Positions 1-64,000 of a stretch of DNA of 64,000 bases are shown here, in pieces (the first letter of the stretch is position 1; the number at the start of each line of letters is the position of its first letter). The translations under genes and the position numbers were made by a program. The DNA is from Chryseobacterium aurantiacum (GTDB taxonomy: Bacteria; Bacteroidota; Bacteroidia; Flavobacteriales; Weeksellaceae): the NCBI RefSeq assembly GCF_003020585.1, contig NZ_PXUE01000001.1, positions 806,001-870,000 of the forward strand, written 5' to 3'. The notes below the pieces were generated by a model. That model was not told the DNA's origin. It ran no database searches and saw only the letters and a program-made list of their open reading frames with translations.

Positions 1-1
1 A

Positions 2-115
2 AATACGTCAAAAGCATTAACGGTAGTCACTTTCAAGATGAACACCAACTTTGTTCGCCTTGAATTCGGAAATCAGTACCTCACAAGGCTTGTAGTATCC
101 AATAAAGAACAATAG
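2..115 (+). CDS. 3' end of an unidentified gene upstream of the DUF4280 gene (partial)
   Basis: An open frame enters from the left edge and ends at the TAG at 113-115, two bases before the ATG of the DUF4280 gene. The last residues read LTRLVVSNKEQ. The tight spacing says it shares an operon with the PAAR-like gene. In Bacteroidetes type VI secretion clusters a VgrG or other spike or cargo gene often sits here, but 37 residues are too few for me to assign a family. Confidence 0.55.
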   Translation, partial: NTSKALTVVTFKMNTNFVRLEFGNQYLTRLVVSNKEQ

Positions 116-117
116 TT

Positions 118-603
118 ATGGCAGAAAAACATATTGTAGTACAAGGAGCGATGTGCAAGTGTCAGTTCGGGCAGGCACCGGATAAGCTTAAAGTACTTTC
201 CCATCAAAAAGAATATGCTAACGATAAAAATGCCTCTAAAAAACTGATCGTTACCACTAAGGAAATAGGAGGAGCAACGTTTGAGAAAAATACATTCGGG
301 AACTGTACAAAAAATGGAGGCCCGCCACCACCATGCAAAATCATGGTCACAGAATGGCAAAAATTCTATGAAAAAGTACAGCTCAGCAATGGCGGATATA
401 TAATTCTGGAAGACAGCAAGGCAATTTGTGCCGTTGCCGGAACTCCATGTATAGAAATCATAGATCATGGCCAAAAGGCAGAAGCCAGTCAACAGAACTT
501 TAAAAATGCCAATAAGGATGTACAACAGCAGATTAATCCTTTGGTAGACACAGAATCAATGTATAAAGATCAGCCTTCTGGTGAAGAGGCTGATGTAATC
601 TAA
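118..603 (+). CDS. DUF4280 PAAR-like protein (putative T6SS spike tip/adaptor)
   Basis: This 161-residue protein has no signal peptide. It starts MAEKHIVVQGAMCKC and carries paired cysteines (MCKCQFG near residue 12, GNCTKNGGPPPPC near 62, CAVAGTPC near 105), the layout of the DUF4280 family. DUF4280 proteins resemble PAAR tips, which sharpen the VgrG spike of type VI secretion systems and link it to cargo. The last 35 residues are polar and look flexible. The gene lies 2 bp after the preceding stop and 12 bp before a large OmpA-domain gene, which suggests that the next gene is the cargo. The family is a confident call; the role in secretion is inferred from family and neighbours. Confidence 0.8.
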   Translation: MAEKHIVVQGAMCKCQFGQAPDKLKVLSHQKEYANDKNASKKLIVTTKEIGGATFEKNTFGNCTKNGGPPPPCKIMVTEWQKFYEKVQLSNGGYIILEDSKAICAVAGTPCIEIIDHGQKAEASQQNFKNANKDVQQQINPLVDTESMYKDQPSGEEADVI

Positions 604-615
604 AAACAAAAGGAA

Positions 616-3471
616 ATGGCGAAAGGAGTTAAAACAATAAAATTCAAAGGTCCTTATTATCCTGATATGACAGTGCTAGGGAAAAGAGTGACACTTTTTG
701 CCGATAAGGAGGTCACTTTTGAGGTGAATGATTGGTTGCCGGGTACTACTGCTGAAGAAAAAAAGAAACCTGTAGTATGGATAAAGCAAACGGCAGACAG
801 GCAAGGGGTTATTGAGAAAAAAGCATCTGCAGTTGGGTATAAATTTAAAATTGCTAAAAAATATTGCGGAAGCTATTATTACTATATAGAAGCAAGTCTT
901 TCCGGAAAAAGAGACTCTAATACCACAGGATTGTACGTAAAGGGCTGGACTGAACCCAGAATTATCAAAAGTGCATGGTGTAAGCAAAAAGGAGGCGAAG
1001 ACGAAAGACAAAGTTATGTGTTTTCTTACGGACATATTATTCATCTTCGTTTAGATACAGAAGGATTGAATGGTGAAAAGGTTTTTGTAGACGTTTACAA
1101 AGTTGTAGAAGGAGGAAAAGGGCTTAAGGACGATAAGTTGATTTTTACCTATTATAACGTAGAGGTTATTGATGGACAGATTAATCTTAAAATAGGAAAT
1201 ACCTATCAATGGTACGGTAAAATAGGCAAACCTAAAGCTAAAGAAGAATTCTACGTAAGAGTAAAAACAGCATCAGGGCTTGAAGTAACCGATGGTAAAG
1301 ACAAGATCCACGGACGTTTTCTCAGGATTCAGAATAATGTGGTAAGTAAAGGCATAGAAAGTTCCGTAACAAATACCCCAACCAAGGTAGGCCTACCCGA
1401 TAAAAATGCAAAAAATACCCATAAATGTACATTTAGACAAATTAATGTAGATGATAATGGTGAAAATTTTGTGGTTTTTAAAGAGGGCAGTACAAAATTA
1501 AAAAAAATAACCTCCGAAACTCAGCTGGTGACCAGCAGAATTCATTTTGCTTTTGATAGAGCAGAGATACGCCCTAATGAAAGAGACGTTTTACAAACCA
1601 TATTAGACTTTTTATTATACAATCAGCACCTTGACATGACCCTTTCCGGGCATGCAGATGATAGAGGTACCCTGGACTATAATCAGAGCCTTTCAGAAAG
1701 AAGAGCACAAGCAGTAAAAGATTTTTTTGTAAAAGGAGGACTTCTTAAAAACAGAATAAAAACGAGAGGCTATGGTGAAGTAAACCCCGCTGTATCAGGA
1801 AAAACTGAAGAAGCTTATAAAAAGAACCGTAGAGTAGAGATTGATTTCAGCTATTTGGAGTATAACCAAGCCGCATTGATCTATGAAACCATCGGTCCGG
1901 ATGCAAAAAAGAATAAGGAAATTACTGTCAGTGTAATTGATCGTGAAAATAAAGGATGCTTCAGAAAAGAAAAGCATGATAAAACCACGATCTATATCAA
2001 TGAAACTGGAGGTAAAGATCTACGTCCTAAAAAAGGAGAAAAAGTAAAGCAAACTGTATTTTCACAACAGGCTCAGTTTCCCAAGAACTACGTGTTAATG
2101 TTGGCGAAATTTCTCAATCCTTTTGCAGGGATTGATTATAAATTTGCCTTTTACATCAATAGCTGTGCTTATTATGCGAGTAAGAAAAACGCTACTCTGG
2201 AAGTAAGGGTATATCCCGATATTATCTGGATTGGGCACTTTCAATACAATAGCGAAGATAAAGTAATGCCTTACTACTTTCATGAGAAAAATTTCACTCT
2301 GGAGCAAGGAATCTCTGACGTTCTTAATGAATTGAAGAATACAACATTCTATAAAATATACAGGCTGTTCCCTGCCAACTTTATCATGGAGCAGACCCTG
2401 TTGAAATATATTGAAAGCCAGGCAAAAAGCTATTTCTACGGAATTCATACCATTCATAACCGTACCGTAGAGAAATCAGAGCAGGAACTTTCCCTTGTAG
2501 GTACCCAAACCAATCTTATTAAGCAAACCGACTATACGAGATTTGCAGCAGCAGCCATTATTTATGGTTTTGTAGTGATAGGAATTCTTGTAGAGCTTTT
2601 GATGATCTACCTAACAAGAGGCCGAAACATTGCGACCAAGCTTCAGAAATTTGCTAAAATGGCAAGAAGAGCAGACGCTGTTCTGAAAAGAATGGAAGAT
2701 GCAGGAGTAGAGCTTATTCCACCGGCAATAGCAATCAATGCAGGAATGTATTATCAAAAGCAAAAAGACGGTAGGCTAGGAGTAGTGTATGAAGTGAATA
2801 TAAAAGCAGATCCTTTAATTGCATTGAGTTTCAAAAAAGAGTTTGATCTGTTACAGCTGATAACGAAAACGATACAAGACATAAAAGGGGCAATGTATCC
2901 TAAAGATAAGGTAGCTAAGAAAAAATTAGACCTCAATAAAGAGAATAATAACAGCATTGCAGAATATTTCAAAAATAAAGGAGTACCCGAAATAAAAGGA
3001 ATTATAGAGGTAAAAGGCGATATAATGTTTGAACATAATGTGAAATATAGCCTTCTTACCAATACATACTCCATAATTGATAAACTAAAGAATGGTATTT
3101 TTACAGCAAAAGACGAAGTTCTGCTTAAAGACCAGATCAAATTCACGGCAACGGTATTAGGATCATACAAATATGAGTTTGAATTTGATCCGTTACAGAC
3201 CTCAATACAAGGAAAACTCAATATAACAATTCAAGGTTCATGTGGATCCCGATTGAGATATGGAGTTGATAATAAAGGCGGAAAAGGACTCTTTGTTAAA
3301 AAAACATTATATTGTTCTGGTATTGAAGGAACGTACCTTGGAGAGCTTAAAATTAAAAATAGATTTACTGATGTTTTTGATACAGCTACTAATAAAGGAA
3401 AACCGGCTCCGTTTACATTAATAGAACCTTTTGAAATGCCAATGTATGAGATTCAATTATTTAAACCTTAA
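616..3471 (+). CDS. Large OmpA-domain protein, candidate T6SS cargo
   Basis: This 951-residue protein lacks a signal peptide. The first 300 residues look like beta-rich modules of the kind found in T6SS-linked cargo. An OmpA-like peptidoglycan-binding domain lies near residues 300-410, with HFAFDRAEIRP, then SGHADDRGTLDYNQSLSERRA, then KNRRVEIDF; the Asp and Arg that bind diaminopimelate in this family are present. A hydrophobic segment near residues 640-668 (IIYGFVVIGILVELLMIYL) could span a membrane. The C-terminal 280 residues match nothing I recognise. It sits 12 bp after the PAAR-like gene and 5 bp before a lipoprotein gene, so it is probably delivered by the spike. Export through an ordinary Sec route is unlikely without a signal peptide. 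Its activity is unknown. Confidence 0.75.
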   Translation: MAKGVKTIKFKGPYYPDMTVLGKRVTLFADKEVTFEVNDWLPGTTAEEKKKPVVWIKQTADRQGVIEKKASAVGYKFKIAKKYCGSYYYYIEASLSGKRDSNTTGLYVKGWTEPRIIKSAWCKQKGGEDERQSYVFSYGHIIHLRLDTEGLNGEKVFVDVYKVVEGGKGLKDDKLIFTYYNVEVIDGQINLKIGNTYQWYGKIGKPKAKEEFYVRVKTASGLEVTDGKDKIHGRFLRIQNNVVSKGIESSVTNTPTKVGLPDKNAKNTHKCTFRQINVDDNGENFVVFKEGSTKLKKITSETQLVTSRIHFAFDRAEIRPNERDVLQTILDFLLYNQHLDMTLSGHADDRGTLDYNQSLSERRAQAVKDFFVKGGLLKNRIKTRGYGEVNPAVSGKTEEAYKKNRRVEIDFSYLEYNQAALIYETIGPDAKKNKEITVSVIDRENKGCFRKEKHDKTTIYINETGGKDLRPKKGEKVKQTVFSQQAQFPKNYVLMLAKFLNPFAGIDYKFAFYINSCAYYASKKNATLEVRVYPDIIWIGHFQYNSEDKVMPYYFHEKNFTLEQGISDVLNELKNTTFYKIYRLFPANFIMEQTLLKYIESQAKSYFYGIHTIHNRTVEKSEQELSLVGTQTNLIKQTDYTRFAAAAIIYGFVVIGILVELLMIYLTRGRNIATKLQKFAKMARRADAVLKRMEDAGVELIPPAIAINAGMYYQKQKDGRLGVVYEVNIKADPLIALSFKKEFDLLQLITKTIQDIKGAMYPKDKVAKKKLDLNKENNNSIAEYFKNKGVPEIKGIIEVKGDIMFEHNVKYSLLTNTYSIIDKLKNGIFTAKDEVLLKDQIKFTATVLGSYKYEFEFDPLQTSIQGKLNITIQGSCGSRLRYGVDNKGGKGLFVKKTLYCSGIEGTYLGELKIKNRFTDVFDTATNKGKPAPFTLIEPFEMPMYEIQLFKP

Positions 3472-3476
3472 ATAAA

Positions 3477-4451
3477 ATGAAAAGAATTATTCCAATACTT
3501 TTAACATTAATCAGTTTACAAAGCTGTTCACAAGAAAAAAATAAGACTATGCAAAATCCCAATATTACAGCAGATAATATTGTCACAGAAATATCAAAGC
3601 AGGTGAAAAATTATCCTATCGAACCCAATTATGGTTTCAGATATGAGAACAATCAATGTTATTTTGAAGTATTTATTAATGACTTTCCCGCTTTTAAACA
3701 ATTTAAAAAGCCAACCAGTTCTGCCTTTGAGATCAACCCTTTCATTTTCAAAAATGGAACTCAAAAAATAACTTATAGACTGTATCCTGTCAATTCCGCT
3801 GCTTTATCTGAAGAGACTTCTTTGACATTGAATCTGGAATCTTTTGATATGAAAAATGAAAGCCAGGGAGATGTTGTAGTACAAGAATTTAAAACTCCTT
3901 CTACAGAAGTAAAAATAGCTGAAAACTATTCTAACCATAAATTTATAGGAGCAGGGAAAAATTATTACGAGGGAAGTTTTGATGTCAAAGTAAACGTTCC
4001 TTATCAATTACATTCAGCTTTTGAGAATGCACAGGATCTTCAAAAAATGGATAAAAAAGAACTGGAAGCAAAATTATTGAAGAAATATAAAGAGATTTGG
4101 AGCATTTATCAGAATAAAGAAATTGATAATATTGCAAAGCTTGAGTACGATAGTTTCAAAGATTTATTTGTGTCCGGATACAGTAACAAAAATGAAATTG
4201 AAAATAACTGGAAAGAGCTTAATCAGGCATATCAATCTTCCAGCTTTAAAATGCAGCCCATAGAAAAGTATAAATTACAGTTTTTTGCAGGGGGTAGATT
4301 GGTGGCATTAATGCTGGATACCACAGATAATCAATTAAGAGGAAACACTGCATTATGGGCAAAAGTTGATTATGACGGAGGAATGAGAGGAATGTTCATC
4401 AACCGATATTTTTACCTGCCACAAGGAGAAAAAGAGTTTAAAGTTTACTAA
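3477..4451 (+). CDS. Lipoprotein, candidate immunity protein of the upstream cargo
   Basis: This 324-residue protein starts MKRIIPILLTLISLQSCSQE, a clear lipoprotein signal with the lipidated cysteine at residue 17. The mature part is polar, with no further membrane segment and no family I recognise. A middle section rich in Lys and Glu (DLQKMDKKELEAKLLKKYKE) is probably helical. The start is 5 bp after the stop of the OmpA-domain gene, so both are co-transcribed. Envelope-anchored immunity proteins commonly follow periplasm-acting secreted effectors, which makes immunity the leading guess; a structural role in the secretion machine is also possible. Confidence 0.75.
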   Translation: MKRIIPILLTLISLQSCSQEKNKTMQNPNITADNIVTEISKQVKNYPIEPNYGFRYENNQCYFEVFINDFPAFKQFKKPTSSAFEINPFIFKNGTQKITYRLYPVNSAALSEETSLTLNLESFDMKNESQGDVVVQEFKTPSTEVKIAENYSNHKFIGAGKNYYEGSFDVKVNVPYQLHSAFENAQDLQKMDKKELEAKLLKKYKEIWSIYQNKEIDNIAKLEYDSFKDLFVSGYSNKNEIENNWKELNQAYQSSSFKMQPIEKYKLQFFAGGRLVALMLDTTDNQLRGNTALWAKVDYDGGMRGMFINRYFYLPQGEKEFKVY

Positions 4452-4548
4452 GTGGTAATCTTCTTACGATAAAAAGTGGGGAAAAATTCTGAGTTCAAAG
4501 TATATTGTAAAAAATAGTCCTAAACAATAATTGTTTTAAATATTTGAA

Positions 4549-5034
4549 ATGAAAAGAAATATAGCATTAATAGGAGCCTGGTGTATATTGCTTCTGTCCT
4601 GTTCTCAGAACCAGAATAAAGAGACAAAAGCAAATGATGAACTTAGAAGTGTAATTGCAAAATATAAACCTACAGGAGATACACTAAAGTATGTAGATTC
4701 CTTTCTTAAAAAGCTGGATGACAAAAATACAGAAGCCGGTATCTTCATCAATAAATACGAATATCAGATAGAAGACTCATGTTTTAAGGCCAATAAAAAA
4801 CTCTGGGATTCTTTGAGTCTCCATCAAAATGAAACAGCACAAGAGTCTTTTGATAGTCTTATTATTACTCCTCAAATTAAAAAATACAGAGAACATTTCG
4901 CTATCAACTTTGATGAATATGCTATCGCCAGAGAATTTTTAGTATCACGAAACAGTACTGTGAAATACCTCAATAAAAAATATAAATTAGGACTTTGGGA
5001 TCCTACCCTGGATCCAGTTAAAAAAGACGAATAA
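4549..5034 (+). CDS. Small lipoprotein of unknown function
   Basis: This 161-residue protein starts MKRNIALIGAWCILLLSCSQN, a lipoprotein signal with the cysteine near residue 18. The mature part is short, charged and probably helical, and contains several Lys/Asp-rich stretches. I recognise no family. It follows the larger lipoprotein gene by 97 bp and precedes a strong terminator, so it likely ends the secretion cargo operon. It may be a second immunity protein, but only position supports that. Confidence 0.7.
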   Translation: MKRNIALIGAWCILLLSCSQNQNKETKANDELRSVIAKYKPTGDTLKYVDSFLKKLDDKNTEAGIFINKYEYQIEDSCFKANKKLWDSLSLHQNETAQESFDSLIITPQIKKYREHFAINFDEYAIAREFLVSRNSTVKYLNKKYKLGLWDPTLDPVKKDE

Positions 5035-5058
5035 AAATAAATTGAATAATAAAAAACA

Positions 5059-5086
5059 AAGGCCGGTCTCGTAAGAGACCGGCCTT
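5059..5086. terminator. Strong hairpin between convergent genes
   Basis: A perfect 12-bp stem, AAGGCCGGTCTC / GAGACCGGCCTT, encloses the loop GTAA. On the minus strand it is followed by TTTGTTTTTT, so it best serves the endonuclease gene; it may also stop the plus-strand operon. Confidence 0.9.
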
Positions 5087-5104
5087 CTATAATAAATATC
5101 TGAT

Positions 5105-6886
5105 TTATTTTACCAAAAACTGTATCGTAGAACCATCCAGTTTCAAGATGTATACACCCTGACCAAGATTTCTGGTCTTGATTGAATTTCCATTTCTAAA
5201 AGGACTGTCAATCGTCTGAAGAACCTTACCCTGTAATGTATAGATTTCGGCTTTCTTGATGCTCTGAACATCTCCACTTACAAAGATTTCCTGATTGGTA
5301 ACCGGGTTAGGAGAGATCTTATAGCTTGGAGCAGTACTTCGCGCCTGTCTTCCCGCCGCACCAGAATAACAGGTCCATTTAAGATCATCAATAGCCACTC
5401 TGTTGCTCGCAGAATTATTGACTAAGCTCACCGTTACGTTTCCTGTAATATTAATATCGTTAATAGTAGTTGTAGTAACCGTTGTGCTATAAGGAATAGT
5501 TCCTACACTCGTTCCGTTTACTTTCACATCAAAAGTTCCATTGCTTCCTGAGAACTTCATTTGTGTAGTTACTGTTAAAGAACCAATACCTCCATTAGAC
5601 GGACTGCTAGATGTTAAAGAACCATTTCTTATCGTAATCGCTTTATTGTTGATCGTTTGGTCAGTTCTGGAATCTGTAGCCGTCCAGGAAACACCATTGT
5701 TGCTCCATGTTTTAGATGTATAAGTACTACTGGCTGCCGGAATTGTTTCAAAATTTTCATTTACACAGTCCGTAGTTGGAATTGTAGGACCTCCCGCATT
5801 TGTTGTTCCGGAAACTGTAGAGCTGTTAGAAGAAGAATTTCCTGCAGCATCCTTAGCTACCACATAAAAATTATAGGTAGTGGAAGGATTTAATCCTGAA
5901 ATTGTAGCAGAAGTAGAGCTTACCGTTGTTTTCAGACTTCCATTCATATAAACAGTATAAGACGTTACACCCACATTATCTGTAGAAGCATTCCAAGCAA
6001 GAGAAATACTGTTGGCCGTTTTTCCGGAAACATTTAAACCTGTAGCTGTTGTTGGCGCCTGAGTATCACCAGTCGGTTGCTGAGAACCCCAGATAAGATT
6101 AACGTAGCTTGGATTATCAATAAAAGGATTTCTGTTCCCCTGATAGCTGTAAGAAGCATTATTTCTTTTAATCTCCGCCTGTGAAACAGGATCCTGATTA
6201 TGCCATGCAAGAAGAACATTCAGCTCCCAGGTTTGAAGTCCCGGGAATGTAGAGCTTCCCAACATATTTCCCGAAGAAAAAGACGAAAGCTTACTCTGAT
6301 AACGCGTTACAAAATAAAAGATCATACGCGCTACATCACCCTTAAATTCATCAATCGGTTCAAAAACGGTTCCCGCATATCCGGAAGAAACCGAATTTCC
6401 AAGCTTAGATCCGTTTTGAGAAGTGAACGTTGCGCTTCCAACCTTTCCGAATGGATAATTACTTCTCATCCCGTTTACCTTTCCATCTGTTGCCCTGATG
6501 AAGTGAACATCAGATACCATTGGTGAAGATTGATTAAACAAACTTTGAGGAACAATATGCTCCCTGTTATAACAGTTTCCTTCCGTAGAGTAAGTTCCAC
6601 ACTGGTTAGTACCCGGAGTATATTTGTATGGATCAGTACCCACAGGCTTTTCAGAATAAATATCAAGAATAGAACCGTCATTTTCATAGTCCTTATCAAT
6701 ATCTGTAGTTTTATAAGCGGTCCACAGTCCGCCATAGCCTTTGTCCTGATGACCGCTACTAATGATGCTGCTCAATTCCGTTTTCAGTGCAGCGCCACTT
6801 AGTCCGTTGGCAGAGTTATAGTATCCCGAAGGTGCCTGTGCGTTGGCAAGTCCCGCAAATACTGAGAATAAGATAATTTTTTTCAT
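5105..6886 (-). CDS. Secreted endonuclease I with Fn3 and T9SS sorting domain
   Basis: This 593-residue protein is probably a secreted, non-specific nuclease that degrades extracellular DNA or RNA. It has a signal peptide (residues 1-16, cleaved near ANA-QAP), then an endonuclease I (His-Me finger) domain to about residue 265 with NREHIVPQS, where His110 is the likely catalytic residue. A fibronectin type III domain spans about 272-363 (DTQAPTTATGLNVSG to GTT), followed by a beta-sandwich-like module, and a type IX sorting domain from about 519 (SYKISPNPVTNQEIFV to QFLVK) that would direct export and surface attachment or release. It stands alone between the convergent terminator and the DUF4136 gene. 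Confidence 0.92.
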   Translation of the reverse strand: MKKIILFSVFAGLANAQAPSGYYNSANGLSGAALKTELSSIISSGHQDKGYGGLWTAYKTTDIDKDYENDGSILDIYSEKPVGTDPYKYTPGTNQCGTYSTEGNCYNREHIVPQSLFNQSSPMVSDVHFIRATDGKVNGMRSNYPFGKVGSATFTSQNGSKLGNSVSSGYAGTVFEPIDEFKGDVARMIFYFVTRYQSKLSSFSSGNMLGSSTFPGLQTWELNVLLAWHNQDPVSQAEIKRNNASYSYQGNRNPFIDNPSYVNLIWGSQQPTGDTQAPTTATGLNVSGKTANSISLAWNASTDNVGVTSYTVYMNGSLKTTVSSTSATISGLNPSTTYNFYVVAKDAAGNSSSNSSTVSGTTNAGGPTIPTTDCVNENFETIPAASSTYTSKTWSNNGVSWTATDSRTDQTINNKAITIRNGSLTSSSPSNGGIGSLTVTTQMKFSGSNGTFDVKVNGTSVGTIPYSTTVTTTTINDINITGNVTVSLVNNSASNRVAIDDLKWTCYSGAAGRQARSTAPSYKISPNPVTNQEIFVSGDVQSIKKAEIYTLQGKVLQTIDSPFRNGNSIKTRNLGQGVYILKLDGSTIQFLVK

Positions 6887-7093
6887 ATAATATAATTTTC
6901 AACAAGAATACTACATTTTTATGAATAAAAAATTACATTATTGTTAATTTTGAATGTACCGCATTCGGCTTTAAATAGAGGGATGCTACTAAAGAAATAG
7001 AACAGACTTTATAGATAGTAAATACCCGTTTCAGTATATAAATTGTGATAAATAATTAGATCTGAAAAAACGACATTTCCCAAAGCTATTCCA

Positions 7094-7121
7094 TAAAAAA
7101 ACCAGTACAAAAAGTACTGGT
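7094..7121 (-). terminator. Terminator of the DUF4136 gene
   Basis: An 8-bp stem (ACCAGTAC / GTACTGGT at 7101-7108 and 7114-7121) is followed on the minus strand by a run of seven T. Confidence 0.85.
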
Positions 7122-7145
7122 CATATATAATAATAGATTTACATC

Positions 7146-7673
7146 TTATTTTCTCTGTGGCGGATAATTTTTCATGATCTCAGCCAGAATTTCAGGAATT
7201 TGTCTTTGCTTAGATTTTGGAGAATCTACAGAAATTCCGCTTCCGATACCCTGCCAAACCAATTTATTGGTTTTTGAATCGATGAGGTCAACAATCAATG
7301 CGCCTTCATTATAATTGGTGGTCCATGTTCTGTTCATCCCAACACCCCATCCGAAAGGTCCGCCCCATCCCCACATTCCGTAAGGAGAAGAACTATTGAT
7401 ATCCGTAACTTTCTTATGATTAGCTTTTACATTGACAATCAGATCTGGATTTTCTCCGGACTGAAGCCCCTTGCTTTGAAGTTGTCTTGAAAGTTCATTC
7501 AAAACCCTGTCTTTATCAATATCATTCAATTTTAAATCATCAATTCTTATCTTATAGGTTTTAAAAGAATTGAAATTGGCTGTTTCAGCATAATCAGAAC
7601 GTACCTGAAAAGGGCTACATGAAGTTAAACCCAACGTAGCAGTAGCCAACAAAATAAAAATATATTTTTTCAT
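7146..7673 (-). CDS. DUF4136 lipoprotein
   Basis: A lipoprotein of 175 residues, starting MKKYIFILLATATLGLTSCSP with the lipobox LTSC. It matches the DUF4136 family of Bacteroidetes and proteobacterial outer-membrane lipoproteins: the motif YAETANFNSFKTYKI after the lipid cysteine, then a Gly/Trp-rich stretch (YGMWGWGGPFGWGVGMNR), then ALIVDLIDSKTNKLVWQG. The role of the family is unknown. A start 21 bp upstream (7694) is possible, but it would overlap the DUF5522 gene and spoil the lipoprotein signal, so I place it at 7673, one base past the stop of that gene. The two genes are probably co-transcribed. Confidence 0.88.
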   Translation of the reverse strand: MKKYIFILLATATLGLTSCSPFQVRSDYAETANFNSFKTYKIRIDDLKLNDIDKDRVLNELSRQLQSKGLQSGENPDLIVNVKANHKKVTDINSSSPYGMWGWGGPFGWGVGMNRTWTTNYNEGALIVDLIDSKTNKLVWQGIGSGISVDSPKSKQRQIPEILAEIMKNYPPQRK

Positions 7674-7674
7674 T

Positions 7675-7860
<186 letters not shown>

Positions 7861-7884
7861 TTAAAAGCAAGTCAAAAAACTTTT

Positions 7885-7892
7885 TATATTTG
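7885..7892 (+). promoter_or_regulatory. -7 element (TATATTTG) for the 7898 gene
   Basis: This matches the Bacteroidetes -7 consensus TAnnTTTG exactly. No clear -33 TTG is present. It ends only 5 bp before the ATG at 7898, so any transcript starting there would have almost no leader. Confidence 0.45.
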
Positions 7893-7897
7893 TTACT

Positions 7898-8224
7898 ATG
7901 ATAATTGTATGCCAAAAGCCACTAAAAAAACTAAAAATTAATGGCATTGCTCTTTTTCCATTTATCTTCATTAGGAAACCCGAAGATAAGGAAAATAATG
8001 TACTTATCAATCATGAGAAAATCCATCTTAGACAGCAGCTTGAAATGCTCATCATATTCTTCTATATTTTCTATGTCATCGAATATTATTATTGGTTTTT
8101 CAAACTAAAAGACGGTTATCTGGCCTACAGAAGAATTTCATTTGAACGAGAAGCTTATGCTAACGAACACAACATAAACTATCTTAAAAAGAGAAAATTC
8201 TGGAACTTTAGAAAATATCTGTAG
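7898..8224 (+). CDS. Small membrane protein with HExxH motif
   Basis: This 108-residue protein contains HEKIHLRQQLE near residues 39-49, followed by a hydrophobic span (MLIIFFYIFYVIEYYYWFF) and then FEREAYAN near residue 83. HExxH followed by a downstream Glu is the zinc site of gluzincin proteases; the local pattern recalls the M56/BlaR1 peptidase core (HExxHxxQ). At this size it would be a minimal core, with one clear membrane span and a basic tail. Whether it cleaves anything is unknown. It could instead be a structural protein with a fortuitous motif, but the motif, the membrane span and the distal Glu occur in the expected order. Confidence 0.7.
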   Translation: MIIVCQKPLKKLKINGIALFPFIFIRKPEDKENNVLINHEKIHLRQQLEMLIIFFYIFYVIEYYYWFFKLKDGYLAYRRISFEREAYANEHNINYLKKRKFWNFRKYL

Positions 8225-8358
8225 AATGATGAAAAGTGTTGTAATTAAATGTCAAAGCCTTTTCTCATATTAATTCAAGAGGGATCGGCTTTAATCCACT
8301 TATTAATTTAAAGCTTTTAGGGATCAATTGTATGCCTATTTAAAATTAAATCTTTTCC

Positions 8359-8366
8359 TATTTTTG
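8359..8366 (+). promoter_or_regulatory. -7 element (TATTTTTG) upstream of the deaminase gene
   Basis: Exact TAnnTTTG match 34 bp before the ATG at 8401. A TTG occurs further upstream but at a longer spacing than usual, so only the -7 part is supported. Confidence 0.4.
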
Positions 8367-8400
8367 CAATAATAACCCATGAATAGTACAAAAAACTAAA

Positions 8401-9309
8401 ATGCTATTAAAATTCCCGACAGAACCTCTTCCCATTCAGGAAATTCCAATTCATAAAAATGTAAGGCTTTTCTTAAAAAGAGAAGATTTGATCCATCCAC
8501 AGATTTCAGGAAATAAATACTGGAAACTATTTTATAATGTCAATCATTACCTGGAAAAAAATCCGGAAAAGCCCTATGTTATTACTTTTGGGGGTGCTTT
8601 TTCCAATCACATTGCAGCTGTTTCGGCGATGGGTAATCTGGCAGGGATTCCTACACTGGGTATTATAAGAGGAGAAGAATTACAGCATAAATGGCGAGAT
8701 AATCCAACATTGCTTTTTGCTAAAAGAAATGGGATGAACCTGAAATTTGTCACCCGGGAAGAATATCGTCATAAAGAAAAACTGACGGAATTTCTGCAGC
8801 ATGAGTTTCCTGAAGCATTGATTGTTCCTGAAGGCGGAACCAATGAAGAGGCCGTAGCAGGCGTAAAAATGATGCTCAATGAGCAAACAAAAGATTTTGA
8901 TTATCTTTGCACCGCAGTTGGAACCGGAGGAACCATTGCAGGAATTTCAAAATTTTGTGAAGATAATCAGAAAGTTATAGGATGTAAGGTTGTTGACGAT
9001 GCTTCACTGGAAAATAAAATTTTTGAATTAACTTTGAAACATAATTTTAATCTAATAGATTCATGTTTTGGAGGTTATGGTAAAATAAGTGATGAAAATA
9101 TCCGTTTTATCAATGATTTTAAAGAAAAATATGAAATTCCTTTAGAACCGATTTATACAGGAAAGATGATGCAGAAGATATTTGAACTAATTGATGAAGA
9201 GTATTTTCCTGAAAACAGCAGAATTTTGTGCTTTCATACAGGTGGATTGCAGGGAATTGAAGGAGCAAATCTGCTTTTAGAAAAACAGAATAGAAATTTA
9301 ATTATATAA
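8401..9309 (+). CDS. PLP-dependent ACC deaminase / D-cysteine desulfhydrase family protein
   Basis: This 302-residue cytoplasmic enzyme belongs to the PLP fold II group that includes 1-aminocyclopropane-1-carboxylate deaminase and D-cysteine desulfhydrase. It shows LKREDLIHPQISGNKYWKL near residues 22-41, where the lysine in SGNKYWK would hold PLP, then TFGGAFSNHIAA (phosphate and substrate contact) and VGTGGTIAG near residue 175. The closing CFHTGGLQGIEG resembles the family C-terminus. The true substrate cannot be read from the sequence; D-cysteine or another D-amino acid is as likely as ACC. The gene precedes a glucosaminidase gene by 15 bp. Confidence 0.85.
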   Translation: MLLKFPTEPLPIQEIPIHKNVRLFLKREDLIHPQISGNKYWKLFYNVNHYLEKNPEKPYVITFGGAFSNHIAAVSAMGNLAGIPTLGIIRGEELQHKWRDNPTLLFAKRNGMNLKFVTREEYRHKEKLTEFLQHEFPEALIVPEGGTNEEAVAGVKMMLNEQTKDFDYLCTAVGTGGTIAGISKFCEDNQKVIGCKVVDDASLENKIFELTLKHNFNLIDSCFGGYGKISDENIRFINDFKEKYEIPLEPIYTGKMMQKIFELIDEEYFPENSRILCFHTGGLQGIEGANLLLEKQNRNLII

Positions 9310-9324
9310 GTAAAATTGAAAAAC

Positions 9325-10383
9325 ATGAAAAGACTTTTCCTATCAATAAGCCTTTTAGTTTTATCAAAATTTTCTGCCCAGGGCTGGGCAACCGAAGATC
9401 AGTACATTCAGAATTTTGCTAAATATGCAGTAGAGGAAATGGAAAAATATAAAATTCCGGCTTCTATTACTCTTGCTCAAGGACTCCTGGAAACCGGAGG
9501 CGGGCAAAGCAGATTGGCTCAGCAGGGTAAAAATCACTTCGGAATAAAATGTAAAGAAGATTGGACCGGTAAAACAATGAAACATACGGACGATGCTCCC
9601 AACGAATGTTTCCGTGTATATGATGATCCAAGACAGTCTTATGAAGATCATTCCATATTTTTATCCACCAGAAAATATTACGCCAATCTTTTCAAGCTTG
9701 ATATGAAGGATTACAGAGCGTGGGCTACCGGTTTAAAAAAAGCCGGATATGCAACCAATCCACGATATGCTTCAATCCTGATCACGAAGATTGAAAAGTA
9801 TAAATTATACGAATACGACAACACCAATTCTAAAGAAGTGTTGTACGCTGTCCTTAAAATGTATCCGGATCTGAAAGACGACAGAACATTCATGGCGCAG
9901 CTGGAACCAGGAAAGGCAACTAAGAAAGCCAAGGAACCGGTTACCGTAGAAGTTCCGTACAAGCAGACTTCCTATGCACAACAGCAAAAAAGAGTAGAAA
10001 AAATCAAGACAAAAGCTGAGATTCTTAACTCTATTCTTATCAAAAGCCACCCGAATGACGGCTTGAAATATATCATTATTCCTGAAGACACCAATGTTAA
10101 ATTCATTGCCAATAAATTCAAAGTAAGCGAAAGCAGACTGATGAAGTGGAATGAACTGGAGAATGAAGAGTTGAAGAAAAATGAGATCGTTTTCCTTGAA
10201 TCTAAAAATTCTGCAGGAAATACTGCTACCTACAAGGCCGAATCTGGTGAGGATATGCACGATATTGCCCAAAAATTTGGAATCAAACTACACAAGCTAT
10301 ATGCCAAAAACAGAATGGATGAGGGACAACAGCCATCTGCAGGACAGCTGATTTATTTGATTGATAAAAAACCAAGAAACTAA
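9325..10383 (+). CDS. Secreted glucosaminidase with LysM domains
   Basis: A 352-residue cell-wall hydrolase. A signal peptide (MKRLFLSISLLVLSKFSAQG) precedes a mannosyl-glycoprotein endo-beta-N-acetylglucosaminidase domain at about residues 27-160 (ITLAQGLLETGGGQSRLA, with the likely catalytic Glu; then NHFGIKC and YATNPRYASILITKIE). Two LysM-like modules follow near residues 240-290 and 305-350, which would bind peptidoglycan. It cleaves glycan strands in the periplasm or at the outer membrane. The ATG at 9325 gives a proper signal peptide; the TTG at 9316 would only add three residues. Confidence 0.9.
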   Translation: MKRLFLSISLLVLSKFSAQGWATEDQYIQNFAKYAVEEMEKYKIPASITLAQGLLETGGGQSRLAQQGKNHFGIKCKEDWTGKTMKHTDDAPNECFRVYDDPRQSYEDHSIFLSTRKYYANLFKLDMKDYRAWATGLKKAGYATNPRYASILITKIEKYKLYEYDNTNSKEVLYAVLKMYPDLKDDRTFMAQLEPGKATKKAKEPVTVEVPYKQTSYAQQQKRVEKIKTKAEILNSILIKSHPNDGLKYIIIPEDTNVKFIANKFKVSESRLMKWNELENEELKKNEIVFLESKNSAGNTATYKAESGEDMHDIAQKFGIKLHKLYAKNRMDEGQQPSAGQLIYLIDKKPRN

Positions 10384-10396
10384 TACTACCAAACCC

Positions 10397-11365
10397 ATGA
10401 AAATATTAAATATGACTTCTGGATATCTTTGGATATTTTTGATATTTATGTCATGTACAATATTTTCTCAGGAACAAAACTATATTCCTTACAGAAAAGG
10501 TAAAGTATGGGGATTGTGTGATATGGGTAAATTTATTACAGTACAACCTCAATATAATAGTATAAGCTGGTATGATGAATCCGTGAAAGGTTTTCACGCA
10601 GAACAAGCTGGCAAATTTGGAGTTATTGGTCCAAACTCAACCGTTGTTTTGCCATTTGTTTCGAATGAGCCGATAGCGGTGTATGGAGATAAATTTATGG
10701 TTTTTGACGGATGGGATTACTATTATTATTCCATGAAGACAAAAATGCGTCTGGAAAAGTATATCCCACCTGAAAGATATCCGGTAAATGATAGAGGATG
10801 GGGAGTAGATACTTCTTACAGTGGAGACAGAAAAGAAATCGTATTAAGCTGGGATGATCTTAGTGATGATGATATTGAAATGCTGAAACCCTTTAACAAT
10901 GATCATTATCAAATAAACTTCAAGAGAGATTTTATAGAAATAAAGTCTGGTAATACAGATGTTGGAATTTATATTCCTGAACTGAAGAAAATCTTTATGA
11001 ATACACCAGAGCTGGCATACACAGGATGGCAGTATTATAGAAAAAATCCCTATATTTTTACAGTGAATACTTCAAATTTAATAGGGCTTGTAGATATAAA
11101 TTTACGGGAGGTATATCCTAATAAATTTAGAGACCTCTATTTGGTGGATGACCATAAGTTGGTTTATATTTCAGAACCTGATGTCAATCATCAGAATAAT
11201 TTAATTTTTAAAACAATTCTTCCCAATAATAAAGTTTTAGACGGAAAGTTTGAACCGGCTGTACAGCTTTGGAAAAACGGTAATCCTTTTCAACTGTATT
11301 ATACGATTATTGATGGGCAGAAAAATTATGCAGGAGAAGATGGTACCCTTTACTTTGAGGGTTAA
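10397..11365 (+). CDS. Secreted WG-repeat-like protein
   Basis: A 322-residue protein with an N-terminal signal or membrane segment (SGYLWIFLIFMSCTIFSQ). After it come modules such as YRKGKVWGLCDMGKFITVQPQYNSI and AGKFGVIGPNSTVVLPF, which fit the WG-repeat pattern (G-K-W/F-G-[LV]-hydrophobic-D). The rest is less regular. WG proteins are beta-rich and of uncertain role in Bacteroidetes. The ATG at 10397 gives a sensible start 13 bp after the glucosaminidase stop, so the two genes are likely co-transcribed; an earlier ATG at 10361 would overlap that gene. Confidence 0.8.
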   Translation: MKILNMTSGYLWIFLIFMSCTIFSQEQNYIPYRKGKVWGLCDMGKFITVQPQYNSISWYDESVKGFHAEQAGKFGVIGPNSTVVLPFVSNEPIAVYGDKFMVFDGWDYYYYSMKTKMRLEKYIPPERYPVNDRGWGVDTSYSGDRKEIVLSWDDLSDDDIEMLKPFNNDHYQINFKRDFIEIKSGNTDVGIYIPELKKIFMNTPELAYTGWQYYRKNPYIFTVNTSNLIGLVDINLREVYPNKFRDLYLVDDHKLVYISEPDVNHQNNLIFKTILPNNKVLDGKFEPAVQLWKNGNPFQLYYTIIDGQKNYAGEDGTLYFEG

Positions 11366-11382
11366 ACAATAAAAAATAGAAA

Positions 11383-12672
11383 ATGAAGTACCAAAGAAGT
11401 TCGGCTTTATTTGAGGAAGCCTATAAATACATTCCGGGAGGAGTAAATTCTCCGGTAAGAGCATTCAAATCTGTGGGAGGAGTTCCCGTTTTCATGAAAT
11501 CAGCAAAAGGAGCTTATCTTACGGATGCAGATGATAATACGTATATCGATTACATCAATTCATGGGGACCGGCTATTTTAGGACATACTCATCCTGAAGT
11601 ATTGGAAGAACTGAAACTACAGGCTGAAAAAGGGTTCTCATTCGGTGCTCCTACAGAACTTGAAACTGAAATTGCAAAATTCATCATTGAAAATGTTCCC
11701 AATATAGACCAGATCAGAATGGTTTCTTCAGGAACAGAAGCTTGTATGAGCGCTATCAGACTGGCAAGAGGATATACCAAGAGAGATAAAATTGTAAAAT
11801 TTGAGGGTTGTTATCACGGTCATTCAGATTCATTTCTGATTAAAGCAGGAAGCGGGGCAGCAACTTTTGGAAATCCAAATTCTCCGGGAGTAACAGCGGG
11901 TACGGCTAAAGATACGTTATTGGCTCGTTACAATGATTTTGAACAGGTTGAGGATTTATTCCGTCACAATCAGGGAGAAATTGCAGCCGTAATCATAGAG
12001 CCGGTTGCCGGAAATATGGGATGTGTATTGCCAGAAAATAATTTCCTGCAAAACCTTAGAAAAATTTGTGATGAAAATGGTGCTTTACTAATCTTTGATG
12101 AGGTAATGACTGGTTTCAGATTGGCATTTGGAGGAGCGCAGGAGCTTTTCAATGTTAAAGCAGATTTAGTAACCTATGGAAAAGTAATCGGAGGCGGACT
12201 TCCAGTGGGAGCCTTTGCAGGAAGAAACGAAATTATGGACCACCTGGCACCAAAAGGAGGTGTATACCAGGCAGGAACATTAAGTGGAAATCCTTTGGCA
12301 ATGAGAGCAGGATTAAAAACTCTTCAACTGATTAAAAACGATTCGGAATTTTTCAACAGATTGAATAAAACAACAGAAACCTTAGATTTTGAAATCGGAA
12401 AGATCTTAAATGAAAAAGGAATTGCTCATAAAATCAACAGAAAAGGATCAATGATGTCTGTGTTCTTCCATATCAACAGAGTTTCTAACTTTGATGAAGC
12501 ACAGGAAGCCAATCATTCTTTGTTTAATAACTTCTTCCACCAGATGCTTCAGAATGGAGTGTATCTGCCACCAAGTGGTTATGAAACCTATTTCATCAGT
12601 GATGCAATCAAGGATAAAGAAATTGACATGACACTGGAAGCAGTAAGGAAATTTGAATATTCTAATTTATAA
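11383..12672 (+). CDS. hemL: Glutamate-1-semialdehyde 2,1-aminomutase
   Basis: A 429-residue PLP enzyme that converts glutamate-1-semialdehyde to 5-aminolevulinate, the first committed intermediate of heme synthesis by the C5 route. It has [18 protein letters not shown] at the N-terminus, [18 protein letters not shown] for PLP phosphate binding, [10 protein letters not shown] and [15 protein letters not shown], where Lys267 forms the Schiff base. The length is normal for the family. It follows the WG-repeat gene by 17 bp and ends at a strong terminator. Confidence 0.97.
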
Positions 12673-12676
12673 ATAC

Positions 12677-12710
12677 AAAAAGAGACTGTCATAATAGGCA
12701 GTCTCTTTTT
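12677..12710. terminator. Bidirectional terminator after hemL
   Basis: A stem of AGAGACTG / CAGTCTCT, extended by flanking A and T runs, lies between the convergent hemL and 12734 genes. Both strands end in a T tract. Confidence 0.9.
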
Positions 12711-12733
12711 GTATACAAGTAATTATGTTTTTA

Positions 12734-13087
12734 TTATACAATACCATAGCAGAATAGACACATCCAACGTCCCTCCTTGTTGGCAGCCTCAGCATCAAAG
12801 ATATAAAGTCCCTTACTTTCAATATATTCTCTTTGGCTTGCATTATCTCCTCCCGAAGGGTTGGTAATATATATAATGGCTCCATCCTGTTCCATTCCAT
12901 ATAAAGTGTTTCCTTTTTCTGTAAGTTCTGCACGGGTTAATCTGGGAGGCAATAATCCGTCAATAGTTAAAACTTCTTTTTTTGCAGTCACATCAAGGGT
13001 TGCTTTTGGATTGGGGGTATTAATCCCTGTTTGTGCAGATACAATGACTGACGCAGATATCGAAATAATGCTTACTATTTTTTTCAT
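12734..13087 (-). CDS. Small secreted protein with TGINTPNPKATLDV motif
   Basis: A 117-residue protein with a signal peptide (MKKIVSIISISASVIVSAQ) and then TGINTPNPKATLDV, a motif that begins many flavobacterial secreted proteins with tail-fibre or surface-repeat character. The remainder holds NTLYGMEQDGAIIYI and GLYIFDAEA and ends in GRWMCLFCYGIV. It has no T9SS sorting domain, so it may be a short member of that group. The role is unknown. It stands alone, convergent with hemL. Confidence 0.75.
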   Translation of the reverse strand: MKKIVSIISISASVIVSAQTGINTPNPKATLDVTAKKEVLTIDGLLPPRLTRAELTEKGNTLYGMEQDGAIIYITNPSGGDNASQREYIESKGLYIFDAEAANKEGRWMCLFCYGIV

Positions 13088-13100
13088 AGAATTTTTTTTT

Positions 13101-13108
13101 CAAAAATA
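13101..13108 (-). promoter_or_regulatory. -7 element for the 12734 gene
   Basis: On the minus strand this reads TATTTTTG, an exact TAnnTTTG match 13 bp before the start codon. No -33 TTG is visible at the usual distance. Confidence 0.35.
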
Positions 13109-13474
13109 ATAAGAAAGTTATGGATGGATACTTAATTAATAGAATTCTTATATTAAATCTGTTTAAATTTTTTATTAAACCACAAAGGAAATACAAAAGC
13201 TTTTTAAACACGTAAGTTATTTAAGTGATATCCTTTGTTTATAAGAAGTACACTAAAGATTTTCATCTTATGCGAACTTAATTGTGCAGTATTTCCTTAT
13301 ACTTTCTAAAGTGTACTCAAGTGTGTGAAAAAGTAAAAACTTTTGTGACTTTTATGGTTAAGTTTAAACAGACTTATTAATAATTTCCATCTGCTAATCC
13401 AAAAATATCGCAGTGGGATTAGTCTAAAATCAAGAAAGTATAAATCATACAGATTTTGTAATAAACCATACACT
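13109..13474. other. AT-rich gap without a gene
   Basis: This stretch separates the small secreted protein from the first amidohydrolase. It is AT-rich, carries no convincing coding frame, RNA gene or repeat, and ends at the amidohydrolase promoter. Confidence 0.6.
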
Positions 13475-13502
13475 TTGTTCAGGACAGTTCTTTTTATTTT
13501 TG
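13475..13502 (+). promoter_or_regulatory. Promoter of the first amidohydrolase
   Basis: TTG at 13475-13477, 17 nt, then TATTTTTG at 13495-13502: a full Bacteroidetes promoter. The start codon is at 13520. The match argues against the longer frame that could begin at the TTG at 13475. Confidence 0.75.
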
Positions 13503-13519
13503 TCATAAATAGATTGGAA

Positions 13520-14854
13520 ATGAAGACTTCAGACAATAATATGTCCCGTAAGGATTTTATAAGAAATTCAGCATTGGCAATGGCAGGATTAACTTTAATA
13601 CCTAATATCATGACTGCATCACCTTTTTTTGATGAAAAAAATATTTCGGCAAAGGGAAAACTGAGCCTTAAAAATGTTCGTTTAGAAACAGGTTTTGACT
13701 ATGAAGAAGGAGACGTTTCTGCTACCAGAACTGATCTGTTTTACATAGAAGCTGAAAATGGAAAGATCACCAGGATTGCTCCCAATCAACCCAATGCAAA
13801 GGCTGTAGATGCCAAAGGATTATTAATGCTTCCAGCATTTAAAGATATGCACATTCATTTGGATAAAACCTTTTACGGGGATCAATGGCAGGCTGTAAGA
13901 AAAAGAACAGGCGGGGTAAAGGGAATGATTGAGCTTGAAAAGAAAATGCTTCCCGAAATGCTTAAGAATTCAACATTTAAAGCTGAAAAGATGATTGAAT
14001 TATTACAATCAAAAGGAACTTCATTCGCAAGAAGTCATGTGAATATTGAACCAACTTCAAAGCTTCAGTCTCTAAAAAATCTGCAAAAGGCTTTAGAGAA
14101 TAAAAAGAAAGGCTTCGGTGCTGAATTGGTAGCTTTTCCACAGCATGGAGTGTTTTATACAGACTCAGCTCCTTATCTGAAAGAAGCTGCCAAGATGGAT
14201 ATTGATTTTATTGGTGGAGTAGACCCGTTCAATGTAGATGGAGATATTGAAAAAGTGATGGACTTTACCGTTCAATTGGCCCTGGACAATAAAAAAGGAA
14301 TAGATATTCATTTGCATGAAACAGGAGATTCCGGATTGAAAACAGTTGAGTATCTTATTAAAAAAGTGAACGAAAACCCATCTTTAAAAGGAAAAACTTA
14401 CCTGAGCCACTGCTTCATTTTAGCCAAATTAGAAGCTGCCAAACAGGAAGAAGTAGCCGAAAAACTGGCCGAAGCACAAATCGGGATTGTTTCTACTATT
14501 CCTTTTGGAAGAATGATTATGCCCATTCCCATATTATACAAACACAAGGTAACGGTATTAACCGGAAATGACAGTATTGTGGATCACTGGAATACCTTCG
14601 GGACCGGAAGTGTACTTCAAAAAGCCAATCTGATGGCACAGTTGTATGGATATTCAACCGAGTTTTTATTATCAAGAAGTTTAAAATTGGCAACAGGAAA
14701 TATCCTTCCTTTGGATGATAAAGGAACTCAGCAATGGCCTAAAACAGGAGATAACGCAGATTTTGTTTTATTGAACGCCAGTTGCTCTGCAGAAGCAGTA
14801 TCAAGAATATCAGAGGTAGAATCATTGGTGCATCAGGGAAATGTTGTTTTCTAA
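13520..14854 (+). CDS. Exported cytosine-deaminase-like amidohydrolase
   Basis: A 444-residue metal-dependent hydrolase of the CodA-like amidohydrolase branch. Metal ligands are visible: DMHIHLDKT (His111 and His113), IHLHETGD, SHCF and GNDSI. The N-terminus MSRKDFIRNSALAMAGLTLIP resembles a twin-arginine export signal, though the pair is Arg-Lys rather than Arg-Arg, so export is inferred. It shares about 20 conserved blocks with the second copy at 15963, which lacks this N-terminus. The substrate is unknown; deamination or ring opening of a nitrogen heterocycle is the family norm. The ATG at 13520 follows a canonical promoter. Confidence 0.85.
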   Translation: MKTSDNNMSRKDFIRNSALAMAGLTLIPNIMTASPFFDEKNISAKGKLSLKNVRLETGFDYEEGDVSATRTDLFYIEAENGKITRIAPNQPNAKAVDAKGLLMLPAFKDMHIHLDKTFYGDQWQAVRKRTGGVKGMIELEKKMLPEMLKNSTFKAEKMIELLQSKGTSFARSHVNIEPTSKLQSLKNLQKALENKKKGFGAELVAFPQHGVFYTDSAPYLKEAAKMDIDFIGGVDPFNVDGDIEKVMDFTVQLALDNKKGIDIHLHETGDSGLKTVEYLIKKVNENPSLKGKTYLSHCFILAKLEAAKQEEVAEKLAEAQIGIVSTIPFGRMIMPIPILYKHKVTVLTGNDSIVDHWNTFGTGSVLQKANLMAQLYGYSTEFLLSRSLKLATGNILPLDDKGTQQWPKTGDNADFVLLNASCSAEAVSRISEVESLVHQGNVVF

Positions 14855-14951
14855 ACCCTTAGTCTATATAAGATTAAAAAAGTATTATTAACAGGAGGTA
14901 ATTGTCTGTTAATTAAAAATTTAGATATATAATTTAGTTAGTGTTTTTTTG

Positions 14952-14996
14952 GCCACAAAGGGTATCCGTATCTTTTGTGGCTATTTTAATTTTTTC
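14952..14996 (+). terminator. Terminator after the first amidohydrolase
   Basis: The stem GCCACAAA / TTTGTGGC (14952-14959 and 14974-14981) is followed by TATTTTAATTTTTT. It lies inside the longest possible reading frame of the next gene, which supports the internal start I chose there. Confidence 0.8.
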
Positions 14997-15036
14997 TCTC
15001 ATAAATTTTATTAATTTTAAGAGAAATTCAGGTAGC

Positions 15037-15882
15037 GTGAGTTATCATACAGATCATTTTCCCATTTTAGGAATTCAGGAGTTTAGCGAGAATCAGCTTA
15101 AAGGCTGCAATTTACTGTTTAATGAACTTTACGGGGCACGTTCCATTGATGATCCCCACAAGCATGATTTTTTTATCATTAATCTTTTTGAACACGGAGT
15201 AGGCTCACATACCATAGATTTTACGGAATATAAAGTGGGAGATCATCAGATTCATCTGGTTTTTCCTGATCAGGTGCATCAATGGGTGATTGAAAAAGAA
15301 ACAATAGGCTATCAGTTGATGATCAGCAGAGATTGGTTTGAAAGTTTTTTGCCTTCATTGCGTTTTTCCGCTTCTTATTATCAAAACCATCCGGTCATTA
15401 ATCTTTCCAAAGAGGTTTTTACAACTTTTTTATATGAATTTCAGGCCATTCAAAAAGAATTGTCCAAAGAAAATATCTTTTGGGAACTGATTCAAAAGAG
15501 AAGTGAGTTGATCGGTTTATTGGTAAGCCAATCAATGGAGGGAGCCTTTAAGGATTTTGAAGTCTACAATTCAAATCCAATCATTTCAAAATTTTTACAT
15601 CTTATTGATGAACATTTCAGGACAGAAAGATCGGTTTCTTTTTATGCAGATAAACTGAATATTTCTGCCAACTACCTGAATATTGTATGTAAAAAAAATC
15701 TCAATGCTTCCGCATCATCCCTTATTCAGGATCGTATTTTACTGGAAGCAAAGCGCCTTCTTAAGGTTTCGGAAATGTCTGTAAAAGATATTGTTTACGA
15801 CCTTGGTTTTTATGACCATGCCAGTTTTTCTAAGTTCTTTAAAGCTCAGACCGGAATGACTCCATCTCAATTCAAGGAATAA
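15037..15882 (+). CDS. AraC-family transcriptional regulator
   Basis: A 281-residue regulator with an N-terminal cupin-like sensing domain (HKHDFFIINLFEHGVG, then FPDQVHQWVIE) and a C-terminal pair of helix-turn-helix motifs (SVSFYADKLNISANYLN and MSVKDIVYDLGFYDHASFSKFFKAQ), ending in GMTPSQFKE. The frame is open from 14941, but that part holds the terminator of the preceding gene, so translation probably begins at the GTG at 15037. The gene sits between two paralogous amidohydrolases and likely controls one or both in response to their substrate. Confidence 0.85.
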   Translation: MSYHTDHFPILGIQEFSENQLKGCNLLFNELYGARSIDDPHKHDFFIINLFEHGVGSHTIDFTEYKVGDHQIHLVFPDQVHQWVIEKETIGYQLMISRDWFESFLPSLRFSASYYQNHPVINLSKEVFTTFLYEFQAIQKELSKENIFWELIQKRSELIGLLVSQSMEGAFKDFEVYNSNPIISKFLHLIDEHFRTERSVSFYADKLNISANYLNIVCKKNLNASASSLIQDRILLEAKRLLKVSEMSVKDIVYDLGFYDHASFSKFFKAQTGMTPSQFKE

Positions 15883-15907
15883 TTTATACAAAACAAGACA
15901 TAATTGA

Positions 15908-15934
15908 TACACCGGTTTTCAACAGAAGCTGGTG
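15908..15934 (+). other. Imperfect hairpin after the AraC gene
   Basis: ACACCGG...GCTGGTGT forms a stem with one bulge around AACAG. The T tract after it is weak, so it may be a terminator of the AraC gene or an operator for the next one. It directly abuts the -7 element at 15935. Confidence 0.35.
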
Positions 15935-15942
15935 TAATTTTG
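15935..15942 (+). promoter_or_regulatory. -7 element (TAATTTTG) of the second amidohydrolase
   Basis: Exact TAnnTTTG match 20 bp before the ATG at 15963. The -33 region lies in the preceding hairpin and has TTTTC rather than TTG, as might be expected of a promoter that needs an activator. Confidence 0.45.
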
Positions 15943-15962
15943 TAGTGTTAAAATATTAAAGA

Positions 15963-17201
15963 ATGCAATTTCCCTATCAATTAACCGCAAAAGGAAAATA
16001 TTCCCTGAAAAATGTCCGCCTGGAAACAGGTTTTGAATATGAGAATGAAGAGGTAATCGGAACAAAAACAGGCCTTTTCAGTATTGATATTGAAGATGGA
16101 AAGATCAAGGCTGTACAAGCGAACAATCCTGCTTCTGATGCAATAGACGCCAAAGGATATCTGATGCTTCCTGCTTTCAGGGATATGCACATCCATTTGG
16201 ACAAAACATTATATGGTCTTCCATGGCAGGCTCTTTCTCCGAAAAGAAGAACGGTAAAGGATATGATTGCTTATGAACAGGAAATCATTCCGGAACTGCT
16301 AAAAACTTCAGTAGGCAGGGCAGAGCAGTTGATTAATCTTCAACAGCATTATGGAACTCATTTTGCGAGAACCCATTTTAATATTGATCCTACGTCAGGA
16401 TTACAATCTCTTGAACATTTGGAACAGGCTCTCGAAAATAAAAAAGATTCCTTTAAAGCAGAATTGGTTGCCTTTCCACAGCATGGTGTATACTATACGG
16501 CTTCGGCGCCTTTAATGAAAGAAGCTGCCAAGCTAAAAAGTGTTGGCTTTATCGGAGGATTGGATCCATTGAGTATTGACGGAAGCATCGAGAAAGTAAT
16601 GGACTTTACAGTGCAGCTTGCCCTTGATCATAACAAAGGAATTGATATTCACCTGCATGAAGTAGGAGAGTCGGGAATGAAAACAATCAATTATCTGATT
16701 GATAAGGCGATTGAAAATCCTGCACTTCAGGGAAAAACTTTTATAAGCCATGCATTTGCCCTGGCACATCTTTCTCCCAAAGAAGCTGAACAAATAGCGG
16801 AAAGACTGGCGACAGGAAAGGTGGGAATCGCTTCTTCTGTACCTTTTAAAGGAACAATAATGCCTATCCCAACGCTGAAAAAATATGGAGTAAATGTCCT
16901 GATTGGAAATGATAATGTTCAGGATTACTGGAGTACATTCGGGTCTGGAAATATGTTGCAGAAAGCCAATCTGATTGCAGAATTGTACGGCTATGCTACA
17001 GAACATGCATTGTCAAGAGCTTTGCAATTTGCAACTCAAAGTATTCTTCCACTGGATGAAAAAGGAAACCAGCAATGGCCTAAGACGGGTGATGAAGCTG
17101 CCATTGTGCTTACAGATGCTTCTTGTTCAGCAGAAGCGGTTTCCAGAATCTCTAAAATAGAAGCCCTGATGCATGATGGGAACCTGTTTTGGAGAAGTTA
17201 A
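15963..17201 (+). CDS. Cytoplasmic cytosine-deaminase-like amidohydrolase (second copy)
   Basis: A 412-residue paralogue of the protein at 13520. Shared blocks include LKNVRLETGF, DAKGYLMLPAF, DMHIHLDKT, AELVAFPQHGVYYT, EKVMDFTVQLALD, IDIHLHEVGE and DASCSAEAVSRIS, with the same metal ligands (HIH, HLHE, SHAF, GND). It lacks any signal peptide and begins MQFPYQLTAKGKYSLKN, so it should stay in the cytoplasm. The pair probably acts on related compounds in two compartments. The substrate is unknown. Confidence 0.87.
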   Translation: MQFPYQLTAKGKYSLKNVRLETGFEYENEEVIGTKTGLFSIDIEDGKIKAVQANNPASDAIDAKGYLMLPAFRDMHIHLDKTLYGLPWQALSPKRRTVKDMIAYEQEIIPELLKTSVGRAEQLINLQQHYGTHFARTHFNIDPTSGLQSLEHLEQALENKKDSFKAELVAFPQHGVYYTASAPLMKEAAKLKSVGFIGGLDPLSIDGSIEKVMDFTVQLALDHNKGIDIHLHEVGESGMKTINYLIDKAIENPALQGKTFISHAFALAHLSPKEAEQIAERLATGKVGIASSVPFKGTIMPIPTLKKYGVNVLIGNDNVQDYWSTFGSGNMLQKANLIAELYGYATEHALSRALQFATQSILPLDEKGNQQWPKTGDEAAIVLTDASCSAEAVSRISKIEALMHDGNLFWRS

Positions 17202-17242
17202 ATGAAATGTATATATTTTTTATACACTTGTTTTTTGTGAAT

Positions 17243-17271
17243 GCCATCGGAGTTTTCCGGTGGCTTTTTTT
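17243..17271 (+). terminator. Terminator of the second amidohydrolase
   Basis: An 8-bp stem GCCATCGG / CCGGTGGC (one G-T pair) with the loop AGTTTT, followed by seven T. Confidence 0.9.
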
Positions 17272-17439
17272 GTGAGTTATACTCCAGTCTGGTTTTGTTT
17301 AATAAGAGCATAATCGAGTTTAAATAAACAAACAAATAGATCAATTTCATCTGTATTTAAACCAAATCATGTAGATTAAGTCGAATATGGTGATGAGGAG
17401 TTATTTTATTTCTCAGGAATCAAGAAAATTTGAATTTCC

Positions 17440-17494
17440 AATGTTAACACGTTTTAACATTCAATAGTGCTGTTGTTGATCATTTTTGATCATT
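17440..17494. repeat. Inverted repeat and tandem TGATCA motif in a convergent gap
   Basis: AATGTTAA / TTAACATT (17440-17447 and 17454-17461) is a perfect 8-bp inverted repeat with a 6-nt spacer. Just after it TTGATCATT occurs twice, at 17476 and 17486, ten bases apart. The gap between the two convergent genes (17202-17565) holds nothing else but terminators. Confidence 0.6.
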
Positions 17495-17504
17495 CAGTAA
17501 AAAA

Positions 17505-17533
17505 AAGCCTTCGGAAAATCTTTCCGAAGGCTT
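17505..17533 (-). terminator. Terminator of the beta-helix lipoprotein gene
   Basis: A 13-bp stem AAGCCTTCGGAAA / TTTCCGAAGGCTT with a 3-nt loop. On the minus strand it runs into a T tract. Confidence 0.92.
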
Positions 17534-17565
17534 CTGATTGAATAAAATCTAATTACTATATTGTT

Positions 17566-18975
17566 CTATAAATTGAAGTTTGTCCATCCTGCATACCAAG
17601 TATCGTTGGCATCTTTTACGGCACCTCTGTAAGTTACCTGAGTAAACCAAGTTGCTAGTTTAGGATTGGTAAACGCTCCTCCTGTTAATAGTGGAGAACC
17701 TGAAGCTGGAGTAAAGTTTGGTGTAGTTCCTGCAGGAGCCCATGCACCGGCAAGTTTTACATCAGCAGTAGAAGCAAGGATGGTGTTTCCTTTAGCATTA
17801 AACCATGTTGTAAGATCGTTTAATGTGTAGCTTGTAGGAGTAGAAGTAGATGCTCCGAATTTTAAAGGAGTTGTACTTCCTGCTATAATATTGTTTTCAA
17901 AGAAAAGTTTATTACCTACGATATTATTATCTGTTGGAGTTCCTTTAGTGGCATCAATGAATAAACCAACCGGGAATCCTGTGAAAACAGAGTTGAATAC
18001 TGAAATAGAAGAGTTTCTTCTAATTTGCAATGCATTCTGGAACAATGAGTTGATTGAACCTGGGCTTGAAGAATTGATTGGCCCAATGATGGTCATATTC
18101 GAGAATGTAGCTGATGTTTGAGGCGTTAGAGAAGATCCATTAGCATCATTATCAGATTCAAAAGCGTTAGAACCTGAAACGTCCGCTACCTGAGGATCTC
18201 TTACAGCAATACCGAACTGTACATTTCCTGAGAAACCGTTATCAGTATCGAAATCATCATCAAGACCTTTGTAAGAAATAAGGTGAGAACAGTTTACCGT
18301 TCCTCCGAACCACTCAAAACTGTCATCATTAGCATAAGCAACTTCTACATAATCAACAGTAGTTCCGTTACCTACACCTCCGAATGTAAGTCCGTTAACC
18401 TCTTTATCCGGTAAGAAAGCATATCCTGCATATTCAATTCTTACATATTTTAAGATACCACTGTTATCAGCAGCATTAGTTCCACCATAAAGTCCAAGAC
18501 CTTCAGAGTTGTTGATACCTCCTTCAATCTCTCCAACTCCGTTAGCACCTCCGAAAGATGCGTTAGTAGGTGCGTTTCCTAGGATAACAACACCAGCCCA
18601 GTCTCCTCTTTTCGGACTTGGTTTTTCTGAAGTGAAGATAATTGGGTTGGCAGCAGTACCTTCTGCCATTATTTTACTTCCTCTTGTAATAATTAAAGCT
18701 CCGTTTTTATCAGCTTCACCTACAATTTTTGTACCTGGCTCGATGGTTAAAGTAGCTCCGTTGGTTACGTATACTAATCCTCTTAGCTTATAGATTTTAT
18801 TAGCTTTAAGGGTAAGATTTGATGTGATTTTTCCTGAAAGAATAAGGTTTTCAGTCTCTCCGTTTCCGTTACCACCACCTTGAACGATGGTAGGTCCATC
18901 TTCTTCTATATTTCTACAAGCGGTAGTTGATACTAGAGCGCCAAGCATTAAAGAATATAAAACGAACTTTTTCAT
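17566..18975 (-). CDS. Beta-helix lipoprotein partner of the TonB receptor
   Basis: A 469-residue lipoprotein (MKKFVLYSLMLGALVSTTACRN, lipid cysteine at residue 20). After a Gly/Asn linker it has a right-handed beta-helix character: TNGATLTIEPGTKIVGEADKN, then GDWAGVVILGNAPTN, YVRIEYAGYAF, VEVAYANDDSFEWFGGTVN and GLDDDFDTDNGFSG, with several Asp-rich loops that could bind metals. It lies 46 bp after the TonB-dependent receptor gene on the same strand and is probably its surface or outer-leaflet partner. Such pairs recur in Flavobacteria; the ligand is not known to me. Confidence 0.8.
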   Translation of the reverse strand: MKKFVLYSLMLGALVSTTACRNIEEDGPTIVQGGGNGNGETENLILSGKITSNLTLKANKIYKLRGLVYVTNGATLTIEPGTKIVGEADKNGALIITRGSKIMAEGTAANPIIFTSEKPSPKRGDWAGVVILGNAPTNASFGGANGVGEIEGGINNSEGLGLYGGTNAADNSGILKYVRIEYAGYAFLPDKEVNGLTFGGVGNGTTVDYVEVAYANDDSFEWFGGTVNCSHLISYKGLDDDFDTDNGFSGNVQFGIAVRDPQVADVSGSNAFESDNDANGSSLTPQTSATFSNMTIIGPINSSSPGSINSLFQNALQIRRNSSISVFNSVFTGFPVGLFIDATKGTPTDNNIVGNKLFFENNIIAGSTTPLKFGASTSTPTSYTLNDLTTWFNAKGNTILASTADVKLAGAWAPAGTTPNFTPASGSPLLTGGAFTNPKLATWFTQVTYRGAVKDANDTWYAGWTNFNL

Positions 18976-19021
18976 GTTATAAAGAATTAAATTATTTTTA
19001 TTAGATTATTTATTGGATATA

Positions 19022-21811
19022 TTAAAATTTGTACCCCAGTGTTAAGCTGATATTGGTACCTGTTACTCTTTCTATAGCAAGAGCATCTGTTTTGTCATAT
19101 TTACCATTGTCATTAAGGTCATGGTAGAATTTAGCACGACGGTTCAGGATATCTGAAACATTTAGCTTTAGCTCACCCTTGTCTTTCCATATTTTTTTAG
19201 AAATCTGGAAGTCTAAAAGAGGTCTTGGAGCTTCCCAGATTGGTGGAACCTGATCATTTCCTACATAAAGAATTCTTCTTCCGATCATGTTGAAAAGTAC
19301 AGTAGAAGACCATCCTGATTTTTCAGTGTCATACTGAAGACTGGCGTTGATGGTGTAAGGAGACTGCCCCTGCATTGGTCTGTCTATTTTCGTGGTTTCA
19401 TCCGTTACTCTGTTCCAGATTCTGGAGGCATTTCCACCTAGTGTAAAGTTTCTAAGTGCAGAGATGAAATCAAGTTTTTTTCTGAATTCAACCTCTATTC
19501 CATAAGCATCTGCTTTGTCTACGTTAAGATAGTTGAACGTGTTACTCGTTCCTACCCCCGATTGGTTGAAGTATAGCTCGATTGGTTTTTTGAAGTTTTT
19601 ATAGAAACCTGCCACCGAGAAGATCTCCCCATTTCTTGGGTAATATTCCCAACGAAGATCCGCACTTGTAATTTTAGTTCTTTCAATATTTTTACTACCA
19701 ATTACAGTAGCTCCCAAATCAAAATCATAATAAGCCAAAGGAGAAACCTCTCTAAACTCTGGTCTTACAACAGTTTGTGAACCGGCAAGACGTACATTCA
19801 TCTTAGGATTTACCTTGAATGTTAAGTTAAGCGCTGGTAAAAAGTCTGTTACACGTGTGTTTACAAAACGGTCATCACTTTTTCTTGTACTTCCCACTAA
19901 CTGGTCAAAGTTCTCAACTCTTAATCCCCATACAGCTCTTAACCAAGGCGTAAAGTTGTTGTCAAACTGTAAATATCCCGCATTAAGAATGGTGTTGGCA
20001 ATATATCTGTACTGATTTCCGGCAATCTCATCGAATGTAAATCTACCGTCAGTTCCAAAGTTATCCTGATTAAAAATGGTCTCAAAAGGTTGAGACAGTA
20101 AACCTTGGTTATATCTTTCAAGCCTTACAGAGAATGGTCTTGAATTGTATATTCTGTCTTTTACCTGGAATAAATATCCTCCTTTGATGGTTTGCTTCTG
20201 TCCAAATAAAGTGAATGTCTTAGAAATATCACCACCAGCATTGTATAAATAATCGCTTAGGGTAGAATAGAAAACACTTCCTGATTTTTGAGAAAGACCA
20301 TTGGAAATAAGCGCCAGATAAGGACTTCCTTCTATATTGGTATATTGGTTATACTGTAAACGTTGTAGCAATGGAATGTATTGGTCCAAGATCCCGAAGC
20401 TTCCGTACCAGTTTACGGTAAATCCGCCAAGAGCATCTATCTTATGGGTTCCGGTAAGAGTAGAGTTATAGAATGTAGTATTTTTAAACCCTGTTTCTCT
20501 TGCTATGATATTGGTTCCGTTGATAGGATCAAATTCAAAGTCCTTTCCGGATCTGAAAGACATATGGTTCACCGAGTTATTGGTGATGATGTTCTTAATG
20601 GAAATTTTATTGTTGTTGTTAAGTTTTAAAGTAAAATTCAACATTCCACCCAAGGTAACATCATTGCTGTATTTTTCAGTGAAATAATCAAAGTTCGTAT
20701 CAGCAAGTTGGTTGTTGATGGTAAAGAAACGGTTTGTAGATTCAGTTCTTCTTTTGTTGTTGCTGTAGTTTAGCACTGCAATTACCCCTAGATCCTTTCC
20801 GAATAACTTGGTATTGAAACCTCCGTCTAACTGTAAACTTAGGTTTTCAGGATAACCTACGCTATTGTAGCCCATGTTTTTGGTATATCCTTTACCAATT
20901 TCTGTTTTCTGAGCTTCCGTTAAGACCGTAAATGCATTTTTTGCAGGCATATTGGTCGGAAGCTTTCTATATCCGTCATCAATTCCTAAAAAGTCCCATT
21001 TCCCACCTTTTTGCATATGAAACTCTTGTCCCATTGTAATGGAGTTTCCACCTACACCTATCTGTGCATTGAAGAAATTTTTGTTAGGAATATCCTTAGT
21101 ATTTACCTGGATCAAAGCCCCTCCCCATTCACCTGTGTATTCAGGAATAAAAGTTTTGTTAATTACCAGTGTTTCAATAACATTGGCGGGGAAAAGGTCA
21201 AAAGAAAATGTCTTTCTGTCAGGCTCCGTACTGGATAACTGAATACCATTTAACATGGCCTGATTATAACGGTCTGATAAACCTCTTACTACAATATATT
21301 TTCCATCAAATAAACTCACCCCCGAAACTCTTTTCAGAACCTCTCCCGTGTTTCTATCCGGACTTCTTTTAATAGCTTCAATACCAATAACCTGAGAAAC
21401 TACCCCTGAATTTTTCTGTAAACCAATGGTAGAAGCTATGGTTTCCTTTCTTGCATTTGATTTTATGACAACTCCTTCAATTTCTTTCTCCTTAGTAGCA
21501 GGCTTATCTAGAACAATATCAAGGTGAGTGGTACCATCATTTTTTACAATAACTTCACTGATTTCCTTTCTGTTGTATCCGTTAGAGCTTACCGTTATAA
21601 TGTAATTGGTACCGGGTGACAGATTGATTGAGTAATAACCGGCAATATCAGTAGTTACTTCCTGATCATTCACCTTTACTTTTACACCCTCTATAGGAGT
21701 GTTGTCTTTCTCATCCAATACCCTGCCTTCTAATATCTGGCTCTGTGCAAAAGCAAAGCCTGCAGAAAACAAAGCAAGTAGCGTAATACTCTTTTGGAGT
21801 TGTTTTTTCAT
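19022..21811 (-). CDS. TonB-dependent outer-membrane receptor with carboxypeptidase-like domain
   Basis: A 929-residue receptor: signal peptide (MKKQLQKSITLLALFSAGFAFAQ), a carboxypeptidase-D regulatory-like domain (ILEGRVLDEKDNTPIEGVKV, residues 26-110), a plug (VKSNARKETIASTIGLQKNSG, then RVSGVSLFDGKYIVVRGLSDRYN), and a 22-strand-type barrel that ends in LTLGYKF. It takes up a substrate across the outer membrane with energy from TonB. No SusD is present; the partner is the beta-helix lipoprotein downstream. It is divergent from a PhoB/PhoR-like pair, across a 315-bp gap. Confidence 0.92.
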   Translation of the reverse strand: MKKQLQKSITLLALFSAGFAFAQSQILEGRVLDEKDNTPIEGVKVKVNDQEVTTDIAGYYSINLSPGTNYIITVSSNGYNRKEISEVIVKNDGTTHLDIVLDKPATKEKEIEGVVIKSNARKETIASTIGLQKNSGVVSQVIGIEAIKRSPDRNTGEVLKRVSGVSLFDGKYIVVRGLSDRYNQAMLNGIQLSSTEPDRKTFSFDLFPANVIETLVINKTFIPEYTGEWGGALIQVNTKDIPNKNFFNAQIGVGGNSITMGQEFHMQKGGKWDFLGIDDGYRKLPTNMPAKNAFTVLTEAQKTEIGKGYTKNMGYNSVGYPENLSLQLDGGFNTKLFGKDLGVIAVLNYSNNKRRTESTNRFFTINNQLADTNFDYFTEKYSNDVTLGGMLNFTLKLNNNNKISIKNIITNNSVNHMSFRSGKDFEFDPINGTNIIARETGFKNTTFYNSTLTGTHKIDALGGFTVNWYGSFGILDQYIPLLQRLQYNQYTNIEGSPYLALISNGLSQKSGSVFYSTLSDYLYNAGGDISKTFTLFGQKQTIKGGYLFQVKDRIYNSRPFSVRLERYNQGLLSQPFETIFNQDNFGTDGRFTFDEIAGNQYRYIANTILNAGYLQFDNNFTPWLRAVWGLRVENFDQLVGSTRKSDDRFVNTRVTDFLPALNLTFKVNPKMNVRLAGSQTVVRPEFREVSPLAYYDFDLGATVIGSKNIERTKITSADLRWEYYPRNGEIFSVAGFYKNFKKPIELYFNQSGVGTSNTFNYLNVDKADAYGIEVEFRKKLDFISALRNFTLGGNASRIWNRVTDETTKIDRPMQGQSPYTINASLQYDTEKSGWSSTVLFNMIGRRILYVGNDQVPPIWEAPRPLLDFQISKKIWKDKGELKLNVSDILNRRAKFYHDLNDNGKYDKTDALAIERVTGTNISLTLGYKF

Positions 21812-22013
21812 TTTACTTCTTTTTCAGGGGCAAAATAAGGGCTAAGTTTTCAGGAAAAGTTTAGGAGAATCTTAATTAATTGTGAAGTTTATATTAATAG
21901 ATGAACATTACTTTTTGTTGTTGATGTTCGTTTTTTATAATTGTATTTTTTTTGTTTATTATAATAATAGTTTCGTATATTTGATTTATATGTATTTATT
22001 TACTGTTTTTGTT

Positions 22014-22038
22014 ATCGATTTTGAAATCCAAAACCGAT
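22014..22038. other. Inverted repeat upstream of the response regulator gene
   Basis: ATCGATTTTG, five bases, CAAAACCGAT: ten-base arms with one mismatch. It sits in the 315-bp gap between the divergent receptor and response regulator genes (21812-22126), 89 bp before the latter. It may be an operator; the rest of the gap is AT-rich with no gene. Confidence 0.5.
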
Positions 22039-22097
22039 GATATGTTTTTTAATAATTAGTTAACATAACATAAATAAGGAAGACCACGGAAAATAGT

Positions 22098-22105
22098 TAC
22101 TTTTG
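22098..22105 (+). promoter_or_regulatory. -7 element (TACTTTTG) of the two-component operon
   Basis: Exact TAnnTTTG match 21 bp before the ATG. No -33 TTG is present. A TTAACATAACATAA stretch about 35 bp upstream could be an activator site. Confidence 0.45.
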
Positions 22106-22126
22106 TGGGAATTCTTAAACTAGAAG

Positions 22127-22801
22127 ATGAGCAAAAAAATTCTTTTAATAGACGATGAACTGGACATTTTAGAGATTCTGTCTTACAATTTGGAAAAGGA
22201 AGGTTATGATATCTATACAGCTACCAATGGTAACGAAGGTATAGAAAAAGCAAAAGAAATAATTCCGGATCTGATCCTCCTAGATGTAATGATGCCAGAA
22301 AAAGACGGCATCGAAACTTGTCAGGAACTTCGTAAAGTGAAAGAACTTCAAAAAACATTGATTGTTTTCCTTTCTGCGAGAAGCGAAGAGTTTTCTCAAT
22401 TAGCCGGTTTCCAGGCGGGTGCTAACGATTATGTCGTAAAACTAATCAAACCAAAAATCCTTATTTCTAAAGTAAATGCATTACTGCAATTAACCTCTCA
22501 GGTTTCCGATAATGCAAAACTGATCGAAATTGGTGACCTTATTATTGATAAAGATAATTTCAGGGTTTCCAAAAGCGGACAACAGTTTCTGCTTCCTAAA
22601 AAAGAATTTGATTTACTTTATCTTTTGGCTTCCAATACAGAGAAAGTTTTCAAGAGAGAAGAAATTCTGGAAAAAGTTTGGGGTAACGATGTTATTGTAG
22701 GAGAAAGAACCATAGACGTTCATATCAGAAGATTAAGAGAAAAATTAGGGATCAATACCATCCAGACTTTAAAAGGAATTGGATATAAACTGATCGTTTA
22801 A
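22127..22801 (+). CDS. OmpR/PhoB-type response regulator with altered K-P motif
   Basis: A 224-residue regulator with a receiver domain (acidic Asp9/Asp10, phospho-acceptor Asp53 in LILLDVMMPEKDG, Ser83, Lys105) and an OmpR-type winged-helix DNA-binding domain (LLPKKEFDLLYLLA, then VIVGERTIDVHIRRLREKLG and TLKGIGYKLIV). The residue after the conserved Lys105, normally Pro, is Leu106 (codon CTA at 22442-22444), so the segment reads DYVVKLIKPK. The downstream kinase is PhoR-like, so it may respond to phosphate, but that is inferred. It precedes the kinase by 48 bp. Confidence 0.92.
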   Translation: MSKKILLIDDELDILEILSYNLEKEGYDIYTATNGNEGIEKAKEIIPDLILLDVMMPEKDGIETCQELRKVKELQKTLIVFLSARSEEFSQLAGFQAGANDYVVKLIKPKILISKVNALLQLTSQVSDNAKLIEIGDLIIDKDNFRVSKSGQQFLLPKKEFDLLYLLASNTEKVFKREEILEKVWGNDVIVGERTIDVHIRRLREKLGINTIQTLKGIGYKLIV

Positions 22802-22849
22802 TAATCTAAAAACCTTAACTTTACGTTCAATCATTAAAACTTTGTAAAA

Positions 22850-23881
22850 TTGAAATTTTACAGACTTACACTTGTTGCCTCCAGTCTTTTGACTCTGGTA
22901 ATGCTCTTTTTGGTGGTCGTTTTCGACTCACTTAAAGACATCTATTCCGAAACTCCCTTGTTTAAAACAGGGCTGTTAATTTCTGTTATCCTGATCTTTA
23001 TTATCAATTGTGTAGTATTGGAACTTTTGTTCAATTATTATGGTAGAAAACAGGTAAAAGGACTTTCCGGGATTCTTCCTCAGGAGATTGTTCACGACCA
23101 TGATGAAAACATTACCATCAAGGAACTGGGAGAAAGGTTTTCAGACCTGAATCAGCAGAAAGTGACGGAAATTGACATGATGAAAGAAATGGAAAGCTAC
23201 CGTAAAGAATATATCGGAAATGTTTCCCATGAACTTAAAACCCCTCTGTTTTCCATTCAGGGTTACGTAGAAACCCTAAGAGACGGAGGAGTGGATAATC
23301 TTACCATTCGCGATAAATACCTTGAAAGAATCGACAAATCTGTAGAAAGGCTTATTGCCATTGTTACAGACCTTGATATGATCAACAGGCTTGAAGCGGG
23401 AGAGATCAACCTTACCGTTTCAAAATTTGATGTCAATCTTCTTATCAAGGAGATTTTTGACTTACTTGATCTTGAAGCAGAAAAACGCAATACCACATTA
23501 CAGATTCAGACCCTTCATCCACAAATCTTTGTGGAAGCTGATAAACAAAAGATTTCTCAAGTTTTTATTAACCTTATTTCAAATGCCATTCATTATGCAA
23601 ACAGGCAGGAAGCAAGGGTTATAGTGAAGACAAGCGTCTTAAAAAATAAGGTGCTGATAGAAGTGATAGACAACGGAATGGGGATCAAATCAGAAATTCT
23701 TCCAAGAATTTTTGAAAGATTCTACCGTGTAGAAACCAGCAGAAGCAGAAGAGAAGGAGGTTCAGGATTAGGATTAGCTATTGTAAAGCATATCCTTGAA
23801 GCTCATAACGAAAATATTACAGTAGAAAGCGTTTACCTCGAAGGAACCAAGTTCAGTTTTATGCTCGAAAAAAGTAAATAA
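22850..23881 (+). CDS. PhoR-like sensor histidine kinase
   Basis: A 343-residue kinase with two membrane helices near residues 8-27 and 40-62 (LTLVASSLLTLVMLFLVVVF and LLISVILIFIINCVVLELLF) and only a short loop between them, so it has little periplasmic sensing domain. The H-box is NVSHELKTPLFSIQGY (His127), followed by N-, G1-, F- and G2-type motifs (QVFINLISNAIHYA, DNGMGIK, IFERFYRVE, GGSGLGLAIVKHI). It starts at a TTG at 22850. It phosphorylates the regulator encoded just upstream. Confidence 0.92.
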   Translation: MKFYRLTLVASSLLTLVMLFLVVVFDSLKDIYSETPLFKTGLLISVILIFIINCVVLELLFNYYGRKQVKGLSGILPQEIVHDHDENITIKELGERFSDLNQQKVTEIDMMKEMESYRKEYIGNVSHELKTPLFSIQGYVETLRDGGVDNLTIRDKYLERIDKSVERLIAIVTDLDMINRLEAGEINLTVSKFDVNLLIKEIFDLLDLEAEKRNTTLQIQTLHPQIFVEADKQKISQVFINLISNAIHYANRQEARVIVKTSVLKNKVLIEVIDNGMGIKSEILPRIFERFYRVETSRSRREGGSGLGLAIVKHILEAHNENITVESVYLEGTKFSFMLEKSK

Positions 23882-23934
23882 TTTCGTCAAAATGTAAGAA
23901 AAAAAAATAATTTAAAAAATCCTGAAATATTTTT

Positions 23935-23962
23935 TTGTCACATCTCATTTATTATATATTTG
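23935..23962 (+). promoter_or_regulatory. Promoter of the pRiA4b-type gene
   Basis: TTG at 23935-23937, 17 nt, then TATATTTG at 23955-23962: a full Bacteroidetes promoter 54 bp before the start codon at 24016. Confidence 0.75.
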
Positions 23963-24015
23963 CACCAGAGATTTATCATAATTATAAAGGCAAAAAAGTA
24001 ATTTAAGAAACTGAT

Positions 24016-24612
24016 ATGGTTTACAAAATCCGCGTAATATTAGATGCGAAAGAGGATATTTTCCGTGATATTGAAGTTAAGGGAAAACAAACACTATGGA
24101 ATTTACATTTAGGAATTAAAAGTGCGTTCAATCTGCAAGGAGAAGAACTTTCTGCTTTTAATCTGTTAGAGAGTGATGGAACAATCGTAAAAAGTGTCCC
24201 ACTCGAAGATATGAGTGATGATGGTGATGGCGAGATTATGTCAGATGTGTACATTGATGAAGCTTTTGAAAATGCTGGAGACAAAGCACAGTTCCAATAT
24301 GGACTTCTGGATCTTTGGGAGTTTTATTGCGAACTTGTAGAGACTATTGACGAGAAAAAAGGAGTTACTTATCCTATTACCGTTTTCAGGTTTGGAAATG
24401 TTCCTTTAAAAGCTCCTAGCAAAAGTGGAAATGGAGGAGGATCTAAAAAGAAATCAGCAATGCCTCTTATGGACGATGATTTTAGCTTTGAAGATGACTT
24501 CGGAGCAGGAGGGAACTTCTCAGATGAAGATGATAGCTTCGATGATGACGAAGACGAAGACTACAACGATGATGTCTTTGATGATGAGGACGACAATGAT
24601 GACGAAAGATAA
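24016..24612 (+). CDS. Plasmid pRiA4b ORF-3 family protein with acidic tail
   Basis: A 198-residue protein that begins MVYKIRVILDAKEDIFRDIEVKG and continues LWNLHLGIKSAFNL and FQYGLLDLWEFYCELVE, which matches the pRiA4b ORF-3 family (also called IS1096 passenger TnpR). Despite the name, the family is widespread on chromosomes. The last 60 residues are almost all Asp and Glu with a few Phe and Gly, a low-complexity acidic tail that may mimic DNA or bind a basic partner. There are no transposon ends nearby. The function is unknown. Confidence 0.85.
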   Translation: MVYKIRVILDAKEDIFRDIEVKGKQTLWNLHLGIKSAFNLQGEELSAFNLLESDGTIVKSVPLEDMSDDGDGEIMSDVYIDEAFENAGDKAQFQYGLLDLWEFYCELVETIDEKKGVTYPITVFRFGNVPLKAPSKSGNGGGSKKKSAMPLMDDDFSFEDDFGAGGNFSDEDDSFDDDEDEDYNDDVFDDEDDNDDER

Positions 24613-24635
24613 GATATAAAAGATACAAAATGAAG

Positions 24636-24663
24636 GCCCCGGATTTTAATCCGGGGCTTTTTA
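24636..24663 (+). terminator. Terminator after the pRiA4b-type gene
   Basis: A 9-bp stem GCCCCGGAT / ATCCGGGGC with the loop TTTA, followed by five T. Confidence 0.93.
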
Positions 24664-24735
24664 TTGAATGGAGGTAACTCAATGTTATCTTTTCGCCTTT
24701 CTCTGCTTCTTTACCCTTTTCCTGCCCAAAATTAT

Positions 24736-24743
24736 TACTTTTG
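24736..24743 (+). promoter_or_regulatory. -7 element (TACTTTTG) of the amylase gene
   Basis: Exact TAnnTTTG match 14 bp before the ATG at 24758. No -33 TTG at the usual spacing, so only the -7 part is supported. Confidence 0.4.
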
Positions 24744-24757
24744 TTAAAAATAGATTA

Positions 24758-26107
24758 ATGAAAAAATTAATTTTATTAGCCATAATTGGTCTGGGAATTG
24801 TTTCCTGTACCACTCAAAAAAATACAGGGAAGATGACAGATTCGCCAAAAGACTGGAAGCACAACACAAATATCTACGAAGTAAACATAAGACAATATAC
24901 TCAGGAAGGAACTTTTAAAGCCTTTGCAAAAGAAATGCCCCGACTGAAATCAATGGGAGTAAAGACACTTTGGTTTATGCCCATTACACCCATTGCGCAG
25001 AAGAATAAAAAAGGAAGCCTGGGAAGCCCTTATGCAGCAGCAGATTATACCTCCATCAATCCGGAATTCGGAACACTTGAAGATTTTAAGGATATGGTGA
25101 ATGAGGCACACAGACTTGGTTTCAAGGTCATCATAGACTGGGTGGCCAATCATACCGGATGGGACCATGTCTGGACAAAAACACACCCTGAATTTTATTT
25201 AAAAGATCCTGATGGGAAATTTCACATTGCTTCCGGAATGGATGATATCATAGAGCTGGATTATAAAAATCAGGAAATGCGTCACGCAATGATTGATGCC
25301 ATGAAGTTCTGGGTAACAGAAACCAATATTGATGGTTTCAGATGTGATCTTGCCTCATGGGTAGAGGTTGATTTCTGGCAGCAGGCACGTCCGGAAGTAG
25401 AAAAAATAAAACCTCTCTTTTGGCTAGGCGAATTTGATGAGCTGGAAAGTCCTGAGTACGGAAAAGTATTTGATGCAAGCTATTCCTGGAAATGGATGCA
25501 TAAATCTGCAGATTATTACAAAAAGAATGAACCTCTTCAGGAATTGAAAAACCTGCTGGTACAGTACTCTAATATTGGTGATCAGTCAATGAGGGCTTGG
25601 TTTACGGCCAACCACGATGAGAATTCATGGAACGGAACAGAATATGAAAAATATGCTGTCATTGCAAAGCCTATGGCCGTATTTTCGGCAACATGGAATG
25701 GTGTTCCATTGATCTATTCAGGTCAGGAACTTCCCAATATGAAAAGACTGGAATTTTTTGAAAAAGATGTCATCAAGTGGAATAAAACCTACCAGGTTGC
25801 AGATTTCTATAAAACATTATTAGATTTAAAAACATCCAATCCTGCTTTAAGAGGTGGAGATTCAAATGTTACCACCTATCTTCTCAATACAACTGCCAAT
25901 GACAAAATTTTGGCCTACGTAAGAAAAAATGGAAAAAATGAAGTACTGGTCGTTTTAAATATGTCAAAAGAACCGGTCGACTTTACCATTGAAGACGGAA
26001 ACCTATCAGGAGTATTCCGAAATGTTTTTGAAAAAACTAAAAGAAACTTTGATGAAAGCAAGGATTTTAATTTCAAGGTTTCAGACTATGCCGTATTTGA
26101 AAAATGA
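24758..26107 (+). CDS. Alpha-amylase family (GH13) lipoprotein
   Basis: A 449-residue glycoside hydrolase. It begins MKKLILLAIIGLGIVSCTTQ, a lipoprotein signal, and is therefore anchored in the envelope. The TIM barrel shows VIIDWVANHTGWDH, DGFRCDLASWV (nucleophile Asp197), FWLGEFDE (acid/base Glu225) and TANHDENSW (third acid Asp287). It cleaves alpha-glucan bonds; the exact substrate cannot be told from the sequence. The longer frame from 24668 would place the promoter inside the gene, so I start at 24758, after the TACTTTTG element. Confidence 0.9.
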   Translation: MKKLILLAIIGLGIVSCTTQKNTGKMTDSPKDWKHNTNIYEVNIRQYTQEGTFKAFAKEMPRLKSMGVKTLWFMPITPIAQKNKKGSLGSPYAAADYTSINPEFGTLEDFKDMVNEAHRLGFKVIIDWVANHTGWDHVWTKTHPEFYLKDPDGKFHIASGMDDIIELDYKNQEMRHAMIDAMKFWVTETNIDGFRCDLASWVEVDFWQQARPEVEKIKPLFWLGEFDELESPEYGKVFDASYSWKWMHKSADYYKKNEPLQELKNLLVQYSNIGDQSMRAWFTANHDENSWNGTEYEKYAVIAKPMAVFSATWNGVPLIYSGQELPNMKRLEFFEKDVIKWNKTYQVADFYKTLLDLKTSNPALRGGDSNVTTYLLNTTANDKILAYVRKNGKNEVLVVLNMSKEPVDFTIEDGNLSGVFRNVFEKTKRNFDESKDFNFKVSDYAVFEK

Positions 26108-26174
26108 AAATTAAAACCATTGAAATTCTGGCTGAAATTATAACATGCTAATTACAGGATTTTAAATATACTAT

Positions 26175-26198
26175 ATTCCCCTCTATTAGTAGGGGAAT
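26175..26198 (+). terminator. Possible terminator hairpin after the amylase gene
   Basis: An 8-bp stem ATTCCCCT / AGGGGAAT with an 8-nt loop. The following T tract is weak, so termination is uncertain. Confidence 0.5.
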
Positions 26199-26257
26199 TA
26201 AAATTTATGATTTTGATGAGTGGTTTTTACCTCTCACTACCTAACAGTATCATTACA

Positions 26258-26698
26258 ATGAATAAACAGGAAATAATAAACATACTCAAAGCCAAAATAA
26301 CAGATAAGATCCAGTATTTTGAAAACCTGATCAATGAAACACGTGCCTCCAATAACGATACGAAAAGTTCAATGGGGGACAAATATGAAACAGGTAGAGA
26401 AATGCTTCAGCAGGAAATTAATAACCTGCAACGTCAGCTTAATGAAGTTATGAATCAACAGGCTGTTTTACAAAAAATAACAGCAGACCTTTCTGAAAAA
26501 GTTCAGAACGGAGCTTTGGTGAAAACCAATAAAGGATTGTTCTATGTGGCGGCTTCCATGGGAGAAATTGTTTTTGAAAATCAGAAAATTATGACCGTAT
26601 CAGCAGAGTCTCCTTTAGTGAAGGCAATGTTTGGCAAGAAAATGGGAGAAGTGTTTACCATTAACAATATCAATCAGAATATTGAAAACATCTGGTAA
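26258..26698 (+). CDS. GreA/GreB-like protein of unknown role
   Basis: A 146-residue cytoplasmic protein. The N-terminal half is a coiled coil (QEINNLQRQLNEVMNQQAVLQK) and the C-terminal part has VKTNKGLFYVAASMGEIVFENQKIMTVSAESPLVKAMFGKKMGEVFTI, broken here only for reading; the SPLVKAMFGKKMG block resembles the C-terminal FKBP-like domain of GreA. Databases often call such proteins '3-oxoacyl-ACP synthase', probably in error. It may act near the RNA polymerase secondary channel, but the acidic tip seen in GreA is not obvious. The ATG at 26258 begins the conserved part; the ORF start at 26207 only adds 17 residues. Confidence 0.7.
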   Translation: MNKQEIINILKAKITDKIQYFENLINETRASNNDTKSSMGDKYETGREMLQQEINNLQRQLNEVMNQQAVLQKITADLSEKVQNGALVKTNKGLFYVAASMGEIVFENQKIMTVSAESPLVKAMFGKKMGEVFTINNINQNIENIW

Positions 26699-26711
26699 AT
26701 CAATCCTTATT

Positions 26712-27365
26712 ATGATGAAATTTAAAAATGTGCTTCTCTTTGCTTTTTTATTGGCCGGATTTGTTGTCAATGCACAGGTAAGAGCTGTTCTTTCGGGAAA
26801 AACCTATGACCTGGAATCCGTAAAACTTACAGTAGATGGTTTTGTTATTACATTGGATTCCGATGGGCTAATCTCCGATTTTAATGCTCCGGACCTGAAT
26901 GGTAAAATAGAATACTATAATGATAAAACTTTCGATAAAGTTAAATATGGAAAGCTTAAAAGCATAGGTGGTATTACAATAGATTATTGGGACGAACTGG
27001 GCTGGGACAGTGCCAAAAATGGTAAACTGAAAAGCATCGGAAATATTTCTATAGATTATTGGGATGATTCTGCTTTCACCAGAGAAAAAGCAGGTAAAGT
27101 AAAGAAAATAGGAGGACTTAACGTAGATTATTGGCCTGATGATATTATCGATAACAGCAGAATGGGTAAGTTGAAAACGATAGGTGATATTTCCATAGAT
27201 TATGGAACAAAGGATATTATCGACCAGAGTAAATTTCAGAAATTGATAAAATTCGGTCCTGTAAGTATTGATTATTCAAATGATAAATTTATAGATAAAC
27301 AAAGTTATGGACAAGTGAAATCCATCAATGGAAATAGTGAAAAAATTAGCGTTTCCGTATTATAG
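26712..27365 (+). CDS. Secreted protein with repeated GKLKSIGxISIDYWDD units
   Basis: A 217-residue exported protein (signal peptide MMKFKNVLLFAFLLAGFVVNAQ). From about residue 75 it carries six degenerate repeats of 23-25 residues, each with GKLKSIG, then ISIDYWDD or a variant (ITIDYWDE, ISIDYWDD, LNVDYWPDD, ISIDYGTKD, VSIDYSND), likely a short beta-solenoid or beta-roll. The Asp- and Tyr-rich turns could bind metal or carbohydrate. The gene begins 14 bp after the GreA-like gene. I recognise no family. Confidence 0.78.
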   Translation: MMKFKNVLLFAFLLAGFVVNAQVRAVLSGKTYDLESVKLTVDGFVITLDSDGLISDFNAPDLNGKIEYYNDKTFDKVKYGKLKSIGGITIDYWDELGWDSAKNGKLKSIGNISIDYWDDSAFTREKAGKVKKIGGLNVDYWPDDIIDNSRMGKLKTIGDISIDYGTKDIIDQSKFQKLIKFGPVSIDYSNDKFIDKQSYGQVKSINGNSEKISVSVL

Positions 27366-27450
27366 TTCCATAACATGATATAGATGATTTCAATAACTTG
27401 TAGATATCAGATATACAAATGTTTAATACAAAACGTTGATATCTATTTCA

Positions 27451-27480
27451 AAAAGCATTCAAATATTGAATGCTTTTTTA
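27451..27480 (+). terminator. Terminator after the repeat protein
   Basis: Stem AAAAGCATTC / GAATGCTTTT with the loop AAATATT, followed by a T tract. Confidence 0.85.
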
Positions 27481-27481
27481 G

Positions 27482-27489
27482 TAAATTTG
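27482..27489 (+). promoter_or_regulatory. -7 element (TAAATTTG) of thyA
   Basis: Exact TAnnTTTG match 21 bp before the ATG at 27511, directly after the terminator hairpin. The nearest TTG is only 13 bp upstream, so the -33 part is unclear. Confidence 0.45.
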
Positions 27490-27510
27490 AAGCATAAAAT
27501 TCCTTTCAAA

Positions 27511-28305
27511 ATGCAAAATTACCTGGACCTTTTACAACATATTTTAGATAACGGAACTGATAAAACCGATAGAACAGGCACCGGAACAAGGAGTGTGTTC
27601 GGATATCAGCTGAGATATGACCTGTCAAAAGGCTTTCCATTGGTAACCACTAAAAAAGTGCATTTGAAGTCCATTATCTACGAATTGCTTTGGTTTTTGA
27701 AAGGAGAAACCAATATCAAGTATCTTAAAGATAACGGGGTAAGCATCTGGGACGAATGGGCAAATGAAAATGGAGATCTGGGACCGGTTTATGGAGCACA
27801 ATGGAGAAGCTGGAATGGAGCAGATGGAAAAGTTGTAGATCAGATCACCGAGGTTATTGATCAGATCAAAAAAAATCCGGATTCCCGAAGATTAATCGTT
27901 TCTGCTTGGAATGTAGCCGAAATTCCCAATATGGCATTGGCACCTTGTCATGCATTATTCCAGTTTTATGTAGCAGATGGGAAATTATCTCTTCAGCTTT
28001 ATCAGAGAAGTGCTGATGTTTTTCTTGGCGTTCCTTTCAATATTGCAAGCTATGCATTACTGTTGATGATGGTAGCACAGGTTTGTGAATTGGAAGTAGG
28101 AGATTATGTTCACAGTTTTGGAGATGTTCATATTTACAACAACCATTTTGAGCAGGTGAACAGACAGCTTTCAAGAGAAACCAGAACGTTTCCTACCATG
28201 AAGCTGAATCCTGATGTTAAAGATATCTTTGATTTCAGTTTTGAAGACTTTACTTTAGAGAACTATGATCCACATCCGGGGATCAAGGCTCCGGTAGCAA
28301 TCTAA
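27511..28305 (+). CDS. thyA: Thymidylate synthase
   Basis: A 264-residue enzyme that methylates dUMP to dTMP with methylenetetrahydrofolate. The catalytic Cys146 lies in [13 protein letters not shown], and [37 protein letters not shown] and [12 protein letters not shown] are the other hallmarks. The length equals that of the E. coli enzyme. The ATG at 27511 follows the promoter; the open frame reaches back to 27436 across the terminator, so the shorter start is correct. Confidence 0.98.
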
Positions 28306-28333
28306 TATGTCACCGGATATTTTTAATATCCTT

Positions 28334-28362
28334 TTGTAATTGGTATATTTCTATTATTTTTG
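28334..28362 (+). promoter_or_regulatory. Promoter of the 28408 membrane protein gene
   Basis: TTG at 28334-28336, 18 nt, then TATTTTTG at 28355-28362: a full Bacteroidetes promoter 45 bp before the ATG. Confidence 0.75.
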
Positions 28363-28407
28363 ATGTTTGTGAGAATCTAGTTTTCACCACAAATTTTGAA
28401 AAATGAT

Positions 28408-29847
28408 ATGGAAAAAAAATTAAACAATAGTTATCTGATATTTCTGAATATCTTAATAATTGTTTACAATCTTTATATATGCCTGGCTGTTTTTAAAGAG
28501 AAAATAGTAGTCTCGGACGACCTGAGTAAACTTTACGAATCAAAGTATATTTCTGAGTCTTATTTCAGTTATATTTATTCTTTTCTGGACTCTACTACCA
28601 TGGCTGCAAGGCCGGTGTCCGGATTTGTCACGGGAACTTTGATTTTTTTTTCCAAGTCTAATGAATACATCTATGTTTTAGGCGTTCTCTTTTTTCCTCT
28701 CTCTCTAATTGCTATTTATTGCGTTTCCAAAAGAATTCTGTCAAAAGAACTGGCAAGTTTGATTACTTTGCTGTACTCATGCTCCCTAATAGGAACCAGT
28801 ATTCAGTTTTCTTCCATTATGCTTAACTCAAACCTGGCAACTATCTTTTTCTCATTAAGTATTTATTTCATTTACGTTCGCGAGAAAATAATACTGAGTT
28901 CGCTTTTTTTTATTGCCTCCATTTTGAGCTATGAAATTTTTCTTCCGTTGATTCTTTTGAATTTATTTTTAATGAAGAATAATAAAAAAAGAATTTTATT
29001 CCTCCTACTTACGTCGGGAATCATTATCCTTTTCAGGAAAGTAATTCAGCCGGAGCTATTCGTTAATTCCTATCAAAGAGATGAAGTAGGAAAGATTTTT
29101 GAGTTTAAAAGAGTTGTGCAGGTAGCCGTCTATTCCGTGAAACTGTTTTTCAAAGATCTTTTTGTAGGAGTGTACAAAGCATTACTGAACATTAAAAATA
29201 TTCATATTGTAGAAATAATATCCGCATTGATAGTATCTTCAATCGTTTATAAAATATTCTCCACGTATGATTTTAAAAGCCAGATGCATCGTTTTAAAAG
29301 TCTTGGGATCATTTCCCTGGTTTCAATATTGTTAGGATTGAGTATTTTTCTTTTCTCATCCTATATTCCCACAGTTTTCGGGTTTGATAATCGAAACCTT
29401 GGTGCCATAAGGCTTTTTTATACACTTTTTATAGTTTCGGGAATTATATATGTTTCTCTTAAGCTTAAAATGAAAAACAAGACAGTCAGCAGCCTTTTTG
29501 CGGTCGTAGTCTTTCTTCTTATGATCACTGATATGAGTGTTAAAAATTCATGGATTTATGCAAGCCGGTTTAATCATGAACTATTCAGTAAACTCAATAT
29601 TGCTCTTCAAGAAAACCATATTGAGAGTGGAGAAATCTGCTTGAAATATGATGTATCTAATGAATTGAAGACCAATCCTCACTTTACCTTTAGAGAACCT
29701 ATTTTCTACAATAACTGGGAAAGTCCAATGCTGTCTGAAATGAATGGCATTGATTCCAAAAAAATCCATGTTTATAATATGGAGAGAAAAACAGATTGTG
29801 CAACCGTATTCCTTTACCAAAACGGAAAAATAAGCAGGGTAAAATGA
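28408..29847 (+). CDS. Polytopic membrane protein, possible glycosyltransferase
   Basis: A 479-residue protein with about ten hydrophobic segments (for example YLIFLNILIIVYNLYICLAVF and VLGVLFFPLSLIAIYCV). The first loop carries VVSDDLSKL and the C-terminal 100 residues are soluble. The layout resembles the GT-C glycosyltransferases or lipid-linked sugar transferases of bacterial envelopes, but I see no diagnostic motif. It has its own promoter and no close operon partners. Start at the ATG at 28408; a TTG 12 bp upstream is the alternative. Confidence 0.7.
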   Translation: MEKKLNNSYLIFLNILIIVYNLYICLAVFKEKIVVSDDLSKLYESKYISESYFSYIYSFLDSTTMAARPVSGFVTGTLIFFSKSNEYIYVLGVLFFPLSLIAIYCVSKRILSKELASLITLLYSCSLIGTSIQFSSIMLNSNLATIFFSLSIYFIYVREKIILSSLFFIASILSYEIFLPLILLNLFLMKNNKKRILFLLLTSGIIILFRKVIQPELFVNSYQRDEVGKIFEFKRVVQVAVYSVKLFFKDLFVGVYKALLNIKNIHIVEIISALIVSSIVYKIFSTYDFKSQMHRFKSLGIISLVSILLGLSIFLFSSYIPTVFGFDNRNLGAIRLFYTLFIVSGIIYVSLKLKMKNKTVSSLFAVVVFLLMITDMSVKNSWIYASRFNHELFSKLNIALQENHIESGEICLKYDVSNELKTNPHFTFREPIFYNNWESPMLSEMNGIDSKKIHVYNMERKTDCATVFLYQNGKISRVK

Positions 29848-29910
29848 TTTCTGCTTTATTTTTAAATACTTAAAATGCCTAAAACAGGCTATTGTTTCTA
29901 AAATAAGTTT

Positions 29911-29918
29911 TAAATTTG
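29911..29918 (+). promoter_or_regulatory. Promoter -7 element (TAAATTTG) of the 29993 gene
   Basis: Exact TAnnTTTG match with a TTG 16 nt upstream (29892-29894), slightly short of the usual spacing. It gives a leader of about 70 nt. Confidence 0.45.
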
Positions 29919-29992
29919 AAAGAACATCCATAATGGATTCTAATTCCTTTTGAAAAGGGCATTAATAGTATGTTTAATTACAAATATAAATC

Positions 29993-30211
29993 ATGAAGTA
30001 TTTAAAAATAAATATTGAAGAGAATATAGATCCTGAAATGCTTAAGAATGCAATTCTTCAATTGAAAGGAGTGACTTCAGCAGAAATAGTAGATGACGAA
30101 AACCCCGAAAGTGAATTGAAAAAAGCCTTTGCCAAAACAAAGGAACAATTGAAAACAGGGGATTACGAAACTCTTGTCAATGATATTTTCGACATCATAA
30201 TAAAAAAATAA
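29993..30211 (+). CDS. Small acidic protein of unknown function
   Basis: A 72-residue cytoplasmic protein with an N-terminal KYLKINIEENIDPEMLKNAIL and LKGVTSAEIVDD, a pattern like the beta-alpha-beta of ferredoxin-like folds, then a charged helical tail. I recognise no family with confidence. It precedes the M1 aminopeptidase gene by 25 bp, so the two may be co-transcribed. Confidence 0.6.
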   Translation: MKYLKINIEENIDPEMLKNAILQLKGVTSAEIVDDENPESELKKAFAKTKEQLKTGDYETLVNDIFDIIIKK

Positions 30212-30236
30212 TTCTAAATAATAATAAAGTAGACAG

Positions 30237-32747
30237 ATGAGAAAGGCCATTTTATCAATTGCTATACTTGGGATTTTATTTTCCACAAATGTATCAGCAC
30301 AAACTGAAACTTCAGGAAGAGAAAAGGTGTACAGAGCTACCCATACCAAGGTAACAGAACTTAAGCATACCAAGCTGAAAGTAAACTTCGATTATCAGAA
30401 AGAACAGATGAATGGAGAAGAATGGCTTACTGCTTCACCGTACTTCTACGCTACCAATGAACTGATACTTGATGCAAAGGGAATGCTGATTCATGAAGTT
30501 GCCCTTGATAATAATGGTAAAAAATCTCCTTTAAAATATGAATATAAAGAGGATATCCTGAAAATTACTCTGGATAAAACCTATCAGAAAAATCAGGACT
30601 ATACAGTTTATATCAAATATACATCCCGTCCAAACGAAGTAAAACAACAGGGAAGTATGGCCATTAATGATGCAAAAGGACTTTACTTCATTAATGCACA
30701 AGGAACAGAACCGGATATGCCTACGCAGATCTGGACGCAGGGAGAAACAGAATCTTCTTCAGCGTGGTTCCCTACCATTGATAAATCCAACCAAAAGACT
30801 ACACAGGAAATCTATATGACGGTTCCTGATAAATATGTAACCCTTTCAAACGGTGTTTTAAAAAATTCTCAGAAAGAATCCAATGGACTTAGAACGGATC
30901 ATTGGGTGATGGATAAAAGACACTCTACCTATCTTTTCTTTATGGGAGTAGGTGAATATGCCATTGTTAAGGATAAATGGAGAAATATTCCGGTTGATTA
31001 CTATATTGAAAAAGAATATGAACCTTATGCTAAGCAGATTTACGGAAATACTCCTGAAATGATCGAGTTTTTCTCCAAAAAGCTGAACTATGACTATCCT
31101 TGGGCGAAGTATGCACAAATTTCCGGTAGAAACTATGTAAGTGGTGCCATGGAAAATACTACAGCAACCCTTCATGGAAGTGATATTCTTCAAAAACCAG
31201 GGCAGCTGATCGATGAAAATACATGGGAAGATACGATTGCCCACGAATTATTCCACCACTGGTTTGGAGATCTGGTTACCGCAGAAAGCTGGAGCAACCT
31301 TACCGTAAACGAATCTTTTGCCAACTACTCAGAATATCTTTGGAATGAATACAAATACGGAAAAGATCAGGCAGATTATCACCTGATGACAGACGTAAAC
31401 AGATATATTCATAATCCATCAGACTTTAATAAAAACCTTGTAAGATTCAACTATGAATCCCGTGAAGATGTTTTCGACCTGGTGACTTATCAGAAAGGGG
31501 GAGGAATTCTAAATATGCTGAGAAGTTATCTAGGAGATGATGCTTTCTTCGCCGGAATGAATGATTACCTGAAAACCTATGAATATCAGAATGCAGAAGC
31601 TCATCAACTGAGACTTTCCTTTGAAAAAGTATCGGGAAGAGATTTGAATTGGTTCTTTAATCAATGGTATTTTTCAAACGGTAACCCGAAGATCAACTCT
31701 TCATTTACTTTTGAACCTGTAAAAAAACAGGTGTCAGTTACAATTAACCAGACTCAGGAACCGCTTTTTGAGTTTCCTCTGGCAATTGATGTGTATGATA
31801 ACGGAAAACCAAAAAGATATAATGTTTGGGTAAACGCAGAAGCAAAGAATACGTTCAGTTTTGATGTTTCAAAAACTCCGGACTTAGTAAATATCAATGC
31901 AGATGGTGTTCTACTGGCAGAGATTACAGATAAGAAAACTCCGGAGCAGAATTTGATGCAGTTTACGAACTCTAAGGAGTTTAAAAACAAGTATAATGCT
32001 TTAGCAGGAATAAAAGATCAGTTAGGAAAAAGCCCGGCTGCAATAAAATTATTGTCTGCCGCTCTTAAGGATCCATTCTTTAGAGTGAGAATTCAGGCAT
32101 TGCAATTAATGGATCTTTCAAATCCTGAGCAAATGAAAGCTTTAGGTGCTGAAGTAGAAAAATTAGCCTCTATTGACCCTAAAACATTAACGCAGGCTGC
32201 TGCTATTGCTGCTTTGGCCAAAACAAAAGATAAAAAATATCTTCCAATCTTTGAAAAAGGAATGGGTGCTGTTTCAAATGCCGTAAAAGGAAGTTCCTTA
32301 GGTGCTATTGTAACCATAGATCCGTCAAAAGCAAATAGCTTTGCAGACAAAATTGATCTTGAGGGCGCATCAGAAGAATTGCAGGCCCAATTACTTCCTA
32401 TTATTGTAAAGAATAAAGTGACATCTCAAATGTCAAATATTGCTCGAATAGCAGTGTTTTATCCATTTATTAAATTTCAAAATCCTGAATTAGGAAAAGC
32501 GGCAGAAGAAGGTTTTAACTGGATCATGACCTCAGATAATCTGGCAGCAACCGAAAGCATTACTAAAATAGCAGGATATGCCAAAAATCAAATGACAGAT
32601 AACCCACAGGCTAAAATGATGATGGTTCAAATCCTAAAAGATGGTTTGAGTAAAAAGATGGAACTGTTAAAACAAAATCCACAGAATGCAGCAAGCATCA
32701 ATAAGCAAATTGATGTATTGAATAAAGCAATTGAAAATTATAAGTAA
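30237..32747 (+). CDS. M1-family aminopeptidase, exported
   Basis: An 836-residue zinc metallopeptidase with a signal peptide (MRKAILSIAILGILFSTNVSAQ). The exopeptidase motif SGAMENTTATL and the zinc site HELFHHWFGDL (His336, His340) followed by NESFANY (third ligand Glu359) are complete. The C-terminal 200 residues are helical repeats typical of this family. It removes N-terminal residues from peptides, probably in the periplasm. It shares a transcript with the preceding small gene and ends at two terminators. Confidence 0.95.
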   Translation: MRKAILSIAILGILFSTNVSAQTETSGREKVYRATHTKVTELKHTKLKVNFDYQKEQMNGEEWLTASPYFYATNELILDAKGMLIHEVALDNNGKKSPLKYEYKEDILKITLDKTYQKNQDYTVYIKYTSRPNEVKQQGSMAINDAKGLYFINAQGTEPDMPTQIWTQGETESSSAWFPTIDKSNQKTTQEIYMTVPDKYVTLSNGVLKNSQKESNGLRTDHWVMDKRHSTYLFFMGVGEYAIVKDKWRNIPVDYYIEKEYEPYAKQIYGNTPEMIEFFSKKLNYDYPWAKYAQISGRNYVSGAMENTTATLHGSDILQKPGQLIDENTWEDTIAHELFHHWFGDLVTAESWSNLTVNESFANYSEYLWNEYKYGKDQADYHLMTDVNRYIHNPSDFNKNLVRFNYESREDVFDLVTYQKGGGILNMLRSYLGDDAFFAGMNDYLKTYEYQNAEAHQLRLSFEKVSGRDLNWFFNQWYFSNGNPKINSSFTFEPVKKQVSVTINQTQEPLFEFPLAIDVYDNGKPKRYNVWVNAEAKNTFSFDVSKTPDLVNINADGVLLAEITDKKTPEQNLMQFTNSKEFKNKYNALAGIKDQLGKSPAAIKLLSAALKDPFFRVRIQALQLMDLSNPEQMKALGAEVEKLASIDPKTLTQAAAIAALAKTKDKKYLPIFEKGMGAVSNAVKGSSLGAIVTIDPSKANSFADKIDLEGASEELQAQLLPIIVKNKVTSQMSNIARIAVFYPFIKFQNPELGKAAEEGFNWIMTSDNLAATESITKIAGYAKNQMTDNPQAKMMMVQILKDGLSKKMELLKQNPQNAASINKQIDVLNKAIENYK

Positions 32748-32753
32748 AATATA

Positions 32754-32783
32754 AAGCCGGCAGAATGGGTCGGCTTTTCTTTT
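32754..32783 (+). terminator. First terminator after the M1 aminopeptidase
   Basis: Stem AAAGCCG / CGGCTTT with an 11-nt loop, followed by TTCTTTTC. Confidence 0.75.
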
Positions 32784-32798
32784 CTTATTAATATTATA

Positions 32799-32827
32799 AA
32801 AAACAGCGGTTTTTACCGCTGTTTTTT
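32799..32827 (+). terminator. Second terminator after the M1 aminopeptidase
   Basis: Stem AAACAGCGGT / ACCGCTGTTT with the loop TTTT, then a T tract. It lies 19 bp after the first terminator, so the gene has a tandem stop. Confidence 0.88.
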
Positions 32828-32866
32828 GCGTTATCTTTCATAAATTCGTTTAAAATTTAGAAAATT

Positions 32867-34195
32867 ATGAGTTTTGGAATTGAGGCGGCAAGCTACTATG
32901 TACCTTCTTTATATCTGGAAATTAAAGATTTAGCTGAAAAAAGAGGAATAGAACCTGCCAAATTGGAGAAGGGGTTAGGACTTCATAAAATGGGACTTCC
33001 CGACGTACACGAAGATGCTGCTACTTTTGCAGCAGAAGCACTACTAAGGTTAATAAAAGACTATAGTATCAACCCCAAAGATATTGCAAGGATTTATCTC
33101 GGAACGGAAAGTGCCTTAGATGCTGCTAAACCTACAGCTTCTTATGCAATGCAGATGGTGGAAAAGGTATTGGAAGCCGATTTTGGGGAGAGAGTATTCA
33201 GAAATTGTGATGTTGTAGACATGACTTTTGCCTGTGTAGGAGGAGTAGATGCTCTTCATAACGCTTTGGATTTTGTAAGAGTAAACCCTGATAAAAAAGC
33301 AGTCGTAATTTCTAGCGACTATGCAAAATATGAACTGGCTTCCTCCGGAGAATACACACAAGGTGGCGGTGCAGTTTCGCTTCTGGTGTCTGCTCAACCT
33401 GATCTTCTTGAAATTGATAACCATTGGGGCGTTGCTACGGAAAGTGTTTTTGATTTTTTCAAACCAAGAAGACAATATAAAAAAGAAGACCTGAGTGGGG
33501 CTCCTGATGTTTATCCTGATAAAATTGAGATTTTTACAGACGAACCGGTATTTGATGGGCAGTACTCTAATCAGTGCTATCAGGATAGAATAAGAGAAGC
33601 GTATCAGCATTATAAAGAGGTTACAGGTAAAGAAAAACCTTATCAGGATTGGAAATATATTGTTTTTCATCTTCCTTATGCTTTCCATGGAAAAAGAATA
33701 TTTACTGAAATTTACAGTCTTGAAAACGGACTGCCCTATGAAACTCCTGAAGAGCAGAAAGTTGTTGCAAAATCTGAAAATTATATGCAATTAATTAATG
33801 ATGCAATAGAAAAGACTCAAAGAGCTTCTTCCGAAATAGGAAATATGTATACGGCCTCCATTTTTATGGCATTCCTATCCGGCTTACAAACTTCTTTTAA
33901 CGAGAATGAAGATTTGTCAGGAAAGGAAATTGGATTCTTTGGCTATGGTAGTGGATCAAAGTCCAAGGTTTTTGCCGGTAAGATTTCTGAAAGCTGGAAA
34001 AAAGTAGCAGAAAAATGGAATCTATTCGAAAACTTAAAGAATAGAACTGCTATTGATTTTGATACCTATGAAAAACTTCATAGAAAACAGTTGAATATGT
34101 CTGTAAATGCTGATTACAAAGGGTTTGGTCTTGATTCTGTCGAATTTGGAAACCCTGTTTTGAATGGGGCAAGATACTATAGTTTTAAGAAATAG
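32867..34195 (+). CDS. Hydroxymethylglutaryl-CoA synthase
   Basis: A 442-residue enzyme that condenses acetyl-CoA with acetoacetyl-CoA to form HMG-CoA, the entry to the mevalonate route to isoprenoids. The catalytic Cys123 lies in MTFACVGGVDAL, with the general acid Glu81 in YLGTESALDAAKP and the His in FHLPYAFHGKRIF. Many Flavobacteria use the mevalonate route, which fits. It has its own terminator downstream and is monocistronic. Confidence 0.95.
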   Translation: MSFGIEAASYYVPSLYLEIKDLAEKRGIEPAKLEKGLGLHKMGLPDVHEDAATFAAEALLRLIKDYSINPKDIARIYLGTESALDAAKPTASYAMQMVEKVLEADFGERVFRNCDVVDMTFACVGGVDALHNALDFVRVNPDKKAVVISSDYAKYELASSGEYTQGGGAVSLLVSAQPDLLEIDNHWGVATESVFDFFKPRRQYKKEDLSGAPDVYPDKIEIFTDEPVFDGQYSNQCYQDRIREAYQHYKEVTGKEKPYQDWKYIVFHLPYAFHGKRIFTEIYSLENGLPYETPEEQKVVAKSENYMQLINDAIEKTQRASSEIGNMYTASIFMAFLSGLQTSFNENEDLSGKEIGFFGYGSGSKSKVFAGKISESWKKVAEKWNLFENLKNRTAIDFDTYEKLHRKQLNMSVNADYKGFGLDSVEFGNPVLNGARYYSFKK

Positions 34196-34218
34196 TATTT
34201 TTCGATTTAAAATTATAA

Positions 34219-34252
34219 AAAGCATCTCAAATATTGGGATGCTTTACTTTTT
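34219..34252 (+). terminator. Terminator after HMG-CoA synthase
   Basis: Stem AAAGCATCTC / GGGATGCTTT with a short loop, then TACTTTTTTAT. The 360-bp gap after it is AT-rich, with no gene, and ends at the SusC promoter. Confidence 0.82.
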
Positions 34253-34554
34253 TATATGTTTTTGGAGATTTTAATTGTCAATTTGTTATATTTTTTCTTA
34301 AAATCATAACGAATTGTTATTTTAAATATTGAATTTTTTTCTTTATAATTTATATTTTGATTAATATTTTTCATTTATTTTTTAATTTTAATGTAATGTA
34401 GTATTTTTTTTAACTGCTGTTAATATTTTGTTAAAGTTAAATTGCTTTTAAATATTTTCAATAATAAATTAAATTTAACAGTATTTATTAATTTATTTTT
34501 CTTTTTTAGTTAATATTTTTCACTTCAATCGATTGTTTGATAGGATATTTTCAT

Positions 34555-34585
34555 TTGAATCTGATCTTTCTTATTAACATATTTG
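34555..34585 (+). promoter_or_regulatory. Promoter of the first SusC/SusD operon
   Basis: TTG at 34555-34557, 20 nt, then CATATTTG at 34578-34585 (one mismatch to TAnnTTTG). The same arrangement occurs before the second SusC gene, and the 28-nt leader is also conserved between them. Confidence 0.7.
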
Positions 34586-34613
34586 TGATCGGAATATCTT
34601 AAAATTTGTTAAT

Positions 34614-37496
34614 ATGAATGGAAAATTATCAGTGTTAAGCGCTGGAGTCCTTTTTTTTATAGGGCAAGGCGTGATGGCACAAAAGGTGAAAAAAGACACG
34701 GTTTCCACAAAAGAAATTGAAGAAGTCTTGGTGGTGGGGTACGGAACCCAGAAGAAAAAAGAAGTTACAGGCGCTGTAACATCCATTAAAGCTGCTGATG
34801 TTGCGAGTATTGCTGCTCCAAGTTTTGAACAGCAATTGGCAGGTAAGGCTGCGGGTGTCCAGATTACCAGTACAACCGGTATCTTGGGAGAGGCTCCAAG
34901 AGTAAGAATTAGAGGAATTGCATCCATTACTTCAGGAACATCACCATTGTATATTGTAGATGGTATCCCTATCTTTTCCGGAGATGTAGGAGGACAAACC
35001 GCTACCAATGGTTTGGGGGATATTAACCCTAATGACATTGAATCCTTTGAGGTTTTGAAAGATGGTGCTGCAACAGCAATCTATGGATCAAGAGCTGCCA
35101 ATGGGGTGATCTTAATAACTACTAAAAAAGGAAAAGGAGGAAAATTAAGCCTTAATTTCAGTAACTATGCAGGATATGCAATGCCAGTAGGCTTGTATAA
35201 TCTACTTCAAACACCTGACTTTATTGCCATTTCCAACGAGAAAAGATCAAATGCAGGGCAGTCAGCCATTGCATTTGGAACAGAATATAATACAGACTGG
35301 CAGAAAGCTGTTCTAAGATCAGCTGCATTCCAAACCGATAATACATTATCCGCTTCAGGTTCATTTGGGAAATCAAGTTACTACACTTCCATAGGGTACA
35401 CCAAGCAGGAAGGGGTTGCCATTCCTAATGAAATGCAGAGATTCTCAACAAGAGCCAATGTTGATCATCAGGCATTTGAATGGATGAAGATTGGAACAAA
35501 CCTTAGTTTTACAAAAACAGATTATGTAGGACTTAATACGGGAGCATCATCGCTTTCAGGGAATATTTACAATGCTATTAAGCAGCTGCCGAATACACCA
35601 ATCTTTGATCCTAAAAGCCCAACAGGGTATAACATTGATGCTACTGATCCAAGAGTAGTGGGTAGATGGCAAAACGCATTGCTTGCAGGGGATAATATTA
35701 CGAACATCGTATATGCCCTTAACAATAATAAAATGAGGTCCAGTGTAAACAGATTAATTGGGTCTCTTTATTCAGATATTAGATTCTTACCTTACCTGTC
35801 CTACAGATTCCAGGTGAGTGTTGACCAGTCGCAAACCAAAGGGTTTGTATATTGGAATCCTATACATGGTGATGGACGTGGATCCAATGGATATATCAGA
35901 AATGACTTTTCAGATTATCTAAGAGGGAACATCCAAAATATCTTGACATTCAATAAAACTTTTGGAGAAAAACATAATATTGGAGCTGTAGCGGTATATG
36001 AATACCAAAAACAAAAGCTGCAAAGCTTCTATGGCGGTGGAACAAATCTGTCCACTCCTTTCTTTAATAATGGAATTATTTCCAATTCTGTGGGAACACC
36101 ACAGTCAGGAGGAGGAATTACAGAGCAGGGAATATTATCATATGCTGGAAGATTTAACTATAACTATGCAGGTAAATATTTCTTACAGGCATCCATAAGA
36201 AGAGATGGGCTTTCTTCATTACCAATGAACAACAAGTGGGGTAACTTCCCGGGAGTGTCTGTGGGATGGACAATAAGCAAGGAAAACTTTATGGAAAAGA
36301 TCAGCAATGTAGTTTCTGATTTTAAAGTAAGAGCTTCCTATGCTAAAGTTGGAAATACAGATATTGGTAATTACCCATATTTAGGATTGTTCAGCAATTA
36401 CAAATATGCGGATTACACTGGAGTTGCCTATTCACAAATTTATAACCCTGATCTAAAATGGGAAACGAGTAACAAATATGATTTAGGGGTTGACCTTGCC
36501 TTGTTCAGCAATAGATTGAAATTTACTTTTGATTATTTTGAGAACAAAGTTACGGACATGATTATTGAAGCTCCGTTGGCTCCATCATTGGGAGTACCTA
36601 ACAACAGTATTTTCAAGAATATTGGAGATATGAAGAACAAAGGATTTGAATTTTCAGTGGACTACAACGTTATTAATACTGAAAAATTCGGATTGGATGT
36701 GAATGCCAACCTGACATTAATGAGCAACAAGGTATTGGCTCTTGCTAATAACAATGCTGATATTTTCTCTAGCGCAAACAACATTATCCGTGTAGGAGAA
36801 TCCTTGAGATCTATCTATGGATTTGACTATTGGGGAGTGAACGCTGCGAATGGTAACCCGGTTTATTACAAGGCAGATGGAAGCTTGGTTCAAGGGCTTG
36901 TAGGACAAGGTTCATATGCAGTTTTCGATCCTTCCAATCCTAATGATGTAAGCAAATCTTCTACATTAGGCTTATCTGATAAAAAAGTACTAGGAAATAC
37001 ATTACCGAAATATTTTGGAGCACTTGGACTTAAATTCAGATTCTATGACTTTGATTTTGGTACCACGGTTAGATTCAGTGGTGGTAACAAGGTATTCAAT
37101 GCTACAAGAAGAGACTTGATGACCTTGAACTTCAACAACAACTCAACAGAAATTCTTGGAAGATGGCAAAGTCCTTCAAATCCAGGAGATGGATTGACGC
37201 CTAGATTAATATTTGGAGACAATACATTGAGTAACCAGACAAGTAATGCTACTTCAAGATTCCTGGAAGATGGAAGCTTCGTGAAGTTTGATGTGATCAG
37301 CTTAGGGTATACTTTCCCTAAGGATGTTCTTAAGTCTATTGGGGTGAGAAATCTAAGGATTTACTTCCAGGCTCAGAATGCATTCATCATTACCAAATAC
37401 AAAGGACTTGATCCTGAAATGGAGAATGCTGGGGTAGACTTTAATGGAACTCCTCGTCAGAGAGTATTTAGCATGGGCTTTAATGTTTCACTATAA
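34614..37496 (+). CDS. SusC-family TonB-linked receptor (first operon)
   Basis: A 960-residue outer-membrane transporter. After the signal peptide (LSAGVLFFIGQGVMAQ) it goes directly to a TonB-box-like IEEVLVVGYGTQKKKEVTG, so it lacks the carboxypeptidase-like N-terminal domain of many SusC proteins. The plug has IRGIASITSGTSPLYIVDGIP and DGAATAIYGSRAANGVILITTKKGK; the barrel ends in FSMGFNVSL. It takes up a ligand with SusD at the outer membrane. The substrate is unknown: no glycoside hydrolase is adjacent. Confidence 0.95.
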   Translation: MNGKLSVLSAGVLFFIGQGVMAQKVKKDTVSTKEIEEVLVVGYGTQKKKEVTGAVTSIKAADVASIAAPSFEQQLAGKAAGVQITSTTGILGEAPRVRIRGIASITSGTSPLYIVDGIPIFSGDVGGQTATNGLGDINPNDIESFEVLKDGAATAIYGSRAANGVILITTKKGKGGKLSLNFSNYAGYAMPVGLYNLLQTPDFIAISNEKRSNAGQSAIAFGTEYNTDWQKAVLRSAAFQTDNTLSASGSFGKSSYYTSIGYTKQEGVAIPNEMQRFSTRANVDHQAFEWMKIGTNLSFTKTDYVGLNTGASSLSGNIYNAIKQLPNTPIFDPKSPTGYNIDATDPRVVGRWQNALLAGDNITNIVYALNNNKMRSSVNRLIGSLYSDIRFLPYLSYRFQVSVDQSQTKGFVYWNPIHGDGRGSNGYIRNDFSDYLRGNIQNILTFNKTFGEKHNIGAVAVYEYQKQKLQSFYGGGTNLSTPFFNNGIISNSVGTPQSGGGITEQGILSYAGRFNYNYAGKYFLQASIRRDGLSSLPMNNKWGNFPGVSVGWTISKENFMEKISNVVSDFKVRASYAKVGNTDIGNYPYLGLFSNYKYADYTGVAYSQIYNPDLKWETSNKYDLGVDLALFSNRLKFTFDYFENKVTDMIIEAPLAPSLGVPNNSIFKNIGDMKNKGFEFSVDYNVINTEKFGLDVNANLTLMSNKVLALANNNADIFSSANNIIRVGESLRSIYGFDYWGVNAANGNPVYYKADGSLVQGLVGQGSYAVFDPSNPNDVSKSSTLGLSDKKVLGNTLPKYFGALGLKFRFYDFDFGTTVRFSGGNKVFNATRRDLMTLNFNNNSTEILGRWQSPSNPGDGLTPRLIFGDNTLSNQTSNATSRFLEDGSFVKFDVISLGYTFPKDVLKSIGVRNLRIYFQAQNAFIITKYKGLDPEMENAGVDFNGTPRQRVFSMGFNVSL

Positions 37497-37508
37497 AATA
37501 AAATAACA

Positions 37509-39101
37509 ATGAAAAATAATAATATAATAAGAAGAGGGTTGTCTGTTTTATCGGTATCATTATTAATGGCGATGGTGAGCTCTTGCTCAGACAGGGAGAC
37601 TCTAGATTTACAACCTTATAATAACCTGTATGAGGAGATTGCCTTTACCTCTGCAGTCAATGTAGATTTGGCAGTGATGGGGGTGTATAATGCGGCACAG
37701 AACGGAATTTATAAAACGGCACCGGATGCTGCCAATACGCCTAGAGGATATGTTTTTGGAGCTGCTTACGTGGAGCAAAATGACGTACGTGGAGAGGATA
37801 TGGTGAATACGGCTACTTTTTACCAATTGACATATACGGCAACTTATGATGGAGGCTCTCCTAATAATTCACACTATTGGATGAATGGTTATGGATTGGT
37901 TAACAAAGCAAATATTACAATAGATGGTTTGAAAAAAGCAGGAGAGACCGGAGTGATTACACCTGCTGTACGTGATAACTATTTAGGTGAAATGTATTTT
38001 CTAAGAGCATTGGCTCACTTGGAATTATTGAAGCATTTCTCCCGCCCATATAATTTTACTGCCAACGCAAGTCATCCCGGAATCCCTTACCGTACCACTG
38101 CCATTACCAGCCCGGCTGCTATTGATGAGGCGCTTAAGATAGGAAGAGGAACTGTGGCAGAAACTTACACAAAGATCCTTGCTGATTTGGATCAAGCGGA
38201 ATTGTTAACCGCAAGTAAATCTGCGAGATCAGGTAATGCTAGAATTACCAGAGCTACTAAAGAAGCAGCAATCGCTTTGAAAGTGAGAGCTTATCTTAAT
38301 ATGAGAGATTGGACAAAGGTACTTACCGAGGGTACAAAACTAAGTTCTGCTTATACTCTTACAGCTACTCCTGAAGTACCATTCGTTTTGGCTAATAATT
38401 ATAACAATTCTGAGTCTGTATTCTCCATTGAGAATTCAGCCAATACAAACCCTGGTACCAATGCCGGATTAGCATCTATGTATAGAGATAGATCTTTGGT
38501 ATGTATCAGCCCTATTATCTGGAGAAATTCAAGATGGCTGGCAGATGATAAGAGAAGAGCTGAAACAGCAATGGTAAGAACTTCTGCTGCAGGAGTGAAA
38601 TATGTGAATAAATATAAGGATGTTACCAATCTATCGGATGGATCTCCAATCATGAGATATGCAGAAGTAATTCTGTCTATGGCAGAAGCATATGCAAGAC
38701 AGGGTAATACAGCTTCAGCTATTACTTATCTGAATATGGTGAGAAACAGATCGTTGGCAACTCCAGGTACTCAACAATATACTGCTGCTTCATTCGCGAA
38801 TGCAACAGAACTTGTAGATGCTATTATTACAGAAAGAAGAATTGAATTCCTTGGAGAGGGAATGAGATGGGGGGATATTCATAGATTGCTTTATGATGAT
38901 TTGGTACCTACACCTGGTATTCCGGCTAAGGTAGCTAACTCTACGCCTCCAGGGTCTGCCTTTACATTGGGTACTCCATATACAGGACCGTTAGGTGTTG
39001 CTATGATTCCAAAAACAGATTTCAGAATACTATGGCCTATTCCAAATGATGAGATAGTGAATAATCCAACTCTTGCGGCTCAGCAAAACCCACAATGGTA
39101 A
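37509..39101 (+). CDS. SusD/RagB-family lipoprotein (first operon)
   Basis: A 530-residue surface lipoprotein (lipobox SSC; MKNNNIIRRGLSVLSVSLLMAMVSSCSD). It shows the helical SusD fold with TPR-like repeats; LNMVRNRSL and ITERRIEFLGEGMRWGDIHRL are family marks near the C-terminus. It binds the substrate and hands it to the SusC partner. It starts 12 bp after the SusC stop, so the two are one operon. Confidence 0.94.
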   Translation: MKNNNIIRRGLSVLSVSLLMAMVSSCSDRETLDLQPYNNLYEEIAFTSAVNVDLAVMGVYNAAQNGIYKTAPDAANTPRGYVFGAAYVEQNDVRGEDMVNTATFYQLTYTATYDGGSPNNSHYWMNGYGLVNKANITIDGLKKAGETGVITPAVRDNYLGEMYFLRALAHLELLKHFSRPYNFTANASHPGIPYRTTAITSPAAIDEALKIGRGTVAETYTKILADLDQAELLTASKSARSGNARITRATKEAAIALKVRAYLNMRDWTKVLTEGTKLSSAYTLTATPEVPFVLANNYNNSESVFSIENSANTNPGTNAGLASMYRDRSLVCISPIIWRNSRWLADDKRRAETAMVRTSAAGVKYVNKYKDVTNLSDGSPIMRYAEVILSMAEAYARQGNTASAITYLNMVRNRSLATPGTQQYTAASFANATELVDAIITERRIEFLGEGMRWGDIHRLLYDDLVPTPGIPAKVANSTPPGSAFTLGTPYTGPLGVAMIPKTDFRILWPIPNDEIVNNPTLAAQQNPQW

Positions 39102-39259
39102 AACCAACCCATTAAAGGTTTGTTGAAAAAGAATAAAAGTTATTTTGGAAAATATAATTTTTAAAGGGCAAAAAGAAACATGAAAATATTTCTGAAATGC
39201 CTATCAATTTGAACCGATTTTTGAATCGCATATATTAACAAATTTTTAATTTTAACTGT

Positions 39260-39297
39260 AGGGAGACTGCCTTTTAAGGTGGTCTCCCTGTTTTTTA
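39260..39297 (+). terminator. Terminator of the first SusC/SusD operon
   Basis: Stem AGGGAGAC / GTCTCCCT extended by inner pairs, then a T tract. It lies 158 bp after the SusD stop. The whole 39102-39662 gap holds no gene, only this hairpin and the next promoter. Confidence 0.87.
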
Positions 39298-39602
39298 TGA
39301 GGTTGTTTTTGAGGTGAATTATGGGGAAGTAGCGTCTGTTTTTCCCTGTTTTAATTGAAATTAAGAAAAAATGTATTTAATTTTTTTCATTGATAATATT
39401 AATTGTTGTTTATATTTTTCACTTTATTGAATAAAATGAAGTACTTTGATTTTTATTTTGATTTTTGTTAATATTCCCTTATTGTTTAAAATGCTTTGTT
39501 TTTTCTTAAAGTTTTAAAAGCAATTAAATTTTTTCTTTAGTGTTCTTTAGAGATTGATGCGGATAATCCTGTTCTGGTAGCGGGTTTTCAAGGTTTGATA
39601 AA

Positions 39603-39633
39603 TTGATGTTGTTAATATTTATTAACATATTTG
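39603..39633 (+). promoter_or_regulatory. Promoter of the second SusC/SusD operon
   Basis: TTG at 39603-39605, 20 nt, then CATATTTG at 39626-39633, the same as before the first SusC. The TTG could be read as a start codon of a longer frame, but the promoter makes the ATG at 39663 the real start. Confidence 0.7.
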
Positions 39634-39662
39634 TCCCCTTGAATATATTAAAATCTGTTAAT

Positions 39663-42515
39663 ATGAATATGAAATTGCGTGTTTTGACAGCAGGAGTCTT
39701 GTTTTTCACAGGCCAAGCTGTACTTGCTCAAGAAAAAGAATCTAAGAACAGTAAGGACAAAGAAACTAAGATTGAGGAAGTAGTTGTTTTAGGGTATAGC
39801 AAAACTGCTACCAAAGCTAAAACTACAACCTCTTCGGTAACAGTAGGTGCCGAAACCTTGGAAAACAGACCTAACATCTCAGTATTAAGCTCAATTCAGG
39901 GGACTGCTCCTGGTATTGTAGTGAACTCAGCCTCTGGTTCTCCAGGTTCTGGGAAATTTAATATTCTGATTAGAGGAACAAGCTCACTTAATGGTTCTAC
40001 GGATCCTTTATACGTGGTAGATGGGGTAATTACCTCAGGTTCTCAGTTCAGAAACCTGAACTCTTATGATATTGAAACATTCAGTATCCTGAAAGATGCT
40101 CAGGCAACAGCAATCTATGGTAACAGAGCTGCAAATGGAGTTGTAGTAATTACTACAAAAGGAGGGAAATTTAATTCAGGATTAAAGGTTTCTTACGATG
40201 CATTGACTTCTTTCAGCCAACTGCCTGAAGCAAACTATAATATGGCAAATGCTCAGCAGTTGTTATATATTCAGAAAAATTTACAGACAGGTAAAGGAAA
40301 ATCTTTAACAAACGACCAGATTAATAACTGGGGAACAGATACAGATTGGAATAAGCAATTTACCCGTGTTGGTATCTCTCAACAGCATAACTTGTCTATT
40401 ACCGGAGGTGGAGAAAATATCAATAACTTCTTCTCTCTTGGATACTTAGAAAGCGAAGGGACTGTAAGATCTACAGACTTCAAGAGATTTACAATGAGAA
40501 ATAACCTTAACGGTAAATCTAAAAATGGAAAGTTAACTTTCGGTTCTATCATTGGTTTAGGATATTCCAAAAGAAACCAGTTGGATGATGAAACGAATTC
40601 TAAAATCTCCAGCAATACTCTTCAAAACCCTTTATTCGGTGGAATACTTTCAAGACCTTACATAGGACCTTCTCCATATGCTAATGGTAGTGAGTTATTC
40701 AACGCAATTAAATCTGATGCTACTAATAACCGTCAATGGGTTCTTCAGGATAACATTAATGGAGGAATCAGAAACAGATTTACAGAATTAAGTATTTCTG
40801 CAAATGCAAATGTGAACTATAAGATCACAGATTTCCTTAGCATTGGAAACAGAACAGGTATTGAATATAAGGAATACGAAAGAACTTTCGCAAGATCACC
40901 ACTAGGATACCTTTCCATTAGCGTAGCCAATGGAGATCAGTCTAAATATGGAGGTAGTGAAGAGTTCTCTACAACAAGAGACTTAACTTTCAACAGTATT
41001 ACGAATATTTCATTCAATAAGTCTTTTGGAGATCATACGATTAGTGCTGGTGCTTATATGGATTATATCAAGGCACATGTTAATTCAACTACTCAGAGAC
41101 AAAATGGTCTAAATCCATTACAATGGGAATTTGGTGCAGGAACAGGTTATATTCCTTTTAACCCTGATACACCAAATCTTTACAGACCTTCTGTAAGTGC
41201 TACAAAAGTAACCGCTGGTACCTTGGCTTATTTTGGAACAGTAGATTATGATTTCAAAGACAAATATGGAGTAAGTGGAGTTGTAAGAAGAGACGGATCT
41301 TACCGTTTCCTTCCTACCAACAGATGGGAGACTTTCTGGTCAGTTGCAGCAAGATGGAATATCGACAAAGAAGATTTCATGGCTAATTCAGGATTCAGAT
41401 TATTGAAATTAAGAGCTTCAATCGGTACTACTGGTAACCAGAATTTAGGTATTGCGACTGATAACTCTAACCCATTGGCATTACTTCCAAATAACTTCCT
41501 TGATCTATATGATGGTATTTCAGGATATCAGAATATTTTGGGATACAACTTTGTTAACTTGTCAAACCCTTATTTAAAATGGGAGCAGGTAAAACAAACG
41601 AATATCGGTATAGATTATAACTTTAAAGGTTTAATTGAAGGTAGTGTAGATTATTACCAGAAGAGAACATCCAGAATGTTCAATGATCTTCAAGTATCTG
41701 CAACTACAGGATATTATTCTATTAGAGGAAATGACGGTATTCTTGATAACAAAGGTATTGAGGGGTTAATTAAGTATAACGTGATCAGAAACGAAAATAC
41801 GAAATTATCTATTTTCGCAAACGCGGCATATAACTCTAATAAAATTGTTTCCATGGATAGCGAAAACCTTGCAGGAGATGTAGTAAATGCTATTGGAGGT
41901 CCTGCAGGTCAGTTCCAGTTATACCCATACCTTGGAGTAAATCGTGAAAACGGAAATCTACAGTTCTTAGATAAAAACGGAAACATTACTGAAGCTCCAA
42001 CAGCTGCAGACAGAAGACTGACAGGAAAGTCAAGATATGCGAAATTTACAGGAGGTTTTGGATTTAACTTCCAACACAAAGGCTGGTTCTTTGATACATT
42101 ATTCTCTTTCCAACAAGGAGGGTGGATCTATGATAACTTACAGTCTTGGGTATTTGATCCGAGTGCAGCTGCTAACAGAAACCTTTCTGCAGACTTGTTG
42201 AACGCATGGACTCCTCAAAATAGAGATACGGATGTTCCTGCTTTGAAAGCAACCAACCTAAGCTTAGGTGCTTCAGACAGATTTTTACACAGATCAGATT
42301 TTATCAGACTTAAAAATGTTACTTTAGGATATAACTTTAGCAAAAGTCAACTAGGTAAATTACCGGTAAGAGGTATCAAGGTATTTGTTCAGGCAGAAAA
42401 CCTTTTTACTTGGACAGATTGGAAAGGATTTGATCCGGAGCCAATTACTTCGTATTCACTAAACGTCTATCCAAACCCAAAAACCGTATCGGTAGGTTTA
42501 AATGTTGATTTTTAA
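39663..42515 (+). CDS. SusC-family TonB-linked receptor (second operon)
   Basis: A 950-residue outer-membrane transporter. The signal peptide MNMKLRVLTAGVLFFTGQAVLAQ runs into a short linker and then IEEVVVLGYSKTATKAKTT, again without a carboxypeptidase-like domain. The plug includes IRGTSSLNGSTDPLYVVDGV and DAQATAIYGNRAANGVVVITTKGGK; the barrel ends SVGLNVDF. It is a paralogue of the first receptor, but the sequences have clearly diverged, so the ligands probably differ. Confidence 0.94.
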   Translation: MNMKLRVLTAGVLFFTGQAVLAQEKESKNSKDKETKIEEVVVLGYSKTATKAKTTTSSVTVGAETLENRPNISVLSSIQGTAPGIVVNSASGSPGSGKFNILIRGTSSLNGSTDPLYVVDGVITSGSQFRNLNSYDIETFSILKDAQATAIYGNRAANGVVVITTKGGKFNSGLKVSYDALTSFSQLPEANYNMANAQQLLYIQKNLQTGKGKSLTNDQINNWGTDTDWNKQFTRVGISQQHNLSITGGGENINNFFSLGYLESEGTVRSTDFKRFTMRNNLNGKSKNGKLTFGSIIGLGYSKRNQLDDETNSKISSNTLQNPLFGGILSRPYIGPSPYANGSELFNAIKSDATNNRQWVLQDNINGGIRNRFTELSISANANVNYKITDFLSIGNRTGIEYKEYERTFARSPLGYLSISVANGDQSKYGGSEEFSTTRDLTFNSITNISFNKSFGDHTISAGAYMDYIKAHVNSTTQRQNGLNPLQWEFGAGTGYIPFNPDTPNLYRPSVSATKVTAGTLAYFGTVDYDFKDKYGVSGVVRRDGSYRFLPTNRWETFWSVAARWNIDKEDFMANSGFRLLKLRASIGTTGNQNLGIATDNSNPLALLPNNFLDLYDGISGYQNILGYNFVNLSNPYLKWEQVKQTNIGIDYNFKGLIEGSVDYYQKRTSRMFNDLQVSATTGYYSIRGNDGILDNKGIEGLIKYNVIRNENTKLSIFANAAYNSNKIVSMDSENLAGDVVNAIGGPAGQFQLYPYLGVNRENGNLQFLDKNGNITEAPTAADRRLTGKSRYAKFTGGFGFNFQHKGWFFDTLFSFQQGGWIYDNLQSWVFDPSAAANRNLSADLLNAWTPQNRDTDVPALKATNLSLGASDRFLHRSDFIRLKNVTLGYNFSKSQLGKLPVRGIKVFVQAENLFTWTDWKGFDPEPITSYSLNVYPNPKTVSVGLNVDF

Positions 42516-42527
42516 TAGAGAAAAATT

Positions 42528-44135
42528 ATGAAAAGAATTATCAATACAATATTAGTTGTAGCAACTTTATCATCTGCAGCATTTACATTAAACAGCTGCC
42601 AGGATGCACTTGATATCAGACAACCTGGAGAATTACAGGAGAATGAATTATATACAAGTGTTGCTAACTTAAATGAAGTTTTAAACGGATCTATATATGC
42701 TCAGTTGGATCCAATTGAGGAGATCTATTTTACAGCCGTATTTACAGATGAGGTAAAGCCGGGTTCAGGAAGTGGAGGCCAGGAGTACTCTTTACACAGA
42801 CATTTTCTTGATGCAGCAAGCCCTGTAGTAACTGGAGGAACTGTAAACAGTGTAGCAAGTGATGGGATCTGGTTAAATAATTATAAAGTTATTAACAGAG
42901 TGAACAGATTGCTTGAAGGAGCAAAGAAAGTTACACCTGCTAATACAGATGAACAAAAAGCATATAATGAGATCCTTGCTCAAGCCAGAGCAATCAGAGC
43001 GTATTGTTATGTACAGCTAGAGGCATACTTCTCTGCTGATATGAAAAACCCTAACGAACTAGGAGTAATTCTTCTAAAAGATGTTCCGGCTACAGATGCT
43101 AAATTACCTAGATCTAAGAATCAGGATGTATATGATTTCATTAATGCTGACTTAGATTACGCAAGAGGAATATTAGAATATTCTTCTACAGCAGGAGGAA
43201 GATATGCTACAGATAAAGGATTTGTAAATGCTGTTACGGCTCGTTTTAACCTTTACAGAGGAAATACAGTTTTAGCAAAACAATATGCAAACGAAGTAAT
43301 TTCAAACTCAGGTTTGAAGCTTACCATCGCAGATCCATCGAAGCCTGCAGGGGGTAATGCTCCTGAAATAGGTTCAAAAGAATGGAATGCTGCCTTTTAT
43401 GGAATTGCATCTTCTTTCAACCCATATAGAAATCTATGGAATGATTCAGCAAGAGGTGAAGTTATCTTCTCATTAAACAGACTTCCATTAGGAGCCGGAG
43501 GAACTATAGGTTCAAGATGGAATACCAACCAATCTAATATTGATGGCACACCAATGTGGTTCTGGGGAAGAAACTTATACAACTTGTTTCAGAATATTCC
43601 TGGAGATATCAGAAAGTATGCTTACGTAGATCCAACATCAGTTCCAAAGGCTAATTATGCAAGTGCAACAGCTGGAACTACGAGAGAAGACGCTTTGGTT
43701 ATTGACAAATATCCTGGTAAAACAAATACACCTACAAGAAATGATGTTAAGGTTTTCAGATTGTCAGAAATGTATTTCATTCTAGCTGAAGCTGAAGTAG
43801 CGGCTGGTAATCTTTCAACAGCTCATGACTTAATTCAGAAAGTAAGAGAGGCAAGAAATTACCTTGGTTCTGCTGTAACACCTAGTTATACAGGTGCACA
43901 ATTTGCTTACGCTGATATTTTGAAAGAGCGTAGAATTGAATTGGCACTTGAGGGACACCGTTATGTCGATCTGAAAAGACTTGCAGTATTGGCAAACGTA
44001 GAGATGGACAGAAATCCTACAGATGACATCATTCCGGTTAAGAATCTTCCTAATGGTGATTATAGGTATACATTACCTATTCCTATCAAGGAAACTTCGG
44101 CAAACCCGAATGCTTTACAAAATGATAAATATTAA
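42528..44135 (+). CDS. SusD/RagB-family lipoprotein (second operon)
   Basis: A 535-residue surface lipoprotein (MKRIINTILVVATLSSAAFTLNSCQD). It carries the SusD features DALDIRQPGELQENELYTS, VFRLSEMYFILAEAEVAAGN and ERRIELALEGHRYVDLKRL. It starts 12 bp after the SusC stop, the same spacing as in the first operon, and is the binding partner of that transporter. It is followed at once by a strong terminator. Confidence 0.94.
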   Translation: MKRIINTILVVATLSSAAFTLNSCQDALDIRQPGELQENELYTSVANLNEVLNGSIYAQLDPIEEIYFTAVFTDEVKPGSGSGGQEYSLHRHFLDAASPVVTGGTVNSVASDGIWLNNYKVINRVNRLLEGAKKVTPANTDEQKAYNEILAQARAIRAYCYVQLEAYFSADMKNPNELGVILLKDVPATDAKLPRSKNQDVYDFINADLDYARGILEYSSTAGGRYATDKGFVNAVTARFNLYRGNTVLAKQYANEVISNSGLKLTIADPSKPAGGNAPEIGSKEWNAAFYGIASSFNPYRNLWNDSARGEVIFSLNRLPLGAGGTIGSRWNTNQSNIDGTPMWFWGRNLYNLFQNIPGDIRKYAYVDPTSVPKANYASATAGTTREDALVIDKYPGKTNTPTRNDVKVFRLSEMYFILAEAEVAAGNLSTAHDLIQKVREARNYLGSAVTPSYTGAQFAYADILKERRIELALEGHRYVDLKRLAVLANVEMDRNPTDDIIPVKNLPNGDYRYTLPIPIKETSANPNALQNDKY

Positions 44136-44149
44136 TCATTATAAAAATA

Positions 44150-44180
44150 CCCCTGAAGTCTTTACTTCAGGGGATTTTTT
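44150..44180 (+). terminator. Terminator of the second SusC/SusD operon
   Basis: A 10-bp stem CCCCTGAAGT / ACTTCAGGGG with the loop CTTT, followed by a T tract. Confidence 0.95.
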
Positions 44181-44218
44181 ATCAATAAACCTTAGGAATT
44201 ACAAATCATCATAAACAA

Positions 44219-45145
44219 TTATCTGGAGAATATTTTTCCATTCTGATAATTTTTTGGAGTAACTCCTACAAGTTGTTTAAATACTCTTGTGAAATAATTG
44301 GTATCGGAAAATCCGGTTTGAAAAGCAGTTTCCTTAATGCTGTTCTGTCCTGCCAATAACTCTTTTGCCTTGCTGATTCTTTCCTGTAAAATAAAATCAT
44401 TCGGGGAAACTCCAAGCTCATCTCTAAACATTTTAAAAAAGTTGGATTTACTCACATACGCAAGCTTAGCAATGCTGTCAATTGATAATTTCTGGTGCAG
44501 ATTTCTCTTAATATAATCCACCACAAATCCCATTCTTGATCTGTTTTTTACAAGATTTTTTTCCACCAGACTTCTTGCCTGTGTTTGCATAAGTCTTATC
44601 AGAAGCTCTTTCAGTGCAAAATCAGCCATAATATCCTTTTGAGAATTATCATCCATGGCAATTCTCATAATATTATTGGTTGCAGAAGCCAAGGCCTGAT
44701 TATTAAAAAGAAAATATTCGTCCAGTTGAATATTCCATTGTGAAGACTCATCTACCTTTGGAAGGTGATAATTTAAATAATTGAGAGAATCCTCTATAAA
44801 ATCAGGATTTAAACTTAAGGAAATACATTGTGTAGCCGTTTCATCTGCCTCAGGAAAATCAATGACCATGGTTTCCCCAGGAGCAACCAGAATACTTTCC
44901 CCCGGAAAATAATCAAAATAATTGGTCTTATTATCCAGTTTCATATGCTTTTTCCCTCTTAGCATGGCTGTAAAGGCAATGTTTTCAAAGTGAAGTTTTA
45001 CCCCAAAAGCGGCCTTATGGGTTTCGTATATACTGAATTCACAATTGTTTAGATTGAATGTGGTCTGGTTTTCAACAAGACTCAATAGATGTCTCTCCTG
45101 AGTTAATTCAGGAGTGTTTAATAAAAACTTGCTATTGTTATTCAT
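44219..45145 (-). CDS. AraC-family regulator next to the aldehyde dehydrogenase gene
   Basis: A 308-residue regulator with an AraC-type N-terminal domain (FGVKLHFENIAFTAMLRGKKHM, FPGESILVAPGETMVIDFPE) and two C-terminal HTH motifs (KLSIDSIAKLAYVSKSNFFKMF and NSIKETAFQTGFSDTNYFTRVF, then GVTPKNY). It is divergent from the aldehyde dehydrogenase gene across a 182-bp gap and probably controls it. Such pairs are common for alcohol and aldehyde oxidation in Bacteria. Confidence 0.88.
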   Translation of the reverse strand: MNNNSKFLLNTPELTQERHLLSLVENQTTFNLNNCEFSIYETHKAAFGVKLHFENIAFTAMLRGKKHMKLDNKTNYFDYFPGESILVAPGETMVIDFPEADETATQCISLSLNPDFIEDSLNYLNYHLPKVDESSQWNIQLDEYFLFNNQALASATNNIMRIAMDDNSQKDIMADFALKELLIRLMQTQARSLVEKNLVKNRSRMGFVVDYIKRNLHQKLSIDSIAKLAYVSKSNFFKMFRDELGVSPNDFILQERISKAKELLAGQNSIKETAFQTGFSDTNYFTRVFKQLVGVTPKNYQNGKIFSR

Positions 45146-45327
45146 TTCTAAATATTTTTTGAAAACTGGTATTTCAAATATATAAAATATGAGCCTATGT
45201 TGTTGTTAATAAAATGATAAAATTAGAACCCTGATACTATTTTGCACCTTTTTTATACGATTGTGCTATGTTTTTTTCGGGTTGTACATGTAATTTGGCA
45301 TCATCGAAAAATATAAACAATACTAAT

Positions 45328-46857
45328 ATGAGCACAATTACAGAACCAAGATCAACGACTCTTTTACAGCGTCCAGAATTTAAAGACAGATACGATAACT
45401 ATATTGGCGGTAAATTTACGCCACCGGTTAAAGGACAATATTTTGATGTAGTTTCACCAGTGGATGGTAAAAAGTTCACTCAGGTAGCCCATTCATCCAA
45501 GGAAGATTTGGATCTGGCTGTAGATGCAGCAGAAAAAGCCTTCCAAACCTGGAAAAATACATCATCTACAGAAAGAAGCATTATCCTCAATAAGATTGCA
45601 GACAGAATAGAACAAAATCTGGAATATCTTGCTACAGTAGAAACCATTGATAACGGTAAGGCGGTAAGAGAAACTCTGGCTGCAGACATGCCTCTTGCAA
45701 TAGATCATTTCAGATATTTTGCATCCGTAATTCGTGCAGATGAGGGATCACATAATGAATTGGATAAAGACACTGTGTCCTTAATTGTACATGAGCCTCT
45801 GGGGGTAATCGCACAGATCATCCCTTGGAACTTCCCAATACTGATGGCTGTTTGGAAACTTGCCCCAGCATTAGCGGCAGGAAATTGTGTAGTCTTAAAG
45901 CCTGCAGAAAGTACGCCGGTGTCTATCATGGTGTTAATGGAACTCATCGGAGATTTATTGCCGGCAGGAGTCATCAATATTGTGAATGGCTTTGGAGCAG
46001 AACTGGGAAGAGCATTGGTTACTAATCCTAAAGTTGCCAAGGCAGCATTTACAGGATCTACAGCTACAGGACGTTTAGTGATGCAATATGCAACCGAAAA
46101 CATCATTCCTGTAACATTAGAGTTAGGAGGAAAGTCACCCAATGTATTCTTCAATTCTGTGATGGATGCAGACGATGAATTTTTAGATAAAGCCATTGAG
46201 GGAGCTGTACTTTTCGCCCTTAACCAAGGAGAAATTTGTACATGTCCGTCAAGGTTACTGGTTCAGGAAGGAATTGCAGATGCCTTTATTGAAAGAGTAG
46301 TAGAAAGAGTAAAGGCCATTAAGGTAGGAAACCCACTGGATAAAACGGTAATGATGGGAGCACAGGCTTCTCAGATCCAAAAAGACAAGATATTGTCTTA
46401 TATTCAACTAGGAGTAGAAGAGGGAGCAGAAGTTTTGGTAGGAGGAAATGTAAATAACCTGGGAGAAGACCTTGAAGACGGATTTTATATCCAGCCAACT
46501 ATTTTTAAAGGAAACAATAAGATGAGGATCTTTCAGGAAGAAATCTTTGGTCCTGTGTTGGCATTTACAACCTTTAAAGATGAAGAAGAAGCCATAAAGA
46601 TAGCCAATGATACCATCTACGGACTAGGAGCCGGAGTTTGGACTAGGGATGCCCATCAGCTGTACAATATTCCGCGTCAGATTGAGGCAGGAAGAGTTTG
46701 GGTCAATCAATATCATTCATATCCGGCAGGAGCACCTTTCGGAGGGTACAAACAGTCTGGAATAGGAAGAGAAAATCATAAAATGATGCTTGATCATTAC
46801 CGTCAGACTAAAAATATGCTGATTTCCTACAACAAAAACAAGTTAGGTTTCTTTTAA
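45328..46857 (+). CDS. NAD-dependent aldehyde dehydrogenase
   Basis: A 509-residue enzyme that oxidises aldehydes to acids. It has the nucleophile Cys304 in [11 protein letters not shown], the general base in [31 protein letters not shown] for the cofactor site, and [14 protein letters not shown] near the end. It resembles the ExaC/AldB acetaldehyde group. The start at 45328 begins the conserved part; the open frame from 45268 adds 20 residues without a conserved motif. Confidence 0.94.
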
Positions 46858-46870
46858 TATTAATTTTAGG

Positions 46871-46997
46871 ACGTGCCCGATTGCCTTGGCTTTATCCAGG
46901 GCAAAACGGTCGGGCTATGCAGGGCTTCATTTCATTTCGTGCTTCATTGCATTCTGCACCGGCTCGTTCCTCGCCGCCCTTACTATCCCTCACGCAA
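46871..46997. repeat. GC-rich structured intergenic element
   Basis: A GC-rich island in AT-rich surroundings between the aldehyde and alcohol dehydrogenase genes. GCCCGA (46875-46880) pairs with TCGGGC (46910-46915) around a nested 9-bp stem, TTGCCTTGG / CCAGGGCAA (46881-46889, 46896-46904). A second domain pairs AGGGC (46921) with GCCCT (46976) and encloses GTGC / GCAC. It ends CTATCCCTCACGC. It looks like a dispersed intergenic repeat of Flavobacteriia, but I have only one copy here. The ORFs that cross it are not convincing. Confidence 0.65.
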
Positions 46998-47076
46998 ATA
47001 CTAATTTTCTTATCCGGAATTTTTCGGATGAGCAGGAAACTGATAACCCATAAAAACTCAATTCAAAAAATAAAAT

Positions 47077-48111
47077 ATGATTCCAAAAACAATGAAAGCT
47101 GCCGTCGTTCAAGGCTACGGACAGCCCCTGAAAATAGAAGAAGTACCCGTAAGAGTACCCGGTAGATATGAAGTTCTTGTGAAAGTAATAGCCTGTGGCG
47201 TTTGTCATACAGACCTGCATGCTGTAGATGGAGACTGGCCTGCTAAACCCAAAATGCCCCTTATTCCGGGACACGAAGGAGTAGGTATAGTAGTAGCTTG
47301 CGGACCAGAAGCCTTTGTAAAAGAAGGTGATGCAGTAGGAGTTCCCTGGCTATACAGCGCTTGCGGTTGCTGTGATTATTGTATCACGGGATGGGAAACA
47401 CTTTGTGAGGCCCAAAAAAATGGAGGGTATAGCGTAGATGGCGGCTTTGCAGAATATGTCATTGCAGATTCCAGGTATGTGGGACATCTAAAATCCAATG
47501 TTAACTTCTTGGAGATTGCTCCTATTTTATGTGCAGGAGTAACTGTTTATAAAGGACTCAAAGAAACAGAAACAAAACCTGGAGAGTGGGTCGCCATTTC
47601 AGGAATCGGAGGACTGGGACATGTAGCAGTTCAGTATGCAAAAGCAATGGGAATGCATGTTGCGGCCATTGATGTAGCAGATGATAAATTGGAATTGGCG
47701 AAAAAATTGGGTGCTGATCTTGTGGTAAACGCAAAAAATACAGACCCCGGAGAATATTTGCATAAAGAAGTTGGTGGCATGCATGGTGCATTAATTACAG
47801 CGGTTTCACCTATTGCCTTTAAACAGGGAATAGATGTTCTGAGAAGAAAAGGAACCATTGCTTTGAATGGACTGCCTCCCGGATCTTTTGAATTACCGAT
47901 TTTTGAAACAGTTTTAAAAAGAATAACGGTAAGAGGCTCTATTGTAGGAACCAGAAAAGATATGCAGGAAGCTCTGGATTTTGCCAATGAAGGATTGGTA
48001 AAAGCAACTGTAACTGCAGCAAAACTCGAAGATATTAATGATGTCTTTGATAAAATGAAAAAAGGACAGATTGATGGACGGATTGTGTTGGATATTGCAA
48101 ACTCAAATTAA
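47077..48111 (+). CDS. adhP: Zinc-dependent alcohol dehydrogenase, AdhP type
   Basis: A 344-residue NAD-dependent enzyme. The catalytic zinc site is visible ([23 protein letters not shown]), as is the structural zinc site with four cysteines ([15 protein letters not shown]), and the Rossmann motif [17 protein letters not shown]. It interconverts primary alcohols such as ethanol with aldehydes; the neighbouring aldehyde dehydrogenase would take the product further. It belongs with the DUF779 gene downstream. Confidence 0.93.
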
Positions 48112-48123
48112 ACAATGAGCTGC

Positions 48124-48158
48124 AGGCTCGGCAAATACCTTTGCCGAGCCTCTTTATT
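48124..48158 (+). terminator. Terminator after adhP
   Basis: A perfect 12-bp stem AGGCTCGGCAAA / TTTGCCGAGCCT with the loop TACC, then CTTTATT. Confidence 0.93.
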
Positions 48159-48178
48159 CTAATAACAAGATTCAATTT

Positions 48179-48186
48179 TAAATTTG
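48179..48186 (+). promoter_or_regulatory. -7 element (TAAATTTG) of the DUF779 gene
   Basis: Exact TAnnTTTG match 14 bp before the ATG at 48201, between the adhP terminator and the gene. No -33 TTG is present. Confidence 0.4.
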
Positions 48187-48200
48187 AAAAAAATAAAATA

Positions 48201-48584
48201 ATGGAAAGAAAAACAGCAAGGCTTTCTGCAACAGAAAAAGCACTTGAAGTCATTCATGAACTTGAAGATAAGTATGGGGCACTCATGTTTTATCAGGCAG
48301 GCGGATGCTGCGAGGGAACACAGCCACAATGCTTCGAAAAAGGAGGATTCTTTCCAAGGATGAATGATGCCATGATAGGAACTATAAACGGATATGAATT
48401 CTGGATAGACCGCGATCTTTTTGAATACTGGAAATACTCGCACTTTACACTCGATATAACAGATGGTTTCGGACCGGGAGGATTTTCATTGGAAACACCT
48501 TTAGGAAAAACATTTAAGGTTCATTATAGACTTTTCACTCCTGAAGAATATGAAAACCTTGAACCTGTACAACGCAGTGAATAG
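48201..48584 (+). CDS. DUF779 protein of the aldehyde oxidation cluster
   Basis: A 127-residue protein with ALMFYQAGGCCEGTQPQCF and FWIDRDLFEYWKYSHFTLDITDGFGPGGFSLE, which are the DUF779 signature; the CC and later C could bind a metal. Members are found next to acetaldehyde dehydrogenases, and this copy fits that pattern. The exact role is not established. The ATG at 48201 is the start, since the open frame upstream crosses a terminator. Confidence 0.9.
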   Translation: MERKTARLSATEKALEVIHELEDKYGALMFYQAGGCCEGTQPQCFEKGGFFPRMNDAMIGTINGYEFWIDRDLFEYWKYSHFTLDITDGFGPGGFSLETPLGKTFKVHYRLFTPEEYENLEPVQRSE

Positions 48585-48641
48585 GTTAGGCCTATTGTAG
48601 AGTAAAAGCACCGGTAAAATGTATTAATAATAAGATTTTCA

Positions 48642-49844
48642 TCAGGTGACTTTTACAAATCGATTCACAAACATAGCTGCAACAATATCTCCCACAGAGT
48701 TTAGAACTGTTGCTAAAGGATCTACAAGAGTTCCGATAATCATTACAGCAGGAATGGCTTCCTGGGGAAGTTTATAAACAGAGATCATCAGCATCTCACC
48801 AATATAGCCACCATTAGGAATTCCCCCAGCTACAATACTTACAAAAACGGTAATTCCTAAAGCCAGAAGCAAATTGGCAGGATCAAAAAAATCTTTTCCA
48901 ATAATTAAAAAAGCCACATAAATCTTAATAATAGAAGACATTGATGACCCATTTTTATGTAAAGTAGTACCAATAGGAATCACCAGATTTGCAATAGAAT
49001 TGGGAATTCCAATTTTGGAGGCTGCCTGTAGATTTGCAGGCATGGTTGCAAAGCTGCTGCAGGTACTTATTGCTGTAAGTGTAGGATAAATGGCATTGGT
49101 CCAGAAACTTTTAACCCCATTTTTTCCACTCGCCATGAATGCATAGATTGAAAAGAAGACAAGGAAATAAATAATTCCTGCAATATAATACAACCCTAAA
49201 GGTTTAGCATAAAATCCAAAAAGCTGCGGCCCCAATGTCGCTACCTGATAGGCAAAATAAGCTCCTAAACCAATCGGAGCCAGTTTCATAACCAATAAAA
49301 GAAGTTCCTTCATTACCTCATATCCTGAAGCAATAAAAACTCTGAAAGGTTGCCCGCTTTCTCCTGTTTTTCTGGCTGCAAAACCTGTCAAGAATGCAAA
49401 AATAAGCAGTGCAAGCATATTTTGTCTTGAAAAAAGTGCAGTAAATTCTCCCACAGTGAAAAAGCTTACAATTCTATTTCCCCAACTTTCTTCACTTGCC
49501 GCCTCTGCTACAATCTCTGAACTTCCGGAAACTCCTGAAACAGGAAAAAGATACACTACGCAAATAGTGAAAATAGCTGCCGTAAGAATAAAAAATAGAA
49601 AGGTAAGTGCCATCACAAGAATGATTCTTCCGAATCTTGATTGTTGTTCCAAAGAGGCAATAGAGTTGGAAACAGCAAAAAATACCAAGGGTACTACACT
49701 TACAAAAAGCAGATTAAGAAAAATGTCTCCCAATGGTTTTATGTATTCCACAAAACCAGGAGCTACAATGCCTATAATGCTTCCAATAGTGATTCCCAAA
49801 AGTAAAAATATGATTCCTGAGTAGTTTTTTAATACCTCTTTCAT
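48642..49844 (-). CDS. Dicarboxylate/amino acid:cation symporter
   Basis: A 400-residue transporter of the DAACS (GltP/DctA) family with eight or so membrane segments. It has SVVPLVFFAVSNSIASL near the first re-entrant region, TCSSFATMPANLQAASKIG, VIPIGTTLHKNGSS and PNGGYIGEMLMISV, which together form the substrate and sodium sites. It takes up dicarboxylates or glutamate/aspartate with cations. It is monocistronic and convergent with the DUF779 gene. Confidence 0.93.
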   Translation of the reverse strand: MKEVLKNYSGIIFLLLGITIGSIIGIVAPGFVEYIKPLGDIFLNLLFVSVVPLVFFAVSNSIASLEQQSRFGRIILVMALTFLFFILTAAIFTICVVYLFPVSGVSGSSEIVAEAASEESWGNRIVSFFTVGEFTALFSRQNMLALLIFAFLTGFAARKTGESGQPFRVFIASGYEVMKELLLLVMKLAPIGLGAYFAYQVATLGPQLFGFYAKPLGLYYIAGIIYFLVFFSIYAFMASGKNGVKSFWTNAIYPTLTAISTCSSFATMPANLQAASKIGIPNSIANLVIPIGTTLHKNGSSMSSIIKIYVAFLIIGKDFFDPANLLLALGITVFVSIVAGGIPNGGYIGEMLMISVYKLPQEAIPAVMIIGTLVDPLATVLNSVGDIVAAMFVNRFVKVT

Positions 49845-49858
49845 GTGGCGCTTTTTAT

Positions 49859-49866
49859 CAAAGATA
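49859..49866 (-). promoter_or_regulatory. -7 element of the symporter gene
   Basis: On the minus strand this reads TATCTTTG, an exact TAnnTTTG match 14 bp before the start codon. The -33 TTG is not at the usual distance. Confidence 0.45.
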
Positions 49867-49913
49867 GGTTTATTTTTAACACTCTGCTATGCAATTTTCA
49901 AGCCTAAATTTCA

Positions 49914-49921
49914 TAAATTTG
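49914..49921 (+). promoter_or_regulatory. -7 element (TAAATTTG) of the chaperone operon
   Basis: Exact TAnnTTTG match 16 bp before the ATG of the DnaJ-like gene. The -33 part is unclear. Confidence 0.45.
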
Positions 49922-49937
49922 AGTAAACATCGTTTCT

Positions 49938-50852
49938 ATGGCTTATATAGATTACTATAAAATTCTAGGCGTAGATAAAAACGCAACACAAGATGACATT
50001 AAAAAAGCCTACCGAAAGTTGGCTAGAAAACTACATCCGGACCTTAACCCCGATGATAAGGAGTCTGAAAAGAAATTTAAGGAGCTGAATGAAGCAAATG
50101 AAGTGCTCAGTAATCCTGAAAACCGTACTAAATATGATAAATACGGTGAAAACTGGAAACATGGTGAGGAATACGAAAAAGCCCAACAGCAACAGCAAAG
50201 ACAATATCAGCAGCAAAATTACGGAGGGGGAGGCTTCTCAGGGGCTGATTTTGGAGAGGGTGAGGATTTTTCAGATTTCTTCCAAAATATGTTTGGTGGT
50301 GCAGGAGGCCCTGGCAGAAGTTCGAGAGGAAGAGCTTCCGGGAAATTCAAAGGAAAAGATGTACAGGCTGAGCTGAATCTAAGCCTAAGAGATGCCGCAG
50401 CAACACATCCACAAACTTTTGAAATCAACGGAAAAAAGGTAAGAATAACCATTCCTGCAGGAGTTTATGACGGACAGCAGATTAAACTGAAAGGGCATGG
50501 AAATCCGGGAGTAAACGGTGGGCCAAGCGGAGATTTGTATATTACATTCAATATTCCTGCAGAACCTGATTTTGAAAGAATAGGTGACGATCTTAAAACA
50601 AAAGTGATCATTGATCTGTATACTGCTGTTTTGGGTGGTGATGTAAAGGTAAATACTCTGGATGGAAGTGTAAACCTAAAAGTAAAACCGGAAACGCAAA
50701 CCGGAGTTACCGTAAGATTGAAAGGAAAAGGATTTCCCATCTACAAAAAAGAAGGTGAATACGGTGATCTTTTTGTAACCTATGAAGTGAAACTGCCTAC
50801 CAACCTTACAGAGAAGCAGAAAGAACTTTTTGAACAACTTAAAAATTCCTAG
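49938..50852 (+). CDS. cbpA: DnaJ-type co-chaperone, CbpA-like
   Basis: A 304-residue co-chaperone. The J domain ([25 protein letters not shown], then HPD in [10 protein letters not shown]) stimulates DnaK. A Gln- and Gly-rich linker ([18 protein letters not shown]) leads to two C-terminal substrate-binding domains ([21 protein letters not shown] and [17 protein letters not shown]). It lacks the zinc-finger domain of full DnaJ, which makes it CbpA-like. It is the first gene of a unit with its modulator CbpM 3 bp downstream. Confidence 0.93.
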
Positions 50853-50855
50853 GCT

Positions 50856-51158
50856 ATGAGTGAAAGAATATCACGGGAAGAACTCGTAAGAATATACAAT
50901 ATAGAGATCACATTTTTTGATGACCTTGTAGAATATGGCTTATTGAATATCCAGGTGGAAGACAATATTCATTATCTGATGTATGAAGACCTGCCTGATC
51001 TTGAAAAGTTTACCAACTGGCACTATGATCTTGAAATCAATCTGCCAGGCTTGGAGGTTATTCATAATATGCTGAATAAACTGGAAGCCTTAAAACGTAG
51101 AAACAGGGATCTGATGAACAAACTTTCTGCAATAAGTGACCAATATGAAGATATTTAG
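50856..51158 (+). CDS. cbpM: CbpM-type chaperone modulator
   Basis: A 100-residue MerR-like HTH protein (SREELVRIYNIEITFFDDLVEYGLLN and LPDLEKFTNWHYDLEINLPGLEVIHNML, then a coiled C-terminus). CbpM proteins bind the J domain of CbpA and restrain it. It lies 3 bp after the CbpA stop, the usual pairing, so I am fairly sure of the role. Confidence 0.88.
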   Translation: MSERISREELVRIYNIEITFFDDLVEYGLLNIQVEDNIHYLMYEDLPDLEKFTNWHYDLEINLPGLEVIHNMLNKLEALKRRNRDLMNKLSAISDQYEDI

Positions 51159-51160
51159 CT

Positions 51161-51168
51161 TAGTTTTG
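51161..51168 (+). promoter_or_regulatory. Possible -7 element (TAGTTTTG) of the 51195 gene
   Basis: Exact TAnnTTTG match 26 bp before the ATG. No -33 TTG is visible. Confidence 0.35.
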
Positions 51169-51194
51169 TAGCTTTTTAAAACAAACCATGCATT

Positions 51195-51725
51195 ATGAGT
51201 GAGGAAAAGGTTATTACATTAAGAACTGACAGAAAGAATTTTGAGGATATTTATTTTAGTGGTAACCAGGGAAGTCTGCTTTTTTCACCTACAACTAAAA
51301 GTAAAACTATAACAACCATTGCAGCTGCTATTATCTTAGTCATTGTATTTTTTTTGAAAGACAGCTTAAGTGAGAACAGTAAAGGTATTTTATACTTCTT
51401 GAGTTTTATATTCCTGCTTTGTGCCGTTTTCTTGTCTGTAAGTGTCAATAAGGTTTCAAGATGGAAAAAACAGGTTAATCATTATTTAAGCGTGCTTGAA
51501 AGATGTAAGGTATACGAGATCAGGTTTGATCAGAACTTTTTCACAGTGAATATTGATGGAGAAAAGGAAACCAGCGAATGGAAAGACTTTGAATATTTTG
51601 ACAGTAATAATGAGTTTATCTCTCTGGAAGGTAAATACAATTATATGTTTCCACAGAAATCCATGAGTGAGAAAGAGTATAATCTGCTAAAGAAAACCTT
51701 AAAGGAAAATACCAATAAACAATAA
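51195..51725 (+). CDS. YcxB-like membrane protein
   Basis: A 176-residue protein with two adjacent membrane helices (TITTIAAAIILVIVFFL and GILYFLSFIFLLCAVFLSV) followed by a C-terminal beta-rich domain that includes VYEIRFDQNFFTVNIDGEKETSEWKDFEYF. This layout is typical of YcxB-family proteins. The function is unknown. It ends at a terminator shared with the convergent cysteine synthase gene. Confidence 0.75.
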   Translation: MSEEKVITLRTDRKNFEDIYFSGNQGSLLFSPTTKSKTITTIAAAIILVIVFFLKDSLSENSKGILYFLSFIFLLCAVFLSVSVNKVSRWKKQVNHYLSVLERCKVYEIRFDQNFFTVNIDGEKETSEWKDFEYFDSNNEFISLEGKYNYMFPQKSMSEKEYNLLKKTLKENTNKQ

Positions 51726-51726
51726 A

Positions 51727-51756
51727 AAAATCAGAGCAACGCTCTGATTTTTATTT
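51727..51756. terminator. Bidirectional terminator
   Basis: Stem AAAATCAGAGC / GCTCTGATTTT with the loop AAC, with A and T runs on both sides. Confidence 0.9.
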
Positions 51757-51823
51757 TATATTAAAAGCAGCAAAAGTAAAGTCATTTGACATGATTTGCC
51801 CTTTCATTATTTTGCTTGTATGC

Positions 51824-52807
51824 TTAGTCCAGCCAGCCCATTTCCTTCATCCATTCGTCATTGTAGATTTTCCCTACATATCTTGAACCGTGGTCGTGAA
51901 GTAAAACTACAATGACATCATCTTTTGTAAACTGATCTTTCATTTGAATTAATGAAGCAATTGCGCTTCCCGCAGAATATCCACAGAAAATACCTTCTTC
52001 TTTAGCCAGTTTTCGAGCATAGATGGCCCCATCTTTATCCGTAACCTTTTCAAAATGGTCAATTACAGCCATGTCATAGTTCTCAGGAATAATATCTTCC
52101 CCAATTCCTTCCGTAATGTAAGTATAGGCATGGTCGTAGTGTAATTCTCCGGTTTCGTGGAATTCCTTAAGAATAGATCCGTAAGTATCAACACCAATTA
52201 CCTTGATGTCTTTATTTTTTTCCTTGAAGAATGTTCCGCATCCTGTAATGGTACCTCCTGTTCCTGCACCTGCTACAAAATGAGTCAGTTTACCTTCAGT
52301 CTGTTCCCAGATCTCAGGAGCTGTAGATTCATAGTGAGCCGTTCTGTTGGATAAGTTGTCATATTGGTTGACATACCATCCGTTTTCAGTTTCCTTAGCC
52401 AGTCTTTTTGAAACTGAGTAATAAGAACGCGGGTCAGTAGGCTTTACATCTGTAGGACAAACAATTACTTCAGCTCCTACAGCGCGAAGAATATCACATT
52501 TTTCCTTAGATTGCTTAGAATTGGTTACAAAAATACATTTGTAGCCTTTAATAATGGCAGCAAGTGCCAATCCCATTCCTGTATTTCCGGAAGTTCCCTC
52601 AATGATGGTTCCTCCAGGTTTTAATCTGCCGTCTTTTTCGGCATCTTCTATCATTTTAAGAGCCATTCTGTCCTTTACGGAGTTTCCGGGATTGAATGTC
52701 TCAACTTTTGCTAAAACTAGCGCCGGGAAGTCTTCACCTAACACTTTGTTAAGTTTTACCAGCGGTGTGTTACCTATCGTTTCAAGGATATTTTTTGCGT
52801 ATTTCAT
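51824..52807 (-). CDS. cysM: PLP-dependent cysteine synthase family protein
   Basis: A 327-residue fold II PLP enzyme. Lys45 in NPGNSVKDRMALK forms the Schiff base, TSGNTGMG binds the substrate carboxylate and GAGTGGTITG the cofactor phosphate. It makes L-cysteine from O-acetylserine and sulfide, or cystathionine from serine; the sequence does not distinguish CysK/CysM from CBS-type activity. It lacks CBS domains. It stands alone on the minus strand. Confidence 0.9.
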   Translation of the reverse strand: MKYAKNILETIGNTPLVKLNKVLGEDFPALVLAKVETFNPGNSVKDRMALKMIEDAEKDGRLKPGGTIIEGTSGNTGMGLALAAIIKGYKCIFVTNSKQSKEKCDILRAVGAEVIVCPTDVKPTDPRSYYSVSKRLAKETENGWYVNQYDNLSNRTAHYESTAPEIWEQTEGKLTHFVAGAGTGGTITGCGTFFKEKNKDIKVIGVDTYGSILKEFHETGELHYDHAYTYITEGIGEDIIPENYDMAVIDHFEKVTDKDGAIYARKLAKEEGIFCGYSAGSAIASLIQMKDQFTKDDVIVVLLHDHGSRYVGKIYNDEWMKEMGWLD

Positions 52808-52826
52808 AAATGTTTTATATGCGGTG

Positions 52827-52834
52827 CAAAGATA
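52827..52834 (-). promoter_or_regulatory. -7 element of the cysteine synthase gene
   Basis: On the minus strand this reads TATCTTTG, an exact TAnnTTTG match 19 bp before the start codon. A -33 TTG is not obvious. Confidence 0.5.
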
Positions 52835-52930
52835 ATGCTTTTAAAATTATCTATGCCCTGTATGATTTGTAGACGATAATGAACCATTGAAAGGAGTTTT
52901 CAATGATCGATAATCATCAATTTTTAATAA

Positions 52931-54160
52931 TTAATTGTACTTAATTGCTTTCACCGGAGATATCTTACTGATCAGGTAACTTGGAATAATTAATGCAAGC
53001 GCTGAGATAGCCAGAATTCCCAATGAAATGGAAACAATGGCAATAGGGTTCAGATCCACGGGAACTGTACTTACATAATAGTTTTCCGGATTAAGTTTGA
53101 TAACTCCAAAGAATTTTTGAATTAATATTAATCCTAATCCAATGGCATTTCCATACAAAAGCCCGGGAATCATAATGATAAGCGTATAGTTGATAAAGGT
53201 AGCCCTGATCTGTGCATTGCTGGCTCCCAATGTCTTTAGTAAACCAATAGAATTTGTTCTTTCAATAATAAGGATCAGAAGAACCATAATGATATTGATA
53301 ACCACCACAATCAGCATAATGATAATAATTAGTGCAATATTGGTGTCAAAAATACTGATCCAGTCATTGATCTGCGGAAATTTTTCAGTGGCTTTTTCTG
53401 CATAGTTTTTATAGCCGATCAGTTTTTCAATGTCAGGAAAATCCTTGTCGATGTCGTTAACGTTTTTCAGGAAAATATCAACACCTCCAATTTCGTCACC
53501 TTTCATATCCAGAATTTTTCTTACATGATTGATACCGCCAATAACGAACTGTTCATCAATCATTTTAATATCTGTTCTATAGATTCCGATAACTCTGAAT
53601 TTACGGTAGATTGGTTTTTGATCGGTTTTTAAAAATACAGTAACTATGCTGTCATTTATCTTGAGGTGAAGGTCATTGGCCACTTTTTGTGAAATGGCAA
53701 CATCATTATTGAACCCTACTTCGGTAACCTTAGGTGTGGTGCCGGCAAGAAGAAATTTTTTAAACCTTAAGCTGTCAAAATCCTTACCTATTCCTTTAAA
53801 AATGATTCCTGCAAAATTATGTTCATTACGCATAATACCTGTAACGGTTGCATATTTTTGAACAGTTTCCACATCAGGAAGTCCCTTTATTTTTGAAATA
53901 TTTAATCCCTGATTATCCAAAACCGAAGTATTGTATGAGGAATTAGATCGGGTAGACCTTACCGTAATATGTCCGCTGAAATCTGCAAGCCTCTCTTTGA
54001 TAGCCTTTTTGGAACCTAATCCAGTGGCTACAGTAATCAGGGAAACAATGATTCCAAGAGCTACAGAAAGCCTGCCAATGAAGATGATAACCCGTGATAG
54101 GTTATTTTTGTTATCTTTGGAAAATGCTATTTTTCTAGAGAAATATAAAGGAAACTTCAA
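52931..54160 (-). CDS. ABC transporter permease, LolC/FtsX type
   Basis: A 409-residue permease with an N-terminal membrane helix (VALGIIVSLITVATGLG), a large periplasmic domain (residues 70-265) and three C-terminal helices (NIALIIIIMLIVVVINIIMVLLILI, then TLIIMIPGLLYGNAIGLGLILI and VSISLGILAISALALI). It fits the LolC/LolE and MacB-like permeases. It may help lipoprotein release or another envelope export step. The most likely start is a TTG at 54160 (LKFPLYFSRKIAFSK); the longer frame starting at 54229 overlaps the divergent NamZ-like gene by 65 bp and is unlikely. Confidence 0.82.
   Translation of the reverse strand: MKFPLYFSRKIAFSKDNKNNLSRVIIFIGRLSVALGIIVSLITVATGLGSKKAIKERLADFSGHITVRSTRSNSSYNTSVLDNQGLNISKIKGLPDVETVQKYATVTGIMRNEHNFAGIIFKGIGKDFDSLRFKKFLLAGTTPKVTEVGFNNDVAISQKVANDLHLKINDSIVTVFLKTDQKPIYRKFRVIGIYRTDIKMIDEQFVIGGINHVRKILDMKGDEIGGVDIFLKNVNDIDKDFPDIEKLIGYKNYAEKATEKFPQINDWISIFDTNIALIIIIMLIVVVINIIMVLLILIIERTNSIGLLKTLGASNAQIRATFINYTLIIMIPGLLYGNAIGLGLILIQKFFGVIKLNPENYYVSTVPVDLNPIAIVSISLGILAISALALIIPSYLISKISPVKAIKYN
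54112..54119 (+). promoter_or_regulatory. -7 element (TATCTTTG) for the NamZ-like gene, inside the permease gene
   Basis: Exact TAnnTTTG match 45 bp before the ATG at 54165. It lies in the 5' coding part of the divergent permease gene. Confidence 0.4.
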
Positions 54161-54164
54161 GCTT

Positions 54165-55361
54165 ATGAATTTAGATTTCAAAATTAAAAATTTACTTCTG
54201 ATTTGCCTAATTTTTTTAGGAGTATTCAACCAATATTATTCTCAAACTCAAGTTCAATCGGATTTTAAAACCGGTGCGGACCAACCTGAGCTTTATTTAC
54301 CATTATTAAAAGGAAAAACAATTGGTGTAGTTACTAATCAAACAGGTTTAATGAGTGATAAAACTCACTTGGTAGACTTTTTAGTAAAGAATGGTGTTAA
54401 GATCAAATCTATTTTTGCACCGGAGCATGGTTTCAGGGGAGACGCTGATGCCGGAGCCAAAGTGAAGAATGGAGTAGACGTTAAAACAGGAATTCCTATT
54501 GTTTCTTTGTATGCAAGCAATAAAAAGCCAAAACCAGAACAATTGGCTGGGATCGATATTGTTGTTTTTGATATTCAGGATGTTGGGGTGAGGTTTTATA
54601 CTTATATTTCAACTTTAACTTATCTGATGGAGGCTGGTGCCGAAAATAAGGTAGAAGTAATGGTGTTAGATCGCCCAAACCCACATGACGGATATACTGA
54701 TGGTCCTGTGTTGAGAAAGAAATGGACCAGTTTTGTGGGAATGCACGAAGTCCCTGTAGTCTATGGTTTGACAATAGGTGAATATGGGAAAATGGTAAAT
54801 GGTGAAAAGTGGCTGAAGAATGAGGTTCAGGCAAAATATACCTTAATTCCTATGAAAAATTATCACAAAAAACAGCGGTACCCAATATTAGATAAACCAT
54901 CTCCTAATTTACCTAATGATAAAGCCATTAACCTGTATCCGAGTTTATGTTTTTTTGAGGGAACTCAGGTTTCTGTGGGAAGGGGAACTGAGCAGCCTTT
55001 TCAGATTTACGGTTCTCCGTGGACAGAAAGTTTACCCTACCAATTTACTCCAAAACCAAGTTATGGAGCTAAAGACCCTTTCTTAAACGGGAAGCTTTGT
55101 TATGGAGAAGATCTTTCCAATTATCCTAAAGATTTAAGAGAACTGAATTTGGAGTGGGTAATAAAGGCCTACCAAAACTATAAAAATCCACAACTGGATT
55201 TCTTTTTGAAAAACTTATGGTTTGATACCCTGTCCGGAACTGATGAATTCAGAAAGCAGATTATTGCTGGAAAATCAATTCCGGAAATTAAGGCTTCGTG
55301 GAAAAAGGATTTAGAGGATTTTGAAAAGATCAGAACCCAATATGTAATCTATGAAGATTAA
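54165..55361 (+). CDS. DUF1343 protein, NamZ-like exo-beta-N-acetylmuramidase
   Basis: A 398-residue exported enzyme (MNLDFKIKNLLLICLIFLGVFNQYYSQ). It has GKTIGVVTNQTGLM, FAPEHGFRGDADAG, DIQDVGVRFYTYISTL, VLDRPNPHDG and PNLPNDKAINLYPSLCFFEGT, the DUF1343 hallmarks. The family includes NamZ, which removes N-acetylmuramic acid from the non-reducing end of muropeptides and so takes part in peptidoglycan recycling. The start ATG at 54165 is 4 bp from the start of the divergent permease gene. Confidence 0.92.
   Translation: MNLDFKIKNLLLICLIFLGVFNQYYSQTQVQSDFKTGADQPELYLPLLKGKTIGVVTNQTGLMSDKTHLVDFLVKNGVKIKSIFAPEHGFRGDADAGAKVKNGVDVKTGIPIVSLYASNKKPKPEQLAGIDIVVFDIQDVGVRFYTYISTLTYLMEAGAENKVEVMVLDRPNPHDGYTDGPVLRKKWTSFVGMHEVPVVYGLTIGEYGKMVNGEKWLKNEVQAKYTLIPMKNYHKKQRYPILDKPSPNLPNDKAINLYPSLCFFEGTQVSVGRGTEQPFQIYGSPWTESLPYQFTPKPSYGAKDPFLNGKLCYGEDLSNYPKDLRELNLEWVIKAYQNYKNPQLDFFLKNLWFDTLSGTDEFRKQIIAGKSIPEIKASWKKDLEDFEKIRTQYVIYED
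54179..54186 (-). promoter_or_regulatory. -7 element for the permease gene, inside the NamZ-like gene
   Basis: On the minus strand this reads TAATTTTG, an exact TAnnTTTG match 18 bp before the TTG start at 54160. It lies in the first codons of the NamZ-like gene. Confidence 0.4.
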
Positions 55362-55568
55362 TTAATCAAAATTTTGGGGTGGAGTTTTATCATTCTTGCC
55401 CCTATTTAATATGAAAAGTCCAATGGTTAGACCCACAACACCTGCAAAGGCTGTTAATAAGGCTCTTTGTAATTTATCTGGAAGGTCATTCCCAAGATAG
55501 TTCATTAAAAAAAGGATCACAAAAGTGATCACTGAAATAATAATATGGTTTTTTCCGAATAACTTCAT
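55362..55568 (-). CDS. Small two-helix membrane protein
   Basis: A 68-residue protein with two hydrophobic helices (IIISVITFVILFLMNYL and LTAFAGVVGLTIGLFIL) and a polar tail. The stop codon lies directly against the stop codon of the convergent NamZ-like gene, with no gap. It begins 4 bp after the stop of the DUF3575-type gene on the same strand. I recognise no family. Confidence 0.6.
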   Translation of the reverse strand: MKLFGKNHIIISVITFVILFLMNYLGNDLPDKLQRALLTAFAGVVGLTIGLFILNRGKNDKTPPQNFD

Positions 55569-55572
55569 TGTT

Positions 55573-56199
55573 CTATTTAAATTTGTAAGAGATCATTACT
55601 CCACCTCTGTAAGGTATAATTTCACCACTTTTATTTAACTTTTCAGCTCCATCGTAGCGTTCTCCCGTTACACGGTCATATCCTTTATAGAATCCTTGAG
55701 ATGTTCCGACTGTAGCATACAGATCCAGGTTCCAACGTTCAGATAACTGAAACTGATATCCCCCTGTGATACCTAGCATCAATGAAAATCCTTTTTGATA
55801 AAGGTCGGTATTTTGATAAACCACTCCTGCTTCTGTAGTAAGGGTTCCTTCTTTCCAATAGCTCCATTTTTGGAGATTATAGGCAGCAAATGAAATATTG
55901 GCTCCTACGTACCAATGCTTGAATGCTTCTTTAAAATAATACCTTCCTTCTGCAGATACTGAATAGATTTGTAGTTCATGTCCTGCAAAAGACTTCCAGG
56001 GTGAGATAAGAACATCTCCCTGAATAGTATATTTAGGGCTTATTTGTTTTTCTATACCAAGATTGATAATACCTATTGGAGCTAACAGAGCATTTCCTTT
56101 TATGTATAAACTCTTTTCCCCGCTTTGCTTCTGTTCCTGTGCATTTAGAGATCCTACTGCCAATAAGGCCAAGGCACTTACTAATACTCTGTACTTCAT
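55573..56199 (-). CDS. DUF3575-like outer-membrane beta-barrel protein
   Basis: A 208-residue exported protein (MKYRVLVSALALLAVGSLNAQ). Alternating strands follow: YIKGNALLAPIGIINLGIEKQI, YSVSAEGRYYF, YVGANISFAAYN, LMLGITGGYQFQL, and the last strand GGVMISYKFK, typical of an 8-stranded outer-membrane barrel. It resembles DUF3575. The ATG at 56199 is preferred over a TTG one codon upstream. It lies in a run of minus-strand envelope genes with the thioredoxin 7 bp upstream. Confidence 0.82.
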   Translation of the reverse strand: MKYRVLVSALALLAVGSLNAQEQKQSGEKSLYIKGNALLAPIGIINLGIEKQISPKYTIQGDVLISPWKSFAGHELQIYSVSAEGRYYFKEAFKHWYVGANISFAAYNLQKWSYWKEGTLTTEAGVVYQNTDLYQKGFSLMLGITGGYQFQLSERWNLDLYATVGTSQGFYKGYDRVTGERYDGAEKLNKSGEIIPYRGGVMISYKFK

Positions 56200-56206
56200 C
56201 AATGTG

Positions 56207-57382
56207 TTATTTTATTTGATTTAATAATTCTTCTGCTAATTTAGAGTCCTTGTTGGACTGAGTGGCTATATTTCTGGACATCTCTGCATAATTTTTTGCC
56301 ATCTCCTTGTTACCGGTTAAAAAGTAAAGCTTACCAAGAATATAAGTGTTTTCAGAGGTTTCTCCTCTCATTACTGACTTTTCTGCCCATTCAGTAGCTT
56401 TCTTTAATGATGATGGAGTTTTTACATGATCTAAAAATACCCATGCTGCTCTTAACAACTCATCAGGATTAAATGAATCCGAGTTTTTGTAATAATCAAG
56501 GGCTGCTTTTTCATACTCAGGAAAATTGGCATTTTGTTCGTAATAACTGAGCTTGGTTTGATTAAGTTTTGCGGTAGCTAACTGCTTGCCAACTAAGGGT
56601 TCAGCTGTTTTCAGAAAATACTCATCATTGATTCTTTTATTTTTATCATCAATGGATTGCTCAACAACTTTTGATAGCTTCAACTGGGCATCAAATTCGT
56701 TATAGGTTTCTTCCGGAAGGTACTTGATAATATCTGATTTTCTCGAAGAAAAAGCTTTATAATTGGAATCTTCGGTTGATTTTAAGAAAAATAATAAATA
56801 TCCAATTTCATCCTTTGAAAATTCTTCAGTGCTTTTTTTGTTTTCAAAATATCTTTCTGAAGCTTTCTTGGCAAATTCGTAATCAGTATCAGAATTAAGT
56901 TTCATAATATTGATCAGGAATGTAGGGTCTTTTTCTCCCTTGGCAAATCTATCTTTTAGTGAACTTTTATTATTCCCCGGTGAATTGATATCCTGAGCCA
57001 TTGCTACAAATAGACTTTCCTCCATATAGCCGGTATTTCTGGAAACAAGCTCACCATCACCATTCAGGAAAAGATAAGTAGGATAAGAGCGAACCCCATA
57101 CTTGGCTGCAATTTCTCTTCCTTCTCCTTTTTCCATATCAAATCTTGCATTAATGAAGGTTGTATTATAATAGTCTTTTACCGATTTCTGAGGAAAAACA
57201 TTTTTCTCCATCATTTTACAGGGACCACACCATGAAGCATACGCATCAATAAAAACCAATTTTTTTTCCTTTTTGGCTTTTGCTATAATTTCCTTGAATG
57301 GGAGGTCCTGGAACTGGATTGATTCCTGTGCTGAAATAATGATAGAACAAAAAATAGAGATTCCGGAGATGATCTTCTTCAT
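56207..57382 (-). CDS. Exported thioredoxin-domain protein
   Basis: A 391-residue periplasmic protein (signal peptide MKKIISGISIFCSIIISAQ). The N-terminal half is a thioredoxin domain with the active-site CGPC in ASWCGPCKMMEKNVFP and the cis-Pro in YGVRSYPTYLFL. The C-terminal half is helical with tetratricopeptide-like repeats (ATEWAEKSVMRGETSENTYILGKLYF). It probably reduces or isomerises disulfides in the envelope. The start at 57382 begins the signal peptide; the frame upstream to 57421 lacks one. Confidence 0.9.
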   Translation of the reverse strand: MKKIISGISIFCSIIISAQESIQFQDLPFKEIIAKAKKEKKLVFIDAYASWCGPCKMMEKNVFPQKSVKDYYNTTFINARFDMEKGEGREIAAKYGVRSYPTYLFLNGDGELVSRNTGYMEESLFVAMAQDINSPGNNKSSLKDRFAKGEKDPTFLINIMKLNSDTDYEFAKKASERYFENKKSTEEFSKDEIGYLLFFLKSTEDSNYKAFSSRKSDIIKYLPEETYNEFDAQLKLSKVVEQSIDDKNKRINDEYFLKTAEPLVGKQLATAKLNQTKLSYYEQNANFPEYEKAALDYYKNSDSFNPDELLRAAWVFLDHVKTPSSLKKATEWAEKSVMRGETSENTYILGKLYFLTGNKEMAKNYAEMSRNIATQSNKDSKLAEELLNQIK

Positions 57383-57607
57383 TTTCAAATTAGATTTGTA
57401 GGCGAAGATAACTAATTTCAAAATATTTAAGTGCGTAATCTGCTGATTGAATATCTATATTAACTAATTTTAAGATTTATCGCTTTTCTGATCCTGTTCT
57501 AAGGCATACAAAAAACTTATTTTTCAGAAAAAATATTTTGACCCTACATTTTGACCCTCCAAACAGTCCTGTTGATCACTTGTTTTCAATTATTTTTAAT
57601 TCACTTT

Positions 57608-57636
57608 TTGGTCCTGAAATCTTTGTTATATCTTTG
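57608..57636 (+). promoter_or_regulatory. Promoter of the LytS-type kinase gene
   Basis: TTG at 57608-57610, 18 nt, then TATCTTTG at 57629-57636: a full Bacteroidetes promoter, 98 bp before the TTG start at 57735. The gap from 57383 to 57734 holds no convincing gene. Confidence 0.8.
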
Positions 57637-57734
57637 CAAACTAATAAATTATCTGCGGAAGAATCACAAAAATAGGCTTTGCTATAAGTATTGCCGGAAT
57701 CTTTCTTTTGAGGAAAATAACAATGTAGAAGATC

Positions 57735-59318
57735 TTGAGTATTCAATTTAAACATACCTTATCCCGAAAATCTGTTTACATTACAGCAATTTCTGTCTGC
57801 TTCATCGCGGTGGCCGCATTTGCTGTTCTAAGTCTCTTAATCACAGAAGACAGCCGGAAAAATACTGAGGATTTTGCAAGAAAAACGTTCTTCCGGAAAT
57901 ATGAATCGGTAGAAAATGAATTTAGAAATATTGAAGACTATCAATACCTGCTTCGTGAATTGATCCAAAAAGATGGCCTGAAGAATTATAAAGACTATTC
58001 TTTGGTTTTAAATGGGTTAAACAAAAAAAGAAATCTTTTAACTTACAGCTGGTACTATTATGATAAGAATGGAAACGGAAAATCTGAAAGCAACAATCCT
58101 TTAGCCGATCTTTTTAAAAATAGGGAAAGCACAGAAAAGTCGGTTGCTATAAAAAACAATGGTCCGGGACACTTTAAAGATCTTCTGATTACTCGCAAAG
58201 ACAGTATCTATTGGGTGAGTTATGATTCTCTTGTACTTCCTGGTAAAAATAGATTGTATTACGGCTCTACGGTAAGTCTGGATGATCTTCATCAGTATTT
58301 TATCAACGTAGATAAGAGTTCCAATACGTATGCCTATGTCTTTACAAAGGAGGGGATTTGTATTACTCATCCGGAAAAAAAATACCTTGGAAAAAATATT
58401 TTTGAATTTACAGATATTAAACCACAAGATACCCTATGTAATACCATAAAATCCGGATATACAGAAAGAACTGCTGTTTCTGAATATCTTGGAGTGGAAG
58501 TTACCCGATTTATAAAACCTTTAAAAACAGATAATTTTGATGGGTATACCGTGGTAAATCACGTTAACTTTATTATTGATGAAAATACCAACAAAGTAAA
58601 AACCTATACCATTTATATATTTCTGGCTGCTCTGTTCCTTATTGTAACAGTCTTTATTTTGTTTCAAAGGTCAGCCAGCATTGCCTACAGAGAAAAAGAA
58701 AAGATACAAACAGAGAAAAACTTATTGCTGGTGGAAAATGAAAAAATGCACAAGGCAGAGGTGATTAATCAGTTGCAGCAGCTTAAAAATAATATCAACC
58801 CGCATTTTTTGTTCAATTCATTGAACTCGCTTTATATGCTGATTGGGATCAATAAGGATAATGCTCAGAAGTTTACCATGAACCTTTCTAAGATTTATAG
58901 GTACCTGATTGTTCCCCCAAAGGAAAATATAGTTTCTGTTGCCAAGGAAATTGATTTTATCCAAAAATATATGGAACTTCTGAAAAGCAGGTTTGATGAA
59001 GAACTTAGCTTTGAACTTATTATCAATTGTCCTGAAAGTTTAGAAAAACGGATTCCTTATCTATCTCTGCAAATTGTAGTGGAAAATGCTATAAAACATA
59101 ATATTGCAACAATAGATCAACCGCTGGAAATCATTATTATCGTAGAAAAGGAGGGGATTACGGTGAAGAATACCTGGCAGCCTAAAACAGAGGTGGTTCA
59201 GGGTGAGAAATTCGGAATTGATTATTTGAATCAGGTTTATGAGTATTTTAAGAATAATCTGTTTCATATTTCTGTAGATGGTGAAAATTTCATATGTTTT
59301 TTGCCATTAATGAAGTAA
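57735..59318 (+). CDS. LytS-type sensor histidine kinase with extracytoplasmic sensor
   Basis: A 527-residue kinase with membrane helices near residues 14-36 and 294-314 and a sensor region of about 250 residues between them with a Cache-like look (LNGLNKKRNLLTYSWYYYDKNGNG). The C-terminal part is the His_kinase (LytS) type: NNINPHFLFNSLNSLYMLIG with the phospho-accepting His, then LSLQIVVENAIKHN for ATP. It starts at a TTG and no LytTR response regulator is present in the window, so the partner lies elsewhere. Confidence 0.9.
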   Translation: MSIQFKHTLSRKSVYITAISVCFIAVAAFAVLSLLITEDSRKNTEDFARKTFFRKYESVENEFRNIEDYQYLLRELIQKDGLKNYKDYSLVLNGLNKKRNLLTYSWYYYDKNGNGKSESNNPLADLFKNRESTEKSVAIKNNGPGHFKDLLITRKDSIYWVSYDSLVLPGKNRLYYGSTVSLDDLHQYFINVDKSSNTYAYVFTKEGICITHPEKKYLGKNIFEFTDIKPQDTLCNTIKSGYTERTAVSEYLGVEVTRFIKPLKTDNFDGYTVVNHVNFIIDENTNKVKTYTIYIFLAALFLIVTVFILFQRSASIAYREKEKIQTEKNLLLVENEKMHKAEVINQLQQLKNNINPHFLFNSLNSLYMLIGINKDNAQKFTMNLSKIYRYLIVPPKENIVSVAKEIDFIQKYMELLKSRFDEELSFELIINCPESLEKRIPYLSLQIVVENAIKHNIATIDQPLEIIIIVEKEGITVKNTWQPKTEVVQGEKFGIDYLNQVYEYFKNNLFHISVDGENFICFLPLMK

Positions 59319-59430
59319 AATAAAAAAATCCATTCACTCCCAAAAAACAACCTCTCACTCCCTAATATTATTTAATAATTCACTATACCTATAGCTTTGC
59401 TAGCTGAAACTAAGATATTTACTATTTGGA

Positions 59431-62016
59431 ATGAATCGGACTATTTTAATGAAGAATTACAGACTTGCTCTGTATCTAGGACTAGCATTGGCTTCGCCGG
59501 CAGTACTGGCACAGAAAAAGGATACTGTAAAAACGGCCAAGGACAAAGCTGAAAAAACAGATGTTTCATCATCAAAAAAAGCAAAAAAAATTGACGAACT
59601 GATCAAAAAAGGAACCTATAAAAAGGGGATTTTCAATACGATACAGGTAAAAACGGATGTTTATTTTGAAATACCGGACAGTTTGATGGGACGCCAGTTT
59701 TTGGTAGTCAACAAGCTATCTCAGGTACCTATGCAGGTGAATGAAGCAGGTTTAAATAAAGGAATGAACTATGAAAATAAGATCATTTCTTTTCACCGTG
59801 ACAGACTAGCCAAGAAAGTATGGGTTAAAACTTCTGAGGCTAAAGTGTCTTCACCTAAAAATGATGCCATTACAAAATCTGTTAAGGATAACTTTTCAGA
59901 ATCTGTAATTGAGGTGTTTGATATTGAAGCACAAAACAATGATTCCACTTCAGTAGCCATTAAGGTGAACAAGGTTTTTGACGGAAATCAGAAGAGTTTT
60001 AATGATGTTTTGGCGAATGTAGGCCTTGGCGGATCAGTAAAATCAAGTCTTTCCTATATAGAAGGAGTAAAAACATTTCCACAAAACCTTGTTGTGAAGT
60101 CTCAGCTGAGTACTTCCGTAAATGAAGGAGGGGTAGATTTACCGGTGACATTGGGAGTTACTAGTAATCTGGTATTGCTACCTAGCGTACCTATGAAACC
60201 TAGAGTTTCAGATGCTAGAGTAGGGTTTTTCTCTGAAAAACATTGGACTTTCAATGATCGTCAGCAGAAAATGGACGAAAAGTTCTTCATCACGAGATGG
60301 AACCTAGAGCCTAAAGATGAAGACAAGGAGAAATATCTTAGAGGAGAACTGGTAGAACCTAAAAAACAAATTGTTTATTATATAGATCCTGCGACTCCAA
60401 AACAATGGCGTGAAAAAATTATTGCAGGAGTACATGATTGGCAGGTTGCCTTTGAACAGGCAGGTTTTAAAAACGCTGTGATTGCAAAAATGCCGGATGA
60501 AAAGGATGAAGACTTTGATATTGATGATGTAAGGTATTCCGTAATCACCTATGCGGCTTCACCGAAGTCAAATGCAATGGGCCCATCAGTAGTAGATCCA
60601 AGAAGTGGTGAAATTATTGAAGCCGATATCATCTGGTGGCACAATGTAATGACTTCTCTTCATGACTGGATGAGAATTCAGACTGGTGCAATAGACCCGA
60701 AAGCCAGAGGAAATAAGTTTAGTGATGAACATATGGGAGAAGCTATCCGATTTGTTTCATCTCATGAAGTAGGGCATACATTCGGGTTGAAGCACAATAT
60801 GGGCGCATCTTTCTCATTCCCTGTAGAATCACTTCGCTCAAAGGAATTTACAGATAGAATGGGTGGAACTGCACCTTCCATTATGGATTATGCACGTTAC
60901 AACTATGTAGCCCAGCCGGAAGATGGTGTTACAGCAATCACTCCGAAAATTGGGCTTTATGATAAATATGCCATTGAATGGGGGTATCGTTGGTATCCGG
61001 ATGAATTTGTTGAGAAAAAAGCATTGAGAAACCTGATTGAAAAACATCAAGATGACCCCATGTACTTCTACGGAGAACAGCAAAGTTACCTGGAAACAAT
61101 AGATCCGCGTTCGCAGTCTGAAGATTTGGGAGATGATGCAATGAAGGCAAGCGAATACGGAATGAAAAACCTGAAAGTGGTTGTAGATAATCTTTTAAAA
61201 TGGACCTATGAAGATGGTAAAGATTATACAGCAACAGGTAAGCTGTATTTAGAAGCTATTGGGCAATGGGACTTGTATACAGGGCATGTAATGGCGAATG
61301 TAGGAGGTATCTATCTGAATAATACTGTTTTTGGTAACAAGAAAAAAGCGTACGAACCGGTTCCTGCCGAAATACAGAGAAGAGCAGTTGATTACCTTGT
61401 TAAAAATGCAATCAACCTTCCGGAATGGTTATTCTTCAACCCAATTACAGAGAAGACCTATCCGGTTAAAAATTCACCAATGGGGCCATTTGAGCAGACG
61501 CCATATACCTTGGCAAGAGGTATGCAGTATGCCAATATTTACTCCCTGTTTATGGATGACAGACTGCTTAGGTTACTTGAAAATGAATTAAAACATGAAG
61601 TTTCAGGTTCTAAGGATGAAATTTATACCGTGGAGAATCTATTTGACCAGGTAAGAACAGCCGTTTTCAATAAAAAGGGAAGCCTGACAATTTTTGAAAA
61701 AATGGCACAGAAGAACTATGTGGATGCGATGATTGTTTCAGTGAATAAATTGTTCGAAAAAACAGCAGTAAAAGGGTTAAAAACAGATCATAATCTGAAT
61801 ATGCCAATGATCTGTAATTATCACGAAGAAGATAAAAATCTTAGAAACATTAATTACTCATCCATGAAAAGGGTATCTGAAGTAACTACTTATAAGAGAG
61901 CAGAATTACAAAAAGTTCTGGACTTGCTGAATAGAACCAGATACAAAGGTGATGACGCTTCAAGAGCTCATTACACAGATTTAATTATTCGTATTGAAGA
62001 GGCTTTAAATAAATAA
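59431..62016 (+). CDS. Large metzincin-type zinc protease
   Basis: An 861-residue exported protein (signal peptide MKNYRLALYLGLALASPAVLAQ, from the second ATG at 59449). The zinc site is HEVGHTFGLKH (His445, His449, His455) with a Met-turn-like SIMDYARYN after it. N-terminal and C-terminal regions match the DUF5117/DUF5118-flanked zinc-dependent metalloproteases of Bacteroidetes. It probably cleaves proteins at the cell surface or in the periplasm. It is 6 bp before the SusC-like gene and likely co-transcribed with it. Confidence 0.9.
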   Translation: MNRTILMKNYRLALYLGLALASPAVLAQKKDTVKTAKDKAEKTDVSSSKKAKKIDELIKKGTYKKGIFNTIQVKTDVYFEIPDSLMGRQFLVVNKLSQVPMQVNEAGLNKGMNYENKIISFHRDRLAKKVWVKTSEAKVSSPKNDAITKSVKDNFSESVIEVFDIEAQNNDSTSVAIKVNKVFDGNQKSFNDVLANVGLGGSVKSSLSYIEGVKTFPQNLVVKSQLSTSVNEGGVDLPVTLGVTSNLVLLPSVPMKPRVSDARVGFFSEKHWTFNDRQQKMDEKFFITRWNLEPKDEDKEKYLRGELVEPKKQIVYYIDPATPKQWREKIIAGVHDWQVAFEQAGFKNAVIAKMPDEKDEDFDIDDVRYSVITYAASPKSNAMGPSVVDPRSGEIIEADIIWWHNVMTSLHDWMRIQTGAIDPKARGNKFSDEHMGEAIRFVSSHEVGHTFGLKHNMGASFSFPVESLRSKEFTDRMGGTAPSIMDYARYNYVAQPEDGVTAITPKIGLYDKYAIEWGYRWYPDEFVEKKALRNLIEKHQDDPMYFYGEQQSYLETIDPRSQSEDLGDDAMKASEYGMKNLKVVVDNLLKWTYEDGKDYTATGKLYLEAIGQWDLYTGHVMANVGGIYLNNTVFGNKKKAYEPVPAEIQRRAVDYLVKNAINLPEWLFFNPITEKTYPVKNSPMGPFEQTPYTLARGMQYANIYSLFMDDRLLRLLENELKHEVSGSKDEIYTVENLFDQVRTAVFNKKGSLTIFEKMAQKNYVDAMIVSVNKLFEKTAVKGLKTDHNLNMPMICNYHEEDKNLRNINYSSMKRVSEVTTYKRAELQKVLDLLNRTRYKGDDASRAHYTDLIIRIEEALNK

Positions 62017-62022
62017 ACAGCT

Positions 62023-64000
62023 ATGAAAAAAACTCTAATACTTTTACCTCTTTTAGCTGCTCAGGTCGCGTTTGCTCAGGAAAAGAAAACGATTACAGGA
62101 AAGATAGAAGATGGTAATACTTCCGGCGCAATTGCCGGTGCATCTATAAAAATAGAAGCCCAATCTGTTTCTACAAAAACTGATTTGGACGGGATTATTG
62201 AAAGTGTATCAGTAGGTACAGTTGCCGATAAAGACGGAAAGTTTATACTGGAAGTACCGGCAGGCACAAAGTCTATATTGATAAGTTATCCGGGTTACGA
62301 GTCCAGGATGATATTAATCAATGAGGATAAAACAAATTATACGGTGAGGCTGAGCCCTGAGGTTTCAGACAAAAATAAAATTCAGGAGGTTATCATTACC
62401 GGATATCAGAAAATTGAAAAACGTAAGCAAACTTCAGCGGTAGCTACGGTAAAAATGGATAACATAAGCCAGGCTGGGGTAGCAAGTGTAGACCAGATGC
62501 TGGCAGGACAGATTGCAGGGGTTGCAGTTGCTCCTCAAACCGGTGCTCCGGGTGCTCCGGCAAAAATAAGAATTCGTGGAACGGCTTCATTGTCCGGTCC
62601 ACAGGATCCACTATGGGTAATTGACGGGCTTCCATTAGAGGGAAATGACGTGCCGAACTTCACAGATAAAGATAATATTGACCAGCTTCAGAATTTCTCT
62701 ATTGCAGGGTTGAATCCTAACGATATTGAGGATATTACCATCCTGAAAGATGCTGCTGCAACGGCAATTTATGGAGCGAGGGCAGCCAACGGAGTAATTT
62801 CCATTACCACAAAAAAAGGGAAAAAGGGAAGTATGAAGTTAAACTTCTCAGCAGATACTTTTATCACAGCCCGTCCTGATTTTGACCGTTTGAACCTTTT
62901 GAATGCCTCTGAAAAAGTAGATCTTGAGCTAATGCTTGCAAAGCGTGCAGACCTTACTTACCGTGCTGATAAAGGAGAAGTGATGAGAATTTTAACTCAG
63001 AATAACCAACTTGATGATTTTAGAAGCGGAGGCTTAGATGCTTTGAATCCATTGACGCGTCAGCAGCTTAATACATTAAGAAATAATAATACCGACTGGG
63101 GGAAATTACTTTACAGAAATGCCATCAACAAGCAGTATGGAGTAAGCATTTCAGGAGGTAGTGATACTTCTGACTATTATTTCTCACTAGGATATTTTGA
63201 TGAAGAGGGAACAACCATTGGAACTGGTTTTAAAAGGTATAACCTAACCCTGAAAAACAATTATAAACTAAGTGATAAGTTAAATGCAGGAATCTCTATT
63301 TTCGGTACACAGAGCGAGAGACAATCGTTCATGACGGATGCAGATGCTGCAGCAAGTCCTATCAACTATTCAAGAAATGCCAATCCGTACATGAATCCTT
63401 TCAATCCGGATGGAAGTTACAAATATGATAAGGATATAGATGGTTTTGCAGATACTTATATTCCTTTCAATTTCCTTGAAGAAAGAGAGAATACAAGTTA
63501 TACACTGAAGAATCACTCGTTAAAGGCAATATTGGACTTAGAGTACAAAGCAACCAGAAACCTGAGATTTACTTCACAGTTGGGTATTCAGTATGATACC
63601 AATAAGACGGAAAAATATGCTGGACAGGAAACCTACTTTACGAGAAAGATGAAAGAAGGAACCCGTTACTATAAAGATGGTGCATACCGTTATTTCCTGC
63701 CTGCCGGAGATATCAAGCAGAACTGGAATAATGATTTCTTTCAGTATAACTGGAAGTTGCAGGGAACCTACAATACAAAAATCAATTCCGTACATGAAAT
63801 TGATTTGATGGCGGGAACTGAACTTCGTAAGACGGAAGATAATACTACGCTTACCAGAGCTTTTGGTTATAATAAGAATACCAGAACAGCAACTCCTATA
63901 GCTTTTCCTAGCTCCAATTTTGCAGCAGAAAAGAAGTATGAGACCTACCGTGAAATGCCACCTGTAGAGAATGCTTATGCATCAATGTTTGCTACGGCTT
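62023..64000 (+). CDS. SusC-family TonB-linked receptor, partial at the right edge
   Basis: The first 659 residues of a receptor that continues past the window. It has a signal peptide (MKKTLILLPLLAAQVAFAQ), a carboxypeptidase-like domain (ITGKIEDGNTSGAIAGASI to SYPGYESRMILI), then IQEVIITGYQKIEKRKQTS, IRGTASLSGPQDPLWVIDGLP and DAAATAIYGARAANGVISITTKKGK in the plug. The barrel is incomplete. Unlike the two earlier SusC proteins it has the N-terminal carboxypeptidase-like domain. A SusD gene probably follows. Confidence 0.92.
   Translation, partial: MKKTLILLPLLAAQVAFAQEKKTITGKIEDGNTSGAIAGASIKIEAQSVSTKTDLDGIIESVSVGTVADKDGKFILEVPAGTKSILISYPGYESRMILINEDKTNYTVRLSPEVSDKNKIQEVIITGYQKIEKRKQTSAVATVKMDNISQAGVASVDQMLAGQIAGVAVAPQTGAPGAPAKIRIRGTASLSGPQDPLWVIDGLPLEGNDVPNFTDKDNIDQLQNFSIAGLNPNDIEDITILKDAAATAIYGARAANGVISITTKKGKKGSMKLNFSADTFITARPDFDRLNLLNASEKVDLELMLAKRADLTYRADKGEVMRILTQNNQLDDFRSGGLDALNPLTRQQLNTLRNNNTDWGKLLYRNAINKQYGVSISGGSDTSDYYFSLGYFDEEGTTIGTGFKRYNLTLKNNYKLSDKLNAGISIFGTQSERQSFMTDADAAASPINYSRNANPYMNPFNPDGSYKYDKDIDGFADTYIPFNFLEERENTSYTLKNHSLKAILDLEYKATRNLRFTSQLGIQYDTNKTEKYAGQETYFTRKMKEGTRYYKDGAYRYFLPAGDIKQNWNNDFFQYNWKLQGTYNTKINSVHEIDLMAGTELRKTEDNTTLTRAFGYNKNTRTATPIAFPSSNFAAEKKYETYREMPPVENAYASMFATA

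Follow-up and report, generated by a model that had tools for sequence, protein, structure and literature searches.

Folded single-stranded DNA is recognised at the ends of IS200/IS605 elements and at integron attC sites, and structure is kept there while sequence varies. In a table of 2010 the motif Flavo-1 (RF01705) stands under column heads that are presumably RNA, cis-regulatory and switch. Its row reads y, n, n in the table portion of that paper (PMC2864571). Rfam lists the Flavo-1 branch without a function. Passages of an F. psychrophilum transcriptome paper report several 5' transcribed regions that coincide with Flavo-1 hits; in the same passages the hits lie sense or antisense alike, and many fall outside transcribed regions. 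Subclass 2.6 of the REP-associated tyrosine transposases (TnpA_REP) is reported in Bacteroidetes, with atypical structures flanking the genes and copies elsewhere in the genome (excerpts of Quentin et al. 2018, PMC6006769).

The window is the whole stretch analysed, 64,000 nucleotides of Chryseobacterium aurantiacum (contig NZ_PXUE01000001.1, positions 806,001 to 870,000). It holds a structured intergenic element between two dehydrogenase genes. The element is real, constrained and part of a wide family, of which Flavo-1 is the published branch. No description of it beyond Flavo-1 was found in the literature searched, which lay mostly outside subscription journals; a sequence-only reading of this DNA had called the role undescribed, and in that literature it is.

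The element and its fold

Intergenic, starting 10 nt past the stop codon of the aldehyde dehydrogenase gene (Table 1). The downstream zinc alcohol dehydrogenase gene is followed by a DUF779 gene (Pfam). The two ends of the element lie near GCGTGCCC and CTATCCCTCACGC, as had been claimed, the latter being the end motif at 46983–46995. G+C content is 0.525 in the 120-base step over the element and 0.32–0.49 in the surrounding steps, so that the difference in composition seen by the sequence-only reading is there and is modest. No intrinsic terminator (G+C-rich stem with T run) lies inside the window element. No Rfam family is found in the window at gathering scores, and five weak matches near the element (E ≤ 10) are unrelated and below cut-off. 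At gathering scores 20 loci of the window's type yield only a tRNA. The minus strand is the best-folding strand and corresponds to the Rfam Flavo-1 strand.

Table 1. Features at the element, in window positions.
Feature	Position	Strand	Basis or remark
Aldehyde dehydrogenase gene	45268–46857	+	Pfam Aldedh 1.9e-162
Whole element, three-way-junction fold	46868–46997	-	Covariance model 123 bits, E 4e-24; folding
P1 closing stem, arm 1	46872–46875		Pairs with 46991–46994
P2, variable hairpin arm	46877–46909		46877–46879 with 46907–46909; inner stem 46881–46889 with 46896–46904, read from the sequence of the window copy
P3a arm 1 (GGG and TA)	46912–46917		Pairs with 46984–46989; double change in L059
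P3b arm 1	46921–46924		Pairs with 46977–46980
P4 mini-hairpin	46929–46935	-	ATGAAAT on minus strand; GNA loop, A-T stem here
P5 stem and inner mini-hairpin	46939–46959		46939–46942 with 46956–46959; inner 46946–46952 is ATGCAAT on minus strand
P6 hairpin	46961–46975		46961–46963 with 46973–46975; 46966 with 46970; two mismatches between
P3b arm 2	46977–46980		Covariation
P3a arm 2 (conserved TATCCC)	46984–46989		Covariation
P1 closing stem, arm 2	46991–46994		Covariation
Zinc alcohol dehydrogenase gene, downstream	47077–48111	+	Pfam ADH_N, ADH_zinc_N

The fold is a three-way junction supported by covariation, with closing stem P1, variable hairpin P2 and a rod P3 bearing hairpins P4–P6. It was drawn by eye on alignment A1 and then scored against shuffles and slid controls. 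A1 comprises 40 selected copies: 6 of the 30 near-identical clade members L012–L041, and 34 others. Left out are L047, L054, L058, L060, L061 and L079, missed by the search pattern. The nested stems proposed from the sequence alone are real: 90.4% of cells are paired in the 40 relatives, both sides change in 18 of 33 pairs, the covariation score is reached by 0 of 500 shuffles, and slid controls all score far lower. By number of further pair types the alignment stands out less (53 of 500 shuffles reach that number). Unguided RNAalifold concurs in part, recovering P1, P2, P3, P4 and part of P6, not P5. The structure also holds in 34, 21 and 58 model-aligned copies, the decayed copy L079 not being among the 58. 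Alignments A2–A5 were fitted to the model, and their pair counts therefore lean towards it.

The fifth P1 pair (A46871/C46995) is lost in the window's clade. The last P3a pair varies between A-U, U-A and G-C. In L059, P1 and P3a are altered on both sides, with a compensatory P1 of GCGCC/GGCGC. P4 is swapped whole for another, long hairpin in L044–L046, L051 and L056. P6 is present in several unrelated sequences. The window minus strand folds into the junction; the plus strand instead pairs P2 with the P3a strand. Set against shuffles, neither strand stands out in stability (z -0.66 to -1.37), plus-strand folding alone being unremarkable (z -1.37 as RNA, -1.36 as DNA).

The P2 arm is variable in further ways. 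In L064, L066, L068, L069, L073 and L074 it has a second palindrome inserted, one nested in another, and some of these elements have palindromes of a similar type next to them. In L321, a dehydrogenase 3' region of one species, rod P3 is missing and P2 has turned into a 21-bp palindrome, perfect and with a loop of 2 nt; its one arm looks like a copy of its partner.

Family, dispersal and local constraint

The window copy gives no match to Flavo-1 at the 42-bit gathering score nor at E ≤ 10. The Flavobacterium copy L107 matches Flavo-1 at 49.2 bits, on the strand opposite to model R1, and the pattern-bearing L340 at 42.5 bits, also on the opposite strand. On the element strand, Flavo-1 examples read CCCGCTAT...CTATCGGG without P2, against CGGGCTAT...CTATCCCT in the window type. 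Because of these two matches, and of the core shared with the Flavo-1 examples, the window element is treated as a P2-bearing branch of the Flavo-1 superfamily that lies outside the Rfam model. Flavo-1 itself is matched at E ≤ 0.01 in 12 of the 14 genomes that were searched, with as many as 127 matches in one Flavobacterium.

The idea of a dispersed repeat holds for the family and less well for this genome, in which the window subtype is found once (BLAST at E ≤ 1e-3, covariance model at E ≤ 10), though Flavo-1 matches number 15 there (E ≤ 0.01). An end-motif scan of that genome gives 10 places with at most one mismatch, only the window being exact, and 11 in the reversed control. In a BLAST search of the kind that the sequence-only reading had proposed, 143 bases were run against 296 genomes of the bacterial family (E ≤ 1e-3, any position). 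Within the window's genus 127 of 149 genomes match; in other genera 14 of 147 do. Both the dehydrogenase and an element match are carried by 55 of 70 loci examined, and 15 matches lie elsewhere. Ten of these 15 (L063, L065, L066, L068, L069, L071–L075) stand 6–13 nt behind a gene of the same orientation with similar ends; it encodes an MFS protein in L065, the one of the ten run through Pfam.

Such blocks had been said to lie between genes in many Flavobacteriia. They do, and the family reaches further: model R1 (E ≤ 1e-3) matches at least 78 of 295 Bacteroidia genomes and at least 43 of the 155 genera sampled, lower bounds since only 11 candidates per genome were scored. With up to 150 candidates scored, genome G501 has 89 copies and G364 has 20. 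The pattern scan of named genomes gives at least 116 stretches, mostly in Bacteroidota. The element is thus neither unique nor conserved only as part of a coding region, the two outcomes that the sequence-only reading had set against itself.

Model matches outside Bacteroidota, possibly assembly contamination, are found in Treponema socranskii (49.6 bits), a Treponema MAG (51.8 and 51.6 bits) and Aureimonas ureilytica (32.8 and 30.7 bits). In the Treponema MAG, matches to TD-1 and TD-2 RNA below cut-off lie near an element copy (L129:1712–1899). C4 antisense RNA (RF01695), suspected for the Aureimonas copies, is rejected, being unlisted at E ≤ 1 for six sources and at E ≤ 10 for the window region. 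The Chloroflexi pattern match L143, for which the model gives nothing at E ≤ 1, is taken as chance. The element pattern is also present in eleven viral contigs. One, L341, has three pattern matches together with transposition genes read as Mu-like; two of the three places also match Flavo-1 below cut-off. Plasmid and phage collections give no match to the window element at E ≤ 1e-3.

Orientation in the family is even. The 127 named-contig pattern copies are tandem sense (34), tandem antisense (31), convergent (24) or divergent (22), the rest lying at contig ends; genes were crudely called as long open frames, and 13 of the 127 copies fell inside such a frame. The 96 usable copies comprise 31 tandem sense and 26 antisense. 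Among these 96, a gene 3' end is found within 25 nt of the element's 5' side in 19 of 54 cases and within 25 nt of its 3' side in 7 of 49 (p 0.02). Each of the three bases 5' of the element is T in 77–85% of 86 copies (102 less 16, all from one MAG). A T run of at least 5 with a preceding hairpin is found on the 5' side in 11 of 86 copies and on the 3' side in 0 of 86.

A comparison of occupied and empty sites had been proposed, and at one Flavobacterium site some species carry the element and others do not. The flank of L107 is matched in 113 of 121 genomes, and ten further loci were read. The element stands right after a terminator T run in the query L107 and in L349, L350, L352, L353 and L370. 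It is truncated after P2 in L351 and lies elsewhere in L356; none is visible in the stretch shown of L348, L354 and L355. A MITE would have terminal inverted repeats and a target-site duplication; P1 gives inverted ends of about 5 bp, and no duplication is seen by eye, the 3' end of the element being undefined. Conserved bases run past that end by about 16 in G501 and about 8 in G364, so that it is not fixed. The conserved tail is about CACNNGCCAGCCGCAC in G501 (L238, L257, L303–L320) and AACAGCC in G364 (L286–L299); it is not seen behind the window copy. The earlier suggestion of a non-autonomous mobile element is supported, for the family, by the even orientation, the occupied and empty site and the records from other phyla; no mobiliser was found.

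Replication strand is dropped as an argument, the terminus pattern of G501 being unclear in G488. Among the G501 matches listed, 48 of 82 copies have the minus strand as lagging template (p 0.15). Within 1.25 Mb of the terminus, at the contig ends, 21 of 25 copies are so oriented and the rest of the genome's copies show no such bias; a control for the choice of that interval gives 38 in 20,000. Origin and terminus of G501 were inferred by skew from 20 sampled stretches. In G488 (31 Flavo-1 places) no such clear strand pattern is seen by eye.

At the dehydrogenase locus the element is far more conserved than the fourfold sites of the gene beside it. Compared with the window copy, the GACGTG clade is 42–53% identical at fourfold sites of the dehydrogenase and 92–95% identical in the element. 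The nearest orthologue (L013) has 72% and 98%, and more distant orthologues 33–44% and 67–87% (51 rows). Within the clade, paired columns are identical at 0.981 and unpaired at 0.902. In 47 of 51 orthologues the element lies sense, 7–22 nt behind the dehydrogenase stop, and in 4 at 117–274 nt. Among 27 genomes of the genus, most of them chosen because their hits were weak or absent, the dehydrogenase is present in 15 (E ≤ 1e-200). The full element is kept in four of the 15 at ≥88 bits (L322, L326, L328, L331); several of the other 11 have lost P3 and retain a P2-like hairpin, and in some no trace can be recognised.

Judged by these identities, the window copy is an old and strongly constrained copy at one place and no recent insertion, a point missed by the sequence-only reading. 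The identity of 92–95% against 42–53% is the strongest sign of a local function. Constraint of this strength on one copy calls for such a function; mobility does not explain it. The best guess is a structure at the two-gene junction that would act once the DNA is opened. That the copy is a neutral fossil of an old repeat, functionless at this locus, is scarcely credible given the same identities and the higher conservation of paired columns, even though the element can be lost, with remnants or nothing recognisable in 11 of the 15 dehydrogenase genomes.

Proposed folded DNA and the alternatives

An RNA under selection should tolerate G.U on its own strand and not A.C. Changes at pairs are mostly two-sided, wobbles are few, and A.C is about as common as G.U. 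In A3 (136 named-contig matches) G.U number 28, A.C 26 and Watson-Crick pairs 2746, with one doubtful column dropped; in A5 (58 dehydrogenase copies) the counts are 4, 11 and 1623, with three dropped. The doubtful columns of A3 and A5 were chosen for dropping after the counts were known; undropped, G.U/A.C are 57/28 in A3, 34/31 in A1, 21/14 in A2 and 24/47 in A5, where 30 of the 47 A.C are one lost pair common to the clade. A4 (21 copies of G501) has G.U 4, A.C 0, Watson-Crick 628 and 94 cells changed on both sides. For comparison, the acceptor stems of 19 tRNAs, a small set, have G.U 6, A.C 1 and Watson-Crick 124.

When single sequences are folded, A3 and A5 give back more of the structure from the minus strand than from the plus strand, whichever parameter set is used (consensus-pair recovery with DNA parameters in A3, 136 copies, 0.65 against 0.41). 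In A4 the difference is significant with RNA parameters (p 0.02) and falls short of significance with DNA parameters (p 0.16). With DNA parameters the minus strand is the one of lower energy in 197 of 215 copies (A5 55 of 58, A4 20 of 21, A3 122 of 136), with RNA parameters in 147 of 215 (A5 37 of 58, A4 8 of 21, A3 102 of 136). A reversed-sequence control keeps most of this strand effect, which therefore comes from purines at unpaired places.

Triloops in A5 are mostly TNC on the plus strand, that is GNA on the minus strand (P4 50 of 58, P5 48 of 58, P6 51 of 58). GCGNAGC occurs on the minus strand in 56 of 136 copies of A3 against 2 on the plus strand, in 26 of 40 against 0 in A1, in 7 of 21 against 0 in A4 and in 18 of 58 against 0 in A5. 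Two-pair mini-hairpins with minus-strand GNA loops exceed shuffles in A1, A3 and A5; in A4 they are no commoner than shuffles (13 against 15.6). Passages of PMC4686876 describe as extraordinarily stable those DNA mini-hairpins that combine a GNA loop with two or more G-C pairs. The window's own have A-T stems, without the G-C pairs of the published ultrastable ones. GNA loops support DNA and do not prove it, purine-rich loops being common in RNA too. Taken together, rare wobbles, minus-strand folding and GNA loops favour folded DNA over RNA.

The reading preferred here, tentatively and at a probability put somewhat short of even, is that the family works as DNA, is moved by a putative enzyme, and that the window copy was co-opted at a gene junction. 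The block belongs to a Bacteroidota-wide superfamily of dispersed nested-palindrome elements that includes Rfam Flavo-1. Its minus strand, when single-stranded, would fold into the three-way junction with hairpin loops reading GNA. The folded DNA would be the substrate of a putative DNA-processing enzyme, which may spread copies, in trans, into T-rich intergenic places. These places show the consensus ATTT before the 5' end and at times lie right behind a terminator. The copy between the dehydrogenase genes would then have been co-opted, probably as a gene-junction structure. Against the DNA reading stand the enzyme partner not found, the target-site duplication not seen by eye, the lead of the minus strand in two of three sets with RNA parameters as well, and dehydrogenase-bearing species without the element or with P2 only. 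The DNA reading is weakened somewhat, and the RNA alternative strengthened, by the missing G-C pairs in the window mini-hairpins, by the small share of copies preceded by a terminator (11 of 86), and by G501, which bears out the strand argument in part only.

A structured RNA is possible, on balance not the expected answer: a minus-strand sRNA, the class under which Rfam has Flavo-1, running antisense to the dehydrogenase genes, or else an element of the plus strand, in the 3'-UTR or between the cistrons, by which the aldehyde dehydrogenase message would be protected or processed. The sense placement close behind the stop in 47 of 51 orthologues suits it, as do the ten sense loci of the second site behind the MFS-type gene and the element behind dehydrogenases without an alcohol dehydrogenase in the examined stretch. 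RNA folding of the minus strand recovers the structure too. In several relatives a terminator-like hairpin, as read, lies further downstream, so the element may be transcribed, and the 5' transcribed regions of the F. psychrophilum passages point the same way. The even orientation of the family does not, nor do the Flavo-1 hits that those passages place sense and antisense alike and often outside transcribed regions. The wobbles are rare and not one-sided, the best-folding strand is antisense to the genes and not the mRNA strand, and the element has no terminator-like site. The RNA or mRNA-processing site of the sequence-only reading is accordingly the less supported of its suggestions.

A REP-type element moved by a TnpA_REP of subclass 2.6 is very unlikely. 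Palindromes dispersed in either orientation fit REPs, and the atypical flanking structures with genomic copies in the excerpts of PMC6006769 are suggestive; the search for the partner speaks against it. Read with about 1.5 kb of flank, the 27 Y1_Tnp loci from 11 of 14 genomes give no model match at E ≤ 1, so that no tnpA_REP flanked by the repeat was found there or in a further check of 7 loci, and 20 of the 27 have no Flavo-1 at gathering score. Four loci with the YIH[QN]NP motif in any frame (L267, L269, L275, L276) are without the core motif. At E ≤ 1e-3 no Y1_Tnp is found in G364, G541 and G546, which have elements, one of them 20 copies. The conserved positions of A1, read by eye, include no GT[AG]G foot.

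There is a fair chance that the Flavo-1 kind was misjudged as RNA. The fuller claim, that Flavo-1 was misfiled both as RNA and as a fragment and is a branch of a Bacteroidota-wide family of single-stranded DNA devices (nested junctions with GNA-looped mini-hairpins, spread by a putative structure-reading DNA enzyme) of which individual copies, such as the window copy, are fixed by selection at gene junctions, is unlikely as a whole. Flavo-1, on record since 2010 as a likely RNA, appears to belong to a wider family, and its pairing statistics and loops speak for DNA. Should that hold, studies that treat Flavo-1 as an RNA have had the wrong molecule in view, and a system for reading folded DNA has gone unrecognised in Bacteroidota. 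The one strongly constrained copy, beside the dehydrogenase, is a clean locus for a deletion test.

Comparison with known systems

The STAXI motif resembles the element as a conserved folded motif, possibly of single-stranded DNA; it differs in being repeated pseudoknots near DNA-handling genes, and its authors lean to RNA (passages of PMC2864571). IS200/IS605 ends and attC sites would be alike in recognition as folded single-stranded DNA and in structure that outlasts sequence. They differ in their enzyme, no such gene having been found at the element. REP/BIME sequences with TnpA_REP (RAYT) are likewise short palindromes scattered between genes and presumed to function as folded single-stranded DNA. 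The element, by difference, is a three-way junction of about 80–170 nt with a conserved unpaired CTAT/ATAG in place of the GT[AG]G foot, and no transposase was found adjoining it. Flavo-1 (RF01705; Weinberg et al. 2010) is closest: dispersed in Bacteroidetes, with closing pairs, a 3-bp stem CCC/GGG or GGG/CCC (as read), a CTAT...CTAT internal loop and a distal hairpin. The Rfam model lacks the P2 arm and takes the opposite strand as RNA, whereas the window copy has P2.
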